Shown: piece after piece, positions 1-64,000 of the stretch
Layout: every line of letters begins with the position of its first letter
Position numbering within the stretch: the first letter of the stretch is position 1
Assembly: GCF_018326425.1 (NCBI RefSeq)
Contig: NZ_AP024601.1
Location: 2,344,001-2,408,000, forward strand
Length of the DNA: 64,000 bases
Source: Polycladomyces abyssicola
GTDB lineage: Bacteria > Bacillota > Bacilli > Thermoactinomycetales > JIR-001
Direction: 5' to 3'
Program-made: the position numbers and the translations under genes
Notes under the pieces: generated by a model
Told to the model about the DNA's origin: nothing
Seen by the model: the letters and a program-made list of their open reading frames with translations, nothing else
Database searches by the model: none

Positions 1-43
1 ATCAAGAGCTGCAGTAGAATCATCACTCGTCCCCCCAAGGCCA

Positions 44-1297
44 CTATCGTTCCGATCCATCAGACATCGGAATCATGATGGGTTCACTCTTTTTGAAATT
101 TTCCGGATATATCACCTTGAGTTTACCGTCCTGCCATTGCATGACCGACAAGGTTGCACGGGTGTTCTGGCCTGTTTTGTCAAACTTCACTCCCCATCCG
201 ACAAGGGTGGAACCCACCGGCTGGTCAAGGGAAAGGGCTGACTGCCTGATCTTGTCCGGATTGTCCCCTCCCGCTTTTGGGATCACGTCGTGAAACAGAA
301 TGTACGCCGAAGAAAAGGCCAACCGGGCGATCAAGTCCGGTTCTTTTCCAAACTTTTGTTTGTACCGCTGAATAAAGGTTTTTTCTATTTGGCGCATCTC
401 CGGTATCAAGGCTTCCGGATTGACAGCAATGGCGCTGCTTGTGTCCAGGACACCGTTGGCGGCTTTGCCAAAGGTGTGCCCGAAATTGTCCGAACTCTGT
501 CCCGCTCCGTTTCCAATAAACACCTTGGCGTTGAGTCCCAACTGTTTAGCCTGTTTCCAAAAGAGCTGAGCATCGGTGTCGTATTGAACCATGTTGATAA
601 TATCGGGTTGAACTCTCTTCAGGCGCAAAATCGCCGAAGACAAATCATTGGTGGTTTTGGCATTGTAACGAATCTCCTCCACGATGGGAATGCCCGCTTT
701 TTTGGCTGCTTCCCTCGTCGATGCCGCCACCCCTTCGCCGTAATCGCCGTCCTCATGGATTAATGCCATTCGCATTTCTTCTTTTTTCAGGCCCAGTTTG
801 GGAGCGACCACTTCACTCAGAAAACGAACCGTTGCCGGACCGTACAAGACGGCATCGGGATTTGGACGAAACACATATCGGAATCCCTGTCGTGTCAACC
901 GTGGATCGGTCGCTGCCACCTCCCACAACACCACCCGGTTTCGTTCGGTGATCCCGCTCGTAGCCATGCTGATGGGACTGGAGTAAGTCCCAACGATGAC
1001 TTTGATCTCTTCTTTCAGTATGAGCCGGTTCACCTGGTGAACCGCTGCCACGGCGTCGGGAACATCCACCTTCACCAATTCAATCTTGGGACGGATTCCC
1101 TGCTCATTGACAAGATCCGCAGCAATCTCGACTCCGTTGGTGCAAGATTGGCCGATTTTGGCCAGGTTGCCCGAAGTGGGAAACGCTACTCCGATTTTGA
1201 CCCGATTGGAATTCGCCTCTCTTTCGGGTAAACATCCCGTAAACAGGACAGCCACAGACAAGATCAGTGACAACATCAAGCAACGTTTTCCCTTCAA
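44..1297 (-). CDS. ABC transporter substrate-binding lipoprotein (Leu/Ile/Val or amide type)
   Basis: This is a periplasmic-binding-protein type 1 receptor of the branched-chain amino acid/amide family, expected to sit on the outer face of the membrane. The N-terminus is basic, then hydrophobic, then a lipobox LFTGC at about residues 18-22, followed by a conserved start of the mature domain (VKIGVAFPTSGNLAKIGQ). I start it at the TTG at 1297. GGGAGG lies 6 nt upstream, and the TTG overlaps the scoB stop as TTGA, so translation is probably coupled. A longer frame beginning at 1312 uses a TTG that sits inside the Shine-Dalgarno sequence. It is the last gene seen of the sigma-54 catabolic operon. 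Permease genes would be expected beyond the left edge. The ligand is unknown; a short organic acid or amino acid would suit the operon. Confidence 0.85.
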   Translation of the reverse strand: MKGKRCLMLSLILSVAVLFTGCLPEREANSNRVKIGVAFPTSGNLAKIGQSCTNGVEIAADLVNEQGIRPKIELVKVDVPDAVAAVHQVNRLILKEEIKVIVGTYSSPISMATSGITERNRVVLWEVAATDPRLTRQGFRYVFRPNPDAVLYGPATVRFLSEVVAPKLGLKKEEMRMALIHEDGDYGEGVAASTREAAKKAGIPIVEEIRYNAKTTNDLSSAILRLKRVQPDIINMVQYDTDAQLFWKQAKQLGLNAKVFIGNGAGQSSDNFGHTFGKAANGVLDTSSAIAVNPEALIPEMRQIEKTFIQRYKQKFGKEPDLIARLAFSSAYILFHDVIPKAGGDNPDKIRQSALSLDQPVGSTLVGWGVKFDKTGQNTRATLSVMQWQDGKLKVIYPENFKKSEPIMIPMSDGSER

Positions 1298-1983
1298 TGA
1301 ACTCCCTCCCAACGATCCACTACGGTAAGTTGCGGGTGAATTTCATAATCCGCCGGGGTGATGGACTTCAATTCCTCCAAATCGAGGTGATCCCCGATTT
1401 CGACGAGTATCATCCTCCCTTCAGTAAAGTGAAACACCGCGTGTTCCGTCACCAACACGTCCACTTCGCCACGTGCGGTCAAGGGAAATGTGCATTCCGG
1501 AAGGATTTTGGGCTGTCCGTCTTTGTTTTGATGGGTCGTTGCGACGATCACCCGTTTGGCCCCCACAACGAGATCCATGGCCCCCCCGACCCCGAGGACT
1601 GTTTTTCCCGGAACGGCCCAGCTGGCAATATCCCCGGTCTGACTGACCTGCAAAGCCCCGATAATGGTGGTGTCCAAATGTCCGCCGCGCATCATGGCAA
1701 AAGAGAGGCCGCTGTCGAAATAAGAGGCACCGGGGAGCTCCGTTATCGGTTGACGGCTGGCATTGACAAGCTGAGGATCAACCTGGTCCGGCGGCGGAGT
1801 GGGTCCCACTTCCAGCATGCCGTTTTCCGTATGTAAATGGATGGCGACGCCGGGGGGAATGTAGTCGCTGACCAAAGTGGGGATACCAATCCCCAGGTTG
1901 ACCACATCCCCGTCCTTTAGCTCCCCGGCTGCTCTGCGAGCAATACAATGACGAATCCGATCTCGCTGATTCATTCTCCTCAC
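1294..1983 (-). CDS. scoB: 3-oxoacid CoA-transferase subunit B
   Basis: This is the beta subunit of a heteromeric succinyl-CoA:3-ketoacid (acetoacetate) CoA-transferase. The family active-site glutamate is visible in HTENGML near residue 53, and the glycine-rich NLGIGIPTLV stretch typical of subunit B is near residue 30. About 226-229 aa is the usual length. Two starts are possible: a GTG at 1983 that overlaps the scoA stop as GTGA, or an ATG at 1974 that has GAGGAG very close upstream. It acts with ScoA to activate acetoacetate (or another short 3-keto acid) to the CoA ester, feeding the thiolase encoded earlier in the operon. It could instead use butyrate/acetate as in AtoDA; the sequence does not decide this. 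Confidence 0.9.
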   Translation of the reverse strand: MRRMNQRDRIRHCIARRAAGELKDGDVVNLGIGIPTLVSDYIPPGVAIHLHTENGMLEVGPTPPPDQVDPQLVNASRQPITELPGASYFDSGLSFAMMRGGHLDTTIIGALQVSQTGDIASWAVPGKTVLGVGGAMDLVVGAKRVIVATTHQNKDGQPKILPECTFPLTARGEVDVLVTEHAVFHFTEGRMILVEIGDHLDLEELKSITPADYEIHPQLTVVDRWEGVH

Positions 1984-2630
1984 TCCGTGACAAGAATGTC
2001 GACAAACACGTGCGGGGTGACAATCGCCTCAGGATCCAGACTCCCGACCGGAACAATCTCATCCACTTCTGCGATGGTCAAGTCGGAAGCCATCGCCATT
2101 AACGGATTAAAGTTCCGGGCCGTTTTGTAATAAATCAGGTTCCCCAACTCGTCCGCCTTATGGGCTTTGATCAGGGAAACATCACCCCGTAATGCCCGCT
2201 CTAAGACATACGGCTTGCCGTCGAAGAACCGGACTTCCTTCCCCTCGGCCAGCTCAGTCCCGGCCGCCGTCGGTGTGTAGAAAGCGGGAATGCCGCTCCC
2301 CCCGGCACGGATAGCTTCGCAAAAGGTGCCTTGCGGAATCAACTCCACCTCGATCTTCCCGGCATGGTATGCCTCCCCGACATCCGGATTGGTGGTAAAA
2401 TAGGTCCCGATGACCTTTTTGATCTGACCCGCATTCAACAATTTCCCCAAACCTTGCCCGGGGGTACCGATGTTGTTGCTGATCACGGTCAGATCCCGGA
2501 CCTCCGTCCGCTCCAAGGCATCGATCAGCCGCAGAGGGACGCCGGCCAAGCCGAATCCGCCCACCATCAAGGTTGACCCGGAGCGGATACGGCGAACGGC
2601 CTCCTCGGCAGATTGTCGGATGGCTGGCAC
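1980..2630 (-). CDS. scoA: 3-oxoacid CoA-transferase subunit A
   Basis: This is the alpha subunit of the acetoacetate/succinate CoA-transferase. The protein opens with the subunit A signature LMVGGFGLAGVP (about residues 21-32). It continues with VISNNIGTPGQGLGKLL and ends in the usual VPVGSLDPEAIVTPHVFVD segment. The length (216 aa) is normal for the family. The start is a GTG with GGAGGAG 8 nt upstream. The gene follows the acyl-CoA dehydrogenase by 14 nt and overlaps scoB by 4 nt, so the two subunits are translated together. Its place downstream of thiolase, dehydrogenase and acyl-CoA dehydrogenase points to use of ketone bodies or short-chain acids. Confidence 0.9.
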   Translation of the reverse strand: MPAIRQSAEEAVRRIRSGSTLMVGGFGLAGVPLRLIDALERTEVRDLTVISNNIGTPGQGLGKLLNAGQIKKVIGTYFTTNPDVGEAYHAGKIEVELIPQGTFCEAIRAGGSGIPAFYTPTAAGTELAEGKEVRFFDGKPYVLERALRGDVSLIKAHKADELGNLIYYKTARNFNPLMAMASDLTIAEVDEIVPVGSLDPEAIVTPHVFVDILVTE

Positions 2631-2644
2631 CTTTACTCTCCTCC

Positions 2645-3811
2645 CTACCGGACATATTCCTTCTTCAATTGCGCCGCAATGATGTTGCGCTGAATTTCCG
2701 ACGTCCCTTCATAGATCCGTGTAATTCGGGCGTCCCGGTAAAACCGCTCAACCGGAAACTCTTTCATGTAACCCATTCCGCCGAAAATCTGTACCGCCCG
2801 ATCCGCGATGCGGTTGTACACTTCCGAAGCATACAATTTGACCGTTGCCGATTCCCTGATCACTTTCTTTCCTTGATCCACCATGGAGGTCACCCGATAC
2901 AGTAAACTCCGCAGTGTTTCAATCTCCAATGACATGTCCGCCAACATGTGTTGGATGGCCTGGTTCTCAAAAATCGGCTTTCCAAATTGTTTCCGCTGCA
3001 TGGCGTAATCCATGGAAAGTTCCAACAATTTCTCGCAAGACCCCAGGCAACGGGCTGCAAGAGAGGCCCGACCGTTGGCCAAAATTTTCAATGCGTTAAC
3101 ATATCCTTCACCCTCCTCTCCCAAGCGGTTTTCCTCCGGCACCTCACAATCTTCGAAAAACAACTGGCAAGTGTGGGACCCCCGAAGCCCCATTTTCACA
3201 TCCGCCGGACCTCGGCTGAACCCCGGCGAATCGCTTTCCACCAAAAAGGAGGTGATGCCCTTGGCCCCCTTGGCGGGATCAGTGCTGGCCATGACGGTGA
3301 TCACGCGGGCTTCCGGACCGTTGGTGATGAAGTGTTTCATCCCGTTGAGCACATAGCGATCCCCCTTGCGTTCAGCACGGGTACGTAGGTTGGCCGCATG
3401 AGATCCCGCCTCAGGTTCGGACAGGGCAAACGCGCCGATCCATTCACCACTCGCCATTTTCGGCAGGAACCGCTGCTTCTGTTCTTCCGTTCCCAACTCC
3501 ACGATTCCGACGGTCCCGATACCAGTGTGGGCGCCAATGAGACTGGTGAAACCGTTATGGGTTTTTCCAAGCTCCTCTAACAGAACGCACTTTTCCGTCA
3601 TACTCAGGCCCAATCCACCGTATTCTTCAGGAATGGAAAGACCGAACAATCCCAGTTCCTTTGCTTGCTCCACGACATCCTCCGGTATACGGTCTTCTTC
3701 TTCGATGACCTGCGCGACCGGTTCAACCACTTCCTTCACAAAATCCCTGACCACAGTCTGCAGCTGCCGGATTTCGGGTTTGACCACAAGTTCCAATATT
3801 CTCACCCTCAC
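2645..3811 (-). CDS. Short-chain acyl-CoA dehydrogenase (MmgC-like)
   Basis: This FAD-dependent acyl-CoA dehydrogenase carries out the first oxidation of beta-oxidation in the cytoplasm and passes electrons to ETF. Family motifs are clear: FALSEPEAGSHAANLRT for flavin and substrate contacts, the QRKQFGKPIFENQA signature, and the catalytic glutamate in IYEGTSEIQR near the C-terminus. The length (about 383-388 aa) is normal. The GTG at 3811 overlaps the preceding gene's stop as GTGA. A TTG at 3796 behind GAGGGTGAG is an equally good start, so the first five residues are uncertain. The gene order thiolase, hydroxybutyryl-CoA dehydrogenase, acyl-CoA dehydrogenase matches mmgA-mmgB-mmgC of Bacillus subtilis. 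Confidence 0.9.
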   Translation of the reverse strand: MRVRILELVVKPEIRQLQTVVRDFVKEVVEPVAQVIEEEDRIPEDVVEQAKELGLFGLSIPEEYGGLGLSMTEKCVLLEELGKTHNGFTSLIGAHTGIGTVGIVELGTEEQKQRFLPKMASGEWIGAFALSEPEAGSHAANLRTRAERKGDRYVLNGMKHFITNGPEARVITVMASTDPAKGAKGITSFLVESDSPGFSRGPADVKMGLRGSHTCQLFFEDCEVPEENRLGEEGEGYVNALKILANGRASLAARCLGSCEKLLELSMDYAMQRKQFGKPIFENQAIQHMLADMSLEIETLRSLLYRVTSMVDQGKKVIRESATVKLYASEVYNRIADRAVQIFGGMGYMKEFPVERFYRDARITRIYEGTSEIQRNIIAAQLKKEYVR

Positions 3812-4705
3812 TTTGCAAACTCTTCTTCTTGGTAGGGAACCCGCCGACCCTGTTCATCGTACCGGTAAACGCCCTGTCCGGTCTTTCTCCCCAAACGGCC
3901 GGCTTTGACATATTGAACGAGAAGCGGGCAAGGACGAAACTTCTCTCCCAACGTTTCATGCAGATATTCAAGCACTTTCAGCCGGGTGTCCCAACCCACC
4001 AAGTCCCCCAATTCAAAGGGACCCATCGGATAGTTCAACCCGAGCTTGATGGCCCGGTCGATCTCCTCAGGGGATCCGCCCCCTTCCATCAACATGTAGA
4101 ACGCTTCATTGCCCACCAATGCACTGATGCGGCTGGTGGCAAACCCTGGCCGTTCATTAATGCGGACAACTTCTTTTCCTAATTGCTGGGCCACTTTTTT
4201 CCGTCTGCTCAACGGCCCAATCTGCGGATTGCAATCCTCGAACCACTTCCACCAGCTTCATCCGGTGTACGGGATTGAAAAAGTGCATGCCGCACACCCG
4301 ACTGGGATCAGATGCGGCAGCAGCGATTTCAGTAACGCTTTTAGCTGATGTGTTGGTCGCGAGCACCACTTCTCCGTCGCAGATTGCATCCAGCTGCCGA
4401 AACACATTTTGTTTGATCTCGAGATCTTCGACCACTGCTTCGATGACAAAATCACACTCTCGAAAGGCTTCCAGCGAATCCACTGTTTCGATCCGGTTCA
4501 AGGCTTCCTCACCCCATTCCGGGGAAAGAGCCCCTTTTTCCACCTGCCGCTTGATGAGGGATGCGGTCTGTTTCACTGCATTTTTTGACAATTCAGGCTT
4601 AATATCGTACAAAACCACTGAGAATCGAGAGATTGCCGCTTGGTATGCAATCCCCCTTCCCATCACTCCCGCACCGATGATACCGATCCGATGGATTTCC
4701 CGCAT
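3808..4705 (-). pseudogene. 3-hydroxybutyryl-CoA dehydrogenase (MmgB-like), split by a +1 nt indel
   Basis: Two adjacent frames together make one complete NAD-dependent 3-hydroxyacyl-CoA dehydrogenase. The first (from ATG 4705) has the Rossmann motif IGIIGAGVMGRG and the catalytic His region GMHFFNPVHRMKLVEV, and stops at 4157. The second frame continues the family sequence (VAQQLGKEVVRINERPGFATSR) to the stop at 3808. The break falls in a run of six A on the coding strand (4195-4200). With five A the reading is TEKVAQQLG and gives a normal 298-aa protein. A sequencing or assembly error, a real frameshift, and transcript slippage are all possible. Neighbours on both sides are intact. The second half overlaps the acyl-CoA dehydrogenase start by 4 nt. 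Confidence 0.85.
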
Positions 4706-4720
4706 ACCGATCCTCCCTTC

Positions 4721-5923
4721 TCAACTCTCGATGCGTTCCACAATGGTGGCGATTCCTTGTCCCACCCCGATGCACATGGTTACCAATCCATAACGGACTT
4801 GACGGCGTTTCATCTCGTAGAGAAGCGACGTCAACAACCGTGCTCCCGTGCTTCCAAGGGGGTGTCCGATCGCAATGGATCCACCGTTCACATTGCATTT
4901 TTCTTCGGGTATGTTTAATTCGCGCATGCATGCCACTGCTTGGGCGGCAAAAGCCTCATTCAGTTCGATCAAGTCGATGTCGTCCATCGTCAAACCAGCC
5001 CGCTTTAACGCCTTTCGAACAGCCGGAACGGGTCCGATCCCCATCACGGAAGGATCTACTCCCGCAACCGCGGAGGAAACGATTCGCCCCATGGGCTGAA
5101 GGCCATATTCTCTCGCTTTCTCCGGACTCGCCAAAAGAAGAGCCGCCGCCCCGTCGTTGATCCCCGAAGCATTCCCCGCAGTCACCGTGCCGCCTTCCCT
5201 GAACGCGGGGAGCAAAGCCTGCAATTGCTCCAAGGTGGTTTGCGGGCGGGGATGTTCGTCCTCACTCACCCACCGAATTCCTTTGCGGTCATCGACGGGA
5301 ACAGGAACGATTTCCTCTTTGAATTTACCTTCCCGTATGGCCGCAGCCGCTCTCTGCTGACTCAGCAAAGCGAATCGGTCCTGATCCTCCCGGGAGACTC
5401 CGTAACGCACCGCCACATTTTCCGCCGTTTCCCCCATCGACTCAGGCGGATAGCGTTCGGCCAGCCGGGGATTGACGAACCGCCAACCAAGGGTGGTATC
5501 GTATACGGTCGTATTCCCCCGCGGGAAGGCCCGATCGGGTTTCGACATCACCAAAGGGGCACGGGACATACTTTCCACTCCTCCGGCGATCATCACGTCC
5601 CCTTCCCCCATTCGAATGGCCCGGTTAGCCTGGTTCACTGCCTCCAGACCCGAACCGCACAAACGGTTGACCGTCACACCACCGACGGTGACGGGTAAAT
5701 CTGCGAGTAACAAAGCCATTCTTGCCACGTTTCGGTTATCTTCCCCCGCTTGATTGGCATTTCCGAAAATCACATCTTCCACAGCTTCACCGGGGACACC
5801 GGTCCGTTCCAGCAAGCCGCGAATTGCCACTGCGGCCAAGTCATCGGGTCGAACAGTGGATAACGCACCACCGTAACGCCCCACCGGTGTTCGCACCGCT
5901 CCGACGATCCAGCAATCTTTCAC
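4721..5923 (-). CDS. Acetyl-CoA C-acetyltransferase (thiolase, MmgA-like)
   Basis: This is a degradative/biosynthetic thiolase that cleaves or forms acetoacetyl-CoA. The nucleophilic cysteine lies in [14 protein letters not shown], the catalytic histidine in [17 protein letters not shown], and the second cysteine in TMCIGVGQG near the C-terminus. The length is 400 aa, as usual. I start it at the GTG at 5923 because GGAGGGGA lies 6 nt upstream; an open frame reaching back to 6007 would run through the promoter. It is the first gene of the operon. The mRNA start predicted from the sigma-54 promoter at 5951-5966 would give a leader of only about 17 nt. Confidence 0.93.
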
Positions 5924-5950
5924 TGTATCTCCCCTCCCGCTCCTTTTTAT

Positions 5951-5966
5951 TGCAAAAGCCATGCCA
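5951..5966 (-). promoter_or_regulatory. Sigma-54 (-24/-12) promoter of the fatty-acid/ketone operon
   Basis: Reading the minus strand, TGGCATG (5966-5960), four bases, then TTGCA (5955-5951) matches the RpoN consensus TGGCACG-N4-TTGCA with one change. The invariant GG and GC are 12 bp apart. The thiolase ribosome binding site begins a few bases after the expected transcription start. A sigma-54 activator gene lies immediately upstream on the same strand. Confidence 0.85.
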
Positions 5967-6023
5967 CAATGGCGATTCCCAAACATCTTAAAAAAAGGGG
6001 TCATCACCCACCTTCAAATAAGT

Positions 6024-6066
6024 CAAAAAATAAGTCGATTTCGGTTTATAAACCGAAATCGACTTA
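6024..6066 (-). terminator. Terminator of the activator gene: 36-bp perfect palindrome plus T-tract
   Basis: Bases 6031-6066 form a perfect inverted repeat with no loop (18-bp arms) that includes the stop codon of the activator gene. On the minus strand it is followed by six T. This is a good rho-independent terminator. It lies about 95 bp upstream of the -12 element, where enhancer sites for sigma-54 activators usually are, so it could also be the activator's binding site. Confidence 0.7.
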
Positions 6067-7815
6067 AGAGGAACCCTTTTCTCTGATTCCGTATTTGTAT
6101 GCCTTTCGCATGGCTGTGGACTGGCTGATTCCCAAATTCTGCGCCACCTGATAAGAGCTGTGGAATCGTTCATAAGCCTCGGCCAAAATCTCACGTTCCA
6201 GGTGGGAGATGAAATCGTTCAAAGATTGAAAGGAACGGTTAAAACCGGACAGGTTGTAGATTTCCCCGTTAATCTCCGGGACCATTACCCGAGACCGGCT
6301 ACCATGGGAATCAACGTTTCGATTTTCCCGTATTTCCGGAATATATTCCGGTCGAATCGCATCCTCCGGACAGGTGATGACCAGCCGCTCCACCATATTG
6401 GCCAGCTCCCTAACATTCCCCGGCCACTCGTATTCCTGCAGCTTCTCAAAAACTTCCGGAACAAAATAACAAGACTTGCGGTACTTGCGGTTATACTTGT
6501 CCAGAAAGTGAATCAACAACGGTTTAATGTCGTTTTTCCGCCTTCGAAGAGGAGGAATTTCGATCGGAACCACGCTGATCCGATAATAGAGATCCTCCCT
6601 GAACTCCCCCCTTTTCACCATTTCTTTTAAATCGCGGTTCGTTGCGGCGATGATTCTCACGTTGATTTGAACAGACCGTGTTCCCCCCACTCTTCGAACC
6701 TTTTTTTCCTGAATCACGCGCAAGAGTTTTACTTGCATCGCCAGAGGAAGTTCCCCAATCTCATCCAAAAACAAGGTTCCGTTATCCGCCAGCTCGAACA
6801 TCCCCGGTTTCCCCTCTTTTCGGGCTCCGGTGAAAGCCCCTCCCTCGTAACCGAACAATTCCGACTCGATCAATTCTTCCGGAATCGCACCGCAATTGAC
6901 GGTGATAAAGGACCCACTTTCATACCGGCTGCTGTTTTTATGGATCATCTGGGCAAATACTTCTTTGCCGACTCCGGATTCCCCCAACAGCAAAACGGTT
7001 GCGTCGGTTCCGGCCACTCTCATCGCCAAATGATAAGCCTGCTGCATGGCCACATCGTTCATCACAATGGAGGGTTCTTCCTTCAGGTACAGCTTCCTCA
7101 ATTCGGACAGTTCTTTACGATACCTCTCCGACAACTTGCGCGTCTCGTCCAGTTCATCCCGAAGGCGATTTAATTCGGTCACATCACGGATATTGGTAAT
7201 CACCCGTACAACCCGGCCTTCGTTGTCAAAGACCGGATTCCCCGTAATGATCAGCACTTTCCCTTGTTTATTGGCTTGTACGGTGCTGACGGTTTTTCCT
7301 GTTTTCAACACTTCCAGTGTCACGGACTTTTTCAATATTCCCCTTTTTTCCAGGTATCGAACATCTTTCCCCACATAATACTCCTTCGGAATCCCCGTAA
7401 GCCTTTCAATCGCGGAGTTCGTGTGAAGCGTGATCCCGTTGTGGTCTGTGATATAAATACAGTCATAGGAATTTTCGATGAGGGTGTCCAAATCCAACCC
7501 GTTGGGCGTCGATTGAGGAGGATGTCCTTCACCAGCAACCCTTTCCAGCAAGTAAAGAAACCAGCCCTCCGGTTCATCCAGTGCACAGTAACGAATCCGG
7601 TATCTCTTGCCGCCGATCTGTTGCAGTTCCGGATCTTCCTTGAAAGCAGTTGCTTGAATGAACGAAGCCCAGGATCGATAATCCAGTTTTTCCTTTTCAA
7701 ACAATTGGAGCAACTCTTGGTTTCCGTAACGAATCATACCCAAGTCGTCCACGACTGCCATAGGACAGGGTGTCTGGTGCCAAAGATGCTTCCAATCGTG
7801 AAGTTTCTCAGCCAT
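6064..7815 (-). CDS. PAS-domain sigma-54-dependent transcriptional activator
   Basis: This enhancer-binding protein would open the sigma-54 promoter just downstream. Order of domains: an N-terminal PAS-like region (about 1-110), a second PAS domain (about 115-235, with ENSYDCIYITDHNG), a short coiled coil, then the AAA+ sigma-54 interaction domain (about 260-500). That domain has Walker A GESGVGKE, the sigma-54 contact loop GAFTGA and Walker B LFLDEIGELPL. A C-terminal helix-turn-helix (QVAQNLGISQSTAMRKAYKYG) follows and resembles the TyrR type. The length, 583 aa, is close to the RocR, AcoR and BkdR class. A start at ATG 7815 with GAAGGGGG upstream is well supported. The signal it senses is unknown; there is no receiver domain, so a small ligand bound by PAS is likely. 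Confidence 0.92.
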   Translation of the reverse strand: MAEKLHDWKHLWHQTPCPMAVVDDLGMIRYGNQELLQLFEKEKLDYRSWASFIQATAFKEDPELQQIGGKRYRIRYCALDEPEGWFLYLLERVAGEGHPPQSTPNGLDLDTLIENSYDCIYITDHNGITLHTNSAIERLTGIPKEYYVGKDVRYLEKRGILKKSVTLEVLKTGKTVSTVQANKQGKVLIITGNPVFDNEGRVVRVITNIRDVTELNRLRDELDETRKLSERYRKELSELRKLYLKEEPSIVMNDVAMQQAYHLAMRVAGTDATVLLLGESGVGKEVFAQMIHKNSSRYESGSFITVNCGAIPEELIESELFGYEGGAFTGARKEGKPGMFELADNGTLFLDEIGELPLAMQVKLLRVIQEKKVRRVGGTRSVQINVRIIAATNRDLKEMVKRGEFREDLYYRISVVPIEIPPLRRRKNDIKPLLIHFLDKYNRKYRKSCYFVPEVFEKLQEYEWPGNVRELANMVERLVITCPEDAIRPEYIPEIRENRNVDSHGSRSRVMVPEINGEIYNLSGFNRSFQSLNDFISHLEREILAEAYERFHSSYQVAQNLGISQSTAMRKAYKYGIREKGSS

Positions 7816-8140
7816 CGCCTACCCCCTTCACAAAATGAATCCCCGAACGCTGCTGACTCAAGCTAATCTCTTTTGAAGACATCGATCCCCTCTTGTTGTT
7901 CTTTTATTTTAACAGACGCCGAAGGTCACTGTTGTATGCTACGAACAGAAAAACCCGAAGCGGACAAGTACCGCATCGGGTTCACGAGTATCGTTCGCAA
8001 ATAGTCTTCTTTCCACAGAACTGGAAAAGATCGAAGCATGCTTCGATCCCACAAAAGTCCAGAGACTCTCGTCTTAAGCTCCGTATCAACAACCAGAGTC
8101 ACTCGATGGGAAATACGACAGCTCCCCTAAATGACAGCCG
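7816..8140. other. Intergenic region with several hairpins, no gene seen
   Basis: The first 90 bases hold the promoter side of the activator gene. The rest is rich in inverted repeats: a terminator-like stem at 7952-7982, a perfect 20-bp palindrome at 8029-8048, and a GC-rich stem near 8148-8167 that reaches into the next gene's 3' end. No open frame with a ribosome binding site was found. It may be the remains of a mobile or repeat element. Confidence 0.5.
7946..7982 (-). terminator. Rho-independent terminator
   Basis: On the minus strand, AACCCGA and TCGGGTT arms with an inner GCGG/CCGC stem are followed by five T. It would end the transcript of the hypothetical gene at 8141-8686, though 160 nt of untranslated sequence lies between. 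Confidence 0.6.
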
Positions 8141-8686
8141 TCAACACCCTCCCGCACAAGGCGGCGTGCGGTCGGGTTTCCATTGGTTGGCAGCACAACC
8201 AACTTCGTCGAAGTTGACGTCACGACCCACTTCATGCACCTGCAGCCAAAACTCAGCCACACAATCCAATGGGTGGGTCACCGCCTCCGGGTCGGTGAAG
8301 AAATAGGTAATTTCTTCGTCTGTATCCTCACCCACCGCAAAGGTGACATACAACACTATACAAGGGACCGTTCCCTTAGCCGGATCGTGAATGTCGAATC
8401 GCGCCTCGTGACTGATCGTCAACGCCGACAGAGAATGTTCCCTTTCCTCCGTTTTCCCGTCCTGCCGGCGAAAACGGATGCGCAACAGATCCTGTTCCTC
8501 CAAAATTTCGAACGATTCTGCCGTTCCGAACACATGCAATGCCTGCTGCGGGATACTGATCGTGCCCACCATCAGGTTTTTGCATTGGGATATCGCTTTT
8601 TTCAGCTTGGCGTCTAAGTCTTTCGGGTACATTTCCCGGGCTGTCTCCTGAAAATTGACTACATATCCGTGGGGAAACACCTTCAT
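8141..8686 (-). CDS. Hypothetical protein, 181 aa
   Basis: I do not recognise this protein. It starts at an ATG with AAGGAG 9-10 nt upstream. It is acidic, has no membrane segment, and shows alternating beta-type stretches (about residues 38-150), for example QQALHVFGTAESFEIL and CIVLYVTFAVGED. The last roughly 25 residues (GCAANQWKPDRTPPCAGGC) look unlike the rest, being Pro/Cys-rich. They are encoded by the GC-rich hairpin sequence that continues downstream, so the original C-terminus may have been replaced when an element inserted. It sits alone between the activator and the acyl-CoA synthetase, on the same strand as both. Confidence 0.65.
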   Translation of the reverse strand: MKVFPHGYVVNFQETAREMYPKDLDAKLKKAISQCKNLMVGTISIPQQALHVFGTAESFEILEEQDLLRIRFRRQDGKTEEREHSLSALTISHEARFDIHDPAKGTVPCIVLYVTFAVGEDTDEEITYFFTDPEAVTHPLDCVAEFWLQVHEVGRDVNFDEVGCAANQWKPDRTPPCAGGC

Positions 8687-8744
8687 GATACCGGTCTCCT
8701 TCGTCTCCAGCTGCCCTCGATTATACCGAAGGTGAGAGTCCGGT

Positions 8745-10331
8745 TCAACTCGTCTGCCGATTGGCTTTGCGTTCTTTTTCCAATTGTCTCAGTACCACCC
8801 GGCGAATCTTGCCGCTGGTCGTTTTGGGCAATTCTGTGACAAACTCGATTTCCCTGGGGTATTTGTATGGGGCGGTTACCCGTTTTACATGTTCCTGCAG
8901 TTCCCGAACCAGATCGTCGGAGGCATCCTCCTGCCGTTTCAGGATGACGAACGCCTTGACGATCGATCCCCGAATCGGATCCGGACTGGCCACCACGGCA
9001 CATTCCTGCACTGCCGGATGTTTGACCAGGGCGTCCTCCACTTCAAACGGCCCAATCGTGTAGCCCGAACTGATAATAATGTCGTCGGAGCGGCCCTCGA
9101 ACCAGAAATACCCGTCTTCGTCCTTACGCGCCTGATCGCCTGTCAGATACCAGTCCCCCCGGAAGGCTTTCGCCGTTCGCTCCGGATCACGGAAATATCC
9201 CTTGAATAACGCTGGGGTATCTTTGTGAACGGCGATATCCCCCACCTGTCCGACCGGCACCGGATTACCCTCCTCATCGATGACGGCCACGCGGTTACCG
9301 GGTGTGGGTTTACCCATCGACCCCGGCTTCACCTTCATTCCCTTAAGCGTTCCCACCAGAAGTGTGTTTTCCGTCTGACCGTAACCGTCCCGCACTTCAA
9401 CATTGAAATAACGGCGGAACGTATCGATCACTTCCCTGTTCAGAGGTTCTCCGGCACTGACGGCACTGCGCAGTGACGACAGATCGTATCGCTCCAAGCC
9501 GTCCACTTTAGCCATCAGTCGGTACTCGGTCGGCGTACAGCAGAGGACGTTCACTTTGTATTGCTCCATCAGGGAGAGATACTTTTCTGCGGAAAACCTT
9601 CCCTGATAAACAAGTGCCGTGGCACCGGATCCCAGAGTAGCGATAAACGGACTCCACACCCATTTGGCCCATCCTGGACCCGCTGTCGCCCATACCACAT
9701 CTGATGGACGGATATCCAGCCACAGCTTGGCCGCTGCCTGATGAGCAATCGCCCAACTGTGGTGATGGATCACACCTTTGGGACCGCCGGTGGTACCGGA
9801 TGTATAAGCCAAAAAAGCCACGTCGTCACTGCGAGTGCGGGGAAGTTCCACCGGTTCCCTCTCCACCGAATCCAGTGGTTCCCAACCTTCTGTCTCAGCT
9901 GTACCCACCACCCATCGATGCAACAGGAACGGGCAATCCTGGGCCGCCTCGTCCACTCGTTGCGTGAGCGACGCATCGGCAATCACCGCTTTGACTTCTG
10001 CATGTTGCAAACGGTAACGAATATCCGACGGTTGCAGCATTTCGGAGCCGGGCAATACAACCAAACCCGCTTTCAACACGCCCAAATAGGCAGTATAAGC
10101 AGCGGGGTGACGCGGTAACAAGATCATGACCCGGTCGCCCTTGGACAATCCTTTTGCAAGCAAACCACTGGCCAATCGGTCGGAACGCTGTTTCAATTCA
10201 CCATAAGTGACGGTTTGACGCTCTCCTTTGTCATTCTCCCACAAAATGGCCGCTTTATCCGGGGATTGAGCGTGTCGGTCTACATCCTGCGCCAGGTTGT
10301 AATATGTCGGAATTTCGATGATACGATCCAT
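8745..10331 (-). CDS. Acyl-CoA synthetase (AMP-forming), MbcS/medium-chain type
   Basis: This is a 528-aa adenylate-forming ligase that makes acyl-CoA from a free acid, ATP and CoA. Motifs in order: the P-loop YTSGTTGGPKG (about 173-183), DGYGQTE, YLTGDQARKDEDGYFWFEGR, and the acyl-adenylate lysine in PKTTSGKIRR near the C-terminus. Length and sequence style match the branched/short-chain acid ligases such as B. subtilis MbcS (YtcI) better than acetyl-CoA synthetase, which is about 650 aa. The start is an ATG with GGGAGG 10 nt upstream. It could supply substrate to the acyl-CoA dehydrogenase operon nearby. The exact acid used cannot be read from the sequence. Confidence 0.9.
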   Translation of the reverse strand: MDRIIEIPTYYNLAQDVDRHAQSPDKAAILWENDKGERQTVTYGELKQRSDRLASGLLAKGLSKGDRVMILLPRHPAAYTAYLGVLKAGLVVLPGSEMLQPSDIRYRLQHAEVKAVIADASLTQRVDEAAQDCPFLLHRWVVGTAETEGWEPLDSVEREPVELPRTRSDDVAFLAYTSGTTGGPKGVIHHHSWAIAHQAAAKLWLDIRPSDVVWATAGPGWAKWVWSPFIATLGSGATALVYQGRFSAEKYLSLMEQYKVNVLCCTPTEYRLMAKVDGLERYDLSSLRSAVSAGEPLNREVIDTFRRYFNVEVRDGYGQTENTLLVGTLKGMKVKPGSMGKPTPGNRVAVIDEEGNPVPVGQVGDIAVHKDTPALFKGYFRDPERTAKAFRGDWYLTGDQARKDEDGYFWFEGRSDDIIISSGYTIGPFEVEDALVKHPAVQECAVVASPDPIRGSIVKAFVILKRQEDASDDLVRELQEHVKRVTAPYKYPREIEFVTELPKTTSGKIRRVVLRQLEKERKANRQTS

Positions 10332-10413
10332 TCAAGCATCGCCTCCCGGGTAGTGGTAACGCTTTCAATAATTACGACAGTGACGATTCCAAATCCTCTG
10401 AAATTAACTGGAA

Positions 10414-10444
10414 ATGAAATGGGCAGCGACATAAGTCGCTGCCC
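10414..10444 (-). terminator. Terminator of the SASP gene
   Basis: A perfect 10-bp stem GGGCAGCGAC with an ATAA loop (10421-10444) is followed on the minus strand by a T-rich stretch. It closes the SASP transcript before the acyl-CoA synthetase gene. Confidence 0.75.
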
Positions 10445-10470
10445 GATACCAGATGATAAAATTGTTCAGG

Positions 10471-10683
10471 TTAAACCGTACGGCCTCCACCCAGTTGAGA
10501 TTCGGCCAAGGCAACCAGACGTTTCGTGATTTCACCACCAACAGAACCGTTGGCACGGGAGGTCGTGTCCGGCCCCAGTTGAACACCGAACTCAGAAGCG
10601 ATTTCATACTTCATTTGGTCCAGCGCTTGGGCGGCACCTTGGACCAGCAGTTGGTTGTTGTTGCGGTCACGTTGTTGCGGCAT
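10471..10683 (-). CDS. Small acid-soluble spore protein, alpha/beta type
   Basis: This 70-aa SASP coats and protects spore DNA. The family core is present: [12 protein letters not shown], which includes the GPR protease cleavage site around EIA-SEFG, and the C-terminal [16 protein letters not shown] block. I start it at the ATG at 10683 because GGAGGTGA lies just upstream; a GTG three codons earlier is part of that ribosome binding site. It is monocistronic with its own terminator. Expression in the forespore under sigma-G is expected from the family. I did not identify the promoter with confidence. Confidence 0.95.
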
Positions 10684-10772
10684 GATTTTCACCTCCTTGA
10701 TTCTGTACCTTTATGTTGCGGTTTTGTCTGGAGATCAATGCGTGTGAAATTATGGTGAAACTGAGAAACCGT

Positions 10773-10931
10773 TCATCTCGATTTCGGGGAATCCGGCGTA
10801 TTTCCACCCGCTGTCACGTCTCCATCCCACATGCGCGGGGGTTTGTGTCCATCGATAGAAATGGGCGGTTCCTTGCCTGTTTTGTCCACAAAACGGCTTT
10901 CTTTTTTCGGTTGTCCTTTCCGGTGTGTCAC
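10773..10931 (-). CDS. Small hydrophilic protein, 52 aa
   Basis: A short frame not recognisable by family: it starts at GTG 10931, with GGAGG 8 nt upstream, and stops at 10773. The product begins MTHRKGQPKKESRFVD and ends GGNTPDSPKSR. It is highly charged, rich in Pro, Gly and Lys, with no hydrophobic core, so probably disordered. It lies 14 nt downstream of the stress-protein-like gene at 10946-11314 and may share its transcript. The clean ribosome binding site and non-random composition support it, but no function can be given. Confidence 0.55.
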   Translation of the reverse strand: MTHRKGQPKKESRFVDKTGKEPPISIDGHKPPRMWDGDVTAGGNTPDSPKSR

Positions 10932-10945
10932 TCCTGATCCCTCCT

Positions 10946-11314
10946 TTACAAACGGGCACCCATTGACTCCAGCAATGCCCTCATTTCTTCCAGCCGCGAT
11001 TCCTCCACCACGGCAGTGACCAACACATCCTCATCCGTCTGCCATCCACTTCCATCCGCCATGCCGCTGGCACTGGGATGAGCGGACGCCAATACACCCG
11101 CATCGGGACTGGAAATGTAGGCGTCCATCACGTTCTGGGCCAAAGATGAAAGCGGTTCTGCGATCGGGTTGTCCAAATCACGTTCCTCCGTTGAAGGAAA
11201 AACCGAAAAGCGATCCACCTGGACATTCTCGACTCCATGGCGTTTCAATTCATCCGCTGCTTTTTTCGCCTGTTCCTCCGTATGGAAATAAGCCAAAATT
11301 CCTCGTTCTTTCAA
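10946..11314 (-). CDS. Hypothetical protein resembling general stress protein 17M-type domains
   Basis: A 122-aa protein starting at the TTG at 11314, with a strong GGAGGTGA 5 nt upstream. The first 40 residues (GILAYFHTEEQAKKAADELKRHGVENVQVDRFSVFP) form the beta-alpha-beta pattern seen in the N-terminal domain of heat-induced stress protein YflT/GSP17M. The middle is polar. The end (DVLVTAVVEESRLEEMRALLESMGA) repeats a beta-alpha pattern. No catalytic motif is visible. A longer frame reaching 11455 exists but lacks a ribosome binding site. Confidence 0.7.
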   Translation of the reverse strand: MKERGILAYFHTEEQAKKAADELKRHGVENVQVDRFSVFPSTEERDLDNPIAEPLSSLAQNVMDAYISSPDAGVLASAHPSASGMADGSGWQTDEDVLVTAVVEESRLEEMRALLESMGARL

Positions 11315-11508
11315 GATCTCACCTCCAACCAAAGAGGTTCGTCTCCTCTTAATATGACGATGATTGATATCAAGGTATGCGCCCGACGCCGATGACATTT
11401 TTTGCGTAATGAGAAATGGGCGATTTAACCCGTAACACCCGCCCATGGAGTACATATCTTGACACTGAGCAAATCACACCAATGACATGGTTAAGGTGAG
11501 GGTGAAAG

Positions 11509-11745
11509 ATGTGGAATCCGTTTGTGCAACAGGAGCGATATTGGCAACCTTACGTAAGTCCATTTGACCCGTGTCATCCCATTCGTGTCAAAAAATACGT
11601 TGTTCCACCTAACCAATATATCCCGTTCCAACCCCCCAATCTTCCCCAGTTCCCCCCTGAAATGGCACTTCGACGCGGTACGTTGTGGCCGCTGTTGTAC
11701 AGTCCGTACCGAAAGACACGTTTCGACGGGGGCAATGAGAGATGA
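11509..11745 (+). CDS. cotJA: Spore coat-associated protein CotJA
   Basis: This 78-aa protein is rich in Pro, Tyr and aromatic residues (PPNQYIPFQPPNLPQFPP), as in CotJA. It is the first gene of a complete cotJABC operon. The ATG at 11509 follows GGTGAGGGTGAAAG. The last 4 bases overlap the cotJB start (ATGA). In Bacillus the operon is made in the mother cell under sigma-E and the products are part of the inner coat. A GGTGAGGG ribosome site is present, but I did not resolve the promoter. Confidence 0.9.
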   Translation: MWNPFVQQERYWQPYVSPFDPCHPIRVKKYVVPPNQYIPFQPPNLPQFPPEMALRRGTLWPLLYSPYRKTRFDGGNER

Positions 11746-12002
11746 GCAAAATGAGCAAAGAATATTATCAGCTCCTGCATCAATTGCAGGTGGTTGACTT
11801 CGTCCTGGTGGAATTGAACCTGTATCTGGATACCCATCCCGGAGATACACGTACGATTCAGCAGTATAACAGCTATGCACAAAAACGATCTCAGCTCAAA
11901 AAGGAGTTTGAGTCCCGATTCGGCCCGCTGACCCATTTTGGTCACAGTTATAATCAGTATCCGGGAGGATGGAACGAAGGCCCATGGCCTTGGGAAGTTT
12001 AG
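11742..12002 (+). CDS. cotJB: Spore coat protein CotJB
   Basis: An 86-aa helical protein with the CotJB pattern: YYQLLHQLQVVDFVLVELNLYLDTHPGD near the N-terminus and a middle segment of QYNSYAQKRSQLKKEFESRFGPLT. The C-terminus is Gly/Trp/Pro-rich. It starts 4 nt inside the end of cotJA, so the two are translationally coupled, and is followed 74 nt later by cotJC. Length and order agree with the operon in Bacillus. Confidence 0.92.
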   Translation: MSKMSKEYYQLLHQLQVVDFVLVELNLYLDTHPGDTRTIQQYNSYAQKRSQLKKEFESRFGPLTHFGHSYNQYPGGWNEGPWPWEV

Positions 12003-12076
12003 ATGTCCAATCGCTAAGCCGCTAACATCAAGATCCGAGCTAACATGAAAGAGAGACTGCAATGGAGGGAACTGAT

Positions 12077-12646
12077 GTGTGGATTTATGAAAAGAAGTTG
12101 CAGTATCCGGTGCGCGTCAGCCAATGCAATCCCAAACTAGCCAAATATCTGATCGAGCAATACGGGGGAGCCGACGGTGAATTAGCCGCCGCATTGCGCT
12201 ATCTCAACCAACGCTACACTTTGCCCGACAAGGTTAAGGGATTGTTGACCGACATCGGCACTGAAGAATTTGCTCACTTGGAAATGATCGCCACCATGGT
12301 CTACAAACTGACCAAAGATGCCTCACCCGAAGAGATGAAAGCGGCAGGGTTGGGCGATCACTATGCCGATCACGATCGTGCACTCTTCTACCATAATGCT
12401 GCCGGCAATCCGTTTACCGCCACCTACATCCAAGCCAAAGGAGATCCCATCGCCGATTTGTACGAGGACATCGCCGCGGAGGAAAAAGCACGCGCTACGT
12501 ATCAATGGCTGATCGACATGTCGGACGACCCGGATGTCAATGACGCCCTCAAATTCCTGCGGGAACGGGAAGTGGTTCATGCCCAACGCTTCCGCGAGGC
12601 AGTGGAAATCCTGAAGGAACATCGGGCACAGAAGCAGTATTTTTGA
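12077..12646 (+). CDS. cotJC: Spore coat protein CotJC (manganese catalase-like)
   Basis: A 189-aa ferritin-like protein of the manganese catalase family that forms part of the inner spore coat. I begin it at the GTG at 12077, giving MWIYEKKLQYPV, the family N-terminus, with GGAGG 8 nt upstream; the in-frame ATG at 12062 lies in that ribosome site. Metal-ligand type residues are visible in helices: GELAAALRYLNQRY, GTEEFAHLEMI, EDIAAEEKARATY and REREVVHAQRF. It is the last gene of the operon and is followed directly by a terminator. Catalase activity is not established for CotJC in general. Confidence 0.93.
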   Translation: MWIYEKKLQYPVRVSQCNPKLAKYLIEQYGGADGELAAALRYLNQRYTLPDKVKGLLTDIGTEEFAHLEMIATMVYKLTKDASPEEMKAAGLGDHYADHDRALFYHNAAGNPFTATYIQAKGDPIADLYEDIAAEEKARATYQWLIDMSDDPDVNDALKFLREREVVHAQRFREAVEILKEHRAQKQYF

Positions 12647-12657
12647 GTAAAATGATA

Positions 12658-12687
12658 AAAGCTCCCCGGAGGGAGCTTTGGCTTTTT
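12658..12687. terminator. Bidirectional terminator after cotJC
   Basis: AAAGCTCCC-CGGA-GGGAGCTTT (12658-12679) followed by GGCTTTTTG on the plus strand. On the minus strand the same stem is followed by TATCATTTT, so it can also end the convergent small gene at 12698-12868. Confidence 0.8.
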
Positions 12688-12697
12688 GTATCCAACT

Positions 12698-12868
12698 TCA
12701 ACTGATCTGTCTCAATCTCAATTGATCCCGCTGTTTTTTCAATTGCTGAATCTCTTCCCATAAATCCGCCTGTGCCAAAAATTCGTGGCGTTGCACGGCC
12801 AACTTGTACTCCTGTTTGGCTCTTTCCAACCTTTCTTCAATTTCCCGCAGTGGTTCCGCCGCCATCAT
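12698..12868 (-). CDS. Small coiled-coil protein, 56 aa
   Basis: Not recognised. Starts at the ATG at 12868, with AGAGGTG 6 nt upstream. The whole chain after the first few residues is predicted helix with heptad spacing (REIEERLERAKQEYKLAVQR, then WEEIQQLKKQRDQLRL), so it is probably a short coiled coil. The pattern resembles a UvrB/UvrC-type motif only loosely. It is convergent with cotJC and shares its terminator. Confidence 0.6.
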   Translation of the reverse strand: MMAAEPLREIEERLERAKQEYKLAVQRHEFLAQADLWEEIQQLKKQRDQLRLRQIS

Positions 12869-13025
12869 GCAACACCTCTTTGCTGTAGAATGAATACAGC
12901 CCAAGGAGTGTGCCCACAAAGAAGGGCTAGATGTTGATTACCCTTTTTTCACCTCTGCGAAACCCTTTTTTTATGACAAAAAACGAATCTTGTCGAGATC
13001 TTTCCGAATGCGGGAGCGAGAAGGC

Positions 13026-13166
13026 ATGAGGATGGGAAAAAACGACATCGATTGGGACAATCCACACCTGATCGTCATTGACCACCGACAGATTTCTGAT
13101 ACAATTAAAATTCCCTCGGACAAATCAAACGATCATATGACGAATTTCCGAAAGGAGTTATTTTGA
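13026..13166 (+). CDS. Possible small protein, 46 aa, coupled to the next gene
   Basis: A short frame from ATG 13026 to TGA 13166. GGGAG lies 9 nt upstream. The stop overlaps the next gene's ATG as TGATG, a typical coupling arrangement. The product (with DIDWDNPHLIVIDHRQ) is hydrophilic and unlike any family I know. Against it, a sigma-A-like promoter (13078-13105) lies inside the frame and would make transcripts that skip it. Confidence 0.35.
   Translation: MRMGKNDIDWDNPHLIVIDHRQISDTIKIPSDKSNDHMTNFRKELF
13078..13105 (+). promoter_or_regulatory. Putative sigma-A promoter
   Basis: TTGACC (13078-13083), a 16-bp spacer, TACAAT (13100-13105). It lies 60 nt upstream of the ATG at 13166 and would drive the two small genes at 13166-13557. 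Confidence 0.5.
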
Positions 13167-13321
13167 TGTCGGTTCATCCCCAATACATCCCATCATTTTT
13201 GGAGGAATTCCGGTTGTTGAAACTGGAGAGCATGATGCGGGACCTTCACAAGCTGAGTTCGGACGAACTGAAACGAATCCACGAGGAAATCGAGCGCATC
13301 CTATCCTCTCGTGAGGAGTAA
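13166..13321 (+). CDS. Small helical protein, 51 aa
   Basis: Starts at ATG 13166, with AAGGAG 8 nt upstream, and stops at 13321. The chain is almost all charged helix (SFLEEFRLLKLESMMRDLHK, then SSDELKRIHEEIERILSS). The last 30 residues look like a small helical hairpin of the kind seen in Spo0E-like or sporulation-associated short proteins, but the Spo0E signature is not present. It is followed 8 nt later by another small gene and probably shares one mRNA with it. Confidence 0.6.
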   Translation: MSVHPQYIPSFLEEFRLLKLESMMRDLHKLSSDELKRIHEEIERILSSREE

Positions 13322-13329
13322 ATGACGCA

Positions 13330-13557
13330 ATGAATCATCAGAGTCCCGCAGCCAAATTGTTGATCCAAGCCTACAAGCACATCGATGAAGCAAGAAACCT
13401 GCTGGAAGAAGTAATCAACCAGATGGGACAGCACCAGATCGCGATGTCTTCTCTACCGGAAGATATTCGGCACCTGGTCCATGTTGCTTTGCAATTGTCC
13501 CCCGAACAGCGGAAGACCCTGCAACGTTTTCTGGAATCCCTCAAAGACAACGATTGA
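13330..13557 (+). CDS. Small helical protein, 75 aa
   Basis: Not recognised. ATG at 13330 is preceded by the GAGGAG at the end of the previous gene. The protein is helical and amphipathic: KLLIQAYKHIDEARNLLEEV, a middle segment QHQIAMSSLPEDIRHLV, and a C-terminal LSPEQRKTLQRFLESLKDND. It has no Cys and no membrane segment. The stop at 13557 is followed by a long gene-free stretch. Its place just after a 51-aa helical protein suggests the two may act together. Confidence 0.65.
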   Translation: MNHQSPAAKLLIQAYKHIDEARNLLEEVINQMGQHQIAMSSLPEDIRHLVHVALQLSPEQRKTLQRFLESLKDND

Positions 13558-13878
13558 CACCTCCAAAAACTGAAACATTACACCTTCTCCGGTATTTCAA
13601 GTCACTTTTGGGTCGTTTATCCCCTGCTCCCTTTCAACTTCTCCCATATCATGATTCAAACTGTTTTCAAACCGCCGCTCCGGCGTTGATTGTTCCACAT
13701 TTCTCCTGAGGCTTGTGCCCCATTTTTCTTTGTGGAACATCAGCGCTTTTTTTCTGGTTTCCGCAAAAAGAACACAAGCCGATTCCCTGCTTGGATAAAA
13801 GGCAGGATCACGGCTTTTGTCAGCTTAAAAATTCAATTCGACAATTGTTTCCATCGAAACGAAAATATTAAAATCTGA
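13558..13878. other. Gene-free stretch with two inverted repeats
   Basis: TGTTCCACA (13691-13699) and TGTGGAACA (13731-13739) form a stem with a 31-nt loop. A run of seven T follows at 13747-13753, so this may end the small-gene transcript. A second imperfect stem (AAGCCG and CGGCTT arms, about 13775-13820) follows. No gene seen. Confidence 0.45.
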
Positions 13879-14325
13879 TCACGAATTTTTGTTTCGAGGT
13901 GATTTCGTGGTAGTATGTAGTTGTCGAACTAATACAGAAGTACGAAATAAGTCGTACATCTTAGCAGCATCGACAGAGGCGAACAATCGAGTCCCCGGTG
14001 TGACACGGTCGGGAGCTTGTATGCGGATGTAATCATGTTGGACAAACCGTTCCAACATACTCCGCCATTGTTGTTCGCTTCCGAGATGCTCACGAAATGA
14101 TGCGTGGAGTTGATTGACCGATACGACGGGAGGCGATTGACGCCTCATCTCCGGATCCAAACGGGGATAGATCAACAGTCCCCACAAGATGACCAAAGCC
14201 GCTTTGGAGGTGATGTCCCAATCGCGATGAACAGGCACTTCAGAACTGTTCTCCTCATGACGGTTGCCGGAAAGCGGATAACGGGTTGTCAGTAATGAAC
14301 TGATTTCATTCACTCTCAATTCCAA
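13879..14325 (-). CDS. Hypothetical protein, about 148 aa
   Basis: Not recognised. A GTG at 14331 is only 2 nt from GGAGG, so I prefer the TTG at 14325, which has GGAGG 8 nt upstream. The central half is folded and helical (SKAALVILWGLLIYPRLDPE, then VSVNQLHASFREHLGSEQQW). It continues with a winged-helix-like end (MLERFVQHDYIRIQ, GTRLFASVDAAKMYDLF). It faces away from the Myb-like gene at 14615 and shares its 290-bp AT-rich promoter region, so it may be co-regulated with it or by it. Confidence 0.65.
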   Translation of the reverse strand: MELRVNEISSLLTTRYPLSGNRHEENSSEVPVHRDWDITSKAALVILWGLLIYPRLDPEMRRQSPPVVSVNQLHASFREHLGSEQQWRSMLERFVQHDYIRIQAPDRVTPGTRLFASVDAAKMYDLFRTSVLVRQLHTTTKSPRNKNS

Positions 14326-14331
14326 TTCCAC

Positions 14332-14614
14332 GTCCTCCTTCCTTGGCTGACAACAAATATTTTCATAAGTGCTTCGGATATGTATGAAAATCCATATTCA
14401 GTATCTGTATGGGCAATTTGGTTGACAATTATACTTTTTTAATCATATTTTTGGTTATTACTAGTGTTGATTCCCTTTTTTATGTTGATTATGGAGAAAA
14501 ACCTCGTTTTCAAACTAAAATTTAGTCGAAAAAAGGAGTATATTAGTGGAAAAGGTTGTTTCAATTTTGTTATATTGAAATAGAGAAATTATTAAGGCTG
14601 AGAGGGGGAAACAC
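14332..14614. promoter_or_regulatory. AT-rich divergent promoter region with an inverted repeat
   Basis: Much more AT-rich than its surroundings. It contains TTGACA near 14420 and an inverted repeat TTTCAAT-N8-ATTGAAA at 14559-14580, 35 bp ahead of the Myb-like gene. The repeat is placed as an operator would be. Exact promoters are not certain. Confidence 0.4.
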
Positions 14615-15433
14615 ATGTTTGACACAAAAAAAGGAAAATATACAGATGAAGAAAACGAAACGATCATAGAGGCGATTAACCGGGGATTGGCCCAAGGTCG
14701 CCGTGAGCGGGACATTTTAAAAGAACTGGCTGATACTTTGAACCGCGGCTACGCTGGTATCATGTCTCACGTACGCAAACTACGGACGGAATTCCCGGAA
14801 CGATTTCCATCAAATTACCAAAATGGCCATTCCCCCAATGGTCGAATGAACAGTTGGTCCGAAGAGGAAGAGGAAACGGTCATTCAAACCGTCAACCGTT
14901 ACTTGGATGAAGGCAAATCTTTGTCGTCCGCCATAGCGGCATTGGAAAAACAGTTGTCCCGTACACAAGGAGCCATCTATCAACGGATTTATACCTTGCG
15001 CAGAAAATATCCGGACCGTTTCAACCGCTTGCCGGAACAACGTCCGCGTAGGCGACGTCGTCTGCAGGACTGGCAAATCCAACGCCCGGAGATCCGTTCG
15101 TTGGACGGTACATACTCCAAACAGCAGATAGAGGATATCCGGCAGGAGATCGCCGCTTCCCATGAACAAGAGAATCCCGTCAAGGTCGAGACGAATGAGT
15201 TCTCATCCCCCCGTTATGAGCCTTCTTCTGAAGAGAAAATGATTTTAAAAGCTTTTGAAAAGAAATTCGGAAAACCCAACGCAACCACTCGTGACAAGCT
15301 GTTGCATTTGATGCGCAAGTTCGGTTGTACCCGCGTTTCCATCGCCTTGTTCACGATTACCGAGGACAAAGCGTTTCCGGCTGTGGTTGTGGATTTTTTG
15401 GAGCAAAATCTGGGAAAAAATCACACGATGTAA
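14615..15433 (+). CDS. Putative DNA-binding protein with two Myb/SANT-like repeats
   Basis: A 272-aa protein with two related helical modules. The first (about residues 7-65) begins KYTDEENETIIEAINRGLAQ and ends in SHVRKLRTEFPERF. The second (about 79-135) begins SWSEEEEETVIQTVNRYLDE and ends in QRIYTLRRKYPDRF. This W/Y-x-x-E-E layout is that of Myb/SANT domains, as in the Bacillus RsfA-type regulators. A very basic stretch (RPRRRRRLQDW) and an acidic linker follow. The C-terminal 70 residues (EEKMILKAFEKKFGKPNATT) form another helical domain. The start, ATG 14615, has GAGAGGGGG upstream. DNA binding is inference; target genes are unknown. Confidence 0.75.
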   Translation: MFDTKKGKYTDEENETIIEAINRGLAQGRRERDILKELADTLNRGYAGIMSHVRKLRTEFPERFPSNYQNGHSPNGRMNSWSEEEEETVIQTVNRYLDEGKSLSSAIAALEKQLSRTQGAIYQRIYTLRRKYPDRFNRLPEQRPRRRRRLQDWQIQRPEIRSLDGTYSKQQIEDIRQEIAASHEQENPVKVETNEFSSPRYEPSSEEKMILKAFEKKFGKPNATTRDKLLHLMRKFGCTRVSIALFTITEDKAFPAVVVDFLEQNLGKNHTM

Positions 15434-15480
15434 AGCGGGCCAATCATTTGACAAAGCGTTTTCTCTTGGATTTATGCAAA

Positions 15481-15563
15481 AAAAGGGCGCGTTTTCCCGC
15501 CATGAGTCCATCTATCATACTGATGGACTGGGCGGAAAAACGCGCCCTTCCTTCAATTTTTTT
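15481..15563. terminator. Long bidirectional terminator between the Myb-like gene and minE
   Basis: Arms AAGGGCGCG and CGCGCCCTT close a stem of about 67 nt (15483-15549) with an inner GTCCATC/GATGGAC stem. T-runs follow on the plus strand (15557-15563), and a T-rich stretch precedes on the other strand. Confidence 0.75.
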
Positions 15564-15819
15564 GCTTCACTCGAACCGGGATGCTGGCACATAACACGGT
15601 TGTTCGATCTCCTCCCCTGGATTGGGGTCGCACTTCCACTTGACCGACCACATCGAAACCGAAATCATCACACAGCTCGATCAGGCGGATCCGAAATTGT
15701 TTCAATTTGGCCTCGTCGATTTCCGACCGTTGATAGCTCAAAACGAGAGACAAACGATCATCCGCCGTGGGTGCGGTGGGCTGATCCTTGTCCCTGCTGA
15801 ACATATTGAGAAACGCCAC
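15553..15819 (-). CDS. minE: Cell division topological specificity factor MinE
   Basis: An 88-aa MinE. The N-terminal membrane-targeting and anti-MinCD part (MAFLNMFSRDKD, then DDRLSLVLSYQRSEID) and the C-terminal dimerisation part (RIRLIELCDDFGFDVVGQVEV) follow the family. I start it at the GTG at 15819, with GAGGTGAA upstream. A GTG three codons earlier overlaps that site. It follows minD by 10 nt. MinE drives MinD off the membrane and produces pole-to-pole oscillation. It is absent from B. subtilis, which uses DivIVA/MinJ instead, so its presence says something about division-site selection in this organism. Confidence 0.9.
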   Translation of the reverse strand: MAFLNMFSRDKDQPTAPTADDRLSLVLSYQRSEIDEAKLKQFRIRLIELCDDFGFDVVGQVEVRPQSRGGDRTTVLCASIPVRVKQKN

Positions 15820-15829
15820 GGACTTCACC

Positions 15830-16642
15830 TCAATTTAACGCACTCGCGATATGAAACAACCGTTTGATTCGAGAGATCAACCCACTTTCCTCCAACTCCA
15901 AAAACGGGACTTCTTCTCCGTTGATTCTGCGGGCAATATTGGAAAATGCCTTGCCCGCCAACGACTTCTGATCCAAAATGACAGGTTCACCCGTGTTGGA
16001 TGAACGAATGATGCGTTTGTCCTCAGGCACAATACCCAACAGATTGATGGCCAGATGGTTTTGGACCCGTTCCACACTCAACATGTCACCGTCACGCACC
16101 ATCCCGGGCTGCACTCGGTTGACGATCAAATCGATCTGTTTGAGATCCGCCGCTTCCAACAGACCGATGACACGGTCAGAATCACGTACTGACGGAATTT
16201 CGGGGTTGACCACCAAGATGGCACGGTCAGCAGCAGCGATGGCATTCCGAAAACCGCCTTCGATTCCTGCAGGTGAGTCGATCAAGATGTAATCAAACTC
16301 GTTTCGCAGTTCATCCACCACTTGTTTAATCTGTGCCGGTGTAACCTCTTCTTTGTAGCGCGTTTGCGCCGCAGGCAACAGGGCTAAATCTGGATATTCC
16401 TTGTGGCGAACCAATGCTTGCCGCAGTTTACCCGTACCTTCGATCACGTCTACCAAATCATATACGATGCGATTTTCCAACCCCAGCATCAAATCCAGCT
16501 TTCGAAGACCGATATCAGTGTCTACCAGACATACCTTTTTACCGAGTTGTGCCAATCCCAGGCCGACCGAAGCGACGGTCGTCGACTTTCCCACACCGCC
16601 TTTACCACTCGTAATGGTAATCGCGACAGATTCGTGCTTCAT
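15830..16642 (-). CDS. minD: Septum site-determining protein MinD
   Basis: A 270-aa deviant-Walker-A ATPase. Visible motifs: SGKGGVGKSTTVASVGLGLA (about 12-31), DTDIGLRKLDLMLGLE, and DSPAGIE (Walker B region). The C-terminal amphipathic membrane helix is ISRIKRLFHIA. It binds the membrane as an ATP dimer. It starts at ATG 16642 behind AAAGGGG and is followed at once by minE. No minC lies next to it; in most bacteria minC precedes minD. Upstream is the 148-bp inverted-repeat element at 16742-16889, so the leader of this mRNA may include it. Confidence 0.96.
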   Translation of the reverse strand: MKHESVAITITSGKGGVGKSTTVASVGLGLAQLGKKVCLVDTDIGLRKLDLMLGLENRIVYDLVDVIEGTGKLRQALVRHKEYPDLALLPAAQTRYKEEVTPAQIKQVVDELRNEFDYILIDSPAGIEGGFRNAIAAADRAILVVNPEIPSVRDSDRVIGLLEAADLKQIDLIVNRVQPGMVRDGDMLSVERVQNHLAINLLGIVPEDKRIIRSSNTGEPVILDQKSLAGKAFSNIARRINGEEVPFLELEESGLISRIKRLFHIASALN

Positions 16643-16741
16643 TACTCGTTACCCCTTTCCCCAACCCTCTGTCTCGATTCGACTCATCCCGCCTCCAGTC
16701 GGGTGCTCTTACACCCATGCGGGGAATCTGCTTCGGAAAGC

Positions 16742-16889
16742 TAGGGGTTGTGTCATCCAAACCCTCTTTGCGGCTAACTCCGCAAAGATGTGCACCGATT
16801 ATGTACACGCGGGTAACGAGACCCGAGATCATACGGCGATCACCCAAGCCTGAAAACAACAAGAATCCTGCTGTTATGACACACCCCTA
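16742..16889. repeat. 148-bp inverted-repeat element (MITE-like) upstream of minD
   Basis: The ends are TAGGGGTTGTGTCAT (16742-16756) and ATGACACACCCCTA (16876-16889), near-perfect terminal inverted repeats with TA at each tip, as left by TA-targeting elements. Inside are compact hairpins, such as CTTTGCGG/CCGCAAAG near 16768-16789. No coding frame. A structured 5' leader of minD is the alternative reading. Confidence 0.5.
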
Positions 16890-17072
16890 AAGATTACCTA
16901 TTATTGTATCAAACATAGCATAGTGACAAAAGACAAATTTTACCTTAAAAACAGGTCCTCCCTCCGCATTTCCGGGACAGGTGTCGAAACGTGTATCATA
17001 CCCACTTTTTTCTTTTCAAAGAAAGTTTTTCGTCACGCACCAGCCCGTGTCCTGCCAAACCGCCATTCTTTC

Positions 17073-17813
17073 TCAACTAGACTGGAAAAAAACTTCTCCG
17101 CATGTGTCGCATCGTGTCGCCTGCGGGTTGATTTGGATACCGCATCCTGGACAAACCACGATTTCTTCAAAACCTGTAGATAGTTGCGTTTGGGAATGAA
17201 CGGCAGCTGTAGCGTGAGAATCAGTATTGCTGTTGGGACCGGTTTGAGGCTTGGAATGAGCGGTGTCGCCAGCTGATGACAGATCCAAGTTGATTTTTGG
17301 CAGGGTATACTCTCGAAAATCCATTTCTCTCCCGGTGCGTTGAGACTCGGAAGTCACACGGGATGTTGGTTGTTCGACTCTGGGTGAATCCGGTTCGGGA
17401 GTGTGTGCGCGGTTATGTACGGGTCGCTCTGAAGAAACATATTCTTGAACCGAGAATGTCTTTCCGCAACTCGGACATGTGTCCAAACTCTTGTCGATTA
17501 CCGTTTGGCAAGCCGGACACGCCCGTTTCCCTTTCACGTCCAACAATTCTTGTTCCAAAATCTCCACCTGCTGTTTGAGGTCCCGTATCGCATCCAACAA
17601 TTCACGTATGTGCGCATTTAACACAAACTCGGACTGTGATTCCCATACTTCCGACACCGCTTGTCCCAAACGGCGGTACAGTCGGTCGATGTCCTCTTTT
17701 TTCACCTTGATTTTCATGCTCAACCGACTGATCTCCAACATCTGTTGCGATTTATGACCGGCCGTTTCCATGCCCTTTTCCAAACGGTCTTTCAATTCTT
17801 TCAGCAGTTTCAC
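17073..17813 (-). CDS. Zinc-ribbon coiled-coil protein, hypothetical
   Basis: A 246-aa cytoplasmic protein with three parts. Residues about 1-95 are a long amphipathic helix/coiled coil (KKEDIDRLYRRLGQAVSEVW, LKQQVEILEQELLDVKGK). A rubredoxin-like zinc ribbon follows (CPACQ-x10-CPSCGK, about 98-114). After a long polar, Pro/Ser-rich linker comes a second ribbon at the C-terminus (CPGCGIQINPQATRCDTCGE). Each ribbon has four Cys. The GTG at 17813 has GGAGGGAA upstream. Zinc binding is a safe inference; the function is not known. It stands alone, with promoter-type sequence upstream and a proline-rich gene beyond that. Confidence 0.75.
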   Translation of the reverse strand: MKLLKELKDRLEKGMETAGHKSQQMLEISRLSMKIKVKKEDIDRLYRRLGQAVSEVWESQSEFVLNAHIRELLDAIRDLKQQVEILEQELLDVKGKRACPACQTVIDKSLDTCPSCGKTFSVQEYVSSERPVHNRAHTPEPDSPRVEQPTSRVTSESQRTGREMDFREYTLPKINLDLSSAGDTAHSKPQTGPNSNTDSHATAAVHSQTQLSTGFEEIVVCPGCGIQINPQATRCDTCGEVFFQSS

Positions 17814-17937
17814 GGGGGTTCCCTCCTTTTATCCGTCAAATCCTGAAAGGATGTTGGTTGTGTGTTTATACACTCTATTATAAAGCTTTTTTGCCATTGG
17901 TTTCCGGTCTAATTTTGATGGTTTTTCGCCAAACAAA

Positions 17938-17965
17938 GAAAAGGCCTGAGCACATACGCTCAGGA
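17938..17965 (-). terminator. Terminator of the polyproline gene
   Basis: CCTGAGC-ACATAC-GCTCAGG (17945-17964). The minus strand continues CCTTTTCTTTG. Confidence 0.6.
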
Positions 17966-17999
17966 AACATGACAAATTTCTAAAAGAACCGGCAACCCT

Positions 18000-18200
18000 T
18001 TAGTCCAGCCACTCTCCGGGAGAAAAGGGACCTGGAGGCGGCCCGTCAAAAAACGGTTCCGGGGGCGGTGGTGGCGGTGGCGGCGGTCCCAATACACCCG
18101 GTCCAGGGGGCGGTCCCCATCTGTTTTTAAATCCCGGCCCTTTCAAACCTATAGGCGGGAAGAACGGTCTCGGCACTCTTTTCCCAAAAAATCCAAACAA
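18000..18200 (-). CDS. Small proline-rich protein with a run of nine prolines
   Basis: A 66-aa frame from TTG 18200, with AAAGGAG 8 nt upstream. The longer frame up to 18410 has no ribosome site and overlaps the MFS gene. The N-terminus is FGFFGKRVPRPFFPP; the middle is Gly/Pro-rich; a stretch of nine consecutive prolines is followed by EPFFDGPPPGPFSPGEWLD. About 40 percent of residues are proline, with Phe and Gly. There is no Cys or signal peptide. It has its own terminator. The composition resembles small spore coat or crust proteins, but this is only inference from composition. A nine-proline run would be expected to need EF-P for translation. Confidence 0.6.
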   Translation of the reverse strand: MFGFFGKRVPRPFFPPIGLKGPGFKNRWGPPPGPGVLGPPPPPPPPPEPFFDGPPPGPFSPGEWLD

Positions 18201-18375
18201 TAGCGCCACTCCTTTCTTCGACTGCAAGCAAGCAACCAACGGGCCTGTTCCTATCCTATGAAAGGAGGGCGGTATCCGTCTGGTCAACCGCTGAGGGCGG
18301 ATATGGAATTGAGACGAACGAGGGATCTTACGGAAAAAACCGGCTGAAAGCCGTGTCGGTGTTAACGAAACACCC

Positions 18376-19623
18376 TTACCTGATCGGGGGAGCATGATCC
18401 CCTGCTGCATGTTTTTCCATTGGGGAATGTGAGATGGAAGGCGTGATTTTGAGACCTGCTTTCAACCACCATGCGCCGAGGAACAACAAAGCGGCGGTTA
18501 CGTAAAATATTCCGTTAATACCGATCCATCCGGACAAGTAACCGCAAGTGACGGGTCCCAGCATATTTCCCAAAGAAACGGCACTGGTACTGTAACCGTA
18601 TGCAGTACTTTCTTTCCCTTTCGGGGCATATTGACGCACCAACGTGTTGAGCGAAGGCAACAGCCCACCGACGCACATACCCAACAAGAAGCGCAGCAGT
18701 AAGAGTTGCCACACATGATGCACCCAGGCGTGAGGGATAAAGAGTACTGCCGCCCCGAGCATCGCGAAAAACAACACTTTTTCCGAACCATACCGGTCAC
18801 CCAACCGGCCCAAAACCGGCGATGCCAACATATTGGCCAAACCGGTGACAGCCGTCACCAGTCCGGCAAAGAAAGCCACATAGCCGCCAGGCGCTCCCAA
18901 TTCCGATACGTACCTCGGCATCTGCGGCATCGGTCCCAATACGGCAAACTGCAACAGAAAACCGACCGTAAACAGGATGACCAATGGACGCTGGTGCAAG
19001 ATGGCTGAACCCTCAGCCCAAAAGCCAGCAGATTCGCCGGTCGGTTCAGGTCGCTTCTCTTCTTTGACCGCCAACAATACGACCAGGGTCGCCAGTCCGA
19101 GCAGGGTACCGGTCAGGAAAAAGATTTCGCGAAAACCGATTACTTCCGCCAAAATGCCGCCGATAAACGGCCCCATGATCGAACCGGCCACCGCTCCGGA
19201 CTGCAACAAACCGAGCGCATATCCGGCATGTTCTTTGGGCGTATTGGTGGCCGTCAATGAGATGGAAGCAGGAATAAATCCGGAAATCGTACCGTTCAAC
19301 ATGCGTAATAGCAACAGTTGCAGTGGCGAAGTGGCCAATCCCATCAGCATGATCACGACCGACATGCCGAATCCCGACCGCAACACCATAATCTTTCGGC
19401 CGTATCGGTCCGCCAGTGTGCCCCACACCGGTGCCATCAAAAACGAAGTCAAAAAATTGGCACCAAATACCAATCCCGCCCACAGTTGTATCTCCGCAGG
19501 ATTCTTCATGCCCAAATCCCGTTCCAGATACAACGGCAGAAACGGGACGATCATCGACATCGCGCTCAAAACCAAAAACTGCGATACCATGAGAATGTAC
19601 AAGTTTCGTCGCCAAATGGGCAT
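18376..19623 (-). CDS. MFS transporter, 12 TM (multidrug efflux type)
   Basis: A 415-aa major facilitator with twelve hydrophobic segments. The loop 2-3 signature GTLADRYGRKIMVLRSG is present, the loop 8-9 copy is GRLGDRYGSEKVLFF, and the motif C-like GLLQSGAVAGSIMGPFIGGIL in helix 5 marks a drug:H+ antiporter. The closest style is the MdtG/YitG group. The start is ATG 19623 with GGGAGAGG upstream. It has no regulator next to it. The substrate cannot be told. The 3' end overlaps nothing real; the small Pro-rich gene lies 176 nt further. Confidence 0.88.
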   Translation of the reverse strand: MPIWRRNLYILMVSQFLVLSAMSMIVPFLPLYLERDLGMKNPAEIQLWAGLVFGANFLTSFLMAPVWGTLADRYGRKIMVLRSGFGMSVVIMLMGLATSPLQLLLLRMLNGTISGFIPASISLTATNTPKEHAGYALGLLQSGAVAGSIMGPFIGGILAEVIGFREIFFLTGTLLGLATLVVLLAVKEEKRPEPTGESAGFWAEGSAILHQRPLVILFTVGFLLQFAVLGPMPQMPRYVSELGAPGGYVAFFAGLVTAVTGLANMLASPVLGRLGDRYGSEKVLFFAMLGAAVLFIPHAWVHHVWQLLLLRFLLGMCVGGLLPSLNTLVRQYAPKGKESTAYGYSTSAVSLGNMLGPVTCGYLSGWIGINGIFYVTAALLFLGAWWLKAGLKITPSISHSPMEKHAAGDHAPPIR

Positions 19624-19714
19624 AAAGGTCCTCTCCCGAGTTTTGTCTTTCGCTTTCCTGCTATTTCGCTGAGCGAAATATTAAGATGAGAAAAAGCCGC
19701 CCTTTCGCGGGCAG

Positions 19715-20005
19715 CTATTTTTCCGTCTTGGTTCCAACTGCTGATCCATCCTTCGACTTTTCCAATGTACGTTGAAAATCGGTCGTCCATTCGCGCCGCA
19801 GGGAACGTTCCACGCGTGTGACGTACGGAAGTCGTTCAATTTTTCGGATCGTCTGATCCGATTTGCGGCCGTCGATGTAGAGATATACATATTTCAACCG
19901 CTTGGAGACAAAATGGATGTTTCCCATACGCCGCAATGAACGCGCTGCCTTCAGATCTTTGACCCACACAGCCAAACCCAGCCGGTCAGAAAAAGGAAAC
20001 GACAT
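19715..20005 (-). CDS. ylbG: YlbG family protein (DUF2129)
   Basis: A 96-aa protein starting at ATG 20005, with AAAGGAG 8-9 nt upstream. The core is LAVWVKDLKAARSLRRMGNI, then HFVSKRLKYVYLYID and IERLPYVTRVERSLR, which are YlbG family blocks. In Bacillus ylbF and ylbG are adjacent in the same order. Here an opposite-strand gene (20172-20573) stands between them. Function is not known. The C-terminal 20 residues are polar and variable. Confidence 0.85.
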   Translation of the reverse strand: MSFPFSDRLGLAVWVKDLKAARSLRRMGNIHFVSKRLKYVYLYIDGRKSDQTIRKIERLPYVTRVERSLRREWTTDFQRTLEKSKDGSAVGTKTEK

Positions 20006-20171
20006 GATCGGCTCTCCTTTTTGTGCCGTGTTTTGCAAAGGTTGTTCACCTTTTGGAAAGGCAGTGCATTACACTAAATATGGTAACATGTCAGCTCTAC
20101 CCAGATCAACTGACGAACATTTCCTGTACCTATACCTATTTAAGATCGGATTTGGTACAATAGGTGGAACA

Positions 20172-20573
20172 ATGGGTCGACGGCGGACCATACCGCCAAT
20201 CTGGAAATGGGAGTGTGACGAACAGGCGGCATCCCGCCAGTTCCTCATGAAATCCACAACGCTGTATGAACGTCTTGCGACACAGTTGAAAGCATCCCCT
20301 GTTTGCGCCGATGTTCGGCTCCGAACATTTGCCGGCGTCCATTTTCTGTATTTGCAACCGGCTGATGGCCGTCAGCCCCACGAACTGGACGGGCTGTTGG
20401 AACAGATGGCGAACGAGCTGATCAAAGGGACGGAATGGTCTTTCGCCTGTCATTTCGTACGTTCCTCGGGCGACACGCGTGTATACCGAATTCAGTTTCG
20501 CGTACCGGACATCAAGAGTTTTTGCTGCGGCAATCAGTGCCCTCAGTGCATCCTACTCCGCCCTAGAAAGTGA
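20172..20573 (+). CDS. Hypothetical protein with a C-terminal CC-x3-C-x2-C motif
   Basis: A 133-aa protein starting at ATG 20172 behind AGGTGG. The middle part (LRTFAGVHFLYLQPADGRQP, then RVYRIQFRVPDIK) looks like a compact beta-rich domain. It ends with SFCCGNQCPQCILLRPRK. The final Cys cluster resembles the short CCxxxCxxC segment of oxidoreductase-like domains and may bind a metal. The gene is inserted on the opposite strand between ylbF and ylbG. Its last 11 bases overlap the last 11 of ylbF, tail to tail. I do not know a function. Confidence 0.65.
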   Translation: MGRRRTIPPIWKWECDEQAASRQFLMKSTTLYERLATQLKASPVCADVRLRTFAGVHFLYLQPADGRQPHELDGLLEQMANELIKGTEWSFACHFVRSSGDTRVYRIQFRVPDIKSFCCGNQCPQCILLRPRK

Positions 20574-20982
20574 ATCCGCAGCGTTTTACCGACGTGTTCC
20601 CGTCGAGCGGATCATTGGCGGGCACTTTGATCGACTCGGATACCGAATGGGCGATCGTCCGGCTCACTTGATGCAGCAATTGGTCCAATACTGCTTCTGC
20701 TTCCAAATAAGCTGCGATCAGCGGATGCTTCCGCATGCGGCGTTGAAGCGCTTCGGCTTCTTCTTTGGCCGCATGATAATCGGGATGGTAATGCCCGAAC
20801 CGCTGGCATTCTTCAAAACGTTCCTTTTTCTTTTGAAACTCCCGAATCAGCGCTTGTACCTGCGCATCCTCGCGGAGTTGTTTTTTTAGCTGCAAATAAC
20901 GGGACACTTCCTCGGATTCAATGATCTGATCAGCCAAACGATAGGTTTCCAGTAGAATTTCGGTCATATCGAGCGATGCCAT
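20563..20982 (-). CDS. ylbF: YlbF/RicF family regulator
   Basis: A 139-aa YlbF family protein. In B. subtilis YlbF (RicF) forms a complex with YmcA (RicA) and YaaT (RicT) that governs RNase Y-dependent processing, and so biofilm, competence and sporulation. Visible here is the helical YlbF core: LLETYRLADQIIESEEVSRY, then LIREFQKKKERFEECQRFGH and HPLIAAYLEAEAVLDQLL. A conserved-looking Cys lies near the C-terminus. The start is ATG 20982 with GGAGG 9 nt upstream. The region upstream is a dispersed repeat (21061-21275), leaving only about 80 bp for a promoter. Confidence 0.87.
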   Translation of the reverse strand: MASLDMTEILLETYRLADQIIESEEVSRYLQLKKQLREDAQVQALIREFQKKKERFEECQRFGHYHPDYHAAKEEAEALQRRMRKHPLIAAYLEAEAVLDQLLHQVSRTIAHSVSESIKVPANDPLDGNTSVKRCGFTF

Positions 20983-21060
20983 CGCATCATCCCTCCATGC
21001 CCCCATTGTACCACAATCCCATTCATTCCAGTGTGTGTTTGGTGTGTGTACTGTTCACAT

Positions 21061-21275
21061 CGCTTTCCTGGCTCGCTCCACCTGCGCTCGGCAGGGAAGT
21101 AGATGATGATCGCTCTAACCCCGTCAGAGCAGCACGCTGGCAAAGTACGCTTCGCTTTAAGGAAATTGCCCGCGATTCCCATCTTGTGCTTCCCGAGTCT
21201 TCACTCAGTCAGGGCCTTGGTAAAGGCCCTACCTGGGAAAACATTGCTCCCTTACGGAATGACCAAACATGCCCT
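21061..21275 (+). repeat. Dispersed intergenic repeat, copy 1 (full length)
   Basis: The longest of five related intergenic sequences. Landmarks shared with the other copies: CGCTTTCCxGGCTCGCTCCA, CCTGCGC...GCAGGGAA, GCAAAGTACGCTTCGCTTTA, TTGCCCGCG, and ACGGAATGACCA near the end. It lies between ylbF and the helicase-partner gene. It has no frame with a ribosome site but many short inverted repeats. Confidence 0.75.
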
Positions 21276-21280
21276 GGACA

Positions 21281-23185
21281 CTATCGGCGAAGTTCATCCG
21301 GAATGAGGATCTGCACGGCGGACAGCTCTTCCAGTTTCCAGTGATCCTCCCCACCACGCCGGTTTTGCCCCCGGATCAGCCAATGTCCGCCGACATTGTC
21401 GACTTGCTTCGGGAAAAATTGGATCGGCTCGGCTCCTTCCCGCGTCGCCATCATCTCCAAATCCCATTCTGCCGCTTTTCGGACCATATCCAAAACAGTG
21501 GTTCGATGATACGCACGCAATCCCGACGTCCACATCCGAGGCAAATGCTGTATGCCAGGTACCGCCTCATTGATCTCCGGGTACGCATCCACCAGCTGTC
21601 CCGCCTTCCCCATCGCCCTGTCAGAAAAACGACTGCCCACCGAGCCGAGGGATGGCGGAGGCGGCAGACGCCACCACATCTTTTCCGTTTCTTCAAGCAA
21701 GCCTGGCAAAAAGGGATATCCTTGTCCGTCCAACAACTCCTGCAGTTGTGCAATTTCCTCTGCTGTCACCTGAAATGCGGTGGGACTGATCCTTTTTTGC
21801 AGTCTGGGGCCGATTTCCGGATGTTGTTCCAATTCATCTGCCAACCGCTCGTCCTGACATTCCAGCAACACACAAGTGCGAAAAGTGATACGCCCTGCTT
21901 GTGCCGCCCACTGACCCACACCGATCCGTACGTTATCGGGCAAAGGAGAATCGCCGATCTGCTCCAGAGCCGAAAGAATTTCCCCGGTTGACATCCCCTG
22001 CGCTCTTCCGCGACGGACGGATTCCACTGTCAAGAGATAGGTCAACATTCGATCTCCTCCGACATAATCGGCAAATTGCGCAAGCTGCCACCGTTCGGCC
22101 ATGGGGAAGGTGAAAGGAATCAACACTTCAAAATCCGGTTTGACAAACCCTTTGTCCGCGGTTTCCACCAAATGATCCGCAAAAGGCGAACAGTTGCTCC
22201 ACCGCCAGTATGACCGCTTTCTGTTCCTACCCAGATCGACCCACCCCATCGCCTGAAGGGACCGCAGCCATTGCCGGATTTGGGAGAGGTTCGGCTTTTC
22301 CCCATAAGGCACCGAGTTTCCTCCACCGTCAACCGGCGTCCAGTCCCTTCCCGCTTCCTCCAAACCCCACCACCATGCTTCTCTGCCCGGATTATCCTGA
22401 AGCAGCCGCCGTTTCACCCAATCGTACAACCGACGCTGTGCCACCCGTTCCGACATGTGCAACCATTCCCTCACCACCGCTTCCCGCAGGACAAGCCGGT
22501 CCTCCACCACCTCAACCAGATCCCAATCATGTGCCAGATGCCAGACCAATTTCAACGCAGGTGGTTGATCGTCACTTTCGCCGTTTGTGTCCCACGGGGT
22601 GTGGTGTAACGCTTCCGTTTCTATCTCCAATTCCGCGTTCCATTTTTGCGCGGTCCGCTTGTACAAACGTCCGTCTTGCGTCAACCGGGGTGAATGCTGG
22701 TGAATCAAGATCAAAAATTGAAACAGGTCCTGGTATAAACCGCCTCCGGCCAATTCTTCCGCTTGAACGTCGAAAACCGGACGGATTGTCCGCTGCTCCC
22801 CCCATCTCAGACGAAACCATGCCCGGCGAACCTCTTCCGGGCATAGGTGGCCCAACTGTCCACCCGCACTGCGAACGGCATAGACCAATCCCTTTTGCCT
22901 GAGCCGCAGCAGAGCGACACGCAGCGACACCGACGGCAAGAAGCGCACTCCCTCCCGTTTTCCCAAATCCCGTCCGCTCCACACACCACTGCCGACCACA
23001 AAAGTGAAATGATCCATCCACGCCTGTTCGGCCTCGTCCATACCTTCCCGTATCTTCCGTAAAAATTCGGTATCGGACAATCGTTCGGGCAGTCGTTCCG
23101 CTTCTTCATCCGCCAAACCGTGCCATTCGGCAATCCGGGAACGGACAGACGGGGACAAGGATCGAAAACACAGCGTGATGTTCAC
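21281..23185 (-). CDS. Helicase-associated protein, partner of the XPB-type helicase
   Basis: A 634-aa protein translated from GTG 23185, which overlaps the helicase stop as GTGA; GGGAGGTGG lies upstream. The C-terminal half contains the Helicase_C_3/XPB-associated type of domain: FEVLIPFTFPMAERWQLAQF, then GVGQWAAQAGRITFRTCVLL and ELEQHPEIGPRLQKRISPTA. Walker motifs are missing, so it is not itself an ATPase. The N-terminal half is helical and may hold winged-helix repeats (SVSLRVALLRLRQKGLVYAV). The coupling indicates it works with the helicase in a 1:1 complex. In archaea XPB has the nuclease partner Bax1; no nuclease motif is evident here. Confidence 0.78.
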   Translation of the reverse strand: MNITLCFRSLSPSVRSRIAEWHGLADEEAERLPERLSDTEFLRKIREGMDEAEQAWMDHFTFVVGSGVWSGRDLGKREGVRFLPSVSLRVALLRLRQKGLVYAVRSAGGQLGHLCPEEVRRAWFRLRWGEQRTIRPVFDVQAEELAGGGLYQDLFQFLILIHQHSPRLTQDGRLYKRTAQKWNAELEIETEALHHTPWDTNGESDDQPPALKLVWHLAHDWDLVEVVEDRLVLREAVVREWLHMSERVAQRRLYDWVKRRLLQDNPGREAWWWGLEEAGRDWTPVDGGGNSVPYGEKPNLSQIRQWLRSLQAMGWVDLGRNRKRSYWRWSNCSPFADHLVETADKGFVKPDFEVLIPFTFPMAERWQLAQFADYVGGDRMLTYLLTVESVRRGRAQGMSTGEILSALEQIGDSPLPDNVRIGVGQWAAQAGRITFRTCVLLECQDERLADELEQHPEIGPRLQKRISPTAFQVTAEEIAQLQELLDGQGYPFLPGLLEETEKMWWRLPPPPSLGSVGSRFSDRAMGKAGQLVDAYPEINEAVPGIQHLPRMWTSGLRAYHRTTVLDMVRKAAEWDLEMMATREGAEPIQFFPKQVDNVGGHWLIRGQNRRGGEDHWKLEELSAVQILIPDELRR

Positions 23186-24867
23186 TGTTCCACCTCCCAT
23201 TGCTCGGCATCCCGGATGGTGTATCGATATCCCTGCTCCACCAAAAAGAGCTGACGGTGCATGGCCATCTCCTGATCAACTGTATCCCGGGAAACGATAT
23301 GGTAAAAATGAGCTTGGTTTTTCCCCTGTTTGGGGCGCAGAATTCGTCCCAGCCGCTGGGCTTCTTCCTGCCGGGAACCGAACGACCCGGATACCTGAAC
23401 TGCCACTCCGGCATCAGGCAAATCGATCGCAAAATTGGCCACTTTGGAGACGACCAACACGGGAATTTCTCCTTGCCGAAATCGTTCGTACAACTGATCC
23501 CGTTCCCGCTGGGCCAAACGTCCGGTAATCAGCGGCGCCGCCAATTCCCGTGCAATCTCTTTCAACTGACTCAAGTATTGACCGATGATCAACACAGGTT
23601 CATCGGCGTGACGCCGCAATATGTCTCTCAGCACTGCCACTTTGCTCGGGTTCTCGGCAGCAATCCGGTACCGGTGCCGTTTTTGCGCGCATGCATACTG
23701 CTGTCGTATCGCCGGAGGCATCGGGGTACGAATCTCGATGCAAACCGCTTCTGCAATCCATCCTTTCGACTCCAGCACTTTCCAAGGCACATCGTACTTT
23801 TTGGGACCGATCAGGCTGAATACGTCTTCCTCGCGCCCGTCCTCCCGGACCAGCGTCGCAGTCAACCCCAATCGCCGCTTGGCCTGTAAATCGGCGGTGG
23901 CCCGAAATACGGGTGCAGGCAACAGGTGAACCTCATCATAGATGATCAATCCCCAATCCCGCTCTTCAAACAACCGCATATGGGTAAACGGAGCGTGCTG
24001 GTCAGTCCGGTGGGTCAAAATCTGATAAGTTGCCACTGTAACTGGGGCAACCTGTTTTTTCTCCCCGGTATATTGCCCCACACATGCCTCGGGAAGATCC
24101 GTTTTGTCCAAAATCTCACGCACCCACTGCCGGACGGAGGTGGCATTGGGGGTTAGGATCAATGTTTCCCGCTTTACCCTCGCCATCGCGGCCAACCCGA
24201 CGATGGTTTTTCCCGCTCCGCACGGCAACACTAACACGCCGTTCCCGCCGTAAACCGATCCGAATCGATAAAAAGCATCGGCCGCGTCCCGCTGATAGGA
24301 CCGCAACGTAAATGGATCTCCTGACCGGGATCGATCCCTGAGCGCAACCTCCAATGCTTTTCCCTCGCTGTACCCGGCGATGTCTTCCACCGGGTACCCC
24401 ATGCGTAAAAACAATTGTTTCACTTTTCCGCGCCATGCAGGATCGATCACCGCTGTTGTGTCATCCAACGTTTTCAATCCCAACTCCCGCACTTCAGGCA
24501 TATGTATAAGCGCTTTCCACAACAATCGATCCCTGCACCCAATCGTTAACTCGCTTCCGGTCCGACGCAATTGGATCTTGCCGTACCGCGACATCCAATC
24601 CCGTACTTGATCCAGCAACGACGATGGCAGTTCGAATTTGCTGTAGCGCGTCAATACATCGATCACTTCCTCCACGGTGACGCCACTGGCCGCTGCATTC
24701 CAAAGCGACAAAGGGGTCAAACGGTATGTATGAATGTACTCCGGGCTTTTGACCAGCTCCGCAAATGACGCCAAACGATCCCGCACCTCGTCGAACAACG
24801 GATGTCTCACTTCCAGCAATAACGTGCGGTCTCTCTGTACGATCAATGGCAGATCGGGTCGATACAC
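23182..24867 (-). CDS. XPB-type DNA repair helicase (SF2)
   Basis: A 561-aa superfamily 2 helicase of the XPB/Ssl2 class, expected to unwind or translocate DNA 3' to 5'. Order: an N-terminal damage-recognition-like domain (about 1-190), then RSYQRDAADAFYRFG (Q-motif region), Walker A LPCGAGKTIVG, the DEVH box (IIYDEVHLLP), LGLTATLVREDGREEDVF with the XPB-specific RED triplet, and motif VI QEEAQRLGRILRPK. A GTG at 24867 has AAAGGAGGGG upstream. Bacterial XPB proteins are known from actinobacteria and some Firmicutes; their role is not settled. The only partner here is the coupled downstream gene. Confidence 0.92.
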   Translation of the reverse strand: MYRPDLPLIVQRDRTLLLEVRHPLFDEVRDRLASFAELVKSPEYIHTYRLTPLSLWNAAASGVTVEEVIDVLTRYSKFELPSSLLDQVRDWMSRYGKIQLRRTGSELTIGCRDRLLWKALIHMPEVRELGLKTLDDTTAVIDPAWRGKVKQLFLRMGYPVEDIAGYSEGKALEVALRDRSRSGDPFTLRSYQRDAADAFYRFGSVYGGNGVLVLPCGAGKTIVGLAAMARVKRETLILTPNATSVRQWVREILDKTDLPEACVGQYTGEKKQVAPVTVATYQILTHRTDQHAPFTHMRLFEERDWGLIIYDEVHLLPAPVFRATADLQAKRRLGLTATLVREDGREEDVFSLIGPKKYDVPWKVLESKGWIAEAVCIEIRTPMPPAIRQQYACAQKRHRYRIAAENPSKVAVLRDILRRHADEPVLIIGQYLSQLKEIARELAAPLITGRLAQRERDQLYERFRQGEIPVLVVSKVANFAIDLPDAGVAVQVSGSFGSRQEEAQRLGRILRPKQGKNQAHFYHIVSRDTVDQEMAMHRQLFLVEQGYRYTIRDAEQWEVEQ

Positions 24868-25038
24868 CCTGCACCCCTCCTTTCCATCTACTGGTTATTC
24901 TGAACAACAATGCACAAAACCATGACAAAAAACCTAACAAATAGTAAATTTATCCAACCCGTTGCAATCCATTGAAACTTTTCCCAGTCGAAAGGGGTCT
25001 ATAAAGGAAAAGGCGAATCAAACAGGAGGGTACTGCCC

Positions 25039-25518
25039 ATGAAAAATCCATGGAAGGTGATTGTCATGCTGTTACTGGTGTTGATGATGGGCATCACCGG
25101 TTGTGGCGGAGGGATGTCCCGCGATCATGGGACCCCACAAGGGAAAACGCCCCAAGACGACATGAACATCCCTTTTCGCCAAGAATCGTTACAACAGTTG
25201 CCCGTTGAAGTAAAGAAACGGTGGGAGGAGATACAAGCGACGGGAAAGCCCACTGGTGTCGCTGTTCATGCGAATGAACGCACCTATGTGATCGCGGCGT
25301 TGGGCATGCGACCAACCGGTGGTTATCGGATCGAGATCCAGCGTATTCACCGCCTTGGCCATACGGTGGTTGTATATGCCAAAGAGCAGGCACCTCCTCC
25401 CGGATCACTCGTCACCCAAGTGATCACCTACCCAGTAACGGTCGTCTCCATCCCCTTGCAGACAGACGTCACGTTCCAATTCCGCATTAAGACCGCCCGG
25501 CCTCCAGCTCAAATGTAA
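25039..25518 (+). CDS. PrcB-type lipoprotein
   Basis: A 159-aa secreted lipoprotein. The signal peptide and lipobox MGITGC (Cys at about 22) are clear. The C-terminal domain (KPTGVAVHANERTYVIAALG, then TGGYRIEIQRIHR and TVVVYAKEQAPPPGSLVTQV) matches the protease complex-inhibitor PrcB C-terminal domain. In spirochaetes that domain binds a subtilisin-like protease; in Bacillales its role is unknown. The start is ATG 25039 with CAGGAGGG upstream. It stands alone. There is a subtilase 3 kb away (28489-29571), but nothing ties the two together. Confidence 0.82.
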   Translation: MKNPWKVIVMLLLVLMMGITGCGGGMSRDHGTPQGKTPQDDMNIPFRQESLQQLPVEVKKRWEEIQATGKPTGVAVHANERTYVIAALGMRPTGGYRIEIQRIHRLGHTVVVYAKEQAPPPGSLVTQVITYPVTVVSIPLQTDVTFQFRIKTARPPAQM

Positions 25519-25605
25519 AAGACCTTCAACATTACGGATCGGAGAAGCGATCAAGCTTGCCAAAAAAGCCTCTCAAGAGTCCCGCTCATTCCGGCGTTTA
25601 GCGTG

Positions 25606-25761
25606 TCAACGTTTCGCTTCGTCCGCTCGGATCGGACCGGGATCGCGGGGATGATCGGGACTTCTCGGAGACACGATTTCTGGCTGATGCGGGCTCGTGA
25701 TCTCTGGTTCCCGAATGGCCGGCGGGATCTCCGGGATCCCTCTTTCTCGAATTTCCATCAT
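25606..25761 (-). CDS. Small Pro/Glu/Arg-rich protein, 51 aa
   Basis: Starts at ATG 25761 with AAGGAGGG upstream and ends in EAKR at 25606. The product (MMEIRERGIPEIPPAIREPE, then HQPEIVSPRSPDHPRDPGP) has imperfect repeats of the type PEI-x-P and is surely disordered. I do not recognise it. It lies just downstream of, and on the same strand as, the Trp/Pro-rich coat-like gene, but a strong terminator separates the two. Confidence 0.55.
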   Translation of the reverse strand: MMEIRERGIPEIPPAIREPEITSPHQPEIVSPRSPDHPRDPGPIRADEAKR

Positions 25762-25817
25762 GTTTTCCCTCCTTTTTGAGTCACTCTTTTCATTGTTCCC
25801 CGCTATGTTGTTTTCCA

Positions 25818-25856
25818 CAAAAAAACCTTTCGGAGGAAAACACCATCCGAAAGGTA
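25818..25856 (-). terminator. Terminator of the Trp/Pro-rich gene
   Basis: ACCTTTCGGA and TCCGAAAGGT arms (25825-25855). The minus strand then reads seven T. Confidence 0.8.
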
Positions 25857-25926
25857 TCATGCAAGGAAGGGTGGAAACCATGAAAGGGTTCCAATGAATG
25901 TTTTATGCGTCAAGCAGGTGCCTGAT

Positions 25927-26508
25927 TCATCCATTTTCATGTGGATCTGTGGAATCTTCGGCACCCACATTCTCCATCTCCGGTGTTTGAATCCAGGGAG
26001 ATTCCGGGGATTCCATAGATTCCCACAACGGCTCCCCCGCAGGATCGAATTGGTAATACGCGGTTGGTTGTTCCGAGTCCGCTTCCCGTGCAGAATACGG
26101 TGAAGCACTGGGAGCGGTCGGCTCGCCTGGATACGACCAACTCGGCACTTCATTGTACATGGGTGGAACTCCCCACCATGACGTCCACGATGTCCATGGA
26201 GCAAAGGGAGGATTGGATTGGCAATCTCGACAATTCCCCGAACCATCCCATCCTCGCGTCCATGAAACAGGCCAGCCCGGTTGACCTCCAGGTGATGGCA
26301 TCATGGACCATGGCCATCCCATCCATGGTCCCAACCCCGGAAAGCCCGGTGCTCCCCCACCCGGTTGGAATCCCGGATAACTGGGATAACTTGGCGCTCC
26401 GGCCATTGTCCACGGTGACATTCCCGTCTGTAATGGAAAATATGTATGATCCCACTGCCACGGATAAGTCATGCCCGGATAAGGTCGTTCGGTCGAATAG
26501 ATTTCCAT
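25927..26508 (-). CDS. Trp/Pro/Gly/Tyr-rich protein, probable spore coat or crust protein
   Basis: A 193-aa low-complexity protein starting at ATG 26508, with AAGGAGGGAACGGA upstream. The first 130 residues are dominated by Pro, Gly, Trp, Ser and Tyr (for example SYPSYPGFQPGGGAPGFPG, GPWMGWPWSMMPSPGGQPGW); about one residue in nine is Trp. A CRDCQ pair sits near residue 93. The C-terminal third is acidic and Ser/Glu/Pro-rich. There is no signal peptide or membrane segment. The style fits structural coat proteins of spores (CotG/YmaG-like), but no family is recognised; function is inferred from composition only. Confidence 0.65.
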   Translation of the reverse strand: MEIYSTERPYPGMTYPWQWDHTYFPLQTGMSPWTMAGAPSYPSYPGFQPGGGAPGFPGLGPWMGWPWSMMPSPGGQPGWPVSWTRGWDGSGNCRDCQSNPPFAPWTSWTSWWGVPPMYNEVPSWSYPGEPTAPSASPYSAREADSEQPTAYYQFDPAGEPLWESMESPESPWIQTPEMENVGAEDSTDPHENG

Positions 26509-26776
26509 TCCGTTCCCTCCTTTGTTTCATCAGATTGTATGAATAGGGATGCCTGTCTTAGACCGACCCTTACTTTTGCGTTAAAATAATACGGACAGGA
26601 AATGTACCCCATCACGCCAGCGATGACCTGACGATGAAACAAAACAGGTTGGACACAATATGCCATGAGGTTGTGTCAATCTGTGATCCGTCCGGTCATT
26701 CAGGTTGACCGTTTCGTTTTACTACGAGTGTGATCATGAATTTCGTGAAACAGGCGTGAGAGGGGAAACAGCACAC
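26509..26776. other. Divergent promoter region
   Basis: The region between the coat-like gene and the CNNM transporter. No gene, strong repeat or known riboswitch was recognised. GAGAGGGG at about 26758-26765 is the ribosome site of the short leader frame at 26777. Confidence 0.4.
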
Positions 26777-26869
26777 ATGGATCCATATGGATTTACCAAA
26801 TACAGTCTCACCTGTGCCGATGCGTCGAACATCATGAACGGGGGGTTCTTCTGCCGTTGGAAAACGTGA
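26777..26869 (+). CDS. Possible 30-aa leader peptide coupled to the CNNM transporter
   Basis: A frame from ATG 26777 (GAGAGGGG upstream) to TGA 26869. Its product begins MDPYGFTKYSLTCADA. The stop overlaps a GTG of the next gene as GTGA (26866-26869). The transporter lacks a good ribosome site of its own, so translation of this short frame may bring ribosomes to it. Confidence 0.4.
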   Translation: MDPYGFTKYSLTCADASNIMNGGFFCRWKT

Positions 26870-28179
26870 TTATCCTTTTGTTTAAATTCACACTCGTCTT
26901 TTTGCTCGTACTGGCGAACGGCTTTTTCGTAGCGGCGGAGTTCGCGATTGTCAAAGTGCGTTCTACCCGGATCGCCCGATTGACGGAAGAAGGAAACCGT
27001 CGGGCCAAAGCGGCAGAAAAAGTGCTGGCCAACATGGATGCTTATTTATCAGCCACTCAGCTGGGCATTACATTGGCTTCGCTTGGTTTGGGTTGGATCA
27101 GCGAACCGGCTGTTGCCCGTGTGATTGATACAGCGCTGAAATGGCTTCATCTGCCCGATTGGATGATACATACGGTATCGTTTGCCATCACGTTCAGCTT
27201 GATTACGTTTCTTCACATCGTGCTGGGGGAAATGGCGCCCAAATCACTGGCCATTCGGCGGTCGGAGAATATCACCCTATTCACCTCGCGTCCGCTGATT
27301 TGGTTTTATCGGTTGTTTTATCCATTTATCTGGGTGTTGAACAATGCTGCAAACCAAGTATTAAAGTGGCTGGGAATCGAGCCCGTACCCGATCATCAGA
27401 TGGCGCACGACGAAGAAGAAATACGCATGTTAGTGGAGCAAAGCCACAAAAGCGGGTTGATCGACCAGACGGAACTGTCCTTGTTTGACAATATCTTTGA
27501 TTTCACCGACAGGGTGGCGAGAGAGATCATGGTTCCCCGAGTCGATATGGTCTGCTTGTACGCCCATCTGTCCTTTGAGGAAAACATGAAGATCGTCAAG
27601 GAAGCACGATACACCCGGTTTCCCCTGTGTGGCAAAGACAAGGACGACATCCTCGGCATCATCCATATTCGCGATATCTATGAACGGCTGGCGGAAGGGG
27701 AGAAGCCTGATATCACCCAGCTGGTTCGCCCGGTTACCCTGGTACCGGAGACGATGGAAATCAAGGACATCCTTCGGATTTTACAAAAAAACCGGGCTGG
27801 TATGGCCGTTGTCGTCGACGAATACGGCGGCACATCCGGCCTGGTGACGACGGAGGACATCATCGAAGAGATTGTCGGTGAAATTCAGGACGAATTTGAT
27901 GACGAACGACCATTCTTCCAACAAAAAGGAGACGAGACGTCGATTGACGCCCGCCTGCTGATCGAAGAAGTTAACGAGCATTTCAACATTCACATCGAAG
28001 ATCCCGACAACGACACGATCGGTGGATGGATCTTTTCACAACTGCAGGAAGTCCCCAAAGTGGGGGACCGCGTCGTGTACGACGGCCTCCTCTTCATCGT
28101 GCAGGAAATTGATCAGCGCAGCATCACCCGTCTGCTTGTCAAACCGGCGCCGCCCGAAAACCAGAAGACGTCATCGTAA
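26857..28179 (+). CDS. CNNM/HlyC-CorC family transporter with CBS pair
   Basis: A 440-aa membrane protein of the CNNM/CorB type (Mg2+ or other cation transport or its control). Four hydrophobic segments in the DUF21 domain (about 5-185) include LANGFFVAAEFAIVKVRSTR. A CBS pair follows: IMVPRVDMVCLYAHLSFEEN, and then GMAVVVDEYGGTSGLVTTED. The CorC_HlyC C-terminal domain begins about residue 350 (IDARLLIEEVNEHFNI). The start is either TTG 26857 or GTG 26866; the second overlaps the stop of a short upstream frame. A role in Mg2+ homeostasis is likely from B. subtilis relatives such as YhdP/YugS, but is not shown. Confidence 0.9.
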   Translation: MENVIILLFKFTLVFLLVLANGFFVAAEFAIVKVRSTRIARLTEEGNRRAKAAEKVLANMDAYLSATQLGITLASLGLGWISEPAVARVIDTALKWLHLPDWMIHTVSFAITFSLITFLHIVLGEMAPKSLAIRRSENITLFTSRPLIWFYRLFYPFIWVLNNAANQVLKWLGIEPVPDHQMAHDEEEIRMLVEQSHKSGLIDQTELSLFDNIFDFTDRVAREIMVPRVDMVCLYAHLSFEENMKIVKEARYTRFPLCGKDKDDILGIIHIRDIYERLAEGEKPDITQLVRPVTLVPETMEIKDILRILQKNRAGMAVVVDEYGGTSGLVTTEDIIEEIVGEIQDEFDDERPFFQQKGDETSIDARLLIEEVNEHFNIHIEDPDNDTIGGWIFSQLQEVPKVGDRVVYDGLLFIVQEIDQRSITRLLVKPAPPENQKTSS

Positions 28180-28190
28180 TCGGCGTATCT

Positions 28191-28356
28191 CCCGGGTTCG
28201 CCCCACTTGCGCCCTCAAGAGAGTGGGCCATGGCCGCTCCGAACCGAAGCGCAGAACATGGGCAAAATACGCTTCGCGATTTCATTCCTGCGTTTTCCGG
28301 GTCTTCGCTCACCTGGTAAAGCATTTGCTCCCTCACGGATTTACCAGACACGCCCT
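28191..28356 (+). repeat. Dispersed intergenic repeat, copy 2
   Basis: Lies between the 3' ends of the transporter and the subtilase. It shares CGCTCCGAACC, GGGCAAAATACGCTTCGC, TTTGCTCCCTCACGGAT and ACCAGACACGCCC with the other copies. The section between these marks is shorter than in copy 1. Confidence 0.7.
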
Positions 28357-28400
28357 CCGTCTCTCACCCCATCATGTAGACAGTTTCTATATGACGCATG

Positions 28401-28432
28401 AGCGGGGTACCTCGACTAACGGGTGCCCCGCT
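28401..28432. terminator. GC-rich hairpin between convergent genes
   Basis: AGCGGGGTACC and GGGTGCCCCGCT arms with an 9-nt loop. The T-run is weak on both sides, so termination is plausible but not certain. Confidence 0.4.
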
Positions 28433-28488
28433 TGATTTCCACCAAATGTTCATGCGGTTGTTCCACATCCGGTCCCATGAATCCAAAT

Positions 28489-29571
28489 TCAACGGATTTG
28501 CACCAAACCTGCCCCCGTCAGGTGAGGAGCGCCTGTACGCCTGGCACGTCTGGTCAACACTTGTTTCAGCGCCGAAAGAGACAAACCCGGGTGCAACTGT
28601 TTGAATACCGCCGCCGCTCCCGCCACATGCGGTACCGCCTGTGATGTCCCACTCAAAACGGCATAACGGCCACCTGTGAAAGTGCTCAAAATCCTCACAC
28701 CGGGAGCAGCGATGGTCAATTCTGGCCCCGTCGCGGAAAATGGCGCACGACGATTATTTTTGGCCAATGCAGCCACGGCGACGACACCGGATATTTTCCC
28801 AGGTACTTCCAGATTATTTCCTTTGCCGTTGGCCTTCCCGTTATTGCCCGCTGCAGCAACCACGAGAATCCCCCGATTGACCGCGGCATGGATCGCGGCG
28901 ACCAGATTTCCGGGAACGGACGTCCCGCCGCCAATACTGATGTTTAAAATGTGCATACCGTGGTCGATTGCCCATTCGATTCCTTTGATCAATGTGGTCA
29001 ACCTACCCACGCCGCGACTGTTCAACACCTTGATGGCGTACAATTGCGCTGCAGGTGCCACACCCACCACACCGATCCGATTGTCAACCGCGGCAATGAT
29101 CCCGGCCACGTGCGTCCCGTGTCCATTATCATCCTGCGGGGATGCACCCGGTTTGATCAGGTTGACCCCACCCTTGATGTTGCCTCTGAGATCGGGATGG
29201 GTCAAATCAATCCCGGTGTCGATCACGCCTACGCGTACGCCCTTGCCGGCATTGGATACGGGTTTGGCGTTCCAAACGCGCTGGATGTTCCAGGGCAACA
29301 CCTGTCGTAAGGAACGCGATTTTTTCCGAATACTTGGAACTCGATAAATCTGTTCCAACTGCGGTGAAGGCAACCCTACCAAACGATCCCGTTCGGCCAA
29401 AATGAGATCATCGTCGCGCAATAGCGCTTTCAGCGCTTTGGCCGATGGTACGACGGCGGACACCGATTGACTATAGCGGCTGACATGGTAGACTTTCCCT
29501 CCCCATCGCTGGATCTTCTCCGGTTTGGGACAGGTGCGAAACAGAAACGTAAACCGTCGATCTTCCATCAT
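28489..29571 (-). CDS. Subtilisin-like serine protease (S8 family), no signal peptide
   Basis: A 360-aa S8 peptidase. The catalytic triad is intact: Asp in VGVIDTGIDLTHP (about 118), His in DNGHGTHVAG (about 152), Ser in LSGTSQAVPHVAG (about 315). The first 95 residues are a propeptide-like domain (FTFLFRTCPKPEKIQRWGGK). There is no signal peptide, so it probably works inside the cell or mother cell, or leaves by another route. The start at ATG 29571 has TATGAGGTG upstream. It is convergent with the CNNM transporter gene and is not in an operon. Confidence 0.9.
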   Translation of the reverse strand: MMEDRRFTFLFRTCPKPEKIQRWGGKVYHVSRYSQSVSAVVPSAKALKALLRDDDLILAERDRLVGLPSPQLEQIYRVPSIRKKSRSLRQVLPWNIQRVWNAKPVSNAGKGVRVGVIDTGIDLTHPDLRGNIKGGVNLIKPGASPQDDNGHGTHVAGIIAAVDNRIGVVGVAPAAQLYAIKVLNSRGVGRLTTLIKGIEWAIDHGMHILNISIGGGTSVPGNLVAAIHAAVNRGILVVAAAGNNGKANGKGNNLEVPGKISGVVAVAALAKNNRRAPFSATGPELTIAAPGVRILSTFTGGRYAVLSGTSQAVPHVAGAAAVFKQLHPGLSLSALKQVLTRRARRTGAPHLTGAGLVQIR

Positions 29572-29673
29572 GTTTCATCACCTCATACGACAATGTATGA
29601 GGCAACTAGAATGAAAGATTGGACGAGATGCTTAGCCATCGGTTGATTTTTAGCAGGAATTGACAGTTGGTGA

Positions 29674-29713
29674 ACAAAAAAAAGGCCGGTCTCCCGATCG
29701 GGAGATCCGGCCT
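29674..29713 (-). terminator. Terminator of the DAHP synthase gene
   Basis: AGGCCGGTCTCCCGA and its complement (29683-29713), with eight T following on the minus strand. Confidence 0.9.
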
Positions 29714-29741
29714 GTCTGTGATTGAATCAAGATGGCTTTCG

Positions 29742-30755
29742 TTAACCCACCGGCTCTAACCGCGACGTCAATGCCTTCACTTGGTGCATCAGTTCATCAA
29801 ACTTGTCGAACGTGAGCTGCTGCGGTCCGTCGGACAACGCCTTTTCCGGCTGGGGATGCACTTCGATCATCAAGCCATCCGCGCCGACTGCGATCGCCGC
29901 TTTGGCCAATGGCGTCACATAGCGCCATTTTCCGGCAGCATGGCTGGGATCAACGATGATCGGCAGATGGCTCAAGTGTTTGACGACCGGAACGGCACTG
30001 ATATCCAACGTGTTCCGTGTGTACTGTTCAAATGTGCGAATCCCGCGTTCACACAGGATCACATGAGGATTTCCTTCATTCAAAATATACTCGGCCGCCA
30101 TCAACCACTCTTCAATGGTGGCGGAAAGACCTCTTTTTAACATTACCGGTTTGTTGATTCGCCCCACTTTTTTGAGCAGATGGAAGTTTTGCATGTTTCG
30201 GGCACCCAATTGCAGGATGTCGACGTACTCAGCCACCATCTCCAGGTTTTCCGGATCCATCACTTCAGAGATGATCGGCATGCTGGTTTTTTCGCGAGCC
30301 TCGGCCAACAACTTCAGACCATCCTCACCCAATCCCTGGAACGAGTAGGGGGACGAGCGCGGTTTGAACGCCCCACCGCGAAGGATATGCGCACCCGCTT
30401 TTTTCACCGCTTCCGCTGTGGCCATCAACTGCTCCCGACTCTCAACGGAACACGGTCCAGCAATCACCACCGGTTCCTCGCCGCCAATCACAACATTGCC
30501 CACTTGGATTCGGCTCGCCTCCGGGTGAAAATGGCGACTGGCCAATTTGAACGGTTCGCTGACATGCACCACTTTTTCCACGCCGGGAAACCGCTCCACC
30601 GGCAATTCTGCGATTTTCCGCTTATCACCGATCAGACCGAGAATCGTTTTGTCCACACCTTTGGAGTAATGAACCTGAACTCCTTTTTCCTCCAACTGAC
30701 GGACTATGTTCGCCACCTGCTCATCCGTTAAGTTTGGTTCCAACACCAAAATCAT
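29742..30755 (-). CDS. aroF: 3-deoxy-7-phosphoheptulonate synthase (DAHP synthase)
   Basis: A 337-aa DAHP synthase, the first step of the shikimate pathway (PEP plus erythrose-4-phosphate). An N-terminal ferredoxin-like regulatory domain (about 1-70: [20 protein letters not shown]) is followed by the barrel. Substrate motifs are [51 protein letters not shown] and [10 protein letters not shown] start it at ATG 30755, which has AAGGAGG 9-10 nt upstream; a frame open to 30794 lies in the T-box terminator. No chorismate mutase domain is fused. Expression is controlled by the T-box leader at 30786-31073, whose specifier looks like Tyr. Confidence 0.96.
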
Positions 30756-30785
30756 AACGCGCCGCCTCCTTGAATCGAATATCCA

Positions 30786-31073
30786 TAATAACAAAGCTCC
30801 TCATCCGTAAGGGACGAGGAGCTCGCGGTACCACCCTTATTGAATCCCGAAAGATTCCACTCTGTCGCACGGACCGATCGTCCGCACGATTCCCGATATC
30901 GGGGGAAAGCCGGTTTGACCTACTCCGTGGGGTTACTGATCACCCAACGTTTCAGCCAACAGCTCCGAGGGGTAATTCGGTCAATGGGCCGATACCGGTT
31001 CGCAGCCACCACCGGCTCTCTGCAATCGGGTCTCCACTGCCTACTTCGCCTCTTCAACGCTTTTGGGTATGAA
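30786..31073 (-). promoter_or_regulatory. T-box riboswitch, probable Tyr specifier, ahead of DAHP synthase
   Basis: The T-box sequence AAGGGTGGTACCGCG is at 30838-30824 (minus strand). A strong terminator follows (AGCTCCTCGTCC and GGATGAGGAGCT, then TTGTTATT). Stem I shows GAAGTAGGCAG, the AGAGAGCCGGTGG and GCGAACCGG loops, and then GAATTACCCC. Lined up with tyrS leaders (GAACUUACCUC), the specifier is UAC at 30974-30972, i.e. Tyr. Uncharged tRNA-Tyr would favour the antiterminator. Confidence 0.93.
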
Positions 31074-31127
31074 AGTGAAATTTGATTTATAACTTATCAC
31101 GTTCTGGCAAATCTGTCAACAGGGCGA

Positions 31128-31934
31128 ATGAGGAATTTTGAACCCATGACAAAAAGGGGATGGGGCCGATTGAATGAAGTGTTGCTTTCTTTTGATCTGG
31201 ATCATACATTGATGATCAATCCATTTCGACGCTGGGTGTTTCCGGAGATCAACCGTTGGTTACAATCACATTTTTCAGAGGAAAAACCCGTGAACCGCCT
31301 CATCCGTGAACACCGGCGACGGCTCTCAAATGGTGCTTACCCGGAGGCCTATGACTGGGATGACATCCTTTGCTCGGTCGTCTTGGAACACGCAATCCCC
31401 TTTACCGTACGCGAGTTGGTGGAAAAGCACGCATGTGTGGGGAAAGTATGGTTGTTTTCGGATGTGTTGCCGGCAATGGATCGCTTGACCCAAGCAGGCG
31501 CCCACATGGTGGCGGCCACCAATGGATTTACCCGATACCAGCGTCCGGTGACAGACTGCCTGGGCTTGACCCCGTATTTCGGCGGGTTCTACACACCGGA
31601 GGAGATGCGGTACGCCAAACCGCAAGCTGCTTTTTTCCAATTCGGAAAAGATAGACAGGTAATTCATGTGGGAGACCGGTTGGATCAAGATGTGTTGGGA
31701 GCGAACCGGGCTCAACAAATATCCGTGTGGATTTACCGCGAAATGCCTTCGGATTTGCGAAACCTCCCCATCACAGAACGGACCCGTCATCCATTGTTTT
31801 CAACCTGTCTGAATCACCGCCTCCATCGGGAAGGAGTGCCTTCGGCGTTTCACGAAACATGTCGCCCTCAATATATCATCTGTAGCTTGGACGAACTGCT
31901 GAAAATTTGGGAACGGGAATTGATGAGTAAATAG
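31128..31934 (+). CDS. HAD-superfamily hydrolase
   Basis: A 268-aa haloacid dehalogenase-like phosphatase. Motif I DLDHTL (about 24-29) has the nucleophile Asp and acid/base Asp; motif II is AATNG; the motif III lysine is in YAKPQAAFF; motif IV is HVGDRLDQDV. The cap is a C1-type helical insert between motifs I and II. The start is uncertain: ATG 31128, ATG 31146 and a TTG at about 31170 (just before NEVLLSFDLDHTL) are all in frame, and none has a strong ribosome site. The last 50 residues are poorly conserved in style. Substrate unknown; phosphoglycolate or nucleotide phosphates are usual for the group. Confidence 0.82.
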   Translation: MRNFEPMTKRGWGRLNEVLLSFDLDHTLMINPFRRWVFPEINRWLQSHFSEEKPVNRLIREHRRRLSNGAYPEAYDWDDILCSVVLEHAIPFTVRELVEKHACVGKVWLFSDVLPAMDRLTQAGAHMVAATNGFTRYQRPVTDCLGLTPYFGGFYTPEEMRYAKPQAAFFQFGKDRQVIHVGDRLDQDVLGANRAQQISVWIYREMPSDLRNLPITERTRHPLFSTCLNHRLHREGVPSAFHETCRPQYIICSLDELLKIWERELMSK

Positions 31935-31999
31935 AGCACGGGACGCGGGAAAGTACGCTTCGCTTAGATTTAATCCATTGATTTACCAGCCATGTTCTA
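31935..31999 (+). repeat. Dispersed intergenic repeat, partial copy 3
   Basis: A short relic between two convergent genes: GACGCGGGAAAGTACGCTTC, then GATTTACCAGCCATGTTC. It keeps the central landmark and the 3' end of the family only. Confidence 0.55.
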
Positions 32000-32638
32000 A
32001 GGATGACTGTTTGGCAATTGATTGCTTCCGGCCTGTTCCGGGTCCGCCGTTTGAATGAAAAGGCGGGCCAATTCGTCGTGCCCTTTTTGGTTGGGATGCA
32101 CTTCATCAGCAAAATAGTCATGGCGGTGGAGGAACGTGTCAAACGGATCAACCCAATGTACCCCATGTTGCCGGCATAACCGCTGGTACGCTTGGTTCAT
32201 CGAGGTGATCAACCGGGTAGCCATCCACAAACCCTGCTCATAAGCAGGTAGGGGCAAATAAAACCCCAACAGATGGATCGTCGCTTCCGGATTGTACTTC
32301 CTGAGCAAACCTAGGATGCGATCCACTTGTAATTGTACGCGCCGCATCGTACGGGTCAAACTGATGATGGAAACGCCGTCCGTTTCATACGTGTGGATGA
32401 AATCGCAACCGCCCGTGGTTACGGTGATGTGGGACATACGCGTTACCAACCGGCCAATCCCCGAATTTCCCAACATCGAAAACAGTTCTTCCGACGTCAT
32501 CCCGGAAACGCCCCAGTTTCGCACCTGGCAATCTTCCGTTCGGCGCAGGTGGTCGAAAAACTGCTCCACAAACGGAACGCGCGCTCCAATTCCTTCCGTC
32601 AACGAATCGCCCAAAGCCAAATAGGCGATCTGATTCAT
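31997..32638 (-). CDS. GDSL/SGNH lipase, probable germination lipase LipC
   Basis: A 213-aa SGNH hydrolase. Block I LALGDSLTEGIGA has the catalytic Ser. The Gly and Asn blocks (NWGVSGMTSEEL, TTGGCDFIHTY) are partly altered. The Asp/His pair is in FADEVHPNQKGH. Length and N-terminus are close to B. subtilis LipC (YcsK), a spore germination lipase. The ATG at 32638 overlaps the spoVAD stop (ATGA), so it is translated with spoVAD. That link supports a spore or germination role. There is no signal peptide. I do not give the gene symbol because orthology to lipC was not tested. Confidence 0.85.
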   Translation of the reverse strand: MNQIAYLALGDSLTEGIGARVPFVEQFFDHLRRTEDCQVRNWGVSGMTSEELFSMLGNSGIGRLVTRMSHITVTTGGCDFIHTYETDGVSIISLTRTMRRVQLQVDRILGLLRKYNPEATIHLLGFYLPLPAYEQGLWMATRLITSMNQAYQRLCRQHGVHWVDPFDTFLHRHDYFADEVHPNQKGHDELARLFIQTADPEQAGSNQLPNSHP

Positions 32639-33684
32639 GACAATCCGCCGCTCCCTTCCGCCGCTTCAGACATTTCCAAAGCCACCGCATGAGCGATACA
32701 AGGAATGGATTCACCTTGTTGATAAGAAATCGGGCTTAACAAAGCTCCCGTTGCAATTACCAGTACTCGCCGCCATGTCCCCTGACGCATCTGCTTTAAA
32801 ATGTGTCCGTAGGTCACCACCGCACTGCTGGCACATCCACTACCGCCGGCGAATACTTCATGACCCGGACTGTAAATCATCAACCCGCAATCCTGGAAGC
32901 GCTCACCGAGGTCATACCCCGCCTGTTTAAGCAGATCGGCTGCGATGGGATGGCCTACTTTGGCTAAATCGCCAGTAACGATTAAATCGTAATCTCCCGG
33001 CATGCGACCTGTATCTTGGAAATGAGTCTGAATCGTGTCCACAGCAGCAGGAGCCATCGCCGTTCCCAAATCAAAGGGATTTTTCACCCCTCGATCGACC
33101 ACTTTTCCAATGGTGGAATAACGGATGAGAGGACCGCCTTCGCCCCGTCCGACCACGGCAGCTCCGGCTCCGGTCACCGTCCATTGTGCTGTATCCGTTT
33201 TTTGTCCGCCATATTCGGTCGGATAACGGTACTGTTTTTCCGCAGTGGCGTTATGACTGCTGACACCAGCCACTGCATAGGGCGTATACCCTCCATCCAC
33301 CAACGCCGCTGCCAACGACAAAGACAGCATGGAGGTGGAGCAGGCACCGTAAACACCCATAAACGGCATCTGGTGTGTTTTGGCCGAGAAGGATGAGGTG
33401 ATATTTTGGTTCAACAAGTCACCCGCCAGATAGGCCGGAATGTCCGATGTCTGCAACCCGGCTTTTTCCACGGCCGTGGCGACCGCATCCTCCAACATCT
33501 TTCGTTCGGCTTTTTCCCATGTATCCTGTCCGGCATACATATCCGTGTAAATAATGTCGTAGTCATCCTTCAGCAAACCATCGCCTTCTTTGGGCCCCAC
33601 CACTGCCGCGCTCGCTAAGATTCCAACACCCGATGGATAAACCCATGTGCTTCTTCCAAGTGCTTTCGTTTCGTTTGTCGCCAT
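32635..33684 (-). CDS. spoVAD: Stage V sporulation protein AD
   Basis: A 349-aa SpoVAD, the thiolase-fold protein on the inner spore membrane that binds dipicolinic acid and helps move Ca-DPA into the forespore and out on germination. Family blocks seen: VGPKEGDGLLKDDYDIIYTD, MPFMGVYGACSTSMLSLSLA and IYSPGHEVFAGGSGCASSAV. It starts at ATG 33684 with GGGAGGG upstream. Order is spoVAC, then spoVAD (15-nt gap), then the GDSL lipase (ATGA overlap). Sigma-G control is expected from the family; I did not pick out the promoter. spoVAE, which normally comes next, is absent. Confidence 0.96.
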   Translation of the reverse strand: MATNETKALGRSTWVYPSGVGILASAAVVGPKEGDGLLKDDYDIIYTDMYAGQDTWEKAERKMLEDAVATAVEKAGLQTSDIPAYLAGDLLNQNITSSFSAKTHQMPFMGVYGACSTSMLSLSLAAALVDGGYTPYAVAGVSSHNATAEKQYRYPTEYGGQKTDTAQWTVTGAGAAVVGRGEGGPLIRYSTIGKVVDRGVKNPFDLGTAMAPAAVDTIQTHFQDTGRMPGDYDLIVTGDLAKVGHPIAADLLKQAGYDLGERFQDCGLMIYSPGHEVFAGGSGCASSAVVTYGHILKQMRQGTWRRVLVIATGALLSPISYQQGESIPCIAHAVALEMSEAAEGSGGLS

Positions 33685-33699
33685 CGCTCAACCCTCCCT

Positions 33700-34194
33700 T
33701 CACGAAAAGAACAACGTACGAATAATTCCGATGAAAAAGGCGGCCACCACGCCGAACACGATGACCGATCCGGCCAATTTAAACATATTGCCGCCAATGC
33801 CAAGCACCCATCCTTCCGCGCGGTGTTCCAACGCAGCAGATACGATGGAGTTGGCAAAACCGGTCACCGGCACCGCCGTTCCCGCTCCGGCCCACTGTCC
33901 GATCTTGTCAAACACGCCCAACCCGGTGAGTACAGATGCGATGAAGATCAGGGTGGCTACGGTCGGATCCCCCGCTTTGTCGGGTTGAAAATGAAAAACA
34001 TGAATGTACATGTTTTGCAGCAACTGACCAATCACGCAAATCAAGCCGCCGGCAACAAAGGCCTTCAAACAGTTTCGAAGCAATTTGGGCCGGGGCTGAT
34101 ATTGTTTCGCCACTTGCTGGTATTGCTCAATTTTCGCTTGCTCTTCAGCTTGTTGCATGGCTTGCTGTTCTGCTTGTTGTTCTTGATCGCTCAT
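33700..34194 (-). CDS. spoVAC: Stage V sporulation protein AC
   Basis: A 164-aa membrane protein of the SpoVAC/SpoVAEb family, thought to form the channel for Ca-DPA. The first 45 residues are a Gln/Glu-rich helix (QQAEQQAMQQAEEQAKIEQY). Four hydrophobic segments follow, with the SpoVAC motifs AFVAGGLICVIGQLLQNMY, TGLGVFDKIGQWAGAGTAVP and GFANSIVSAALEHRAEG. The ATG at 34194 lies 12 nt after GAGGGAG; a TTG at about 34221 is an alternative. It heads the spoVAC-spoVAD-lipase unit. Confidence 0.94.
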   Translation of the reverse strand: MSDQEQQAEQQAMQQAEEQAKIEQYQQVAKQYQPRPKLLRNCLKAFVAGGLICVIGQLLQNMYIHVFHFQPDKAGDPTVATLIFIASVLTGLGVFDKIGQWAGAGTAVPVTGFANSIVSAALEHRAEGWVLGIGGNMFKLAGSVIVFGVVAAFFIGIIRTLFFS

Positions 34195-34276
34195 CTCGGA
34201 ATCGCACTCCCTCAGCAACAATCGCTTTCATATCGTGCGATGAAATCGAGGATTTTATGCGATGAGTCGAACAGAC

Positions 34277-34331
34277 GAAAAAAGGCACGTTTCCCGTCCC
34301 GCAATGGTATTGCGGTCGGGTAAACGTGCCT
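34277..34331 (-). terminator. Terminator between the IS relic and spoVAC
   Basis: A long stem (34283-34331) with arms AGGCACGTTT and AAACGTGCCT and an inner CCGCAAT/ATTGCGG stem. Six T follow on the minus strand. It would end a transcript from the cupin gene across the IS relic. Confidence 0.75.
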
Positions 34332-34353
34332 CCTGCTTGGCCATCATAAAACA

Positions 34354-34481
34354 GTGACTTGATCCACACGGCTAAAGAACCAAAGACATCATTTGGTCGC
34401 CGTGGGCTTCTCGCTTCATCTGGTGTGGCAACCCACATCCATCCACGATGTCTTCGTCCAAGCTTAGATGATTTCGTTTCA
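34354..34481 (-). mobile_element. Orphan right end (omega-RNA-like end) of an IS200/IS605 element
   Basis: On the minus strand this 128-bp segment matches the sequence after tnpB at 47870-47998. A stretch of 54 bases centred on GAAGCGAGAAGCCCACGGCG has a single difference, and weaker similarity reaches CAAGTCAC. No transposase or left end is next to it, so it is a solo end or the remains of a decayed copy. It contains the GTGGG/CCCAC hairpin of the intact element. Confidence 0.7.
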
Positions 34482-34528
34482 GACGAGTTTTCGCTCGCTC
34501 TTCATAAACGATATATGTGGAACGGCTG

Positions 34529-34873
34529 TCATTGAGCCGTCACTTTGGCTGTCGGATTGTTGACTTCCAAGCCCCGTGCAGAGGTGATCAGCAATGTACA
34601 ACCGTCTTCCGTCATGGCAGTTTCGCTCACACCGGGAGGAGCATAGTAATAGTCCCCTTGTTCCAAACGAACTTTTCCAAGTTGCACGCTTCCTTCGATG
34701 ACATAAACTTCTTCTCCACCGACGTGTTCATGCATCGGAAAACGGCCTCCGGACTCCATCTTCAGCAAAATGCTGTATTCCTTGCCGCTTTTTCGCAGAT
34801 AGCTCAGCTGTACCCCATTTCCCATCGGAATCCAGTCACTGCCACCCTTGCGGATTACATAGGGCCCCTCCAT
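34529..34873 (-). CDS. Cupin-domain protein
   Basis: A 114-aa single cupin. Motif 1 is GGRFPMHEHVGGEEVYVIEG, with metal ligands His, His and Glu. Motif 2 (GDYYYAPPGVSETAMTEDG) has lost the usual His. I start it at ATG 34873, 11 nt after AGGGGG and 30 nt after a recognisable promoter; an upstream ATG lies too near the promoter. It is a monogenic unit. ChrR-type or small-molecule-binding cupins are possible relatives. No function is assigned. Confidence 0.75.
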   Translation of the reverse strand: MEGPYVIRKGGSDWIPMGNGVQLSYLRKSGKEYSILLKMESGGRFPMHEHVGGEEVYVIEGSVQLGKVRLEQGDYYYAPPGVSETAMTEDGCTLLITSARGLEVNNPTAKVTAQ

Positions 34874-34905
34874 TGATTTTGCAACCCCCTTCGCCATTTG
34901 GGTAC

Positions 34906-34935
34906 ATTGTACTGCAAATTCGGGATATGATTCAA
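34906..34935 (-). promoter_or_regulatory. Sigma-A promoter of the cupin gene
   Basis: TTGAAT (34935-34930), an 18-bp spacer and TACAAT (34911-34906) on the minus strand. Confidence 0.6.
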
Positions 34936-34958
34936 CTGAAGAAAGCAAACTTTTTGCA

Positions 34959-34983
34959 AGAAAAAGAGGGGAGACTCTCCCCT
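34959..34983 (-). terminator. Terminator of the small membrane protein gene
   Basis: AGGGGAGACTCTCCCCT (34967-34983), followed on the minus strand by CTTTTTCTTG. Confidence 0.75.
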
Positions 34984-34993
34984 AGTCTCATTC

Positions 34994-35188
34994 TTATCGC
35001 GCGCGCCGACGGAACAGATCAATCCCGCCCAATAAGATGTGAGCCAGACCGAATCCAAACACACCCCAACCGTACGGTCGGGTGGAACGGGTTTTACGGA
35101 ACCAGTTTTTCCGCTTCCGGTTGATCAGCGAGACGCCCAGTGTGGAAACCAATGTACCCAGCATGACAGGAATCAGACCTTTTCTCAT
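34994..35188 (-). CDS. Small membrane protein, 64 aa
   Basis: Starts at ATG 35188 with AAGGGAGG upstream. Two hydrophobic segments, about residues 4-20 (GLIPVMLGTLVSTLGVSLI) and 41-57 (GWGVFGFGLAHILLGGIDLF), are joined by a very basic loop (NRKRKNWFRKTRSTRPYG), with a basic tail RRRAR. This layout puts the loop inside the cell. Not recognised. It is 20 nt downstream of the gene at 35209 and probably transcribed with it; a clear terminator follows. Confidence 0.65.
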   Translation of the reverse strand: MRKGLIPVMLGTLVSTLGVSLINRKRKNWFRKTRSTRPYGWGVFGFGLAHILLGGIDLFRRRAR

Positions 35189-35208
35189 GCTACATCCTCC
35201 CTTCATGT

Positions 35209-35610
35209 TTAATGTGACCGAGTCCGGGGAGTTTGTTGTCTGGTATTTTTGCCCTCCCGCCAATACGAGCGAAGCCACTCTTCACATTCACTGCGAAGCC
35301 ATTCGTTGTCAAACCAGTGCCGATAGAAAAAACCGCGGAACCGCGCCTGCACTTCTCGCGCATCCGACCACTGGCGCACCTCCACGATGTGTCCCCCGCA
35401 CCGGCGCAGTTGTCGTCGGCATTGTACCCGCTCCTGTTCTACGCGCTGCATGACCTCCGCCATCGTTTCCTTCCACACTCTTCCAAACTTTAACGGGAGA
35501 CGTTCCATCCCCCGTTGATCGATTTCCAGTGCGCGGGCCAGCACGTCCAATACCACCAGCCGCTTGATGAGATCAGCGAATCGGTTGTATTCCTCCGGCG
35601 GAATCATCAT
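35209..35610 (-). CDS. Hypothetical protein, 133 aa
   Basis: I start it at ATG 35610, behind GGTAGGTGATG; earlier GTG/ATG codons lie inside that site. It is helical and strongly charged (EYNRFADLIKRLVVLDVLAR, then WKETMAEVMQRVEQERVQCR, then RQWSDAREVQARFRGFFYRH, WLRSECEEWLRSYWREG) with several Trp and two Cys. No membrane segment and no family recognised. Likely co-transcribed with the small membrane protein that follows. Confidence 0.65.
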   Translation of the reverse strand: MMIPPEEYNRFADLIKRLVVLDVLARALEIDQRGMERLPLKFGRVWKETMAEVMQRVEQERVQCRRQLRRCGGHIVEVRQWSDAREVQARFRGFFYRHWFDNEWLRSECEEWLRSYWREGKNTRQQTPRTRSH

Positions 35611-35709
35611 GGACATCACCTACCTGGCCATCACACCTGCATCGTTTTCCGTTTTTATTATATGCGAACATATGTTTTGATCACGACGGAAATTGTATCC
35701 AAAAACAAG

Positions 35710-35757
35710 CAAACGCCGCCTTCTCTCCCATGGTTAATGGGGGGCATGAAAGGCGAC
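35710..35757 (-). terminator. Possible terminator after the CBS gene
   Basis: CGCCTT and AAGGCG arms with an inner CCCAT/ATGGG stem. A T-rich but broken stretch follows on the minus strand. Confidence 0.4.
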
Positions 35758-35796
35758 GTGCCGGGTTTTTTCCACGCTCCAACAGGCGATGTAATG

Positions 35797-36222
35797 CTAT
35801 TGCGGTTGGCTGGGCTCGGAAATATTGCTTAATGCCTGACCGGCTTGATCGGAGAATGTATCGCGAACCGCCATGTCCCCGATCGCCACAACTCCGACCA
35901 TTTGCCCATTTTCCACCACGGGCAGACGACGGATTTGATGTTGGGACATCAGTTGGGAGGCTTCCGCCACCGACATGTCGGGATTGCCTGTGACCGGGTT
36001 GCCGGTCATGACGTCGCTCGCCTTCAGGGAGTTGGGTTGCCGTTCTGCGATGCAACGCAGAACCAGATCGCGATCGGTAATGACTCCTTGCAACGCGCCA
36101 TTTTCAACAACCGGAATCATCCCCACGTTGTGTTGTTTCATCAGGTTAGCCACTTCATACACGTTGTCTTGCGGCGTAACGTAAGCGATTTGTTGGGTCA
36201 TGATATCTTTCAGTTGTCCCAT
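35797..36222 (-). CDS. CBS-pair protein
   Basis: A 141-aa protein made of two CBS domains (about 1-60: KDIMTQQIAYVTPQDNVYEV and GMIPVVENGALQGVITDRDL; about 68-128: ASDVMTGNPVTGNPDMSVAE and RRLPVVENGQMVGVVAIGDM). These stand-alone pairs bind adenosyl ligands such as AMP or ATP and are often stress-related (YhcV-like in Bacillus). The start at ATG 36222 follows AAAAGGAGGAA. The last 15 residues are a polar tail. It is a single gene. Confidence 0.92.
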   Translation of the reverse strand: MGQLKDIMTQQIAYVTPQDNVYEVANLMKQHNVGMIPVVENGALQGVITDRDLVLRCIAERQPNSLKASDVMTGNPVTGNPDMSVAEASQLMSQHQIRRLPVVENGQMVGVVAIGDMAVRDTFSDQAGQALSNISEPSQPQ

Positions 36223-36287
36223 GCAAGGTTCCTCCTTTTTACATACAGTGCTTTACTTATTGTGGCGTGCAGGTGTATGTTTTATTC

Positions 36288-36977
36288 TCAGGCCTGATCG
36301 TTGCGCACATCCACATAGACAGTACCGTCCGACTGCAAGCTGGCGTAAAAGACGTCACGAAGTGATTGCACCCCTTTTTGCTTCCGGATTTGGTTCATAA
36401 GCCACTGTCCGTTCTTGCCGGCCTTTTGCAGGTTTTCGTAGATCACCTGGCCGTCGATTACCAATTCGATCGGCATATTGGCAGGTCCCGACGGTTTGGC
36501 CATACTGTCTTTGGTGAGCGGCTGATATTGTGGTTTCAGCATCACCGTGATTTGTCCGTCGTTTTCCAACACGGCCTGCTGTACTTGGGATATGTCGAAC
36601 ACGCCTTTTTGTCGCAACAGTTCCATCACTTCGTCGAAATGAAACCGGTTTTTTTTCAGATTTTCCTCCATGATCTGGCCGTTTTGGATGACGATGACCG
36701 GGTCTCCTTCTAGCCAGCGACGGGCTTTGCGATTTTTTAGTGAGAGGTACGACAACAGCAAGGTCAACCCACCGAACAACACCAGTCCGATCAAATGCTG
36801 CCACGTATGCTGGTCGATGTCGGTCGCCAATGTGGCCGCGATTGAACCGAATGTGATCCCGTTGATATATTCGAAATATGTCATCTGGGCGATTTGCTGT
36901 TTCCCGAGAATCATGGTTAACACCAGAATCACCACGAAAGCGATGACTGTCTGAAAGATTACCTCCAAAAAATCCAT
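36288..36977 (-). CDS. DUF421 membrane protein (YetF/YdfS-like)
   Basis: A 229-aa protein with three N-terminal transmembrane helices (about 5-25, 34-50, 58-75) and a cytoplasmic or exposed C-terminal domain. The signature MILGKQQIAQMTYFEYINGI fits DUF421. The C-terminal half (EGDPVIVIQNGQIMEENLKK, MELLRQKGVFDISQVQQAVL) is the YetF domain. In Bacillus related proteins (SpoVAEa-type fold, YrbG, YdfS) influence spore germination. The ATG at 36977 has GGGAGGG upstream. Function unproven. Confidence 0.88.
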   Translation of the reverse strand: MDFLEVIFQTVIAFVVILVLTMILGKQQIAQMTYFEYINGITFGSIAATLATDIDQHTWQHLIGLVLFGGLTLLLSYLSLKNRKARRWLEGDPVIVIQNGQIMEENLKKNRFHFDEVMELLRQKGVFDISQVQQAVLENDGQITVMLKPQYQPLTKDSMAKPSGPANMPIELVIDGQVIYENLQKAGKNGQWLMNQIRKQKGVQSLRDVFYASLQSDGTVYVDVRNDQA

Positions 36978-37026
36978 CTCTTTTCCCTCCCGCATTTAAT
37001 CGGGTGATAGTATGTCCACTTATTCC

Positions 37027-37058
37027 CAAAAAAAAAGAGGAGCGAGTGAAAACGCTCC
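37027..37058 (-). terminator. Terminator of the M20 amidohydrolase gene
   Basis: GGAGCG and CGCTCC arms (37039-37058), then ten T on the minus strand. Confidence 0.85.
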
Positions 37059-37081
37059 AGATCTGTTTATATAAAAACCCT

Positions 37082-38269
37082 TTATTTCACCGGATCTCCA
37101 CGCAAATACGACATCGCGGTCTGAATGAGCAACGCGGCCGACACTTTCATCGCTTCTTCGTCAATATCAAATAATGGATGATGATGTGGATAACGGATGC
37201 CGCGCTCAGGATTGCCCGCACCGACAAAACAGAAAGCGCCCGGACGCTGTTGCAGGTAGTAGCCAAAGTCCTCTCCTGCCATCACCGGCGGCACTTCCCA
37301 CACCTTTGCATTGCCTACGATCCGGCGGGCCACTTCAGCCATTCTGTGGGCTTCTACAGCGTGATTGACTAGCGGGGGTGTGCCCCACTCGAAATCAACG
37401 CGATAAGTAGCCCCGTACATACGGCAAGTCTGTTCGGTCACCTCGCTGATTCTGGCGGAGATAAATTCTCGAAGTGTCGGGTCCAGTGTACGTATCGTGC
37501 CTGTCAAGACGCAACGTTCCGCGATCACGTTGCACGCTTGACCGCCTTGAATGTGACCAATGGTGATAACACCTGACTTGAGGGGATCGATTTGTCGGCT
37601 GACAACGGTTTGCAGATTGACGACCAGATGGGATGCGATGACGATCGCATCTACCGTTTCATGCGGCAAACCACCGTGCCCGCCCTTACCGATCACTTCG
37701 ATGTGAAATGTATCCGCTCCGGCCATCAGGGCGTGATCGTTCAAAGCGACAACCCCGACGGGAAAAGGAGTCCAGAGATGAACGCCGTAGACGGCATCCA
37801 CTCCCTCCAAAGCACCGTCTTCGATCATGCGCTCCGCCCCTCCGGGAAGGACTTCTTCGGCATGCTGAAACAAAAAGACAATCCGACCGGGAACCTCTTT
37901 ACGGTGTTGACTGAGCAGAACGGCCACACCGAGCAAAGCAGCCGTGTGGGCATCATGACCGCAAGCGTGCATGACGCCGGGTACGTTGGACCGGTACTCA
38001 CACGTCTTCTCATCCTGAATCGGCAACGCATCCATATCGCCACGCAAGGCCACTGTTCGCGACGAATCCCCGTTGCCGTGAAGAATTCCGATCACACCCC
38101 TTCCGCCAACACCGGTGCGCACCTCCAGACCGGCTTGTTTTAGGATTTCCGCTACCCGCGCCGAAGTGCGCGCTTCCTGGTAAGAGAGTTCTGGATGCAT
38201 ATGAAATTCACGGCGCCATTTTACCATTTGCGGGAACAGCGCACGAATCGGTTCATTCCAATCTCGCAT
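37082..38269 (-). CDS. M20 family amidohydrolase (N-acyl amino acid/hippurate type)
   Basis: A 395-aa zinc-dependent amidohydrolase of the M20D group. Seen: RREFHMHPELSYQEARTSAR, the metal site LRGDMDALPI, MHACGHDAHTAALLG, FLFQHAEEVLPGGAERMIED with the catalytic Glu pair, and VMAGEDFGYYLQQRPGAF. Between them is the dimerisation domain (IEVIGKGGHGGLPHETVDAI). I start it at ATG 38269, 12 nt after GGGAGG; a GTG at 38302 has no ribosome site. It releases an amino acid or similar amine from an N-acyl compound. It is a single gene. Confidence 0.9.
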   Translation of the reverse strand: MRDWNEPIRALFPQMVKWRREFHMHPELSYQEARTSARVAEILKQAGLEVRTGVGGRGVIGILHGNGDSSRTVALRGDMDALPIQDEKTCEYRSNVPGVMHACGHDAHTAALLGVAVLLSQHRKEVPGRIVFLFQHAEEVLPGGAERMIEDGALEGVDAVYGVHLWTPFPVGVVALNDHALMAGADTFHIEVIGKGGHGGLPHETVDAIVIASHLVVNLQTVVSRQIDPLKSGVITIGHIQGGQACNVIAERCVLTGTIRTLDPTLREFISARISEVTEQTCRMYGATYRVDFEWGTPPLVNHAVEAHRMAEVARRIVGNAKVWEVPPVMAGEDFGYYLQQRPGAFCFVGAGNPERGIRYPHHHPLFDIDEEAMKVSAALLIQTAMSYLRGDPVK

Positions 38270-38502
38270 GTAATAAAAGTCCCTCCCGACACCTTCAAGC
38301 ACCTTGGAATTTCATCTTAACAAAAAACGCCCTTCAAACAAAAAAATCATTCCGATGACACGAAAAATCAAATGGAGACGGGAACGGCTTTCCACGGAGA
38401 AACCGAATCAATCCTCACTATTAACAATCCGCTGCCTTGCACCCGTTGTCAGAACATACTATCATGAAAAGGGATGTGGTGCGCCAAGAGAGGGGGAACA
38501 AG

Positions 38503-38847
38503 GTGTTGGAAGAAATTCAGTTGAAAGGGATTCGCAAAACGTTTGGCGAAGTGGAAAGCGTTTTGACCGGCTTGGGCTTTGTTCGCTGGTCATGGGATTA
38601 CAACAAAGCTGTTTACGACATGAAGTACCATGAAGAAAAGACCGGACAGGACTACTATCTGCGCATTATGGCCCGCGCAGTGGAAGGACAGTTGGAAAAC
38701 CCCAAGGCCATAGTGGAGTTGGAAAATGCCGCTTTTGCCCGTCATATTTTTCCGCACGGTCTGGATTACTCGGTAGAAATCCCGGAAGCTTTTCGGGAAG
38801 CTGTTGCCTCTGTCCTGAAAGAAGCTCATCAGAAATTGACCGCATGA
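38503..38847 (+). CDS. YugN-like family protein
   Basis: A 114-aa protein starting at GTG 38503 with GAGAGGGGG upstream (a TTG one codon later is also possible). Sequence blocks GFVRWSWDYNKAVYDMKYHE, then YYLRIMARAVEGQLENPKAI and HIFPHGLDYSVEIPEAF, match the YugN family of Bacillales. The fold and role are not known. A hairpin (AGCCGCCATC/GATGGCGGCT, 38856-38875) follows the stop. Confidence 0.83.
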   Translation: MLEEIQLKGIRKTFGEVESVLTGLGFVRWSWDYNKAVYDMKYHEEKTGQDYYLRIMARAVEGQLENPKAIVELENAAFARHIFPHGLDYSVEIPEAFREAVASVLKEAHQKLTA

Positions 38848-38922
38848 CAGACGACAGCCGCCATCGATGGCGGCTGAGATTGCTGATGAGTTTCATGTGG
38901 TGTCTGATCAATCGATCCATAT

Positions 38923-39110
38923 CGCTTTCCCGGCTCTCTCTACCTGCGCCCTGCAAGGAAAGTGATCTTGGCCGCTTTGAACCGGGCAGCGCAGGGCGTG
39001 GGTAAAGTACCCTTCGGTTTTAAAGAAGATTGCCCGCGAATGTTCCTGCGCTTTCCGGTTTTCCTCTCGGTAGGGCTTACGTTGCGTGCTGATCAAGTTG
39101 CCAGACACGG
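38923..39110 (+). repeat. Dispersed intergenic repeat, copy 4
   Basis: Between yugN-like and the Asp23 gene, which are convergent. Landmarks: CGCTTTCCCGGCTC, CCTGCGCCCTGCAAGGAAAG, CGCTTTGAACCGGGCAGCGC, GGGTAAAGTACCCTTCGG, ATTGCCCGCGA, and GCCAGACACGG at the end. It follows copy 1 over almost all its length. Confidence 0.75.
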
Positions 39111-39137
39111 GAACATGGAGTCGGTGAACTCTATCCT

Positions 39138-39515
39138 TCAGCGTACGCGCTCTTCCTGTTCTTCTTCTTTCTCCTTGATGTCAACGCCCTCCACCTTGAC
39201 ATTGACTTCGACCACGCGGAGACCGGTCATCGTTTCTACCGCCTCTTTGACGTTTTGTTGCAGCTCACGTGCCACTTCATTGATCTTGACACCGTATTCC
39301 ACGATGACCCGCAAATCGATGGCTGTCTCCACTTGCCCCACTTCCACCGATACACCGCGCGTCACGTTTTTACCGCTGACCCGTTTGGCCCAACCTTCGG
39401 TGATACCACCGGACATGCTGGCAATCCCTTTTGTTTTCGTGGCCGCCAAGCCAGCAATCACTGCCACCACATCGTCGGCAATGCGTATGCTTCCTTGGGA
39501 TAAGGTTTCCGACAT
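39138..39515 (-). CDS. Asp23/Gls24 family envelope stress protein
   Basis: A 125-aa protein, starting at ATG 39515 with GAGGAGGG upstream. The family domain is complete: GSIRIADDVVAVIAGLAATK, MSGGITEGWAKRVSGKNVTR, GVSVEVGQVETAIDLRVIVE and GLRVVEVNVKVEGVDI. The C-terminus is a short Glu/Lys tail. Bacillus relatives are YqhY and YloU; YqhY affects lipid and acetyl-CoA metabolism. It lies 28 nt downstream of the SDR gene and might be transcribed with it. Confidence 0.92.
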   Translation of the reverse strand: MSETLSQGSIRIADDVVAVIAGLAATKTKGIASMSGGITEGWAKRVSGKNVTRGVSVEVGQVETAIDLRVIVEYGVKINEVARELQQNVKEAVETMTGLRVVEVNVKVEGVDIKEKEEEQEERVR

Positions 39516-39543
39516 AAAGACCCTCCTCGATCTAGAATATATG

Positions 39544-40326
39544 TTATAATGCTTTGACCATTCCGCCATCAATCATCAACGCCTGACCCGTCACATACGT
39601 GTTGGCGTCAGAAGCCAGAAAAGCGACAACACGGGCAAACTCGTCCGGCTCCCCATAGCGTCCCAGCGGAATTTGAGCGGATACAGCTCTGCGCACTTCC
39701 TCTACTGATACGCCTTTTTTTGCGGCGAAAGACTCGTCCAACTCCTGCACGCGATCCGTGGCGATACGACCCGGGCAAACCGTGTTGACCAAGATCCCGC
39801 GCGGAGCCAGCTCCTCAGCCAACGACTTCATCAATCCAGCCACTCCGGCCCGCATCGTATTGGACAAAATCAAACCGGGAATTGGTTGTTTGACACTGGT
39901 GGAAGCGATGGTGATGATCTTTCCGCCTTTGGACATATGCGGCAAAGCAGCACGCACCAAACGCACCACGCTCAGCAAATTGGTTTCAAACGCTCGCTGC
40001 CACACCTCATCGTCAAACATCTCAAATGTACCGCTGGGCGGTCCGCCCGCATTGCACACCAGAACATCAATCCGTCCCCACCGCCCGACGACTTCATCAA
40101 TCAGCTTGTTCACCGATTCCGCCCGCGATACATCAGCCACCACGGGGAACACTTCTGCTCCCGTTTGCTCGGCGATCGTCTGAGCGGTTTCTTCCACACG
40201 GGCCTGATCCCTGCTGCAAACAGCCACTTTAGCTCCCTCACCGGCCAAACGATGTGCGATCGCTCGTCCCAATCCCCGACTGGATGCTGTCACCAACGCC
40301 ACTTTTCCTTTCAGTCCGAGATCCAA
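39544..40326 (-). CDS. SDR family oxidoreductase lacking the Tyr/Lys catalytic pair
   Basis: A 260-aa short-chain dehydrogenase fold. The cofactor motif is TASSRGLGRAIAHRL, and VCNAGGPPSG replaces the usual NNAG. Where YxxxK should be, the sequence is SNTMRAG (after QPIPGLIL), so Tyr is Ser and Lys is Arg. The catalytic Ser region (IASTSVK) is present. The C-terminal block GQALMIDGGM is normal. The start is TTG 40326 (MDLGLKGKVALVTAS), with GAGAGGG 9 nt upstream. It belongs to the FabG-like group without the standard tetrad, so the activity may differ or be lost. Confidence 0.87.
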   Translation of the reverse strand: MDLGLKGKVALVTASSRGLGRAIAHRLAGEGAKVAVCSRDQARVEETAQTIAEQTGAEVFPVVADVSRAESVNKLIDEVVGRWGRIDVLVCNAGGPPSGTFEMFDDEVWQRAFETNLLSVVRLVRAALPHMSKGGKIITIASTSVKQPIPGLILSNTMRAGVAGLMKSLAEELAPRGILVNTVCPGRIATDRVQELDESFAAKKGVSVEEVRRAVSAQIPLGRYGEPDEFARVVAFLASDANTYVTGQALMIDGGMVKAL

Positions 40327-40376
40327 CGCCACAATCCCTCTCTTTCGTTGCAATGAAATTAGCCGTTTTAGTACTT

Positions 40377-41192
40377 CTATCCTACCATATACCCGGCGAT
40401 TTTGACGATCAACCGCACCTGCGGATGGTCCATATTGGTCCGGTAACCGTAGAACTTCTTTCCATCCACGCCAATCTCGTAGGGCTCCAAATAGCGTCCC
40501 CTCACAAGCTTGGTGAACAAATCATTCACTTCTCCGTCGGACAATCGAAACTTGCGCATGAGATCCTTCTTGATCCAGGAACTGCCATAACTCTTGTCAA
40601 AATTGTTGGGGTCTTCATACCACTCATAAATATGGATGATGGCGCTTTGAACCAATCGATCCATTTGGGAGAGATTCTGAAACTGAGGAATGTGCAAAAA
40701 TTCGAACAGATTGTAAATTTTATCGCAAAATTCGGGAAGCTGAGCGGATTTGGAGAGGCTCTCGTCAAACAGGCAGAAAAGCTCCACCTTTTTACCGTGA
40801 GACCATAGGCGATCCAGCAAAGGGATCATGTCCTGATCAGCACTGACAATGACAAACGTCGTCACCTCAGGAAGTTCGTATAACACTTCCATCGCATCCA
40901 GGCAAAGCTGGATGTCCGCGGCGTTTTTCCGCTCTTCTCCTCCCCGGCCGTTGCCGTACACCTGATGGACATGTACCCGTTTGCGCTGCAGGCTCATCAT
41001 AGACAAGTCCAACTGTTCAAAATCAGCGTACGCCTCCATCATACGGATCTTGTCCTTGCCGTAATGTTCCTGCAACCGCAGAAACAAGTTGTGGTGCGCA
41101 TCGGGATGATCCGGGTCCATATGGTATTTCTTGAGCCCGTAATAGACATTTTCCAAATCGATGAACACGGCGATATGTTTCTCCAAATTCAT
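40377..41192 (-). CDS. NYN-domain protein (LabA/DUF88 type)
   Basis: A 271-aa protein starting at ATG 41192, with GGAGG 8 nt upstream. The NYN (PIN-like) nuclease domain spans about 5-160: HIAVFIDLENVYYGLKKY with the first acidic residues, then RKNAADIQLCLDAMEVLYEL and TFVIVSADQDMIPLLDRLWS. These keep the acidic residues for metal binding. The C-terminal 100 residues are a helical, OST/winged-helix-like domain (GSSWIKKDLMRKFRLSDGEV). RNA cleavage is likely but unproven. A single gene. Confidence 0.87.
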   Translation of the reverse strand: MNLEKHIAVFIDLENVYYGLKKYHMDPDHPDAHHNLFLRLQEHYGKDKIRMMEAYADFEQLDLSMMSLQRKRVHVHQVYGNGRGGEERKNAADIQLCLDAMEVLYELPEVTTFVIVSADQDMIPLLDRLWSHGKKVELFCLFDESLSKSAQLPEFCDKIYNLFEFLHIPQFQNLSQMDRLVQSAIIHIYEWYEDPNNFDKSYGSSWIKKDLMRKFRLSDGEVNDLFTKLVRGRYLEPYEIGVDGKKFYGYRTNMDHPQVRLIVKIAGYMVG

Positions 41193-41645
41193 GGGTAAGG
41201 CCTCCGATCCCTCACTTTGTCTCAAACTTCACCGCCTCGGATTATGACATATCCCTCTATCAACCGATCAACCATACACTTTTCCGCTTTCTGATTATGG
41301 ATGAATTCGACAAACACACATCGGAATCCTTTTGTTACAGTAATTCAATCAAACTGCGCAATTTGGTCCCCATCTTGCCGATCTCATCACACAGCGTATA
41401 CCAGATCGAAATTCAACCGGGTCCTGCTAAATCCTGTCCGCTCCCCCATTGCATTCAACAAGATTTCCCGTACAATACAAGGGAGCGGCATTTTTTGAAA
41501 TTGTCCTGAAAGTGGTTGGAACAAAAAACAAATAATGTCTCGCCGATGGATTCTCCCCACCAACAAGCTGACTTTTCCCATGCCCGATCCATCCAGTATG
41601 ATGGAAGCATCCGAGGACAAACTAAAATGGGACAAGGAGTGAAAA
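41193..41645. other. Long leader region ahead of the Ca2+/H+ antiporter
   Basis: 450 bp without a convincing gene. It holds a promoter-like pair TTGCAT (41449-41454), 16 bp, TACAAT (41471-41476). It also holds a stem CCGCTCCC (41438-41445)/GGGAGCGG (41481-41488) followed by CATTTTTTG, i.e. a terminator-like structure on the plus strand. No known riboswitch class was recognised. Confidence 0.45.
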
Positions 41646-42791
41646 ATGTTGAAGCAAAAGTGGTTTTTGCCGTTGTTGATCTTGTCTACACTTCTCAGTA
41701 TCGGTGCGCACTTTTTTCTCCATTCCCAGCCGATTCAATTCGCCACCGCCTGTTTGTCGCTGTTGTTTTGGGCTGCGTTGCTGGGTAAGGCCACGGAAAG
41801 TGTCGCCCATTACGCCGGCGAACGTCTGGGAGGGCTTTTGAACGCCACTTTCGGCAATGCCGCTGAACTGATTATCGCGTTTTTCCTGGTGAAGGCCGGG
41901 TTGTTTGACATGGTTAAAGCGAGTATCACGGGATCCATCATCGGCAACCTGTTACTCGTACTCGGATTGAGTGTGCTGTTCGGCGGATTGCGGTACAAAA
42001 TCCAACGGTTCAACACGATGCTGGCCGGGCACAATGCTTCCCTGATGCTGCTGGCTGTCATCGCGCTTTTCATTCCCGCCGCGTTTATCAAGGGACTCCA
42101 AGGAAAAGAAGTACATATTTTGAGCCTGAGCATCGCAGCCGCACTGATCATCGGATATTTTCTCTGGCTGTTCTTCTCCCTGGTAACCCACCGCAAGGAA
42201 TTGGGTGATGCAGTGGACGGGTTGCCGGAGGAACACTCTCCGCTGGACGAACCGGAAAGGAGCCCTGCTGCCGGTACGCCGGCTTTTGCTGCTGCGACTG
42301 CTACCGCGGAGAATGAGGAAGAAGAGGGACCGGAGTGGTCAAAAGGCGTTTCCCTGTTGCTCCTGTTGGTTTCCACGGCTTTTGTCGCCCTTCAGAGTGA
42401 ATGGTTGGTCCACAGCGTGGAAGCCGTCGCACATGCACTGGGTTGGTCGGAGCTGTTTGTCGGTGCGTTCCTGATCGCGATCATCGGTAATGCTGCTGAG
42501 CACAGCGCCGCTGTGTTCCTGGCCATGAAAAACCGGATCGGCGCTGCAGTGGAGATCGCGATCGGCAGCAGTTTACAAGTTGCGTTGTTTGTCGCGCCGG
42601 TACTGGTATTCGCCAGCTACTTGGTCGGCAAACCGATGGACCTGGTGTTTTCGGGGTACGAATTGGCGGCAATTGCCGTTTCCGCTTTTATCGCTTCCTC
42701 CATTTCCCGGGACGGGTCGACCAACTGGTATGAAGGCGTGTTGTTGCTGTTGGTTTACATCATTTTGGGTACGGCATTCTTTGTCGTTTAA
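41646..42791 (+). CDS. Calcium/proton antiporter (CaCA/Cax family)
   Basis: A 381-aa inner-membrane antiporter with about eleven hydrophobic segments in two homologous halves. The alpha repeats are ERLGGLLNATFGNAAELIIA in the first half and GNAAEHSAAVFLAMKNRIGA in the second. Between them is an acidic, Ala/Pro-rich cytoplasmic loop (about 190-225: EEHSPLDEPERS). It exports Ca2+ in exchange for H+, as ChaA/YfkE do. The ATG at 41646 has AAGGAG upstream. Its long leader may hold a regulatory structure. It ends at a strong terminator. Confidence 0.93.
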   Translation: MLKQKWFLPLLILSTLLSIGAHFFLHSQPIQFATACLSLLFWAALLGKATESVAHYAGERLGGLLNATFGNAAELIIAFFLVKAGLFDMVKASITGSIIGNLLLVLGLSVLFGGLRYKIQRFNTMLAGHNASLMLLAVIALFIPAAFIKGLQGKEVHILSLSIAAALIIGYFLWLFFSLVTHRKELGDAVDGLPEEHSPLDEPERSPAAGTPAFAAATATAENEEEEGPEWSKGVSLLLLLVSTAFVALQSEWLVHSVEAVAHALGWSELFVGAFLIAIIGNAAEHSAAVFLAMKNRIGAAVEIAIGSSLQVALFVAPVLVFASYLVGKPMDLVFSGYELAAIAVSAFIASSISRDGSTNWYEGVLLLLVYIILGTAFFVV

Positions 42792-42805
42792 TACTCCCAT
42801 CACAA

Positions 42806-42834
42806 ACAAGCCCCCTGCGTTTGCAGGGGGCTTT
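42806..42834. terminator. Bidirectional terminator
   Basis: AAGCCCCCTGC-GTTT-GCAGGGGGCTT (42808-42833), then TCG on the plus strand and a short T-run (TTGTTTG) on the minus. Confidence 0.8.
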
Positions 42835-42839
42835 CGTCA

Positions 42840-43643
42840 CTATTCCGGCATCGGACCCATATAGCGGGAATCGGGGCGGATGATCCGATTGGCCGCCGCC
42901 TGCTCCAACGCGTGGGCGGCCCATCCGATCACCCTAGAAGAAATGAAAGTCGGCGTATACATCTCCTTGGGCAAACCGATCGCTTTCAACACCGCCGAAG
43001 CGTAGAATTCCACATTGGCGTACAGTTGGCGTCCCGGTTTGTATTCCTGAAGCAGACGGACCGCTTCTTTTTCCACATGGAGTGCCAACCGGAACCAGGG
43101 CTCCTCCTCGGCCATCTCTTGTGCGATCGCTTTCAGCGCTTCAGCCCGAGGGTCGACGGTTTTGTACACTCTGTGGCCGAAACCCATTAATCGCTTTCCT
43201 TGATCCAGGCGCGATCGGAGATACGCCTCGGCCAGCCTTTCGTCACCGATCTCCTCCAGCATCATTTCCACATGAGTTGGCGCACCGCCGTGCAACGGAC
43301 CTTTCAATGCACCGATGGCGGCTGACAGCGCAGATGGCAGATCCGCCTGTGTGGACGTCACAACGCGTGCGGTGAAGGTAGACGCATTCAATCCGTGTTC
43401 CGCCGTCAGGATGAGATAGGCCTCCAGTGCGCGCACATACCGGGGAGGCAACACACTTCCGCACGTACACCAACCGTGCCATTGCGCATGGGTCCAATCC
43501 CGCGACGGAGGATCAAACGGCACACCCTGTAACGCATGGCGGCGAACCCCGATGATCGTCGGAATCTTGGCCGCCACTTGCAATGCCTGATCCGGCGTCG
43601 GCGGCCAGTCAAACTGGCTTTCGTCCGATAAGGCGGCGACAGC
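42840..43643 (-). pseudogene. citA: Citrate synthase CitA, 5'-truncated
   Basis: The open frame begins just after a TAG (43644-43646) and gives 267 residues that match the C-terminal two-thirds of Bacillus CitA. Seen are LTAEHGLNASTFTARV, GALKGPLHGGAPTHVEMMLE, GKRLMGFGHRVYKTVDPRAE and ANVEFYASAVLKAIG; the Glu in NVEFY is normal for CitA. About 100 N-terminal residues are missing: the frame starts at what would be AVAALSDES. No ribosome site precedes any possible start (for example TTG 43583). The neighbour is the divergent LysR regulator, as citR is to citA, so a deletion inside the gene reaching the promoter is the simplest reading. Confidence 0.85.
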
Positions 43644-43673
43644 CTACGTAGTCGAATTGTTGAAAAAAATCTA

Positions 43674-43701
43674 ATTTATCATTATCATCACGTTGATAAA
43701 T
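43674..43701. promoter_or_regulatory. Inverted repeat operator in the citA-citR type intergenic region
   Basis: ATTTATCA-N12-TGATAAAT lies 25 bp upstream of the LysR start. The size and form (T-N-A type arms) suit binding by a LysR regulator. Confidence 0.5.
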
Positions 43702-43726
43702 GAATTTGATCAAACGGGAGGATCCC

Positions 43727-44611
43727 ATGCATATCCAACAGTTGATCACCTTTCTCACAGTGGCGAAGCATCGGCATTTTCGCCAAGCCGGAGAAGAGCT
43801 GATGTTGACCCAACCCGCCGTCAGCGCACAAATCCGGAGCCTGGAGGAAGAGCTGGGCTGCACATTATTCCACCGTCCCCATGTTTCGCTTACACCGGAG
43901 GGAAAATCTTTTCTTCCTTATGCCCAAAAAATGGTCTCCCTTTTTGAAGAAAGCAAACATGCCCTGCATCAAAAAAATGGCGATTCGATCACTCGGATCA
44001 CGATCGGGGTCGATGTTACCCTGGGACGATTTGCGCTTCAGCGATTGTCTCCCTATTTGCAACCCGAACGCCCCCACGTTCATATCCGCATGCTGACCCT
44101 GACTGAAGTGCAGATCATTCAAGCATTGGAAGAGGGGCGGATCGATTTGGGCATCGCATACCGGACCGGTAACCTTTCTCGCTTTCCTGTATCCGTTTTG
44201 GTCTATGACACGTTTACATTGGCCGTTTCCTTTCAGAGCCCGATCGCCCGCATGGCGTATTTTCCATTGAAACGATTGCCGGAAACCCCCATCATCCTGC
44301 CTGCGCCGGGTACAACGGAGCGACGGATGCTCGATGAACAATTGGAACGATACGATTTGACCATCGATCCCGTTCTCGAACTGCCCGACATAGAGACGAT
44401 CAAACAAGCAGTATCCCAAGGAATCGGGAGCGCCATCCTCCCCCGGATGGCCTTGACCCATGATCAGGCCGGATGGCGACTGTTGCGCATTCCCGAACTG
44501 CATCCGCAACTGCCCGTTTGTCTGTTTCATCCCGACCGTCGGGCCCTTTCCCCGGTCCTTCGCCGTTTGGTGGATGATCTTCGCGGGATTTACCCGCCCT
44601 ATGAAGAGTAG
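43727..44611 (+). CDS. LysR family transcriptional regulator (CitR-like)
   Basis: A 294-aa LTTR. The N-terminal winged helix (MHIQQLITFLTVAKHRHFRQ, then LMLTQPAVSAQIRSLEEELG) is followed by the effector domain (about 90-290: RITIGVDVTLGRFALQRL, GRIDLGIAYRTG). Start: ATG 43727 with GGGAGG upstream. Its place head to head with a citA remnant matches B. subtilis citR-citA, where CitR represses citA. With citA truncated, the regulator may have no local target left other than itself. Confidence 0.92.
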   Translation: MHIQQLITFLTVAKHRHFRQAGEELMLTQPAVSAQIRSLEEELGCTLFHRPHVSLTPEGKSFLPYAQKMVSLFEESKHALHQKNGDSITRITIGVDVTLGRFALQRLSPYLQPERPHVHIRMLTLTEVQIIQALEEGRIDLGIAYRTGNLSRFPVSVLVYDTFTLAVSFQSPIARMAYFPLKRLPETPIILPAPGTTERRMLDEQLERYDLTIDPVLELPDIETIKQAVSQGIGSAILPRMALTHDQAGWRLLRIPELHPQLPVCLFHPDRRALSPVLRRLVDDLRGIYPPYEE

Positions 44612-44635
44612 AACGTTTCGCAGGTGATGGTGGAA

Positions 44636-44664
44636 AAATAAAAAAGACCCCGTCCGGAGTCTTT
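44636..44664 (-). terminator. Terminator of ylaN
   Basis: AAAGAC-CCCGTCCGGA-GTCTTT (44643-44664), then a T-run on the minus strand. Confidence 0.7.
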
Positions 44665-44669
44665 GCGTG

Positions 44670-44966
44670 TCATGATTCTTTGGTTTTTGATAAGGGGAGT
44701 ACTTTCGTGTAGAGATCGGCCAACTTCCGTTCCAAGTCGCTGATGATCTCCCGGCCTTGCTCCCGATCGATCAAGCCCGCCCGGACGGCGAAATCGATCT
44801 CCCTGGAAAGGCCGAACATCTGCGTGTCCAAAACCTCTTCGTACAACGGACATTTCGGCGCTGTCAAATGTTCCAGTTGTACATGAATCAACTGGTGAAT
44901 CTTTTCCGCATCTTCGCGCAACAATTCCAGCGCCCGTTGGTTGAGATCGGTCTGTGTTGGCGTCAA
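44670..44966 (-). CDS. ylaN: YlaN family protein
   Basis: A 98-aa protein. The YlaN signature is almost unbroken: [40 protein letters not shown] and [17 protein letters not shown]. In B. subtilis ylaN is needed when iron is low, and the protein binds Fur and iron. TTG 44966 is the start, with GGGGGG 7 nt upstream. A terminator follows at once. It is a single gene, convergent with the LysR gene. Confidence 0.95.
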
Positions 44967-45146
44967 CAGAGAACCCCCCTATCCGACCGCTACTCTTTTG
45001 GGAAAGGAAAAACGGCCGTACCTACTACACTTGATCATAGTGTAACATGTTCATAACAAATTTGCAAAGTGCGGAATCAAGTGTGTCTGATAAGTTTGAT
45101 CTCCAGTTGTCCCTCAATCAGGCCACCCTTCTCCCAAACCGTCCCA

Positions 45147-46064
45147 TCAAAAAATGCTCAGTTGCCATGCCCGCGAGAGACTCTGTAACAACCGAACACC
45201 GGCGCGGCTGTTTCCTTTGTCGTCCAATGCGGGGCTGTAGATGCCGATCCCCATCTTACCGGGCACGGAAGCCAAGATCCCCCCCGAAACGCCGCTTTTG
45301 GCGGGAATACCGACCCGGATGGCAAATTCCCCCGACGCATTGTACATCCCGCATGTCACCATAAAAGTTTTCACCAACCTGGCGATCGATTGTGGGATAA
45401 TCTGTTCCCCGGTTACGGAACGCCCATACTGTGCCAGGCTCAGACCGATCCTCGCCAAATCCTCGCAGGTGACACGAATGGCACATTGCCGCACATACAC
45501 CTGCAGGGTTTCTTCCACATCGCCGATCTGGTCGTACTCCTTCAAAAAGTAGGCGATGGAACGGTTACGGTGCGCGGTTTCATATTCGGATCGGAACACT
45601 TCTTCGTCCACTTCGATATCGGGATTGTCCGCCATCGCCCGTACCAGATCCAGCAGACGACCGACCCGATCTTCCACACCCGATCCTTTCACCAGGGAAC
45701 TGACAACCATTGCACCGGCGTTGATCATGGGATTGAGCGGCTTGGGCGGACTCATCATTTCCAGTTTGTACAACGAATTGAACGGGTCCCCCGTCGGTTC
45801 CATGCCCACTTGGGAAAATACCGTCTCTTCTCCATGATCCATCAACGCCAACACCAAACTGATCACTTTGGAGATGCTTTGCATAGTGAATGATACCTCC
45901 GGTGCATCTCCGCCGTACATCAATTCCTGATCGGGTGTGACCGTCGCGATGCCCAGTACGGATGGATTTTGTCGGCTGAGTGCGGGGATATAATCCGCCA
46001 CCTTGCCGCCCTTCGTATCTGGCCGGTGTTTGGCCACCAGCTCTTCCAACAGGGGGTGTCTCAT
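45147..46064 (-). CDS. glsA: Glutaminase
   Basis: A 305-aa glutaminase with a serine beta-lactamase fold that converts glutamine to glutamate and ammonia. The catalytic S-x-x-K is in TMQSISKVISLVLAL (about 58-64). Other blocks are PLNPMINAGAMVVSSLV, RNRSIAYFLKEYDQIGD and GEFAIRVGIPAKSGVSGGIL. The start at ATG 46064 has GAGGAGGAAAA upstream; the longer frame to 46133 has none. Length is normal. No glutamine transporter or regulator (as in ybgH/glnJ) is nearby. Confidence 0.94.
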   Translation of the reverse strand: MRHPLLEELVAKHRPDTKGGKVADYIPALSRQNPSVLGIATVTPDQELMYGGDAPEVSFTMQSISKVISLVLALMDHGEETVFSQVGMEPTGDPFNSLYKLEMMSPPKPLNPMINAGAMVVSSLVKGSGVEDRVGRLLDLVRAMADNPDIEVDEEVFRSEYETAHRNRSIAYFLKEYDQIGDVEETLQVYVRQCAIRVTCEDLARIGLSLAQYGRSVTGEQIIPQSIARLVKTFMVTCGMYNASGEFAIRVGIPAKSGVSGGILASVPGKMGIGIYSPALDDKGNSRAGVRLLQSLSRAWQLSIF

Positions 46065-46184
46065 CTGTTTTCCTCCTCGACTGCTTGCGGGCTGATCGTC
46101 CTTATATCCTATTTTTTGCATCAAGCCGATCATGTATAATGAAACATGCCTGATATATCATCCAGACAAGGGAGCCGACATCAT

Positions 46185-46559
46185 ATGAACGAAGTCATTT
46201 TGATCACTGGAGCGGTCCGTTTTCAGATCAACCTCGATCCGACGATATGGATCGTGGACGAACGCAAAATTCCCATGGAAAAATATTTTCCGGGCGTCGA
46301 GGGTTACGGGATGAAACTGTCCATCTTTCTGGAGCATGCCGAACCTGATCCAGATGCCACCCATGTCATCTGTCACCAATCCGACGGCAATCAAATCAAA
46401 ATCACTCTGGAAGAAGCGCGTTCGGGCATTTTACGTTTCACTCGCGACGGCAAGCCGATTCGCCCGGACGGCCCGGCGCTGTTGTACCTGCAGAAAGGAA
46501 ATCTGGCAGGTCAACCGATCGGATATCTGACCAAGCTGGAAGTCGTCAAAGTAAAATAA
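46185..46559 (+). CDS. Hypothetical protein, 124 aa
   Basis: Not recognised with confidence. Starts at ATG 46185 behind AAGGGAG and ends before a clear terminator. It is beta-rich (VRFQINLDPTIWIVDERKIP, then GYGMKLSIFLEHAEPDPDAT and GPALLYLQKGNLAGQPIGYL). The second half looks like a small molybdopterin-oxidoreductase-like or peptidyl-carrier fold, but no catalytic residue supports this. No Cys pair except one (VICHQ). It is divergent from glsA; 120 bp separates them. Confidence 0.65.
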   Translation: MNEVILITGAVRFQINLDPTIWIVDERKIPMEKYFPGVEGYGMKLSIFLEHAEPDPDATHVICHQSDGNQIKITLEEARSGILRFTRDGKPIRPDGPALLYLQKGNLAGQPIGYLTKLEVVKVK

Positions 46560-46598
46560 CCATCCCCGGCGGGCTCATGCCGCAGGGGATGGTTGTTT
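46558..46598 (+). terminator. Terminator after the hypothetical gene
   Basis: AACCATCCCC and GGGGATGGTT arms (46558-46594), followed by GTTTAT. The IS element probably begins just beyond it. Confidence 0.7.
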
Positions 46599-46764
46599 AT
46601 AAAGAGCAAGCGGAAAACCAGCCCTTCAGGGTTGGGATGAAAGGAGTGTCGGACGAGGGAGGGCTTCAGCTCTCGCAAGTCCGACATTGTTCGAATGCCC
46701 TTCTGATCCATTCTGAAAATGCTGGTAGAATCTTGTATCATACTAGAAAAGACTGTATAAAGAG

Positions 46765-47869
46765 TTGATCACAGTGATAAGAACCTACAAATTCAGGCTG
46801 AAACCAACGAAAGAGCAAATCGAGAAAATGGAATGGACACTTTACATGTGCCGCTGGCTCTACAACTCCATGCTTGAACAACGAAAGTTCGCCTACAAAA
46901 GACGTAGAATCGCGTTGAACTATCACAAGCAAGCAGTAGAACTCCCAGCACTCAAGAAGGAGATCCCGGAGTTCAAAGAGATCCTTTCCCAGGTTCTTCA
47001 AGACGTAGCCAAGCGGTTGGACAAAGCATTTCAAGCGTTTTTCCGTCGTATTGAGCGTGGGGAAAAGCCGGGATACCCTCGCTTTCAGGGTAAGAACCGA
47101 TACGATAGCTTCACCTATCCTCAAGCTGGCTACAAACTGGATGGAAAGTATCTGAAACTCTCCAAAATCGGCGATGTGAGAATCAAGCTACACCGCCGGA
47201 TCGAAGGAAAGATCAAGACTTGCTCCATCAAGCGGAAAAACGGCAAGTACTATGCTTGCTTCTCGTGTGAGGTGAAAGCCAAATCTACAAGTACTGGTAA
47301 GCAAGTAGGAGTGGATTTGGGGATCAAACATCTTGCTGTGACCTCTGATGGAGAATATTTCGACCACCCCAAGTATCTTCGTCAGTCGGAAAGAAAGTTG
47401 AAATGGCTCCAACGGATGGTTTCCCGCAGAGGGCTCCCATCGTTGGAGAAAAGCAGTTGCGATATTGGCCAAATGCCATGAATACATAGCCAATCAGAGG
47501 AAAGACGCCGCTCACAAAATCAGCCGATATTTGGTGGACAACTACGATGGGATTGCCTTTGAAGACTTAAACATTCGGGGGATGGTGAAAAATCACCATT
47601 TTGCCAAGAGCATTGCAGACGCAGGTGGGAGGATGCTGGTTCAATTTACGGCTTACAAGGCAGAGTGGGCCGGTAAGCAAGTGATGGAAGTGGATCCTCG
47701 CAGCACGTCGCAAGTTTGCTCGGAGTGCGGTCGGATCGTAAAGAAGACATTAAAAGAACGTACCCATCGTTGCTCATGTGGATATGTAGCAGACAGAGAT
47801 GTCAATGCCGCGAGAAATATCCTACAGAAAGCGATGGGATACGTTCCTGAGCCGAGATACGGACAATGA
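46765..47869 (+). pseudogene. tnpB: TnpB (OrfB) of IS200/IS605, frameshifted
   Basis: An RNA-guided nuclease gene. The first frame (TTG 46765) covers the N-terminal wedge and RuvC start: TYKFRLKPTKEQIEKMEWTL, then VGVDLGIKHLAVTSDG with the first Asp. It shifts after VSRRG near 47424. The second frame resumes with SHRWRKAVAILAKCHEYIAN, and carries IAFEDLNIRGM (Glu), the CSECG...CSCGYVADRDVNAARN zinc/RuvC part (last Asp) and the stop at 47869. An extra base in GGGCTCCC (GGG for GG) explains the shift. All RuvC residues survive, so decay is recent, or the indel is a sequence error. Confidence 0.85.
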
Positions 47870-47998
47870 GAATGAAACCTTTTCTAGGCTTGGACAAAGC
47901 CATCGTGGATGGATGTGGGTTGCCACGCCAGATGAAGCGAGAAGCCCACGGCGATCAAAGGGAGTGCCTCTGGTGTTTGGTCGTGTGGAGCAAGTCAC
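47870..47998 (+). ncRNA. Right end / probable omega-RNA 3' part of the IS element
   Basis: In TnpB systems the guide-bearing omega-RNA covers the 3' part of tnpB and the right end. This segment contains a GTGGG...CCCAC hairpin (47915-47949). It is conserved in a second place in the window (34354-34481), whereas the sequence beyond CAAGTCAC is not. Assignment is by family position. Confidence 0.45.
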
Positions 47999-48468
47999 CT
48001 GCGAGTTCCGATGAAAAATGTACCGGTGGCGTAGGCGACTTTTCTCTCCCGCTCATCGGTAATCGTGCAGGAGGCGACGGCAAACGGATGCCGCAAATCC
48101 AGCAAGGTGGCGCGTGAAATCAGTTCTTTGCCCCGCCCCGGACTGAGATAATGGATCTTCATCTCCGATGTCACGGCAAACTGGTCGTCCGGCAACGAAC
48201 GGTTGATCAAGGACCCCATCGTGGAATCAGCCAACAAGGCAGTCATACCGCCGTGGACCACGCCGCCACGGTTGAGCAGATAAGGAGTGACGGACACCCG
48301 AAATTCATACACTCCGGGACTCACAAATCTGCCAGACAAGCCCATGAATCCGGATGGATACGCACTTTGCCTCTCCCGTTTTTGCCGGATGGCCTGTAAA
48401 GTAAGTCGAAACAACTCTTTTTCTTCCTCACTGCCGTTTACCAGTACTTCCCTTATTTCATCCCACAT
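47995..48468 (-). CDS. PaaI family thioesterase
   Basis: A 157-aa hot-dog thioesterase. The family motif is NRGGVVHGGMTALLADSTMG (about 77-96), with the catalytic Asp. Then MKIHYLSPGRGKELISRATL and RKVAYATGTFFIG follow. It starts at ATG 48468 with AGAGGG upstream. The TGA stop lies within the last bases of the inserted IS element's right end, so its C-terminus may be one or a few residues different from before the insertion. The C-terminal strand is complete, so it should still fold. Substrate unknown. Confidence 0.88.
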   Translation of the reverse strand: MWDEIREVLVNGSEEEKELFRLTLQAIRQKRERQSAYPSGFMGLSGRFVSPGVYEFRVSVTPYLLNRGGVVHGGMTALLADSTMGSLINRSLPDDQFAVTSEMKIHYLSPGRGKELISRATLLDLRHPFAVASCTITDERERKVAYATGTFFIGTRR

Positions 48469-48483
48469 CGCGAAGTTCCCTCT

Positions 48484-49518
48484 CTAAAGTGACGGTGTTT
48501 GAAGGTAATGATACAATAACCGATACGTATGGACCAATGCCTCACGGTGAGTCCGTTCATATGCGTGGGACGCATCCACCCCGGGACCGATCAGTCCCCA
48601 GATGAGGTCGTGTCCTGCCTGCAAAGCGGCGCTGGCATCCGATCTGTACCGCGGATACAAGTCGACCCGATAGCGAATGCCGTGCTCTTCCGCAAGATGG
48701 ACCAGCTTTTGCCGCAAGCCGAAATGATAAGGTCCCGAGGAATCCTTGGCGCAGATGGAGACGCTGAATTCGTCTGATTCCTGCCCCTCTCCGATCGCAC
48801 CCATGTCGACGGCTAAATATTCCCGCACTTTATCCGAGATCATCGCATTGGCGCCGTGTCCCACTTCTTCGTAATTGCTGAAAAAAATGTGTGTCGTAAC
48901 CGGTGGAACCCACCCTTCATCGGCAATCCGGCGGATGAGTTCGATCAAAACAGCCACACTGGCTTTGTCATCCAGATGACGCGATTTGACAAATCCGGTT
49001 TCCGTCACTTCTACACGCGGATCAAAGAAGACAAAATCACCCACGCTGATTCCCAGTCGGCGCACCTCATCAGCATCACAGACACGGGCATCCAAGCGGA
49101 CCTCCATGTTTTCTTCCGTTCGCTGTTGCAACCGGGCATCGGCATAGACATGAGGGGAAGAATGAGTAGCCAAAATCGTTCCCCTGAAGCGCTGTCCGGA
49201 CCGTGTTTCAATCGTGCAACCTTCCCCATCGAGTGAGTGCCAGGTCACACCCCCGATGGCAGTGATCCGCAAACGACCGCTCTCTTTGATCTGTTTCACC
49301 ATCGCCCCCAGTGTGTCCACATGGGCGGTGATAAACCGGATCGTCTCCTCATCCTTTCCCGGAATCTCGGGCAACAGCCCTCCTTTGCGCGTGCGGACCA
49401 GCGAATACGGCAAGTCTTTCAAGCGCTCCTCTACATATGTAATGGCAGCGTCGGCTCTCCCCGTCGGACTCGGGATGTTCAGCAATTCAACCAAGGTGGA
49501 GATCAATTGTTCCTCCAC
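48484..49518 (-). CDS. M42 family metallopeptidase (aminopeptidase/deblocking type)
   Basis: A 344-aa dinuclear-zinc aminopeptidase. Ligands seen: His/Asp in FITAHVDTLGAMV, Asp in KSRHLDDKASVAVLIELIRR, Glu-Glu in FFSNYEEVGHGAN, Asp in VDMGAIG and His in DASHAYERTHREAL. The PDZ-like lid lies about 75-150. GTG 49518 is the start, with AGGAGG 6 nt upstream. It degrades small peptides in the cytoplasm, often as a dodecamer. It lies 15 nt before the thioesterase and is likely to share its mRNA. Confidence 0.93.
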   Translation of the reverse strand: MEEQLISTLVELLNIPSPTGRADAAITYVEERLKDLPYSLVRTRKGGLLPEIPGKDEETIRFITAHVDTLGAMVKQIKESGRLRITAIGGVTWHSLDGEGCTIETRSGQRFRGTILATHSSPHVYADARLQQRTEENMEVRLDARVCDADEVRRLGISVGDFVFFDPRVEVTETGFVKSRHLDDKASVAVLIELIRRIADEGWVPPVTTHIFFSNYEEVGHGANAMISDKVREYLAVDMGAIGEGQESDEFSVSICAKDSSGPYHFGLRQKLVHLAEEHGIRYRVDLYPRYRSDASAALQAGHDLIWGLIGPGVDASHAYERTHREALVHTYRLLYHYLQTPSL

Positions 49519-49559
49519 TTTTCATCCTCCTCTCCTATTCCGGATTATACCAGCGGACA

Positions 49560-49594
49560 AGAGACAAAAAAAAGAGGCCTGCAAAAACAGGCCG
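49560..49594 (-). terminator. Terminator of abrB
   Basis: GGCCTG-CAAAAA-CAGGCC (49576-49593), then eight T on the minus strand. Confidence 0.85.
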
Positions 49595-49642
49595 ATGGGG
49601 CGAGGGGAGAAACCGGCAAAACGGGCTTACCTGCCCGACCGG

Positions 49643-49897
49643 TTACGCACGATCCTTCATGGAGACCAATTCTTCCACGCAAGTTTGGCACACGTTTTTC
49701 CCTTTGTAGGAGATGACATTTTCCACTTGGCCGCAAAACAGACAAGAAGGACTGTATTTCTTCAGAATGATATTTTCGCCGTCCACATAGATTTCCACCG
49801 GGTCTTTCACATCAATATCTAACGTACGGCGCAATTCCACCGGCAAGACGATCCGCCCCAGCTCGTCTACCTTTCTGACAATCCCCGTAGCTTTCAT
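49643..49897 (-). CDS. abrB: Transition state regulator AbrB family
   Basis: An 84-aa SpoVT-AbrB protein. The N-terminal swapped-hairpin DNA-binding domain is complete: TGIVRKVDELGRIVLPVELR, then IDVKDPVEIYVDGENIILKK. A C-terminal zinc-like cluster CLFCGQ-x12-NVCQTCVEE follows, as in B. subtilis AbrB relatives with a CxxC pair. I start it at ATG 49897 behind AAGGAG. AbrB represses post-exponential genes; here it stands alone. A TTGAAG/TAGGAT promoter-like pair lies upstream. Confidence 0.92.
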   Translation of the reverse strand: MKATGIVRKVDELGRIVLPVELRRTLDIDVKDPVEIYVDGENIILKKYSPSCLFCGQVENVISYKGKNVCQTCVEELVSMKDRA

Positions 49898-50014
49898 GCC
49901 CAACCACTCCTTTTTGGTCTCCTGGAATATTGAAAGCGAGAAAATCCTACTGGATACTTGCAGTTCTCTTCAAATCTACTAACATTTTCCCTATTTACGA
50001 GATTTGAACCCATT

Positions 50015-50189
50015 TTATGCGGAAATGTCCAGATTTTCGGGGTTGAGCGATTCCAAGTCCGGTACGACGAAACGGCCGTTTTTGCGGATCAGTTCGCCGT
50101 CGAAGTAGATTTCTCCTCTTCCGTAGTCCTCCCGTTGGATTGAGATCAAATCCCAATGAATGGCCGTTCGATAACCGCGGGTCTTGCAT
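50015..50189 (-). pseudogene. Collapsed second copy of the M29 aminopeptidase gene
   Basis: Immediately after the intact gene, 8 bases past its stop, a new ATG begins MQDPRLS, the same first seven residues. It then jumps, out of frame, to the last 50 codons of the same gene (IHWDLISIQREDYGRGEIYF, KNGRFVVPDLESLNPENL). About 950 bp in between is missing. The two C-terminal segments differ at several codons. An old tandem duplication followed by an internal deletion explains this. Confidence 0.8.
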
Positions 50190-50196
50190 GGTTGGA

Positions 50197-51312
50197 TTAC
50201 CCCAGGTTTTCAGGGTTGAGCGGTTCCAAGTCCGGCACGACGAAACGGCCGTTTTTACGGATCAGTTCACCGTCGAAGTAGATTTCTCCTCCGCCGTAGT
50301 CTTCCCGTTGAATCGAGACCATGTCCCAATGAATCGCCGAACGGTTGCCGTTGTCGCAATCCTCATAGGCGCTTCCCGGCGTGAAGTGGAAACTGCCGTC
50401 GATCTTTTCATCAAAGAGGATATCCTTCATCGGGTGGCGGATGTACGGGTGGAAGCCCAAGCTGAATTCCCCGATGTAGCGCGCCCCTTCGTCCGTATCC
50501 AGAATTTCGTTCAACCGTTTGGTGTCATTGGCCGTCGCTTCCACAATCTTGCCGTCGACAAAGCGCAAGCGGACGTTCTCAAAGTTCACCCCGTGATAAA
50601 CCGTTGGCGTATTGAACGTGATCGTTCCGTTCACGGAGTTACGAACAGGAGCGGTGTACACTTCCCCGTCGGGGATGTTGCACTGTCCGTAGCAAGGTAT
50701 GGCCGGCATACCCTCGATGGAGAAAGTCAGATCCGTCCCCGGGCCGACAATCCGCACTTCCTTGGCCTGCTCCATCCGCTTCACCAACGGTTCCATCGCT
50801 TTGGCCATCCGCTCGTAGTCCAACGTGCAGACACGGAAATAGAAATCTTCAAATGCCTCCGTGCTCATGTTGGCCAGCTGGGCCATCGACGGATTGGGAT
50901 AACGCAACACCACCCACCGCGTGTGTTTCACCCGCTGTTCTGTGTGGACGGGATGGTTGAAATGTTCCATATACCACTTCATATGGGCAGCCGGAACGTC
51001 GGACAGTTCGCTGATGTTTTGTCCGCCGCGAATGCCGATATAGCAATCCATTCGTTTCATCTGATACAGGCCGATTTCGCCCAAACGTTTCATGTGCTCC
51101 TCATCGGTGTCCAGCAACATCGCTCGGATCAATGCATGGTTATGTAGTTGAACAAACGGATACCCACCGGCTGCACGGATTTCCGGGATCAACGCCCGTA
51201 CAAGATCGTGGTCCGGTCCGAACACGTCGATCAACACGTTGTCGCCCTGTTTCACCCTGCAGGAATGATGCACCAATACTTTTGCCAATTGCGATAACCG
51301 TGGGTCTTGCAT
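50197..51312 (-). CDS. M29 family aminopeptidase (AmpS-like)
   Basis: A 371-aa metallo-aminopeptidase. Family blocks: SCRVKQGDNVLIDVFGPDHD near the N-terminus, VRIVGPGTDLTFSIEGMPAI, CNIPDGEVYTAPVRNSVNGT with metal-binding Glu, EFSLGFHPYIRHPMKDILFD, and SAYEDCDNGNRSAIHWDMVS with His and Asp ligands. The length is about 40 residues shorter than B. subtilis AmpS. It starts at ATG 51312 with AAGGAGG upstream. It is followed by a collapsed second copy (50015-50189). It removes N-terminal residues from peptides in the cytoplasm. Confidence 0.92.
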   Translation of the reverse strand: MQDPRLSQLAKVLVHHSCRVKQGDNVLIDVFGPDHDLVRALIPEIRAAGGYPFVQLHNHALIRAMLLDTDEEHMKRLGEIGLYQMKRMDCYIGIRGGQNISELSDVPAAHMKWYMEHFNHPVHTEQRVKHTRWVVLRYPNPSMAQLANMSTEAFEDFYFRVCTLDYERMAKAMEPLVKRMEQAKEVRIVGPGTDLTFSIEGMPAIPCYGQCNIPDGEVYTAPVRNSVNGTITFNTPTVYHGVNFENVRLRFVDGKIVEATANDTKRLNEILDTDEGARYIGEFSLGFHPYIRHPMKDILFDEKIDGSFHFTPGSAYEDCDNGNRSAIHWDMVSIQREDYGGGEIYFDGELIRKNGRFVVPDLEPLNPENLG

Positions 51313-51405
51313 GGTCGATTCCTCCTTTTCCGCTGCCTGACCGCTTTCCCTTCGATTGTATCATGGGTGAAAGCGTTTGGACACCTGGGGTATGTTTGGT
51401 GAATT

Positions 51406-51522
51406 CTTTCCCGGTTCGCTCCACCTGCGCCCTGCAGCAAAGCAGATGATGACCGCTCCAGCCCGGTCAGCGTAGGACGCGGGCAAAGTACGTTTCGTTT
51501 TACGGAATAACCAGACACGCCT
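51406..51522 (+). repeat. Dispersed intergenic repeat, copy 5 (internally shortened)
   Basis: Lies in the divergent region between the M29 gene and the GAF protein. It shares CTTTCCCGGTTCGCTCCACC, CCTGCGCCCTGCAG, GATGATGACCGCTCCAGCCC, GGGCAAAGTACGTTTCG and ACGGAATAACCAGACACGCC. The middle stretch that copies 1 and 4 have is missing, as if cut out. Confidence 0.75.
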
Positions 51523-51692
51523 TAGCGGTTTTGGGAAAGCTGATTACGGGTATAGCGAAACCGACCCCGTTTCGTTACAATGATGGGGAAAAGGTGCAAC
51601 CGATCTCACTGCTGAGTCGTTGTTCGCGGCAACGTCCGCAGTTTTTCACACAGTCTGGGATCAGCCAAATTGCAACAAAGGAGTTTTCACTC

Positions 51693-52196
51693 ATGTTTCA
51701 CTTTGAGCAGATCGAAGGCGACCGTATCTCACGATATGAAAATCTGTTGAAACAGGTGGGCCACCTGGTGGAAGGGGAACGGGACATGGTGGCCAATCTG
51801 GCCAACACCGCATCCCTCTTGTATCTGTCTTTAGAGCAAGTAAACTGGGCCGGTTATTATCTGAACCGCGGTGACGAACTGGTGCTGGGGCCGTTTATGG
51901 GCAAACCGGCCTGTATCCGCATTCCGTTCGGCAAAGGTGTTTGTGGAACGGCAGCCTCTGAGCGCCGTACGCAACTGGTCCGGGATGTGTTGAAATTCCC
52001 CGGACATATCGCTTGTGATGCTGCCACCCGATCTGAAATCGTGGTGCCGATGTTCAAGGACGACCAGCTGGTAGCTGTGTTGGATATCGACAGTCCGATT
52101 GAAGCCCGTTTCGACGAGGAAGACCAGCGATATCTGGAACAATTCGCCCGAATCGTCACAAACAGCATCGATTGGTCCCCGATCCTGAAAGGTTGA
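51693..52196 (+). CDS. Free methionine-(R)-sulfoxide reductase (GAF domain, YtsP type)
   Basis: A 167-aa stand-alone GAF protein. The three redox cysteines of the fRMsr family are there: KPACIRIPFGKGVCGTAASE holds two and GHIACDAATRSEIVVPM holds the third. The fold start is MVANLANTASLLYLSLEQVN. It reduces free methionine-R-sulfoxide using thioredoxin. I begin it at ATG 51693 with AAAGGAG upstream, far from an open frame that reaches back to 51531 through the repeat. It is monocistronic with a terminator. Confidence 0.93.
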   Translation: MFHFEQIEGDRISRYENLLKQVGHLVEGERDMVANLANTASLLYLSLEQVNWAGYYLNRGDELVLGPFMGKPACIRIPFGKGVCGTAASERRTQLVRDVLKFPGHIACDAATRSEIVVPMFKDDQLVAVLDIDSPIEARFDEEDQRYLEQFARIVTNSIDWSPILKG

Positions 52197-52198
52197 AA

Positions 52199-52231
52199 AT
52201 ATGCCCTGCGCTCATTGGAGCCAGGGCATTT
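52199..52231. terminator. Bidirectional terminator
   Basis: ATGCCCTG-c-GCTC-ATTG-GAGC-c-AGGGCAT (52201-52229), with TTTC after it on the plus strand and ATTTTC on the minus. Confidence 0.75.
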
Positions 52232-52239
52232 CATATGAA

Positions 52240-52665
52240 CTACTTGGTGAGAAATTGTGTATACACCCGATGCGCCCGTTTGATTTCCTCCTTCATCCAC
52301 TCAGGAAACGGAGCCGTGTCCAGTTCGTCCAGCGCAATCCAATGGTAGCTGTCATGCTCGGCACTCAACCGGAGTGTTCCAGTCGGTTGATGGCAAGCGA
52401 ACTTGATGATAATCAGATGCTTTTCTTCTTGAATCTCGTCATAAATGTAGGCGGGCGCGACGACTTTTACCTGTAATCCCGTTTCTTCCCGTACTTCTCT
52501 GGCCAATGCGTCCATCAATGGCTCCTCGGGTTCCAATCCACCGCCGGGAAAATCCCAGCCGTGATTGTCTCTGGCACTGCGTTCCTCCGTTGATTTTCGC
52601 AGTACCAACACCCGTCCCTGATCAAAGATGATCGCTTTGGCCGCGATTTTATACGGTTTTTTCAT
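52240..52665 (-). CDS. Nudix hydrolase
   Basis: A 141-aa Nudix protein. The Nudix box (G-x5-E-x7-REUxEExGU) reads GGLEPEEPLMDALAREVREE followed by TGL, at about 42-64, with all metal-binding Glu. The fold start is KIAAKAIIFDQGRVLVLRKS. The start ATG 52665 has GGTGGG upstream. The substrate could be a nucleoside diphosphate derivative or 8-oxo-dGTP. It lies 31 nt after the thioesterase gene (52697-53173), probably in one operon. Confidence 0.9.
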   Translation of the reverse strand: MKKPYKIAAKAIIFDQGRVLVLRKSTEERSARDNHGWDFPGGGLEPEEPLMDALAREVREETGLQVKVVAPAYIYDEIQEEKHLIIIKFACHQPTGTLRLSAEHDSYHWIALDELDTAPFPEWMKEEIKRAHRVYTQFLTK

Positions 52666-52696
52666 CGCATCCCACCAGCCCTTTTTTCTGTTTCCG

Positions 52697-53173
52697 CTAC
52701 GCCAACCTGAAGAAATCGCCGGTCGCCGTCGCGATCAGTTTGCCGTTTTCATCCGTCACTTTCGCTTCCAACACGATGATGGTCCGGCCACTTTTCACCA
52801 CACGGGTTTGTGCAGTCAGCCAACCATCCTGAGCCGGTGCCAGGAAGTGCACATTTAAATCCAGTGTCACAGCGCGGCGCTCATAACCGAACGCTTGAAA
52901 CACGGTGTAACCCATGGCCGTGTCGATAAAAGTGGTCGTGATTCCCCCGTGCAGCATTTTGTAGCGATTTTTCAGCTCTTCGGTTACCAACATCCGGTGA
53001 ACATAAACGCCCTCTTTTTCATCGTAGCCATCCGACCGAAAATTCATCAGCTCTTCAATATATGCCAACGGGCTGACCCGCGAACGCTTGAGTGCCTGCA
53101 CCATTTTGTAGATCGTCTGGATTTCCTGTTCGTTCAGATCTTGCAACTCCTGCAGCAATCCTTCTCTTGTCAT
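52697..53173 (-). CDS. PaaI family thioesterase (second copy)
   Basis: A 158-aa hot-dog protein, starting at ATG 53173 with AGAGGGA 8-9 nt upstream. The N-terminal 45 residues are helical (LLQELQDLNEQEIQTIYKMV). The hot-dog core starts near residue 60: RYKMLHGGITTTFIDTAMGY with the HGG and Asp, then RAVTLDLNVHFLAPAQDGWL and GKLIATATGDFFRL. It differs clearly from the thioesterase at 47995 (about 30 percent similar by eye in the core). It precedes the Nudix gene. Confidence 0.87.
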   Translation of the reverse strand: MTREGLLQELQDLNEQEIQTIYKMVQALKRSRVSPLAYIEELMNFRSDGYDEKEGVYVHRMLVTEELKNRYKMLHGGITTTFIDTAMGYTVFQAFGYERRAVTLDLNVHFLAPAQDGWLTAQTRVVKSGRTIIVLEAKVTDENGKLIATATGDFFRLA

Positions 53174-53275
53174 GATCAAATCCCTCTTTTGACGAAATAT
53201 ACGGATGAAATATGTAACCCTTCACACTGAGCGATACTTTCGCCCATACGCATAGTATAGCAAAAAACGGTGACT

Positions 53276-53528
53276 AGCGAATGAAAAAACCCAGGCGTTC
53301 GACCTGGGGAGACTGCTGACACCATAATCTACCCATCGTGATCTCGAGTGAACTGTTTTCACTGCTCCTATTTCGTAAACACTCAAAGGTGGCTCGTGGG
53401 AAAACGGCTACCCCTCTTATGGAGGATTTGGTCCTATCAAGCGACTCTAACCGTCACTACAGAGCAGAGACGGGTAATCGGAACCCGCAAACTTGATCCA
53501 CAACCTGCCCAGGTTTTTAACCTGGGTT
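53276..53528 (-). other. Structured non-coding region bounded by two near-identical hairpins
   Basis: CCCAGG-N7-CCTGGG occurs at 53290-53308 and again at 53508-53526. On the minus strand the first is followed by six T, so it is a good terminator. The 200 nt between are full of short stems, such as CGGGTAATCGGAACCCG (53471-53487), and contain no gene. It may be a small RNA gene, an attenuator leader of the thioesterase operon, or the non-coding end of a lost IS. Confidence 0.5.
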
Positions 53529-54188
53529 TCCTCCCCTTTGCTCAGCCACCATCAGCCACACATATCGGTTCAACTGCTTCAGACAAACGGTAAGGCCCGC
53601 CTGACGGAAAGCACTCTCCAAACGTTCCACTACCGGATAATATTCTCGTTTCAAATCCAGTGCAAGCTCATGAAATCCACGTTCCTCGGCTTCCTGTTGC
53701 ATGGCCCGTTTCGTGGCTTCATCCCGAAAAACGGTATCGGCAAACACAATTCTTCCGCCTGGCCGGAGCCGACGCGCGAAATCCCGAAGCGCCCTGTCTT
53801 TTTCGTCATCCGTCAGATGGTGAAACGCATACGTACTGACAATCCCGTCCACGGGCGGAAGACCGTCCGGAACGTGCAGAAAATGCCCTTCATAGAGCTC
53901 CAGATCCGGCAGTTTGCTTTTCGCCTTTTCCCGCATGGCAGCAGACGGTTCAATCCCGATCACACGGTATCCCGCCGCCAGGAGCAAACGTGACAAATTG
54001 CCGGTACCGACACCGAATTCCATCACGACACTCCCTTTGGGAAGGGAGAGCGATTCTACCACTGTCTTCAAAATATCGGCATATCCCTCAAACACCTCGA
54101 TATATTCCGGATGACCGCCGGATACAGCATGATCGTAATCCTCGGCCCATTGATCGAACAAATCGTTAAAACGCGGTTCGTTTGTCAT
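53517..54188 (-). CDS. Class I SAM-dependent methyltransferase (YrrT-like)
   Basis: A 223-aa methyltransferase. Motif I is VVMEFGVGTGNLSRLLLAAG (about 54-73), motif II VIGIEPSAAMREKAK, and the post-motif region GIVSTYAFHHLTDDEKDRAL and LRPGGRIVFADTVF. The N-terminus FNDLFDQWAEDYDHAVSGG resembles YrrT of Bacillus, which works in the methionine-to-cysteine route beside mtn, mccA and mccB. None of these are next to it here. ATG 54188 has GAGGAGG upstream. The last four codons lie in the hairpin at 53508-53526. Confidence 0.87.
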   Translation of the reverse strand: MTNEPRFNDLFDQWAEDYDHAVSGGHPEYIEVFEGYADILKTVVESLSLPKGSVVMEFGVGTGNLSRLLLAAGYRVIGIEPSAAMREKAKSKLPDLELYEGHFLHVPDGLPPVDGIVSTYAFHHLTDDEKDRALRDFARRLRPGGRIVFADTVFRDEATKRAMQQEAEERGFHELALDLKREYYPVVERLESAFRQAGLTVCLKQLNRYVWLMVAEQRGGNPG

Positions 54189-54433
54189 CACATGGCCTCC
54201 TCGGCAAATATTCCTTAATCCTATCGAATTAGTCAGTTTTCCAAGTGGAATCTTAACACCATCCATTGTTCCCATCAATGGAAAAAAACGCATGCCCCCA
54301 AGGTTGCGTGGATTCAAAACTCGACGGACACGCTCTCAACATTTTGTCACATCAACCATTTTCCCCCTTGTCAACAATCCAAATTGATGGCATCATAAAT
54401 CTTACATAATCACTCGGAAAAGTGGTGGATATC

Positions 54434-54847
54434 ATGTCCGGCATCCCACTCCCTTTTGTCCGTACCAATCAATGGATGATCGTGTTTACAGTGTTGGCTG
54501 CTCTGTTGTTCTCTCAACCCTGGATCTTGGTCATTCCGCTCTTGGTGGGGATCATTAGCTTGTCAACCGGAAAAAACCCCGCATTTTGGCTGGCGAGTCC
54601 GTTTCTGTCCAAGCCACTTGACCAATATCCGGCGGAAGACCCCGATCAACAGCGGTTTAACCAATGGATTTCCGTTATCTGTCTGGCGGTGAGCTTGATC
54701 GCATTTACACTCGGTTGGACGACAGTGGGCACCGTCTTTGCCGTGATGGTCGCCTTGGCCGCTTTCATCGCCATTCTCGGGTTCTGTATCGGTTGCTTTA
54801 TCCGATATCAGTATTTGCAGTGGAAGCATCGCCGTCAAAAAGGCTGA
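54434..54847 (+). CDS. DUF4395-type membrane protein
   Basis: A 137-aa integral membrane protein with about four hydrophobic stretches: TNQWMIVFTVLAALLFSQPW, ILVIPLLVGIISLSTG, ISVICLAVSLIAFTLGWTTV and VFAVMVALAAFIAILGFCIG. The start MSGIPLPFVRTNQ and the GFCIGC at the end of the last segment fit DUF4395. Begins at ATG 54434 behind GGTGG. In other genomes such genes often sit near thioredoxin-like or sulfurtransferase genes, but not here. Ends with a very large terminator. Confidence 0.78.
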   Translation: MSGIPLPFVRTNQWMIVFTVLAALLFSQPWILVIPLLVGIISLSTGKNPAFWLASPFLSKPLDQYPAEDPDQQRFNQWISVICLAVSLIAFTLGWTTVGTVFAVMVALAAFIAILGFCIGCFIRYQYLQWKHRRQKG

Positions 54848-54910
54848 TGCGAAAGTGTGTCTCCAAATCCCTTTTATCCGGGCTGTAGAAATCTGAAACA
54901 CGCTTTGATC

Positions 54911-54990
54911 CCGGGAGTCGTTGCCATATCGCTTCATTACCTGTTGATCGAAGCGGTATAGAAACGGCTCCCGGTTTCTTTTTCTCTCTC
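54911..54990 (+). terminator. Long terminator hairpin
   Basis: CCGGGAG (54911-54917) pairs with CTCCCGG (54968-54974). The stem goes on inward through CGTT/AACG and CGCTTC/GAAGCG, and TTTCTTTTTC follows. Confidence 0.8.
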
Positions 54991-55059
54991 TTTCGCAACT
55001 CGAAGTAATGGGGTAGGATAAGATTATCCGAACGAAGCAGATGGAGAGGCGATAGAAAG

Positions 55060-56583
55060 ATGAATCGGCACCAACGCAATATGATCACGGCGGCATTGAT
55101 GGTCGCCATGTTTCTCGCAGCAGTGGAAGTGACGATTATCAATGCGGCAATGCCCACCGTTGTGACGGCATTGGGTGGAATTTCCCTGTACAGCTGGGTG
55201 TTTTCCGCATTCATGTTGGCCAATACGACGACAGTTCCCATTTACGGCAAATTGGCTGATCTCTACGGACGAAAACGTGTCTTCATCGTGGCTGTACTGT
55301 TGTTCGTCTTAGGTTCGACGTTGTGTGGACTGTCCCAATCCATGACACAACTCGTCTTGTTCCGTGCGTTGCAAGGGCTGGGAGCTGGCGGCGTTTTGCC
55401 TGTAGCGATGACGATCATCGGGGATATCTTCCCGTTTGAAGCGCGTGCCCGTGTGCAAGGATGGTTTTCCTCAGTATGGGGGGTCGCCGCCGTTATCGGT
55501 CCGTTCGTCGGCGGATGGACAGTGGAACATTTCTCTTGGCGCTGGTTATTCTGGTTTAACTTGCCGGTCGGATTGCTGGTGATCGGCATCATTGCCGTCT
55601 ACCTGCCCAACCGTAAAGACGGAGAACGTCCGCATGTCGATGTGGTCGGAGCGGGACTGATGACCATATCCGTGTTTGGTTTATTATACGCCACTTTGCT
55701 CATTGGTGAAAAAGGCTGGCGAAACCCTTTGCCGTGGGGATGTATGGCGATCTCGGCCGTATTGCTGATGATCCTCATCCAGTGGGAACGTCGGGTAAAG
55801 GACCCGTTCATTCCCATCCGCCTGTTGCAGAACCGGATCATCGCTTCCAGCAATTTGACCGCATTTCTCACAGGAATGGGCATGTTCGGAGCGATTTCCT
55901 TCGTTCCCCTTTTTGTGCAGGGGGTGTTGGACGAAAGCCCGACATTGGCCGGATTGGCCATCACGCCGCAAGTGTTGGGATGGACGTTGGGCTCGATCGC
56001 GGCAGGCCGCTGGATACTGAAAAGCGGCTACCGTCCCGTCGTATTGACCGGTGTAAGCTTGATTGTCGCCGCAGCGCTGATATTCGTCGGCATGGGACAG
56101 AACACCGCGTACGGATGGGTGCTGGCAACCATGTGCGCATTGGGTTTGGGTCTGGGCTTGTCCATGACCACATACATTTTGGCCATCCAAAATGCCGTTT
56201 CCATGCAGGATCGTGGAGCTGCCACCTCCTCTCAGATGTTTTCCCGTTCGATGGGCGGGGCCTTCGGCGTCACCATTCTGGGAGCTGTGATGACATTCCA
56301 GTTGAAACGTGCCGTAGAGACGTCCATTCAAGCCCATCAAGGTGAATGGAGCCCGGAAACAATCGACAAGTTGCGGCATATGCAGGGAATCACTTCTCCG
56401 GAGTCCCTTGCGCAACTGCCTGCCTGGTTGAATGCTGAAATGGGGAGGTGGCTGGCGCACTCCTTGCACGCGGTCTTTTTGACGGCCACTGTTTTCAGCC
56501 TGTTGGCGTTAATCGTGGCTGCCGTATGGATACCCAAAGGAAGTGCGCAATCGATGGCGTTTCCGGAAGAAACGACACCATAA
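55060..56583 (+). CDS. MFS drug efflux transporter, 14 TM (DHA2/EmrB-QacA)
   Basis: A 507-aa proton-driven multidrug exporter with fourteen hydrophobic segments. Motif A KLADLYGRKRVFIVAVLLFV, motif C-like WGVAAVIGPFVGGWTVEH (helix 5), and the family N-terminus VEVTIINAAMPTVVTALGGI are clear. ATG 55060 has GGAGAGG upstream. Next on the same strand are a small membrane protein (95 nt away) and a lipid kinase. In B. subtilis the bmr efflux pump is likewise followed by bmrU (lipid kinase), so the pairing may be functional. Confidence 0.93.
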   Translation: MNRHQRNMITAALMVAMFLAAVEVTIINAAMPTVVTALGGISLYSWVFSAFMLANTTTVPIYGKLADLYGRKRVFIVAVLLFVLGSTLCGLSQSMTQLVLFRALQGLGAGGVLPVAMTIIGDIFPFEARARVQGWFSSVWGVAAVIGPFVGGWTVEHFSWRWLFWFNLPVGLLVIGIIAVYLPNRKDGERPHVDVVGAGLMTISVFGLLYATLLIGEKGWRNPLPWGCMAISAVLLMILIQWERRVKDPFIPIRLLQNRIIASSNLTAFLTGMGMFGAISFVPLFVQGVLDESPTLAGLAITPQVLGWTLGSIAAGRWILKSGYRPVVLTGVSLIVAAALIFVGMGQNTAYGWVLATMCALGLGLGLSMTTYILAIQNAVSMQDRGAATSSQMFSRSMGGAFGVTILGAVMTFQLKRAVETSIQAHQGEWSPETIDKLRHMQGITSPESLAQLPAWLNAEMGRWLAHSLHAVFLTATVFSLLALIVAAVWIPKGSAQSMAFPEETTP

Positions 56584-56678
56584 CCATATGATTGTCCACA
56601 TAGGTGATGAGGAGAAATTGGGCCACGGGAACAGCCGGTCAATGACCACCCAGTCAATGAATCGGAGGTGGCCGATGT

Positions 56679-56960
56679 TTGAAACCCATAAGACGTATTT
56701 CGACCACGGTTGAGATCGCACTTGGGCTCAGTTCCATCCTGTGCGGTCATGCGCTGATGCTCATCGTCACCAAGGGGGCCGCGTTGTGGTTTCTCGGATT
56801 TGTGCAACTCGCATATGTGCTGCCGGCCGGTCTGTGGGCACGCAAACGGGGATATCGGAAGATGCGGCATGTGATCACCCTCATGGCGGGGCTGACGTTG
56901 CTCCTGAACATCCTGGCATGGATCGCGATATTTTCACTCTGGACGAAGCCGTTGGGATGA
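56679..56960 (+). CDS. Small membrane protein, 93 aa
   Basis: Starts at TTG 56679 with GGAGGTGG 10 nt upstream; an ATG two bases earlier is in another frame and stops after 12 codons. Hydrophobic segments are about 11-33 (VEIALGLSSILCGHALMLIV), 36-52 (LWFLGFVQLAYVLPAGLWA) and 64-88 (VITLMAGLTLLLNILAWIAI), with a very basic loop ARKRGYRKMRH. Not recognised. Same strand as the efflux pump and the lipid kinase around it. Confidence 0.65.
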   Translation: MKPIRRISTTVEIALGLSSILCGHALMLIVTKGAALWFLGFVQLAYVLPAGLWARKRGYRKMRHVITLMAGLTLLLNILAWIAIFSLWTKPLG

Positions 56961-57048
56961 TCTCAGTCCCGTCACGTTTCAAAAATCGAATGAGTGTCCA
57001 TATTAAATCACACACCCCTCCCACTCTACGAAAAGGATGTCATATCAC

Positions 57049-57942
57049 ATGAAACATACCGTTCTCATCGTCAATCCGAACGCCGGGGACGGCTCCCTGC
57101 TCTCCACCATCGACGAAATTCTCCTCCGTTTTCGTCGGGCGGGCATGTCTGTTTCCTTCCATCAAACCGCACGTCCAGGCGAGGGAGCGCAAATTGTCCG
57201 GGCAGAGGCGGAAAATGCCGATCTGATCGTCGTCGGTGGAGGGGACGGTACGTTAGCAGAAATGGTCAACGCATTGGCACCGCTCCCCCGTCGTCCACAC
57301 ATGGCCATTTTGCCCGGCGGCACGTGCAATGATTTTTCCCGCACACTGGGAATATCCCAAGATCCAATGGAAGCGGCGGAGCAAATCCTGTCCGGTCGGG
57401 AACGTTCGGTCGATGTGGGGTTTGATGGTCGAAGCTATTTTCTCAACTTTTGGGGGATCGGTCTCATCACGGAAGTATCCTCGGATATCGACCCGAAAGA
57501 GAAGGAGCGGTTCGGGCGGCTGGCCTACTATTTCAATGCACTGAAACATGCCGTCAATCCAACTCCGTTTACATTGCATCTGGAGGCGGATGACGTATCC
57601 TATCACGGTCCGGCGCAGTTACTCATCGCCGGTAACGGTGCCTACCTGGGCGGTTATCGGACGTTTTTCCCGACGAGCCGTGTGGATGACGGCCTGATGG
57701 ACGTGTTTCTGGTGAAGGATGCCTCCTTCGACAGTCTCTGGTCCTGGCTCCGCTCTCATTGGGCAGGAAAACCGCCGGAAGGAGAAGACGTTCTCTATTT
57801 TCGGACCCACCAAATGCATGTTGAAACCTCCTCGCCGCAATTGATCGATTGCGACGGGGAAAAGAAAGGTACGACACCGGCCACTCTTTCCGTTTTTCCC
57901 GACCATCTGACGATGCTGGTAGGGAAGCAGCACACATTTTGA
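57049..57942 (+). CDS. Diacylglycerol/lipid kinase (BmrU/YegS family)
   Basis: A 297-aa lipid kinase. The nucleotide-binding motif is LIVVGGGDGTLAEMVNALAP (about 58-77) and the substrate-side motif is MAILPGGTCNDFSRTLGI. The C-terminal beta domain runs from about 130, with FLNFWGIGLITEVS and RVDDGLMDVFLVK. It starts at ATG 57049 with AAGGATG upstream. It phosphorylates diacylglycerol or another lipid at the membrane. DgkB and BmrU are its Bacillus relatives; gene context (after an efflux pump) favours the BmrU comparison. Followed by a terminator. Confidence 0.92.
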   Translation: MKHTVLIVNPNAGDGSLLSTIDEILLRFRRAGMSVSFHQTARPGEGAQIVRAEAENADLIVVGGGDGTLAEMVNALAPLPRRPHMAILPGGTCNDFSRTLGISQDPMEAAEQILSGRERSVDVGFDGRSYFLNFWGIGLITEVSSDIDPKEKERFGRLAYYFNALKHAVNPTPFTLHLEADDVSYHGPAQLLIAGNGAYLGGYRTFFPTSRVDDGLMDVFLVKDASFDSLWSWLRSHWAGKPPEGEDVLYFRTHQMHVETSSPQLIDCDGEKKGTTPATLSVFPDHLTMLVGKQHTF

Positions 57943-58013
57943 CAACCATTCGGTTGATCTCGCGGACAATTCCCCCCAATCATCATTCACAAAAAAATCA
58001 GAACATAGATCAT

Positions 58014-58054
58014 CGAAGACATGGATGCATTACGATTCATCCGTGTCTTTTTTT
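58014..58054 (+). terminator. Terminator of the lipid kinase gene
   Basis: AAGACATGGATG and CATCCGTGTCTT arms (58016-58049), then a run of T. Confidence 0.85.
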
Positions 58055-58222
58055 GGTCTGTTGAAACAAACGTTCCTGTATAGCTGAAAGCAGAATGAGG
58101 CCATTCAAAAAAGAAAGGTGGCCTTTTCCTCACAAGGCAACCCCTAAGCAGAACGAAACAAACAGAGGAAGTGGAAAAAGGCTCACCTGAATTGGACTCG
58201 CAAAGATACGACACAGCCCTGC

Positions 58223-58840
58223 TCATCGATCAGCCGATTTTACCGCCTGCAAATGATCAGTTTGGTTGATGCGAACCAATTGCCAACCGTGATCCGGATG
58301 GAAGGTGACGGATGTCACTCCCGTATTGGTCAGTCTGACATTCAACTCATTGCGCTGCTCATGCGCGATGGCCATCAAACCGGCATGCATACTGCTACCG
58401 TGGCCGACAACGACCACATGGGCACCAGGATGCCGTCGGGCGATCCACTCCCACTGCTCGGCGATGCGCCGACTCAACTCGTCAAATCGTTCGACCCCGT
58501 AGCGTCCACCTTCTGCCCAAACTTTCTTCCAATCGGGATATTGCTCTTCCAACTCTTCGAACGATATGCCTTCCCACTCCCCAAACGACCGCTCCCGCAG
58601 TCCCTGCAGCGGGTTGACGGTCAACCCGTGGACACGGGCAATCGCTTCCGCCGTTTCCACCGCACGCTTGAGATCACTGGCATATACAGCATCCACCGGA
58701 CGTGTGCGCATCCACTCGGCCAATAACCGCGCCTGCTCTTTTCCGTTTTCATTCAGCGGGATGTCAAGACGTCCCTGAATCCGCCTTTCTTGGTTGTACA
58801 CTGTTTCCCCGTGGCGAATCAGCCATAAATGTGTTTCCAT
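58223..58840 (-). CDS. Histidine phosphatase (phosphoglycerate mutase-like)
   Basis: A 205-aa branch-1 histidine phosphatase. The catalytic motif is WLIRHGETVYNQERRIQGRL (about 6-25), with the phospho-His in RHG. The acid Glu is in LRERSFGEWEGISFEELEEQ, and the second His is in VVVVGHGSSMHAGLMA. ATG 58840 has GAGAGGAG upstream. The family includes 2,3-BPG-independent broad phosphatases and the cobalamin enzyme CobC; no cobalamin genes are here. It lies 16 nt downstream of a lipoprotein gene. Confidence 0.92.
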   Translation of the reverse strand: METHLWLIRHGETVYNQERRIQGRLDIPLNENGKEQARLLAEWMRTRPVDAVYASDLKRAVETAEAIARVHGLTVNPLQGLRERSFGEWEGISFEELEEQYPDWKKVWAEGGRYGVERFDELSRRIAEQWEWIARRHPGAHVVVVGHGSSMHAGLMAIAHEQRNELNVRLTNTGVTSVTFHPDHGWQLVRINQTDHLQAVKSADR

Positions 58841-58856
58841 GCTTCTCCTCTCCCTC

Positions 58857-60029
58857 TCATTGCAACAGTTGAAAACGTTGTCCCGATTCGTCCCAGATCC
58901 ATTCAAACGTACGTTTGACTTTTCCATTCGGCTCCAACTGGTCCACCAGCAACAGATCGGCTTTTTGCTTGGGGTTGCGGGCGATCAAAACAATCCGATA
59001 GTACAAGGATTGACCGGCTGACAATATTCTACCTTGATGAACCAACCCGTTGCTGCCACCTTGGTCAACAGCACGCCCGCTGTCGTCAATTATAACAAAT
59101 CTCTTGGCTATTCCCTGATACACAATCCCCGGCTCCCGCACAGCCGGCGGTAAAGCTTCCTGAACAGCCAACAGAACACCATACCCGCGCTTGGTCAACT
59201 CCCCACGAAACACAATGTTTCCCCCGCCAGGCAATACCGTATTGACCAGCCGGGAGAGCGACTGTTCTGATCGCTCGGGTCGCAATGCATCTATCTCCAT
59301 GGAGCAAAAAAAGGGTTCTGGACCTTTTTGCGCCCCAATCGAAGCACCCACTACCGTCCATCGATCGGGAAAATCCGGGTGACGGATCACATACATCTCG
59401 GAAGCCGGCCGGAGGGCGGATGTTCGCCAATCTTGTTGCGCCAGCTTCCATTTCCTCCCTTGGCCGTCTTGGACGAGGATGGACAAAGTCGGTGTTTTCC
59501 AGTCAGTTCGAATGAGATAGTTGCCGGGACCAGGGATGCGCACAGCCTGATCAAATCGCCATTTCAAAGGTTTAGCTGGCGCCTTGATTCGGTACCCCAT
59601 GTCGATGGTTTCCTGAGCAATTTGCAATTGTTCTTCCGCTTCGCTCTGTTTCTGGGAATCATCCGTCGCATGCAACCGTTCAGCGGAAGGTACGTACAGC
59701 GTTTCTTCAATCCTCTGCTGTACGGTGTGGTACAACTGAATGCGATAGGCTTGTGCCTCCCGATCAAACGTCATCACTGCCAGAAAGACGCCATCGTAGC
59801 TGTACCCCAACAAATACGCATGCTGAGAAGCATACTGTTGAAACCCCTTTCTGGCAATCAATGAACGAAGACTCGGCACCTCCCGGTCAGCATACGGGAC
59901 AAACGCCGCAGATTCCGAACGGGAAAGATGTGAGACCCGTGTCCCCGATTGGAAGTCGTCTCCCCATTGGCAACCCGCCAACAAGCTGACGAGCAACCAC
60001 ATCCCCAGCATCGTCCAACGGACTGCCAA
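58857..60029 (-). CDS. Hypothetical lipoprotein, 390 aa
   Basis: A secreted lipoprotein with a lipobox SLLAGC (Cys about 20). TTG 60029 is the start, with GAGGGGTGG upstream. Residues 45-105 may form a small mixed domain (SLRSLIARKGFQQYASQHAY, then YRIQLYHTVQQRIEETLYVP). A polar helical linker (about 115-140) and a large beta-rich part follow (WRFDQAVRIPGPGNYLIRTD, RFVIIDDSGRAVDQGGSNG, SLYYRIVLIARNPKQKADLL). No family recognised. It may be transcribed with the histidine phosphatase gene. Confidence 0.72.
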   Translation of the reverse strand: MAVRWTMLGMWLLVSLLAGCQWGDDFQSGTRVSHLSRSESAAFVPYADREVPSLRSLIARKGFQQYASQHAYLLGYSYDGVFLAVMTFDREAQAYRIQLYHTVQQRIEETLYVPSAERLHATDDSQKQSEAEEQLQIAQETIDMGYRIKAPAKPLKWRFDQAVRIPGPGNYLIRTDWKTPTLSILVQDGQGRKWKLAQQDWRTSALRPASEMYVIRHPDFPDRWTVVGASIGAQKGPEPFFCSMEIDALRPERSEQSLSRLVNTVLPGGGNIVFRGELTKRGYGVLLAVQEALPPAVREPGIVYQGIAKRFVIIDDSGRAVDQGGSNGLVHQGRILSAGQSLYYRIVLIARNPKQKADLLLVDQLEPNGKVKRTFEWIWDESGQRFQLLQ

Positions 60030-60177
60030 TATCCGCCACCCCTCATATGGAACGTTTGTACTCCATCTTATCGCAACAAAAACATCCTCACTATCCTTTT
60101 TATGTCTTTCATGGGTGCATAATCTGTTTTTTCCGTCTCAAAATAGATGGTAGAACATTAGCGAAAGGAAGATGAAG

Positions 60178-60651
60178 ATGGGCACCATGGTACGATCCGA
60201 CCAGCCGGATGTCAAACCTTTGGCGCGATTACGGCAAAATGTGTCGCAAGCAATCCGGCGTTTTTTTTCCGATCCCTGGGAGATTGAAGATGATTTTCTC
60301 GGAAGGGCCGCCGATTTCCTTCCACGAATCAATATCGAGGAACAGACGGACCGATATGTAGTCGAAGCCGAACTGCCGGGAATGGAGGCAAAAGAGATTG
60401 AGATCACCGTCTACGACGGCGTATTGACCATCCGGGGGGAAAAAAGACGGAAAACCGAAAGACAGGACACACGACTCTATCGGGTGGAGAGCCGATACGG
60501 CGCCTTCCGTAGATCGTTGGCTCTACCGGCCGATGCAGACCTTAAACGAATCCATGTCGAAAACGAAAACGGGATGTTCTACATCACTGTTCCGAAAAAC
60601 CCAGATGTCTCCCGTCTCCACATCAGCGTACGGAACAAGCGTGACAAATAA
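60178..60651 (+). CDS. Hsp20/alpha-crystallin small heat-shock protein
   Basis: A 157-aa small chaperone. After a basic N-terminal arm (ARLRQNVSQAIRRFFSDPWE) comes the alpha-crystallin domain, about 48-140: PRINIEEQTDRYVVEAELPG, MEAKEIEITVYDGVLTIRGE, and then GAFRRSLALPADADLKRIHV with YITVPKN. The C-terminal I-x-I-like tail is LHISVRN. ATG 60178 is preferred over ATG 60172 because of spacing from GAAAGGAAG. No CIRCE operator was found in the 150 bp upstream. Confidence 0.92.
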   Translation: MGTMVRSDQPDVKPLARLRQNVSQAIRRFFSDPWEIEDDFLGRAADFLPRINIEEQTDRYVVEAELPGMEAKEIEITVYDGVLTIRGEKRRKTERQDTRLYRVESRYGAFRRSLALPADADLKRIHVENENGMFYITVPKNPDVSRLHISVRNKRDK

Positions 60652-60680
60652 AAAGCCGATCCGTTACCATGGATCGGCTG
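60649..60680 (-). terminator. Terminator between hsp20 and the ABC permease genes
   Basis: AGCCGATCC and GGATCGGCT arms (60654-60679). On the minus strand TTTTTATTTG follows, so it ends the sugar ABC operon; it may also serve the plus strand. Confidence 0.8.
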
Positions 60681-60687
60681 CCCATCC

Positions 60688-61515
60688 TTATTCTTTGACC
60701 GCTCCGGCCGTGATGCCGGAGATAATGCGCCGCTGGAAGATCAGTACCATGATCACCAACGGGATTGTCACAATGATGGATGCTGCGGAGATCTCCCCCC
60801 AAGGGACTGTATATTGCCCTTGGAACATCGCGATGCCAGGGGGGACGGTTTTCATCGCCTCATCCGTATTGATGGTCAACGCAAAGAAAAATTCGTTCCA
60901 CGCTGCGATGAATACTAAGATGGCCGTGGTAAACGTGCCCGGTACTGCCAGCGGCACGATCACCTTGCGAAAGGTTTGCAACACGGTTGCCCCGTCCACT
61001 TTGGCCGCTTCCTCCAAATCGTGAGGAATCTTTTGAAAGAAGGTCGTCAGGTTCCAGACGGCCAACGGCAAGGCAAACGTGGTGTAGGGAATGATCAGAC
61101 CCAAATAACTGTTGGTCAGTTTCACCGATTGCATAAACAGAAAGATCGGCGAAATGGTGGCGATTTGCGGAAACATCGAAACCGCCAGCACCAATCCGAG
61201 AACCACCGTTTTCCCTCTGAAATGAAGACGGGCAATCGCATAGGCGGCGAAAGAAGCGATCACGATGCAGTACACTGTCGTCAGTGATGCCACCACAAAG
61301 CTGTTCCACAAATATAGATGGAACGGCCGTTGTGTAAACACGCGCTTGTAGTTTTCCAAAGTGGGATGATCGATGATGGGTCGAAACGCATGATCGCCAA
61401 ATAGTTCACCCGGCGGCTTGAGGGATGTGATCAACTGCCATAGAAACGGAAACAAGATGATGAACAAAAACCCGGCGATCATCAGGTAAAACAGAAACCC
61501 CGGTTTCTGCTGCAT
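60688..61515 (-). CDS. Sugar ABC transporter permease, MalG type
   Basis: A 275-aa inner-membrane permease with six hydrophobic segments. The EAA loop is DLEEAAKVDGATVLQTFRKV IVPLA region (about 178-202), the contact for the ATPase. The N-terminus FYLMIAGFLFIILFPFLWQL and the ending PLVIMVLIFQRRIISGITAG are typical of CUT1 permeases. I start it at ATG 61515, about 10 nt after GGAG; a GTG at 61524 is too close to it. It pairs with the MalF-type gene just upstream (14-nt gap). No ATPase gene is in the operon; a shared MsmX-like ATPase is likely, as in Bacillus. Confidence 0.92.
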   Translation of the reverse strand: MQQKPGFLFYLMIAGFLFIILFPFLWQLITSLKPPGELFGDHAFRPIIDHPTLENYKRVFTQRPFHLYLWNSFVVASLTTVYCIVIASFAAYAIARLHFRGKTVVLGLVLAVSMFPQIATISPIFLFMQSVKLTNSYLGLIIPYTTFALPLAVWNLTTFFQKIPHDLEEAAKVDGATVLQTFRKVIVPLAVPGTFTTAILVFIAAWNEFFFALTINTDEAMKTVPPGIAMFQGQYTVPWGEISAASIIVTIPLVIMVLIFQRRIISGITAGAVKE

Positions 61516-61529
61516 CTCAGTCACACTCC

Positions 61530-62837
61530 TTATTTACTCCGGCCGCTGGGGACCAAATCGGTTCCCAACACTTTGACGAATACCATGCTGATGACGGCCA
61601 CACACAGGAAGACGATCACGGACAACGCCGAACCCGCCCCGAAGTTCATCTGGGCGAACATCGTTTTGTAGGCGTAGATCGAAATCGTTTCCGTCGCATT
61701 ACCGGGTCCCCCTCCCGTCAACACATACACCAAGTCAAAGATCCGGAATGCATCCAATGTCCGGAACAACAACGCCACTAAGATGGTCGGCTTCAACAAC
61801 GGGAGCGTGATCTTCACAAACTTTTGAAACCTGCTGGCACCGTCCACTTCCGCCGCTTCATACAACGATTGCGGAATGGTTTGCAAACCGGCCAGCAGCA
61901 GCAACGCCATGAACGGGGTGGTTTTCCATACATCGGCGACGATGATGGCAAACATCGACCCCCATTTTGTTGTCAACAGTTCACCCATATTGGGCACGAT
62001 GTGGAGTACCTCGAACAATTTGGCGACTATCCCGTTTTGACCGTCAAACAAAAACTTCCACATCAAGGCGGAAATGACCGTGGGAATGGCCCAAGGAATC
62101 AACACGGAAGCACGTACCCAGCCTCGTCCGATAAATTGCTTGTTCAACAACATCGCAATCCATAAGCCGAACACCAACTCCAAAGCGACGGAGATCACGG
62201 TAAACACCAGTGTGTTTTCCAACGAAGCCCACATCCGCGGGTCTTGAGCAAATTGTCGATAGTATTGGAGTCCGACATAGTTGGGTGAAATCAACGCGGA
62301 TTGAAACCCGTCCGTCAAACCGATAACGTCTCTCGGTTTCTGAAGTACGCCTTGTTTTTTCATATCTTCCAGTTCAGTGCGAATGTGCGAAAGCGACTGT
62401 TTCACCTTTTGTGCGGTCTCGTTTTGGATGTTGGCATACTTCAAGTCGGGCGGAACCGGCTTAAAGTCCGTGAGCAAATCGTTTACTTGATCGTAACGCT
62501 TTTTTACCCCTTTTTCCTGGTTGAGAAGATCGCTCAGTTTTTGCACTTCATCCCGTATGGCCTGCAGCCGGTCTTTCTGTGCTTTGGCGTGCTGAATTTC
62601 AGAATCCAGAGCACTGATCAAAAACGGAGCAGTATTGAGATACCCTTCCATATCGATTCCGTATTGATCGTGTATCTCGGTTTTGGCCGGATTGTTTAAC
62701 CGCACATCATGTAAGCTGATCCAAAAAGAACGGATCACCGGCCAGATCGCGATCAACAGAATGATGATCAGCGTAGGCAACACGAACAGATAGCCGATCG
62801 ACCTTTCCGACAACTCCATACGCTTACCGATTTTCAT
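61530..62837 (-). CDS. Sugar ABC transporter permease, MalF type, with large external coiled-coil insert
   Basis: A 435-aa permease, about 130 residues longer than usual CUT1 subunits. After the first membrane helix (about 15-38: GYLFVLPTLIIILLIAIWPV) comes a polar insert of about 150 residues. It is mostly helical: ALDSEIQHAKAQKDRLQAIR, then VQKLSDLLNQEKGVKKRYDQ and TAQKVKQSLSHIRTELEDMK. The normal permease core follows, with its EAA loop SLYEAAEVDGASRFQKFVKI and GGGPGNATETISIYAYKTMF. By topology the insert is on the outer face. E. coli MalF has a folded P2 loop at another place. ATG 62837 has GGTGACG upstream. Confidence 0.9.
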   Translation of the reverse strand: MKIGKRMELSERSIGYLFVLPTLIIILLIAIWPVIRSFWISLHDVRLNNPAKTEIHDQYGIDMEGYLNTAPFLISALDSEIQHAKAQKDRLQAIRDEVQKLSDLLNQEKGVKKRYDQVNDLLTDFKPVPPDLKYANIQNETAQKVKQSLSHIRTELEDMKKQGVLQKPRDVIGLTDGFQSALISPNYVGLQYYRQFAQDPRMWASLENTLVFTVISVALELVFGLWIAMLLNKQFIGRGWVRASVLIPWAIPTVISALMWKFLFDGQNGIVAKLFEVLHIVPNMGELLTTKWGSMFAIIVADVWKTTPFMALLLLAGLQTIPQSLYEAAEVDGASRFQKFVKITLPLLKPTILVALLFRTLDAFRIFDLVYVLTGGGPGNATETISIYAYKTMFAQMNFGAGSALSVIVFLCVAVISMVFVKVLGTDLVPSGRSK

Positions 62838-62906
62838 GTTGCGTCACCACTTTGTTGAAGGCTGATCGGGAGGGAGATCCACCACTCCCACTTGGTTCTT
62901 TGAAAG

Positions 62907-62961
62907 AGGCCGGGAGCCGTACCCCGTCTACAACCGGAACGGTGAAACGATCTCCCGGCTC
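62907..62961 (-). other. Stable hairpin between substrate-binding and permease genes
   Basis: GCCGGGAG (62909-62916) and CTCCCGGC (62952-62959) with inner pairings. There is no T-run. Such stems after the binding-protein gene often protect its mRNA and let it be made in excess over the permeases. Confidence 0.5.
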
Positions 62962-62989
62962 ACTATCTCGCGGTCTTTCCATCACTTGT

Positions 62990-64000
62990 TTACTGTTTTA
63001 CTACCTGTTTCAGTTTTTGCTCCATGTTCTTTACGGCTTGTTCCGCCGTTTGTTTCCCCACGATGGCTTTGGAAACTTCAATTTGGATGATGTCAGAGAT
63101 TTTCGGGTAATCCGGGGATACCGGACGAGGCACAGCTGCACTGACTCCTTTGACAAAGTCCTTTTGGGCGAACAACGGGTTGGCATTTTTTACAGCCGGA
63201 TCATTGTATGCCGGCAGATACGTCGGTGCCGATCCGCCATATTGCGCCGTGATTTTTTGACCTTCCAGACCCGTCATGAATTTCACCAGTTCCCAAGCCT
63301 CTTTCGGATGCTTGCTGTATCGGTTGATCCCCGTCATCCATCCGCCCAACGTGGCAGCCGAGCCATGGTCGCCGGCAGGCAACGGAGCGACGCCCACTTT
63401 ATCCTTCACTTTGGACTGTGCCGGATCTTGCACCAGTGCATACATATACGGCCAGTTGCGAATCAAAGCTGATTGACCTTCCAGGAAGGCGGTATGGGAT
63501 TCCAGCTCAGTAAAAGTGGTGATATTGCTCGGGACGAAGTCAGATTTGGTCACTTCGATCATTTTTTTCAAACCTTTGATGGTTTGCGGGCTGTTGATCA
63601 CCACACGCCCTTGCTCATCCAGGATTTTACCGCCATAGGCAGAAATGAACTCCAAGAAGTTGCAGACCAACCCTTCATATTGTTTCGCCTGCATCAGATA
63701 ACCGAATTTGGTGCCGCCTTTTCCCTTCGTCTGTTTGGCCATTTGAATCAGTTCGTCCCAGGTTTTCGGCGGTTGCTTGATCAGGTCTTTGCGGTAATAC
63801 AAGAGACCGGCATCGATAAATTTGGGCATCACCCATTGCTTGCCCTCGAACTTACCCGCTTCGACCGCACCGGGTACGTATTGGTTCATATCGATCCGGT
63901 CTTTTTGGATAAACCGGTCCAGCGGCAAGAGATAGCCCGCCTGGGCAAACTCCGAAGGCCAAATCACGTCCAAGTCGAATACATCGATTTCAGACGATTT
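62990..64000 (-). CDS. Sugar ABC transporter substrate-binding protein, 5' end outside the window
   Basis: The frame is open to the right edge, so the signal peptide and first 100 or so residues are missing. The visible 336 residues match extracellular solute-binding family 1: DVIWPSEFAQAGYLLPLDRF near the edge, then WVMPKFIDAGLLYYRKDLIK, PKTWDELIQMAKQ, FLEGQSALIRNWPYMYALVQ, GWMTGINRYSKHPKEAWELV and YLPAYNDPAVKNANPLFAQK. The style is that of trehalose/maltose binding proteins (ThuE-like). Genes for the two permeases follow after 150 bp. Ends with VKNMEQKLKQVVKQ. Confidence 0.92.
   Translation of the reverse strand, partial: KSSEIDVFDLDVIWPSEFAQAGYLLPLDRFIQKDRIDMNQYVPGAVEAGKFEGKQWVMPKFIDAGLLYYRKDLIKQPPKTWDELIQMAKQTKGKGGTKFGYLMQAKQYEGLVCNFLEFISAYGGKILDEQGRVVINSPQTIKGLKKMIEVTKSDFVPSNITTFTELESHTAFLEGQSALIRNWPYMYALVQDPAQSKVKDKVGVAPLPAGDHGSAATLGGWMTGINRYSKHPKEAWELVKFMTGLEGQKITAQYGGSAPTYLPAYNDPAVKNANPLFAQKDFVKGVSAAVPRPVSPDYPKISDIIQIEVSKAIVGKQTAEQAVKNMEQKLKQVVKQ

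What the first reader, a model, noticed from the sequence alone, without database searches (positions are those of the whole stretch)
53276..53528. Possible small RNA or attenuator between methyltransferase and thioesterase genes
Two near-identical hairpins (CCCAGG-N7-CCTGGG) bound about 200 nt of structured, gene-free sequence. On the minus strand one is a good terminator. The region reads like an independent RNA of about 220 nt, a leader that stops transcription 110 nt before the thioesterase, or the non-coding part of an IS that has lost its gene. I could not place it in a known RNA class.
Basis: partly seen in the sequence, partly recalled or inferred. Interest (0 to 1): 0.5.

Follow-up and report, generated by a model that had tools for sequence, protein, structure and literature searches.

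The report
Mini-transposon lodged inside a transcription terminator
The two matching hairpins are two copies of one transcription stop signal, duplicated when a 199-base, gene-less mobile element jumped into it; the element is one of dozens in this genome and has ends like those of a known family of jumping genes, so it is well-explained mobile DNA and not a new RNA class.

Summary
In detail: two near-identical CCCAGG/CCTGGG hairpins bracket about 200 bases, and one is a good minus-strand terminator. The explanation is mobile DNA. The 199 bp between them (53309-53507) are one copy of a short dispersed element (MITE). A model of seven copies gives 74, 72 and 110 matches in the three held genomes of this genus; 3 of 39 other genomes of the order give one weak match each. 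Its two ends match ends of IS1182-family insertion sequences in a sister species at 16/16 and 15/16 bases, though no single IS matches both that well. Copies sit at terminator hairpins, and the whole stem-loop is repeated on both sides in 15 of 47 copies with both ends intact (0.03 expected). One copy with an exact 19-bp duplication is a single hairpin without element in both sister species. Seven IS1182-family elements in four genomes carry exact hairpin duplications. Rfam finds nothing; covariation is weak and depends on the alignment. The element probably now lies in the methyltransferase 3' UTR, before its surviving terminator (inferred). New MITE family, known kind; interest low to moderate.

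The parts
53309..53507 (-). MITE copy (199 bp, read on the minus strand, left end at 53507)
   Evidence: Model R1 match 1-208/208, 165.7 bits (this copy is one of the seven used to build the model); 13 places in own genome by blastn, itself included; 74 by the model
53492..53507 (-). left terminal inverted repeat (CAGGTTGTGGATCAAG; family consensus CAGGTTGTTGACAAAG)
   Evidence: flank table; consensus and comparison with IS ends
53309..53326 (-). right terminal inverted repeat (TATGGTGTCAGCAGTCTC; family consensus CACTTTGTCAGCAGTCTC)
   Evidence: the 15-base core has 2 mismatches here
53508..53526 (-). upstream copy of the duplicated target hairpin (CCCAGGTTAAAAACCTGGG), without a T-run; holds the methyltransferase stop codon in its loop
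   Evidence: direct repeat of 53290-53308 at 15/19 positions
53290..53308 (-). downstream copy of the duplicated target hairpin (CCCAGGTCGAACGCCTGGG), with T-run at 53284-53289 (minus strand): rho-independent terminator by sequence
   Evidence: 7 pairs, 5 G-C, tail TTTTTTCATT; single-copy counterpart in sister genome G001
53517..54188 (-). SAM-dependent methyltransferase gene whose terminator was the target (read from the ATG at 54188, inside a 266-aa open frame; true start not tested)
   Evidence: Pfam Methyltransf_25 and related hits; orthologous site in G001 and G002
52697..53179 (-). thioesterase-superfamily gene downstream (neighbour, not part of the element)
   Evidence: Pfam 4HBT
58104..58188 (+). 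probable decayed internal fragment of the same MITE family
   Evidence: R1 match 90-171/208, 22 bits, E 0.0003; a hairpin like the family core is visible

Best explanation
[quoted passage not shown] The transposase took the stem-loop of the methyltransferase gene's rho-independent terminator as target (inferred: by shape, as a cruciform). It joined the element at the outer feet of the stem, so repair duplicated the whole hairpin on both sides. The upstream copy lacks the T-run; the downstream copy kept it. The gene should thus still be terminated, but about 218 nt later, with the element in its 3' UTR. Shown by sequence: the repeat family, ends shared with IS1182-family elements, the hairpin duplications and sites without the element. 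Inferred: the strand-transfer geometry, which IS supplied the transposase, and the transcript.
For: (1) Dispersed family: 13 blastn places in own genome; model R1 gives 74, 72 and 110 matches at E up to 0.01 in the three held genomes of the genus; under stricter filters 3 of the 39 other genomes of the order have one weak match each. (2) Ends: the right-end pattern occurs 29 times in own genome with up to 2 mismatches, against 3 for the reversed pattern. (3) Target: among copies with the end intact, a hairpin (score 7 or more) abuts the right end in 25 of 66 (2, 0, 0 at offsets 12, 24, 36) and the left end in 28 of 65 (3, 1, 1). (4) Duplication: direct repeat across the element (score 7 or more) in 15 of 47 copies with both ends intact, 0.03 expected from swapped flanks. 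(5) Sites without element: the G000:929820 copy, with an exact 19-bp hairpin on both sides, is a single hairpin in G001 and G002; the window copy is absent from G001, which has one CCCAGG..CCTGGG hairpin with T-run, and present in G002. (6) Partners: G002 holds IS1182-family elements; one 507-aa transposase frame scores 482.5 bits against a cut-off of 270. One end of L142, L143 (G002) and L256 (G027) matches the MITE right end 16/16, and one end of L144 (G002) the left end 15/16. Seven distinct IS copies in four genomes are bracketed by exact hairpin repeats of 19-27 bp. (7) Where only one flanking hairpin is seen, it mostly has its tract outside: T-run in 15 of 19 right, A-run in 14 of 18 left; background 9 and 13 of 98.
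Against: The window's two hairpins differ at 4 of 19 positions, so the duplication is imperfect. Neither site without element is base-perfect: in G001 99 bases before the window hairpin, and at the 929820 site 16 (G002) and 20 (G001) bases after the hairpin, have no counterpart in G000. No single IS matches both MITE ends well: L142 16/16 and 12/16, L144 15/16 and 13/16; the IS with the intact transposase (L251) reaches only 12/16 and 13/16, while L142, L143 and L256 have the transposase in two frames and L144 is interrupted. Own genome G000 holds only partial or interrupted IS1182 transposase matches. 32 of the 47 copies with both ends intact show no duplication at score 7; a few have only short non-hairpin repeats, for example G001:C13:70285. 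Some of the 15 look orthologous by their flanks (G000:439426 and G001:C21:10956), so independent events are fewer. Among the other transposase loci, L258, L262, L264 and L270, which have full flanks but score below the family cut-off, showed no such repeat.
Confidence: 0.94

Rival explanations
1. An independently made small RNA of about 220 nt with a conserved fold, ending at the 53290 terminator.
For: Terminator at the 3' end; minus-strand fold slightly better than shuffles (z -1.9). On the model-fitted alignment of 81 matches the pairs covary: 135 double-changed cells against 49 in shuffles and 64-90 when slid. On the structure-blind alignment the 66 double-changed cells still exceed all 200 shuffles (mean 45, maximum 61), mainly from the first inner hairpin (37 against mean 20, maximum 30).
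Against: On that structure-blind alignment the 66 do not exceed the slid pairings (73-87). Only 1 of 50 pairs had a double change in the seven-copy alignment. No Rfam match. The only promoter-like site in 53180-53700 is on the plus strand and at chance level. Copies carry transposon-like target duplications.
Confidence: 0.05
2. A leader or attenuator that controls the thioesterase by conditional termination.
For: A terminator-like hairpin ends 111 nt before the thioesterase frame.
Against: In G001 the same hairpin and T-run stand alone behind the methyltransferase gene. The two hairpins are a direct repeat; no antiterminator was looked for beyond the folds.
Confidence: 0.03
3. Remnant of an IS110-type (bridge RNA) or IS200/IS605-type element.
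Against: Terminal inverted repeats plus a target duplication mark a DDE element (established knowledge), and the ends match IS1182-family elements. IS110 and IS605 transposases were not searched for.
Confidence: 0.01

Closest known systems
IS1182-family insertion sequences (IS1272 / TnSha1, ISCbo5)
   Same: Target choice: IS1272 and TnSha1 go into stem-loops including terminators (PMC4923244, PMC5678879, passages); all ISCbo5 sites but one are hairpins at gene ends (PMC3098183, passages).
   Different: IS1272 and TnSha1 delete or replace the hairpin and leave no duplication; here the whole hairpin is duplicated, which PMC5678879 drew as a hypothetical branch (its Fig 13, pathway b). The ISCbo5 passage does not say whether the hairpin is duplicated. 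The element here has no transposase gene.
MITEs assigned to the IS1182-family element ISMac2 (Methanosarcina acetivorans, 160 and 169 bp)
   Same: Short, multi-copy (14 and 7 copies), non-autonomous, IS1182-type partner (Table 4 of PMC3852290, passages).
   Different: Listed there with direct repeats of 4 and 0 bp; 'terminator' and 'hairpin' do not occur in that paper's main text.
Small pneumococcal repeats (BOX, RUP, SPRITE)
   Same: Short intergenic repeats; SPRITE is terminator-like (review PMC10969869, passages).
   Different: There the terminator-like sequence belongs to the repeat; here the terminator is the host's and is duplicated by the insertion.

Membership tests
MITE | short, multi-copy, no transposase gene | tested here: met
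   199 bp, too short for a transposase; 74 model matches in own genome; only chance-like frames of 60 aa or more cross it, the 81-aa one without Pfam match
MITE | terminal inverted repeats | tested here: met
   consensus ends CAGGTTGTTGACAAAG and, reverse complement of the right end, GAGACTGCTGACAAAG
MITE | target site duplication and sites without the element | tested here: met
   15 of 47 copies against 0.03 expected; single hairpin in two sister species, with 16-20 bases unaligned beside it
MITE | ends shared with an autonomous element | tested here: met
   16/16 to one end of L142, L143 and L256, 15/16 to one end of L144, but never both ends of one IS; the intact-transposase IS L251 reaches 12/16 and 13/16
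IS1182 family (as the mobilising partner) | DDE transposase over the family cut-off | tested here: met
   NF033551, 482.5 bits, cut-off 270, for L152:1640-3163 in G002; only partial or interrupted matches in own genome
IS1182 family (as the mobilising partner) | transposition of this MITE by that transposase | not testable with these tools
   needs a transposition assay
IS1272-type inverted-repeat-replacing insertion | target hairpin deleted, no duplication | tested here: not met
   hairpin on both sides of the window copy and of other copies; seven IS copies with exact hairpin repeats
Rfam RNA family | covariance-model match | tested here: not met
   only a T-box elsewhere in the window at gathering scores; nothing in 53150-53650 up to E = 10
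Structured non-coding RNA | compensatory changes beyond controls | tested here: inconclusive
   above both controls on the fitted alignment; on a structure-blind one above the shuffles but not above the slid controls
Rho-independent terminator (53308-53290, -) | G+C-rich stem followed by T-run | tested here: met
   termination itself not testable here

The most novel reading that the evidence does not exclude
By duplicating the whole terminator hairpin, this element family usually leaves an intact terminator on the outer side and places itself just upstream of it in the transcript. Dozens of unrelated genes would then share the same foldable 3' UTR, which could act as a genome-wide 3'-end regulon or a source of 3'-derived small RNAs. 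The IS1182 transposase would be one that recognises DNA shape and inserts without harming its host's transcription units.
Probability: 0.12. Interest if true: 0.55.

Novelty: new member of a known kind. Interest (0 to 1): 0.27.

Why it matters
It takes a candidate new RNA class off the list and puts a mechanism with testable predictions in its place. It also gives natural examples of whole-hairpin duplication by IS1182-family elements, an outcome that the IS1272 paper drew as a possible branch but did not see for IS1272. An insertion that copies the terminator it enters should do little harm, which may explain (inference) how the family reached 72 to 110 model matches per genome.

Tried and rejected
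Rfam at gathering and relaxed thresholds gave nothing in the region. Searching plasmid records with a near-consensus copy gave no match. A pattern search for the element's right end around the two transposase fragments of own genome gave only poor matches (3-4 mismatches in 15); an end-like stretch beside a hairpin is visible by eye in L052. A site without element for the G002 IS copy L154 was sought in G000 and G001: no match in G000, one 92-base match at 71% in G001, not usable. A G-T over A-C excess (260 against 178 cells) appeared on the fitted alignment, but that alignment favours G-T, so it is not used as evidence. That the family is confined to the genus rests on one genome per held species (41 genomes by blastn; 42 by the model); the three weak matches in G007, G011 and G019 were not examined beyond the repeat scan.

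Papers: PMC5678879, PMC4923244, PMC10969869, PMC3281130, PMC3852290 and PMC3098183 were seen as found passages only. Searches were seen as listings; two searches found no papers. Nothing that I saw in these reports whole-hairpin duplication by an IS1182-family element, but most listed papers were not opened and the library holds only openly licensed papers. I recall (no call) that ISfinder lists long direct repeats for some members of this family, so the outcome may already be on record there.

Full report
Observation. Both hairpins exist at the stated place. On the minus strand the order is: methyltransferase reading frame (its TAA stop lies in the loop of the first hairpin), hairpin 53526-53508, 199 bp, hairpin 53308-53290 with a T-run, then the thioesterase gene. 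The second hairpin is the only terminator-like site in 53180-53700. Single-strand folds are only slightly better than shuffles (z -1.9 and -1.4). Rfam gives nothing there up to E = 10.

It is a repeat family. The window's genome, one 3.2 Mb contig, holds 13 blastn places for this stretch, the window's own included; the 12 others are 69-91% identical over the matched part. Aligning those 12 with the window copy showed common ends and unrelated flanks. The right-end pattern occurs 29 times with up to two mismatches, against 3 for the reversed control pattern. A covariance model built from seven full copies, the window copy among them, finds 74, 72 and 110 matches at E up to 0.01 in the three held genomes of the genus. 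A run with stricter filters over 42 genomes of the order finds one weak match (E 7e-6 to 2e-4) in each of 3 of the 39 others. Named relatives of the neighbouring methyltransferase put the genome near Thermoactinomyces (82% and 76% protein identity); the genome itself is unnamed.

It goes to terminators and copies them. From the rows printed (not all 256 matches are printed) I took 98 that span the whole model: all 34 printed for own genome, and for the two sister species those down to E about 3e-13, leaving out partial matches and one match near a contig end. Their flanks are listed. Among copies with the relevant end intact, a hairpin (score 7 or more) abuts the right end in 25 of 66, against 2, 0 and 0 at three outward offsets, and the left end in 28 of 65, against 3, 1 and 1. 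Of the 47 copies with both ends intact, 15 have a direct repeat (score 7 or more) across the element; swapping flanks between copies gives 0.03; 32 have none at that score. Most of the best cases are whole stem-loops, for example ACCGCACCTGGTGTGCGGT exactly on both sides of G000:929820; one, G001:C3:25577, is a repeat that is not an evident hairpin. The window copy matches at 15 of 19. Some look orthologous to each other, so independent events are fewer.

Sites without the element. Both sister species have the G000:929820 site with one hairpin and no element; 16 (G002) and 20 (G001) bases beside the hairpin have no counterpart in G000. For the window copy, G002 has the element with two hairpins, while G001 has one hairpin with its T-run and no element. 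In G001 99 bases before that hairpin, about 75 of them after the stop codon, do not align. Neither site is therefore base-perfect.

The mover. G002 has several IS1182-family elements; one 507-aa transposase frame is far above the family cut-off. One end of L142, L143 (G002) and L256 (G027) matches the MITE right end at 16/16, and one end of L144 (G002) the left end at 15/16, but no single IS matches both that well, and the IS with the intact transposase reaches 12/16 and 13/16. I scanned 38 loci for direct repeats across the element: 35 transposase loci, some of them the same IS or cut by contig ends, and three loci of weak model matches (origins). Seven distinct IS copies are bracketed by exact direct repeats of 19-27 bp next to the IS ends: four in G002 and one each in G005, G027 and G035. 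All read as hairpins; for L250 and L252 this was judged by eye. Loci of more distant transposases with full flanks (L258, L262, L264, L270) showed none. Own genome retains only partial or interrupted transposase matches.

How it compares with print. IS1272 and TnSha1, of the same family, enter stem-loops and terminators but delete or replace them, without duplication (PMC4923244 and PMC5678879, passages). [quoted passage not shown] the elements here look like that branch. ISCbo5, another family member, sits in hairpins at gene ends (PMC3098183, passages). MITEs with an IS1182-family partner have been listed before (PMC3852290, passages). So the kind is known; this family, its copy number and the whole-hairpin duplication are what is added, as far as the searches show.

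Consequence. Over all 98 copies, at a hairpin score of 6 or more, 36 have a right and 35 a left hairpin, 17 both. Where only one is seen, the tract lies outside it in 15 of 19 (right) and 14 of 18 (left) cases, against 9 and 13 of 98 at background positions. The insertion therefore tends to leave a terminator with its tract on the outer side, with the element upstream of it in the transcript. That the element is transcribed as 3' UTR is inferred, not shown.

RNA function. On the alignment fitted to the model, covariation exceeds both controls. On a structure-blind alignment of the same 81 matches, 66 double-changed cells exceed the shuffles (mean 45, maximum 61), mainly in the first inner hairpin, but not the slid pairings (73-87). 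I count this as inconclusive and do not claim a selected RNA fold.

Changes after checking. The distance of displaced termination, the identity range, the lack of any one IS matching both ends, the unaligned bases at both sites without element, and the structure-blind shuffles were corrected or added; confidence was lowered from 0.95 to 0.94 and the small-RNA rival raised from 0.04 to 0.05 for that reason.

Noticed in passing
window 30807-31066 (-): T-box leader, 120.4 bits, the only Rfam match in the window at gathering scores.
   Followed up: no
L154:1828-3848 and L153:2268-4288 (G002): Two IS1182-family copies carry a GNAT acetyltransferase gene (144 aa) between the IS ends, upstream of a transposase split into two reading frames in both copies.
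   Followed up: partly
L152:1677-4489 (G002): The hairpin duplication and IS ends enclose most of the 507-aa transposase frame (its stop lies just outside, at 1640) and a 317-aa pyridoxal-phosphate-dependent enzyme (Pfam PALP, E 3.8e-83): a possible passenger gene.
   Followed up: partly
L031, L035, L043, L044, L045, L049 (own genome): Very short end-to-end elements (two inverted ends almost back to back) at several sites; L031 also shares DNA with the decayed transposase region of L052, by eye.
   Followed up: no
window 8067-8110 (+): Weak partial match to the element model (18.6 bits), perhaps another decayed fragment.
   Followed up: no
L058:1561-1659 (-) (G001): 99 bases before the methyltransferase terminator in G001 do not align with G000 (blastn); about 75 of them follow the stop codon.
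   Followed up: no
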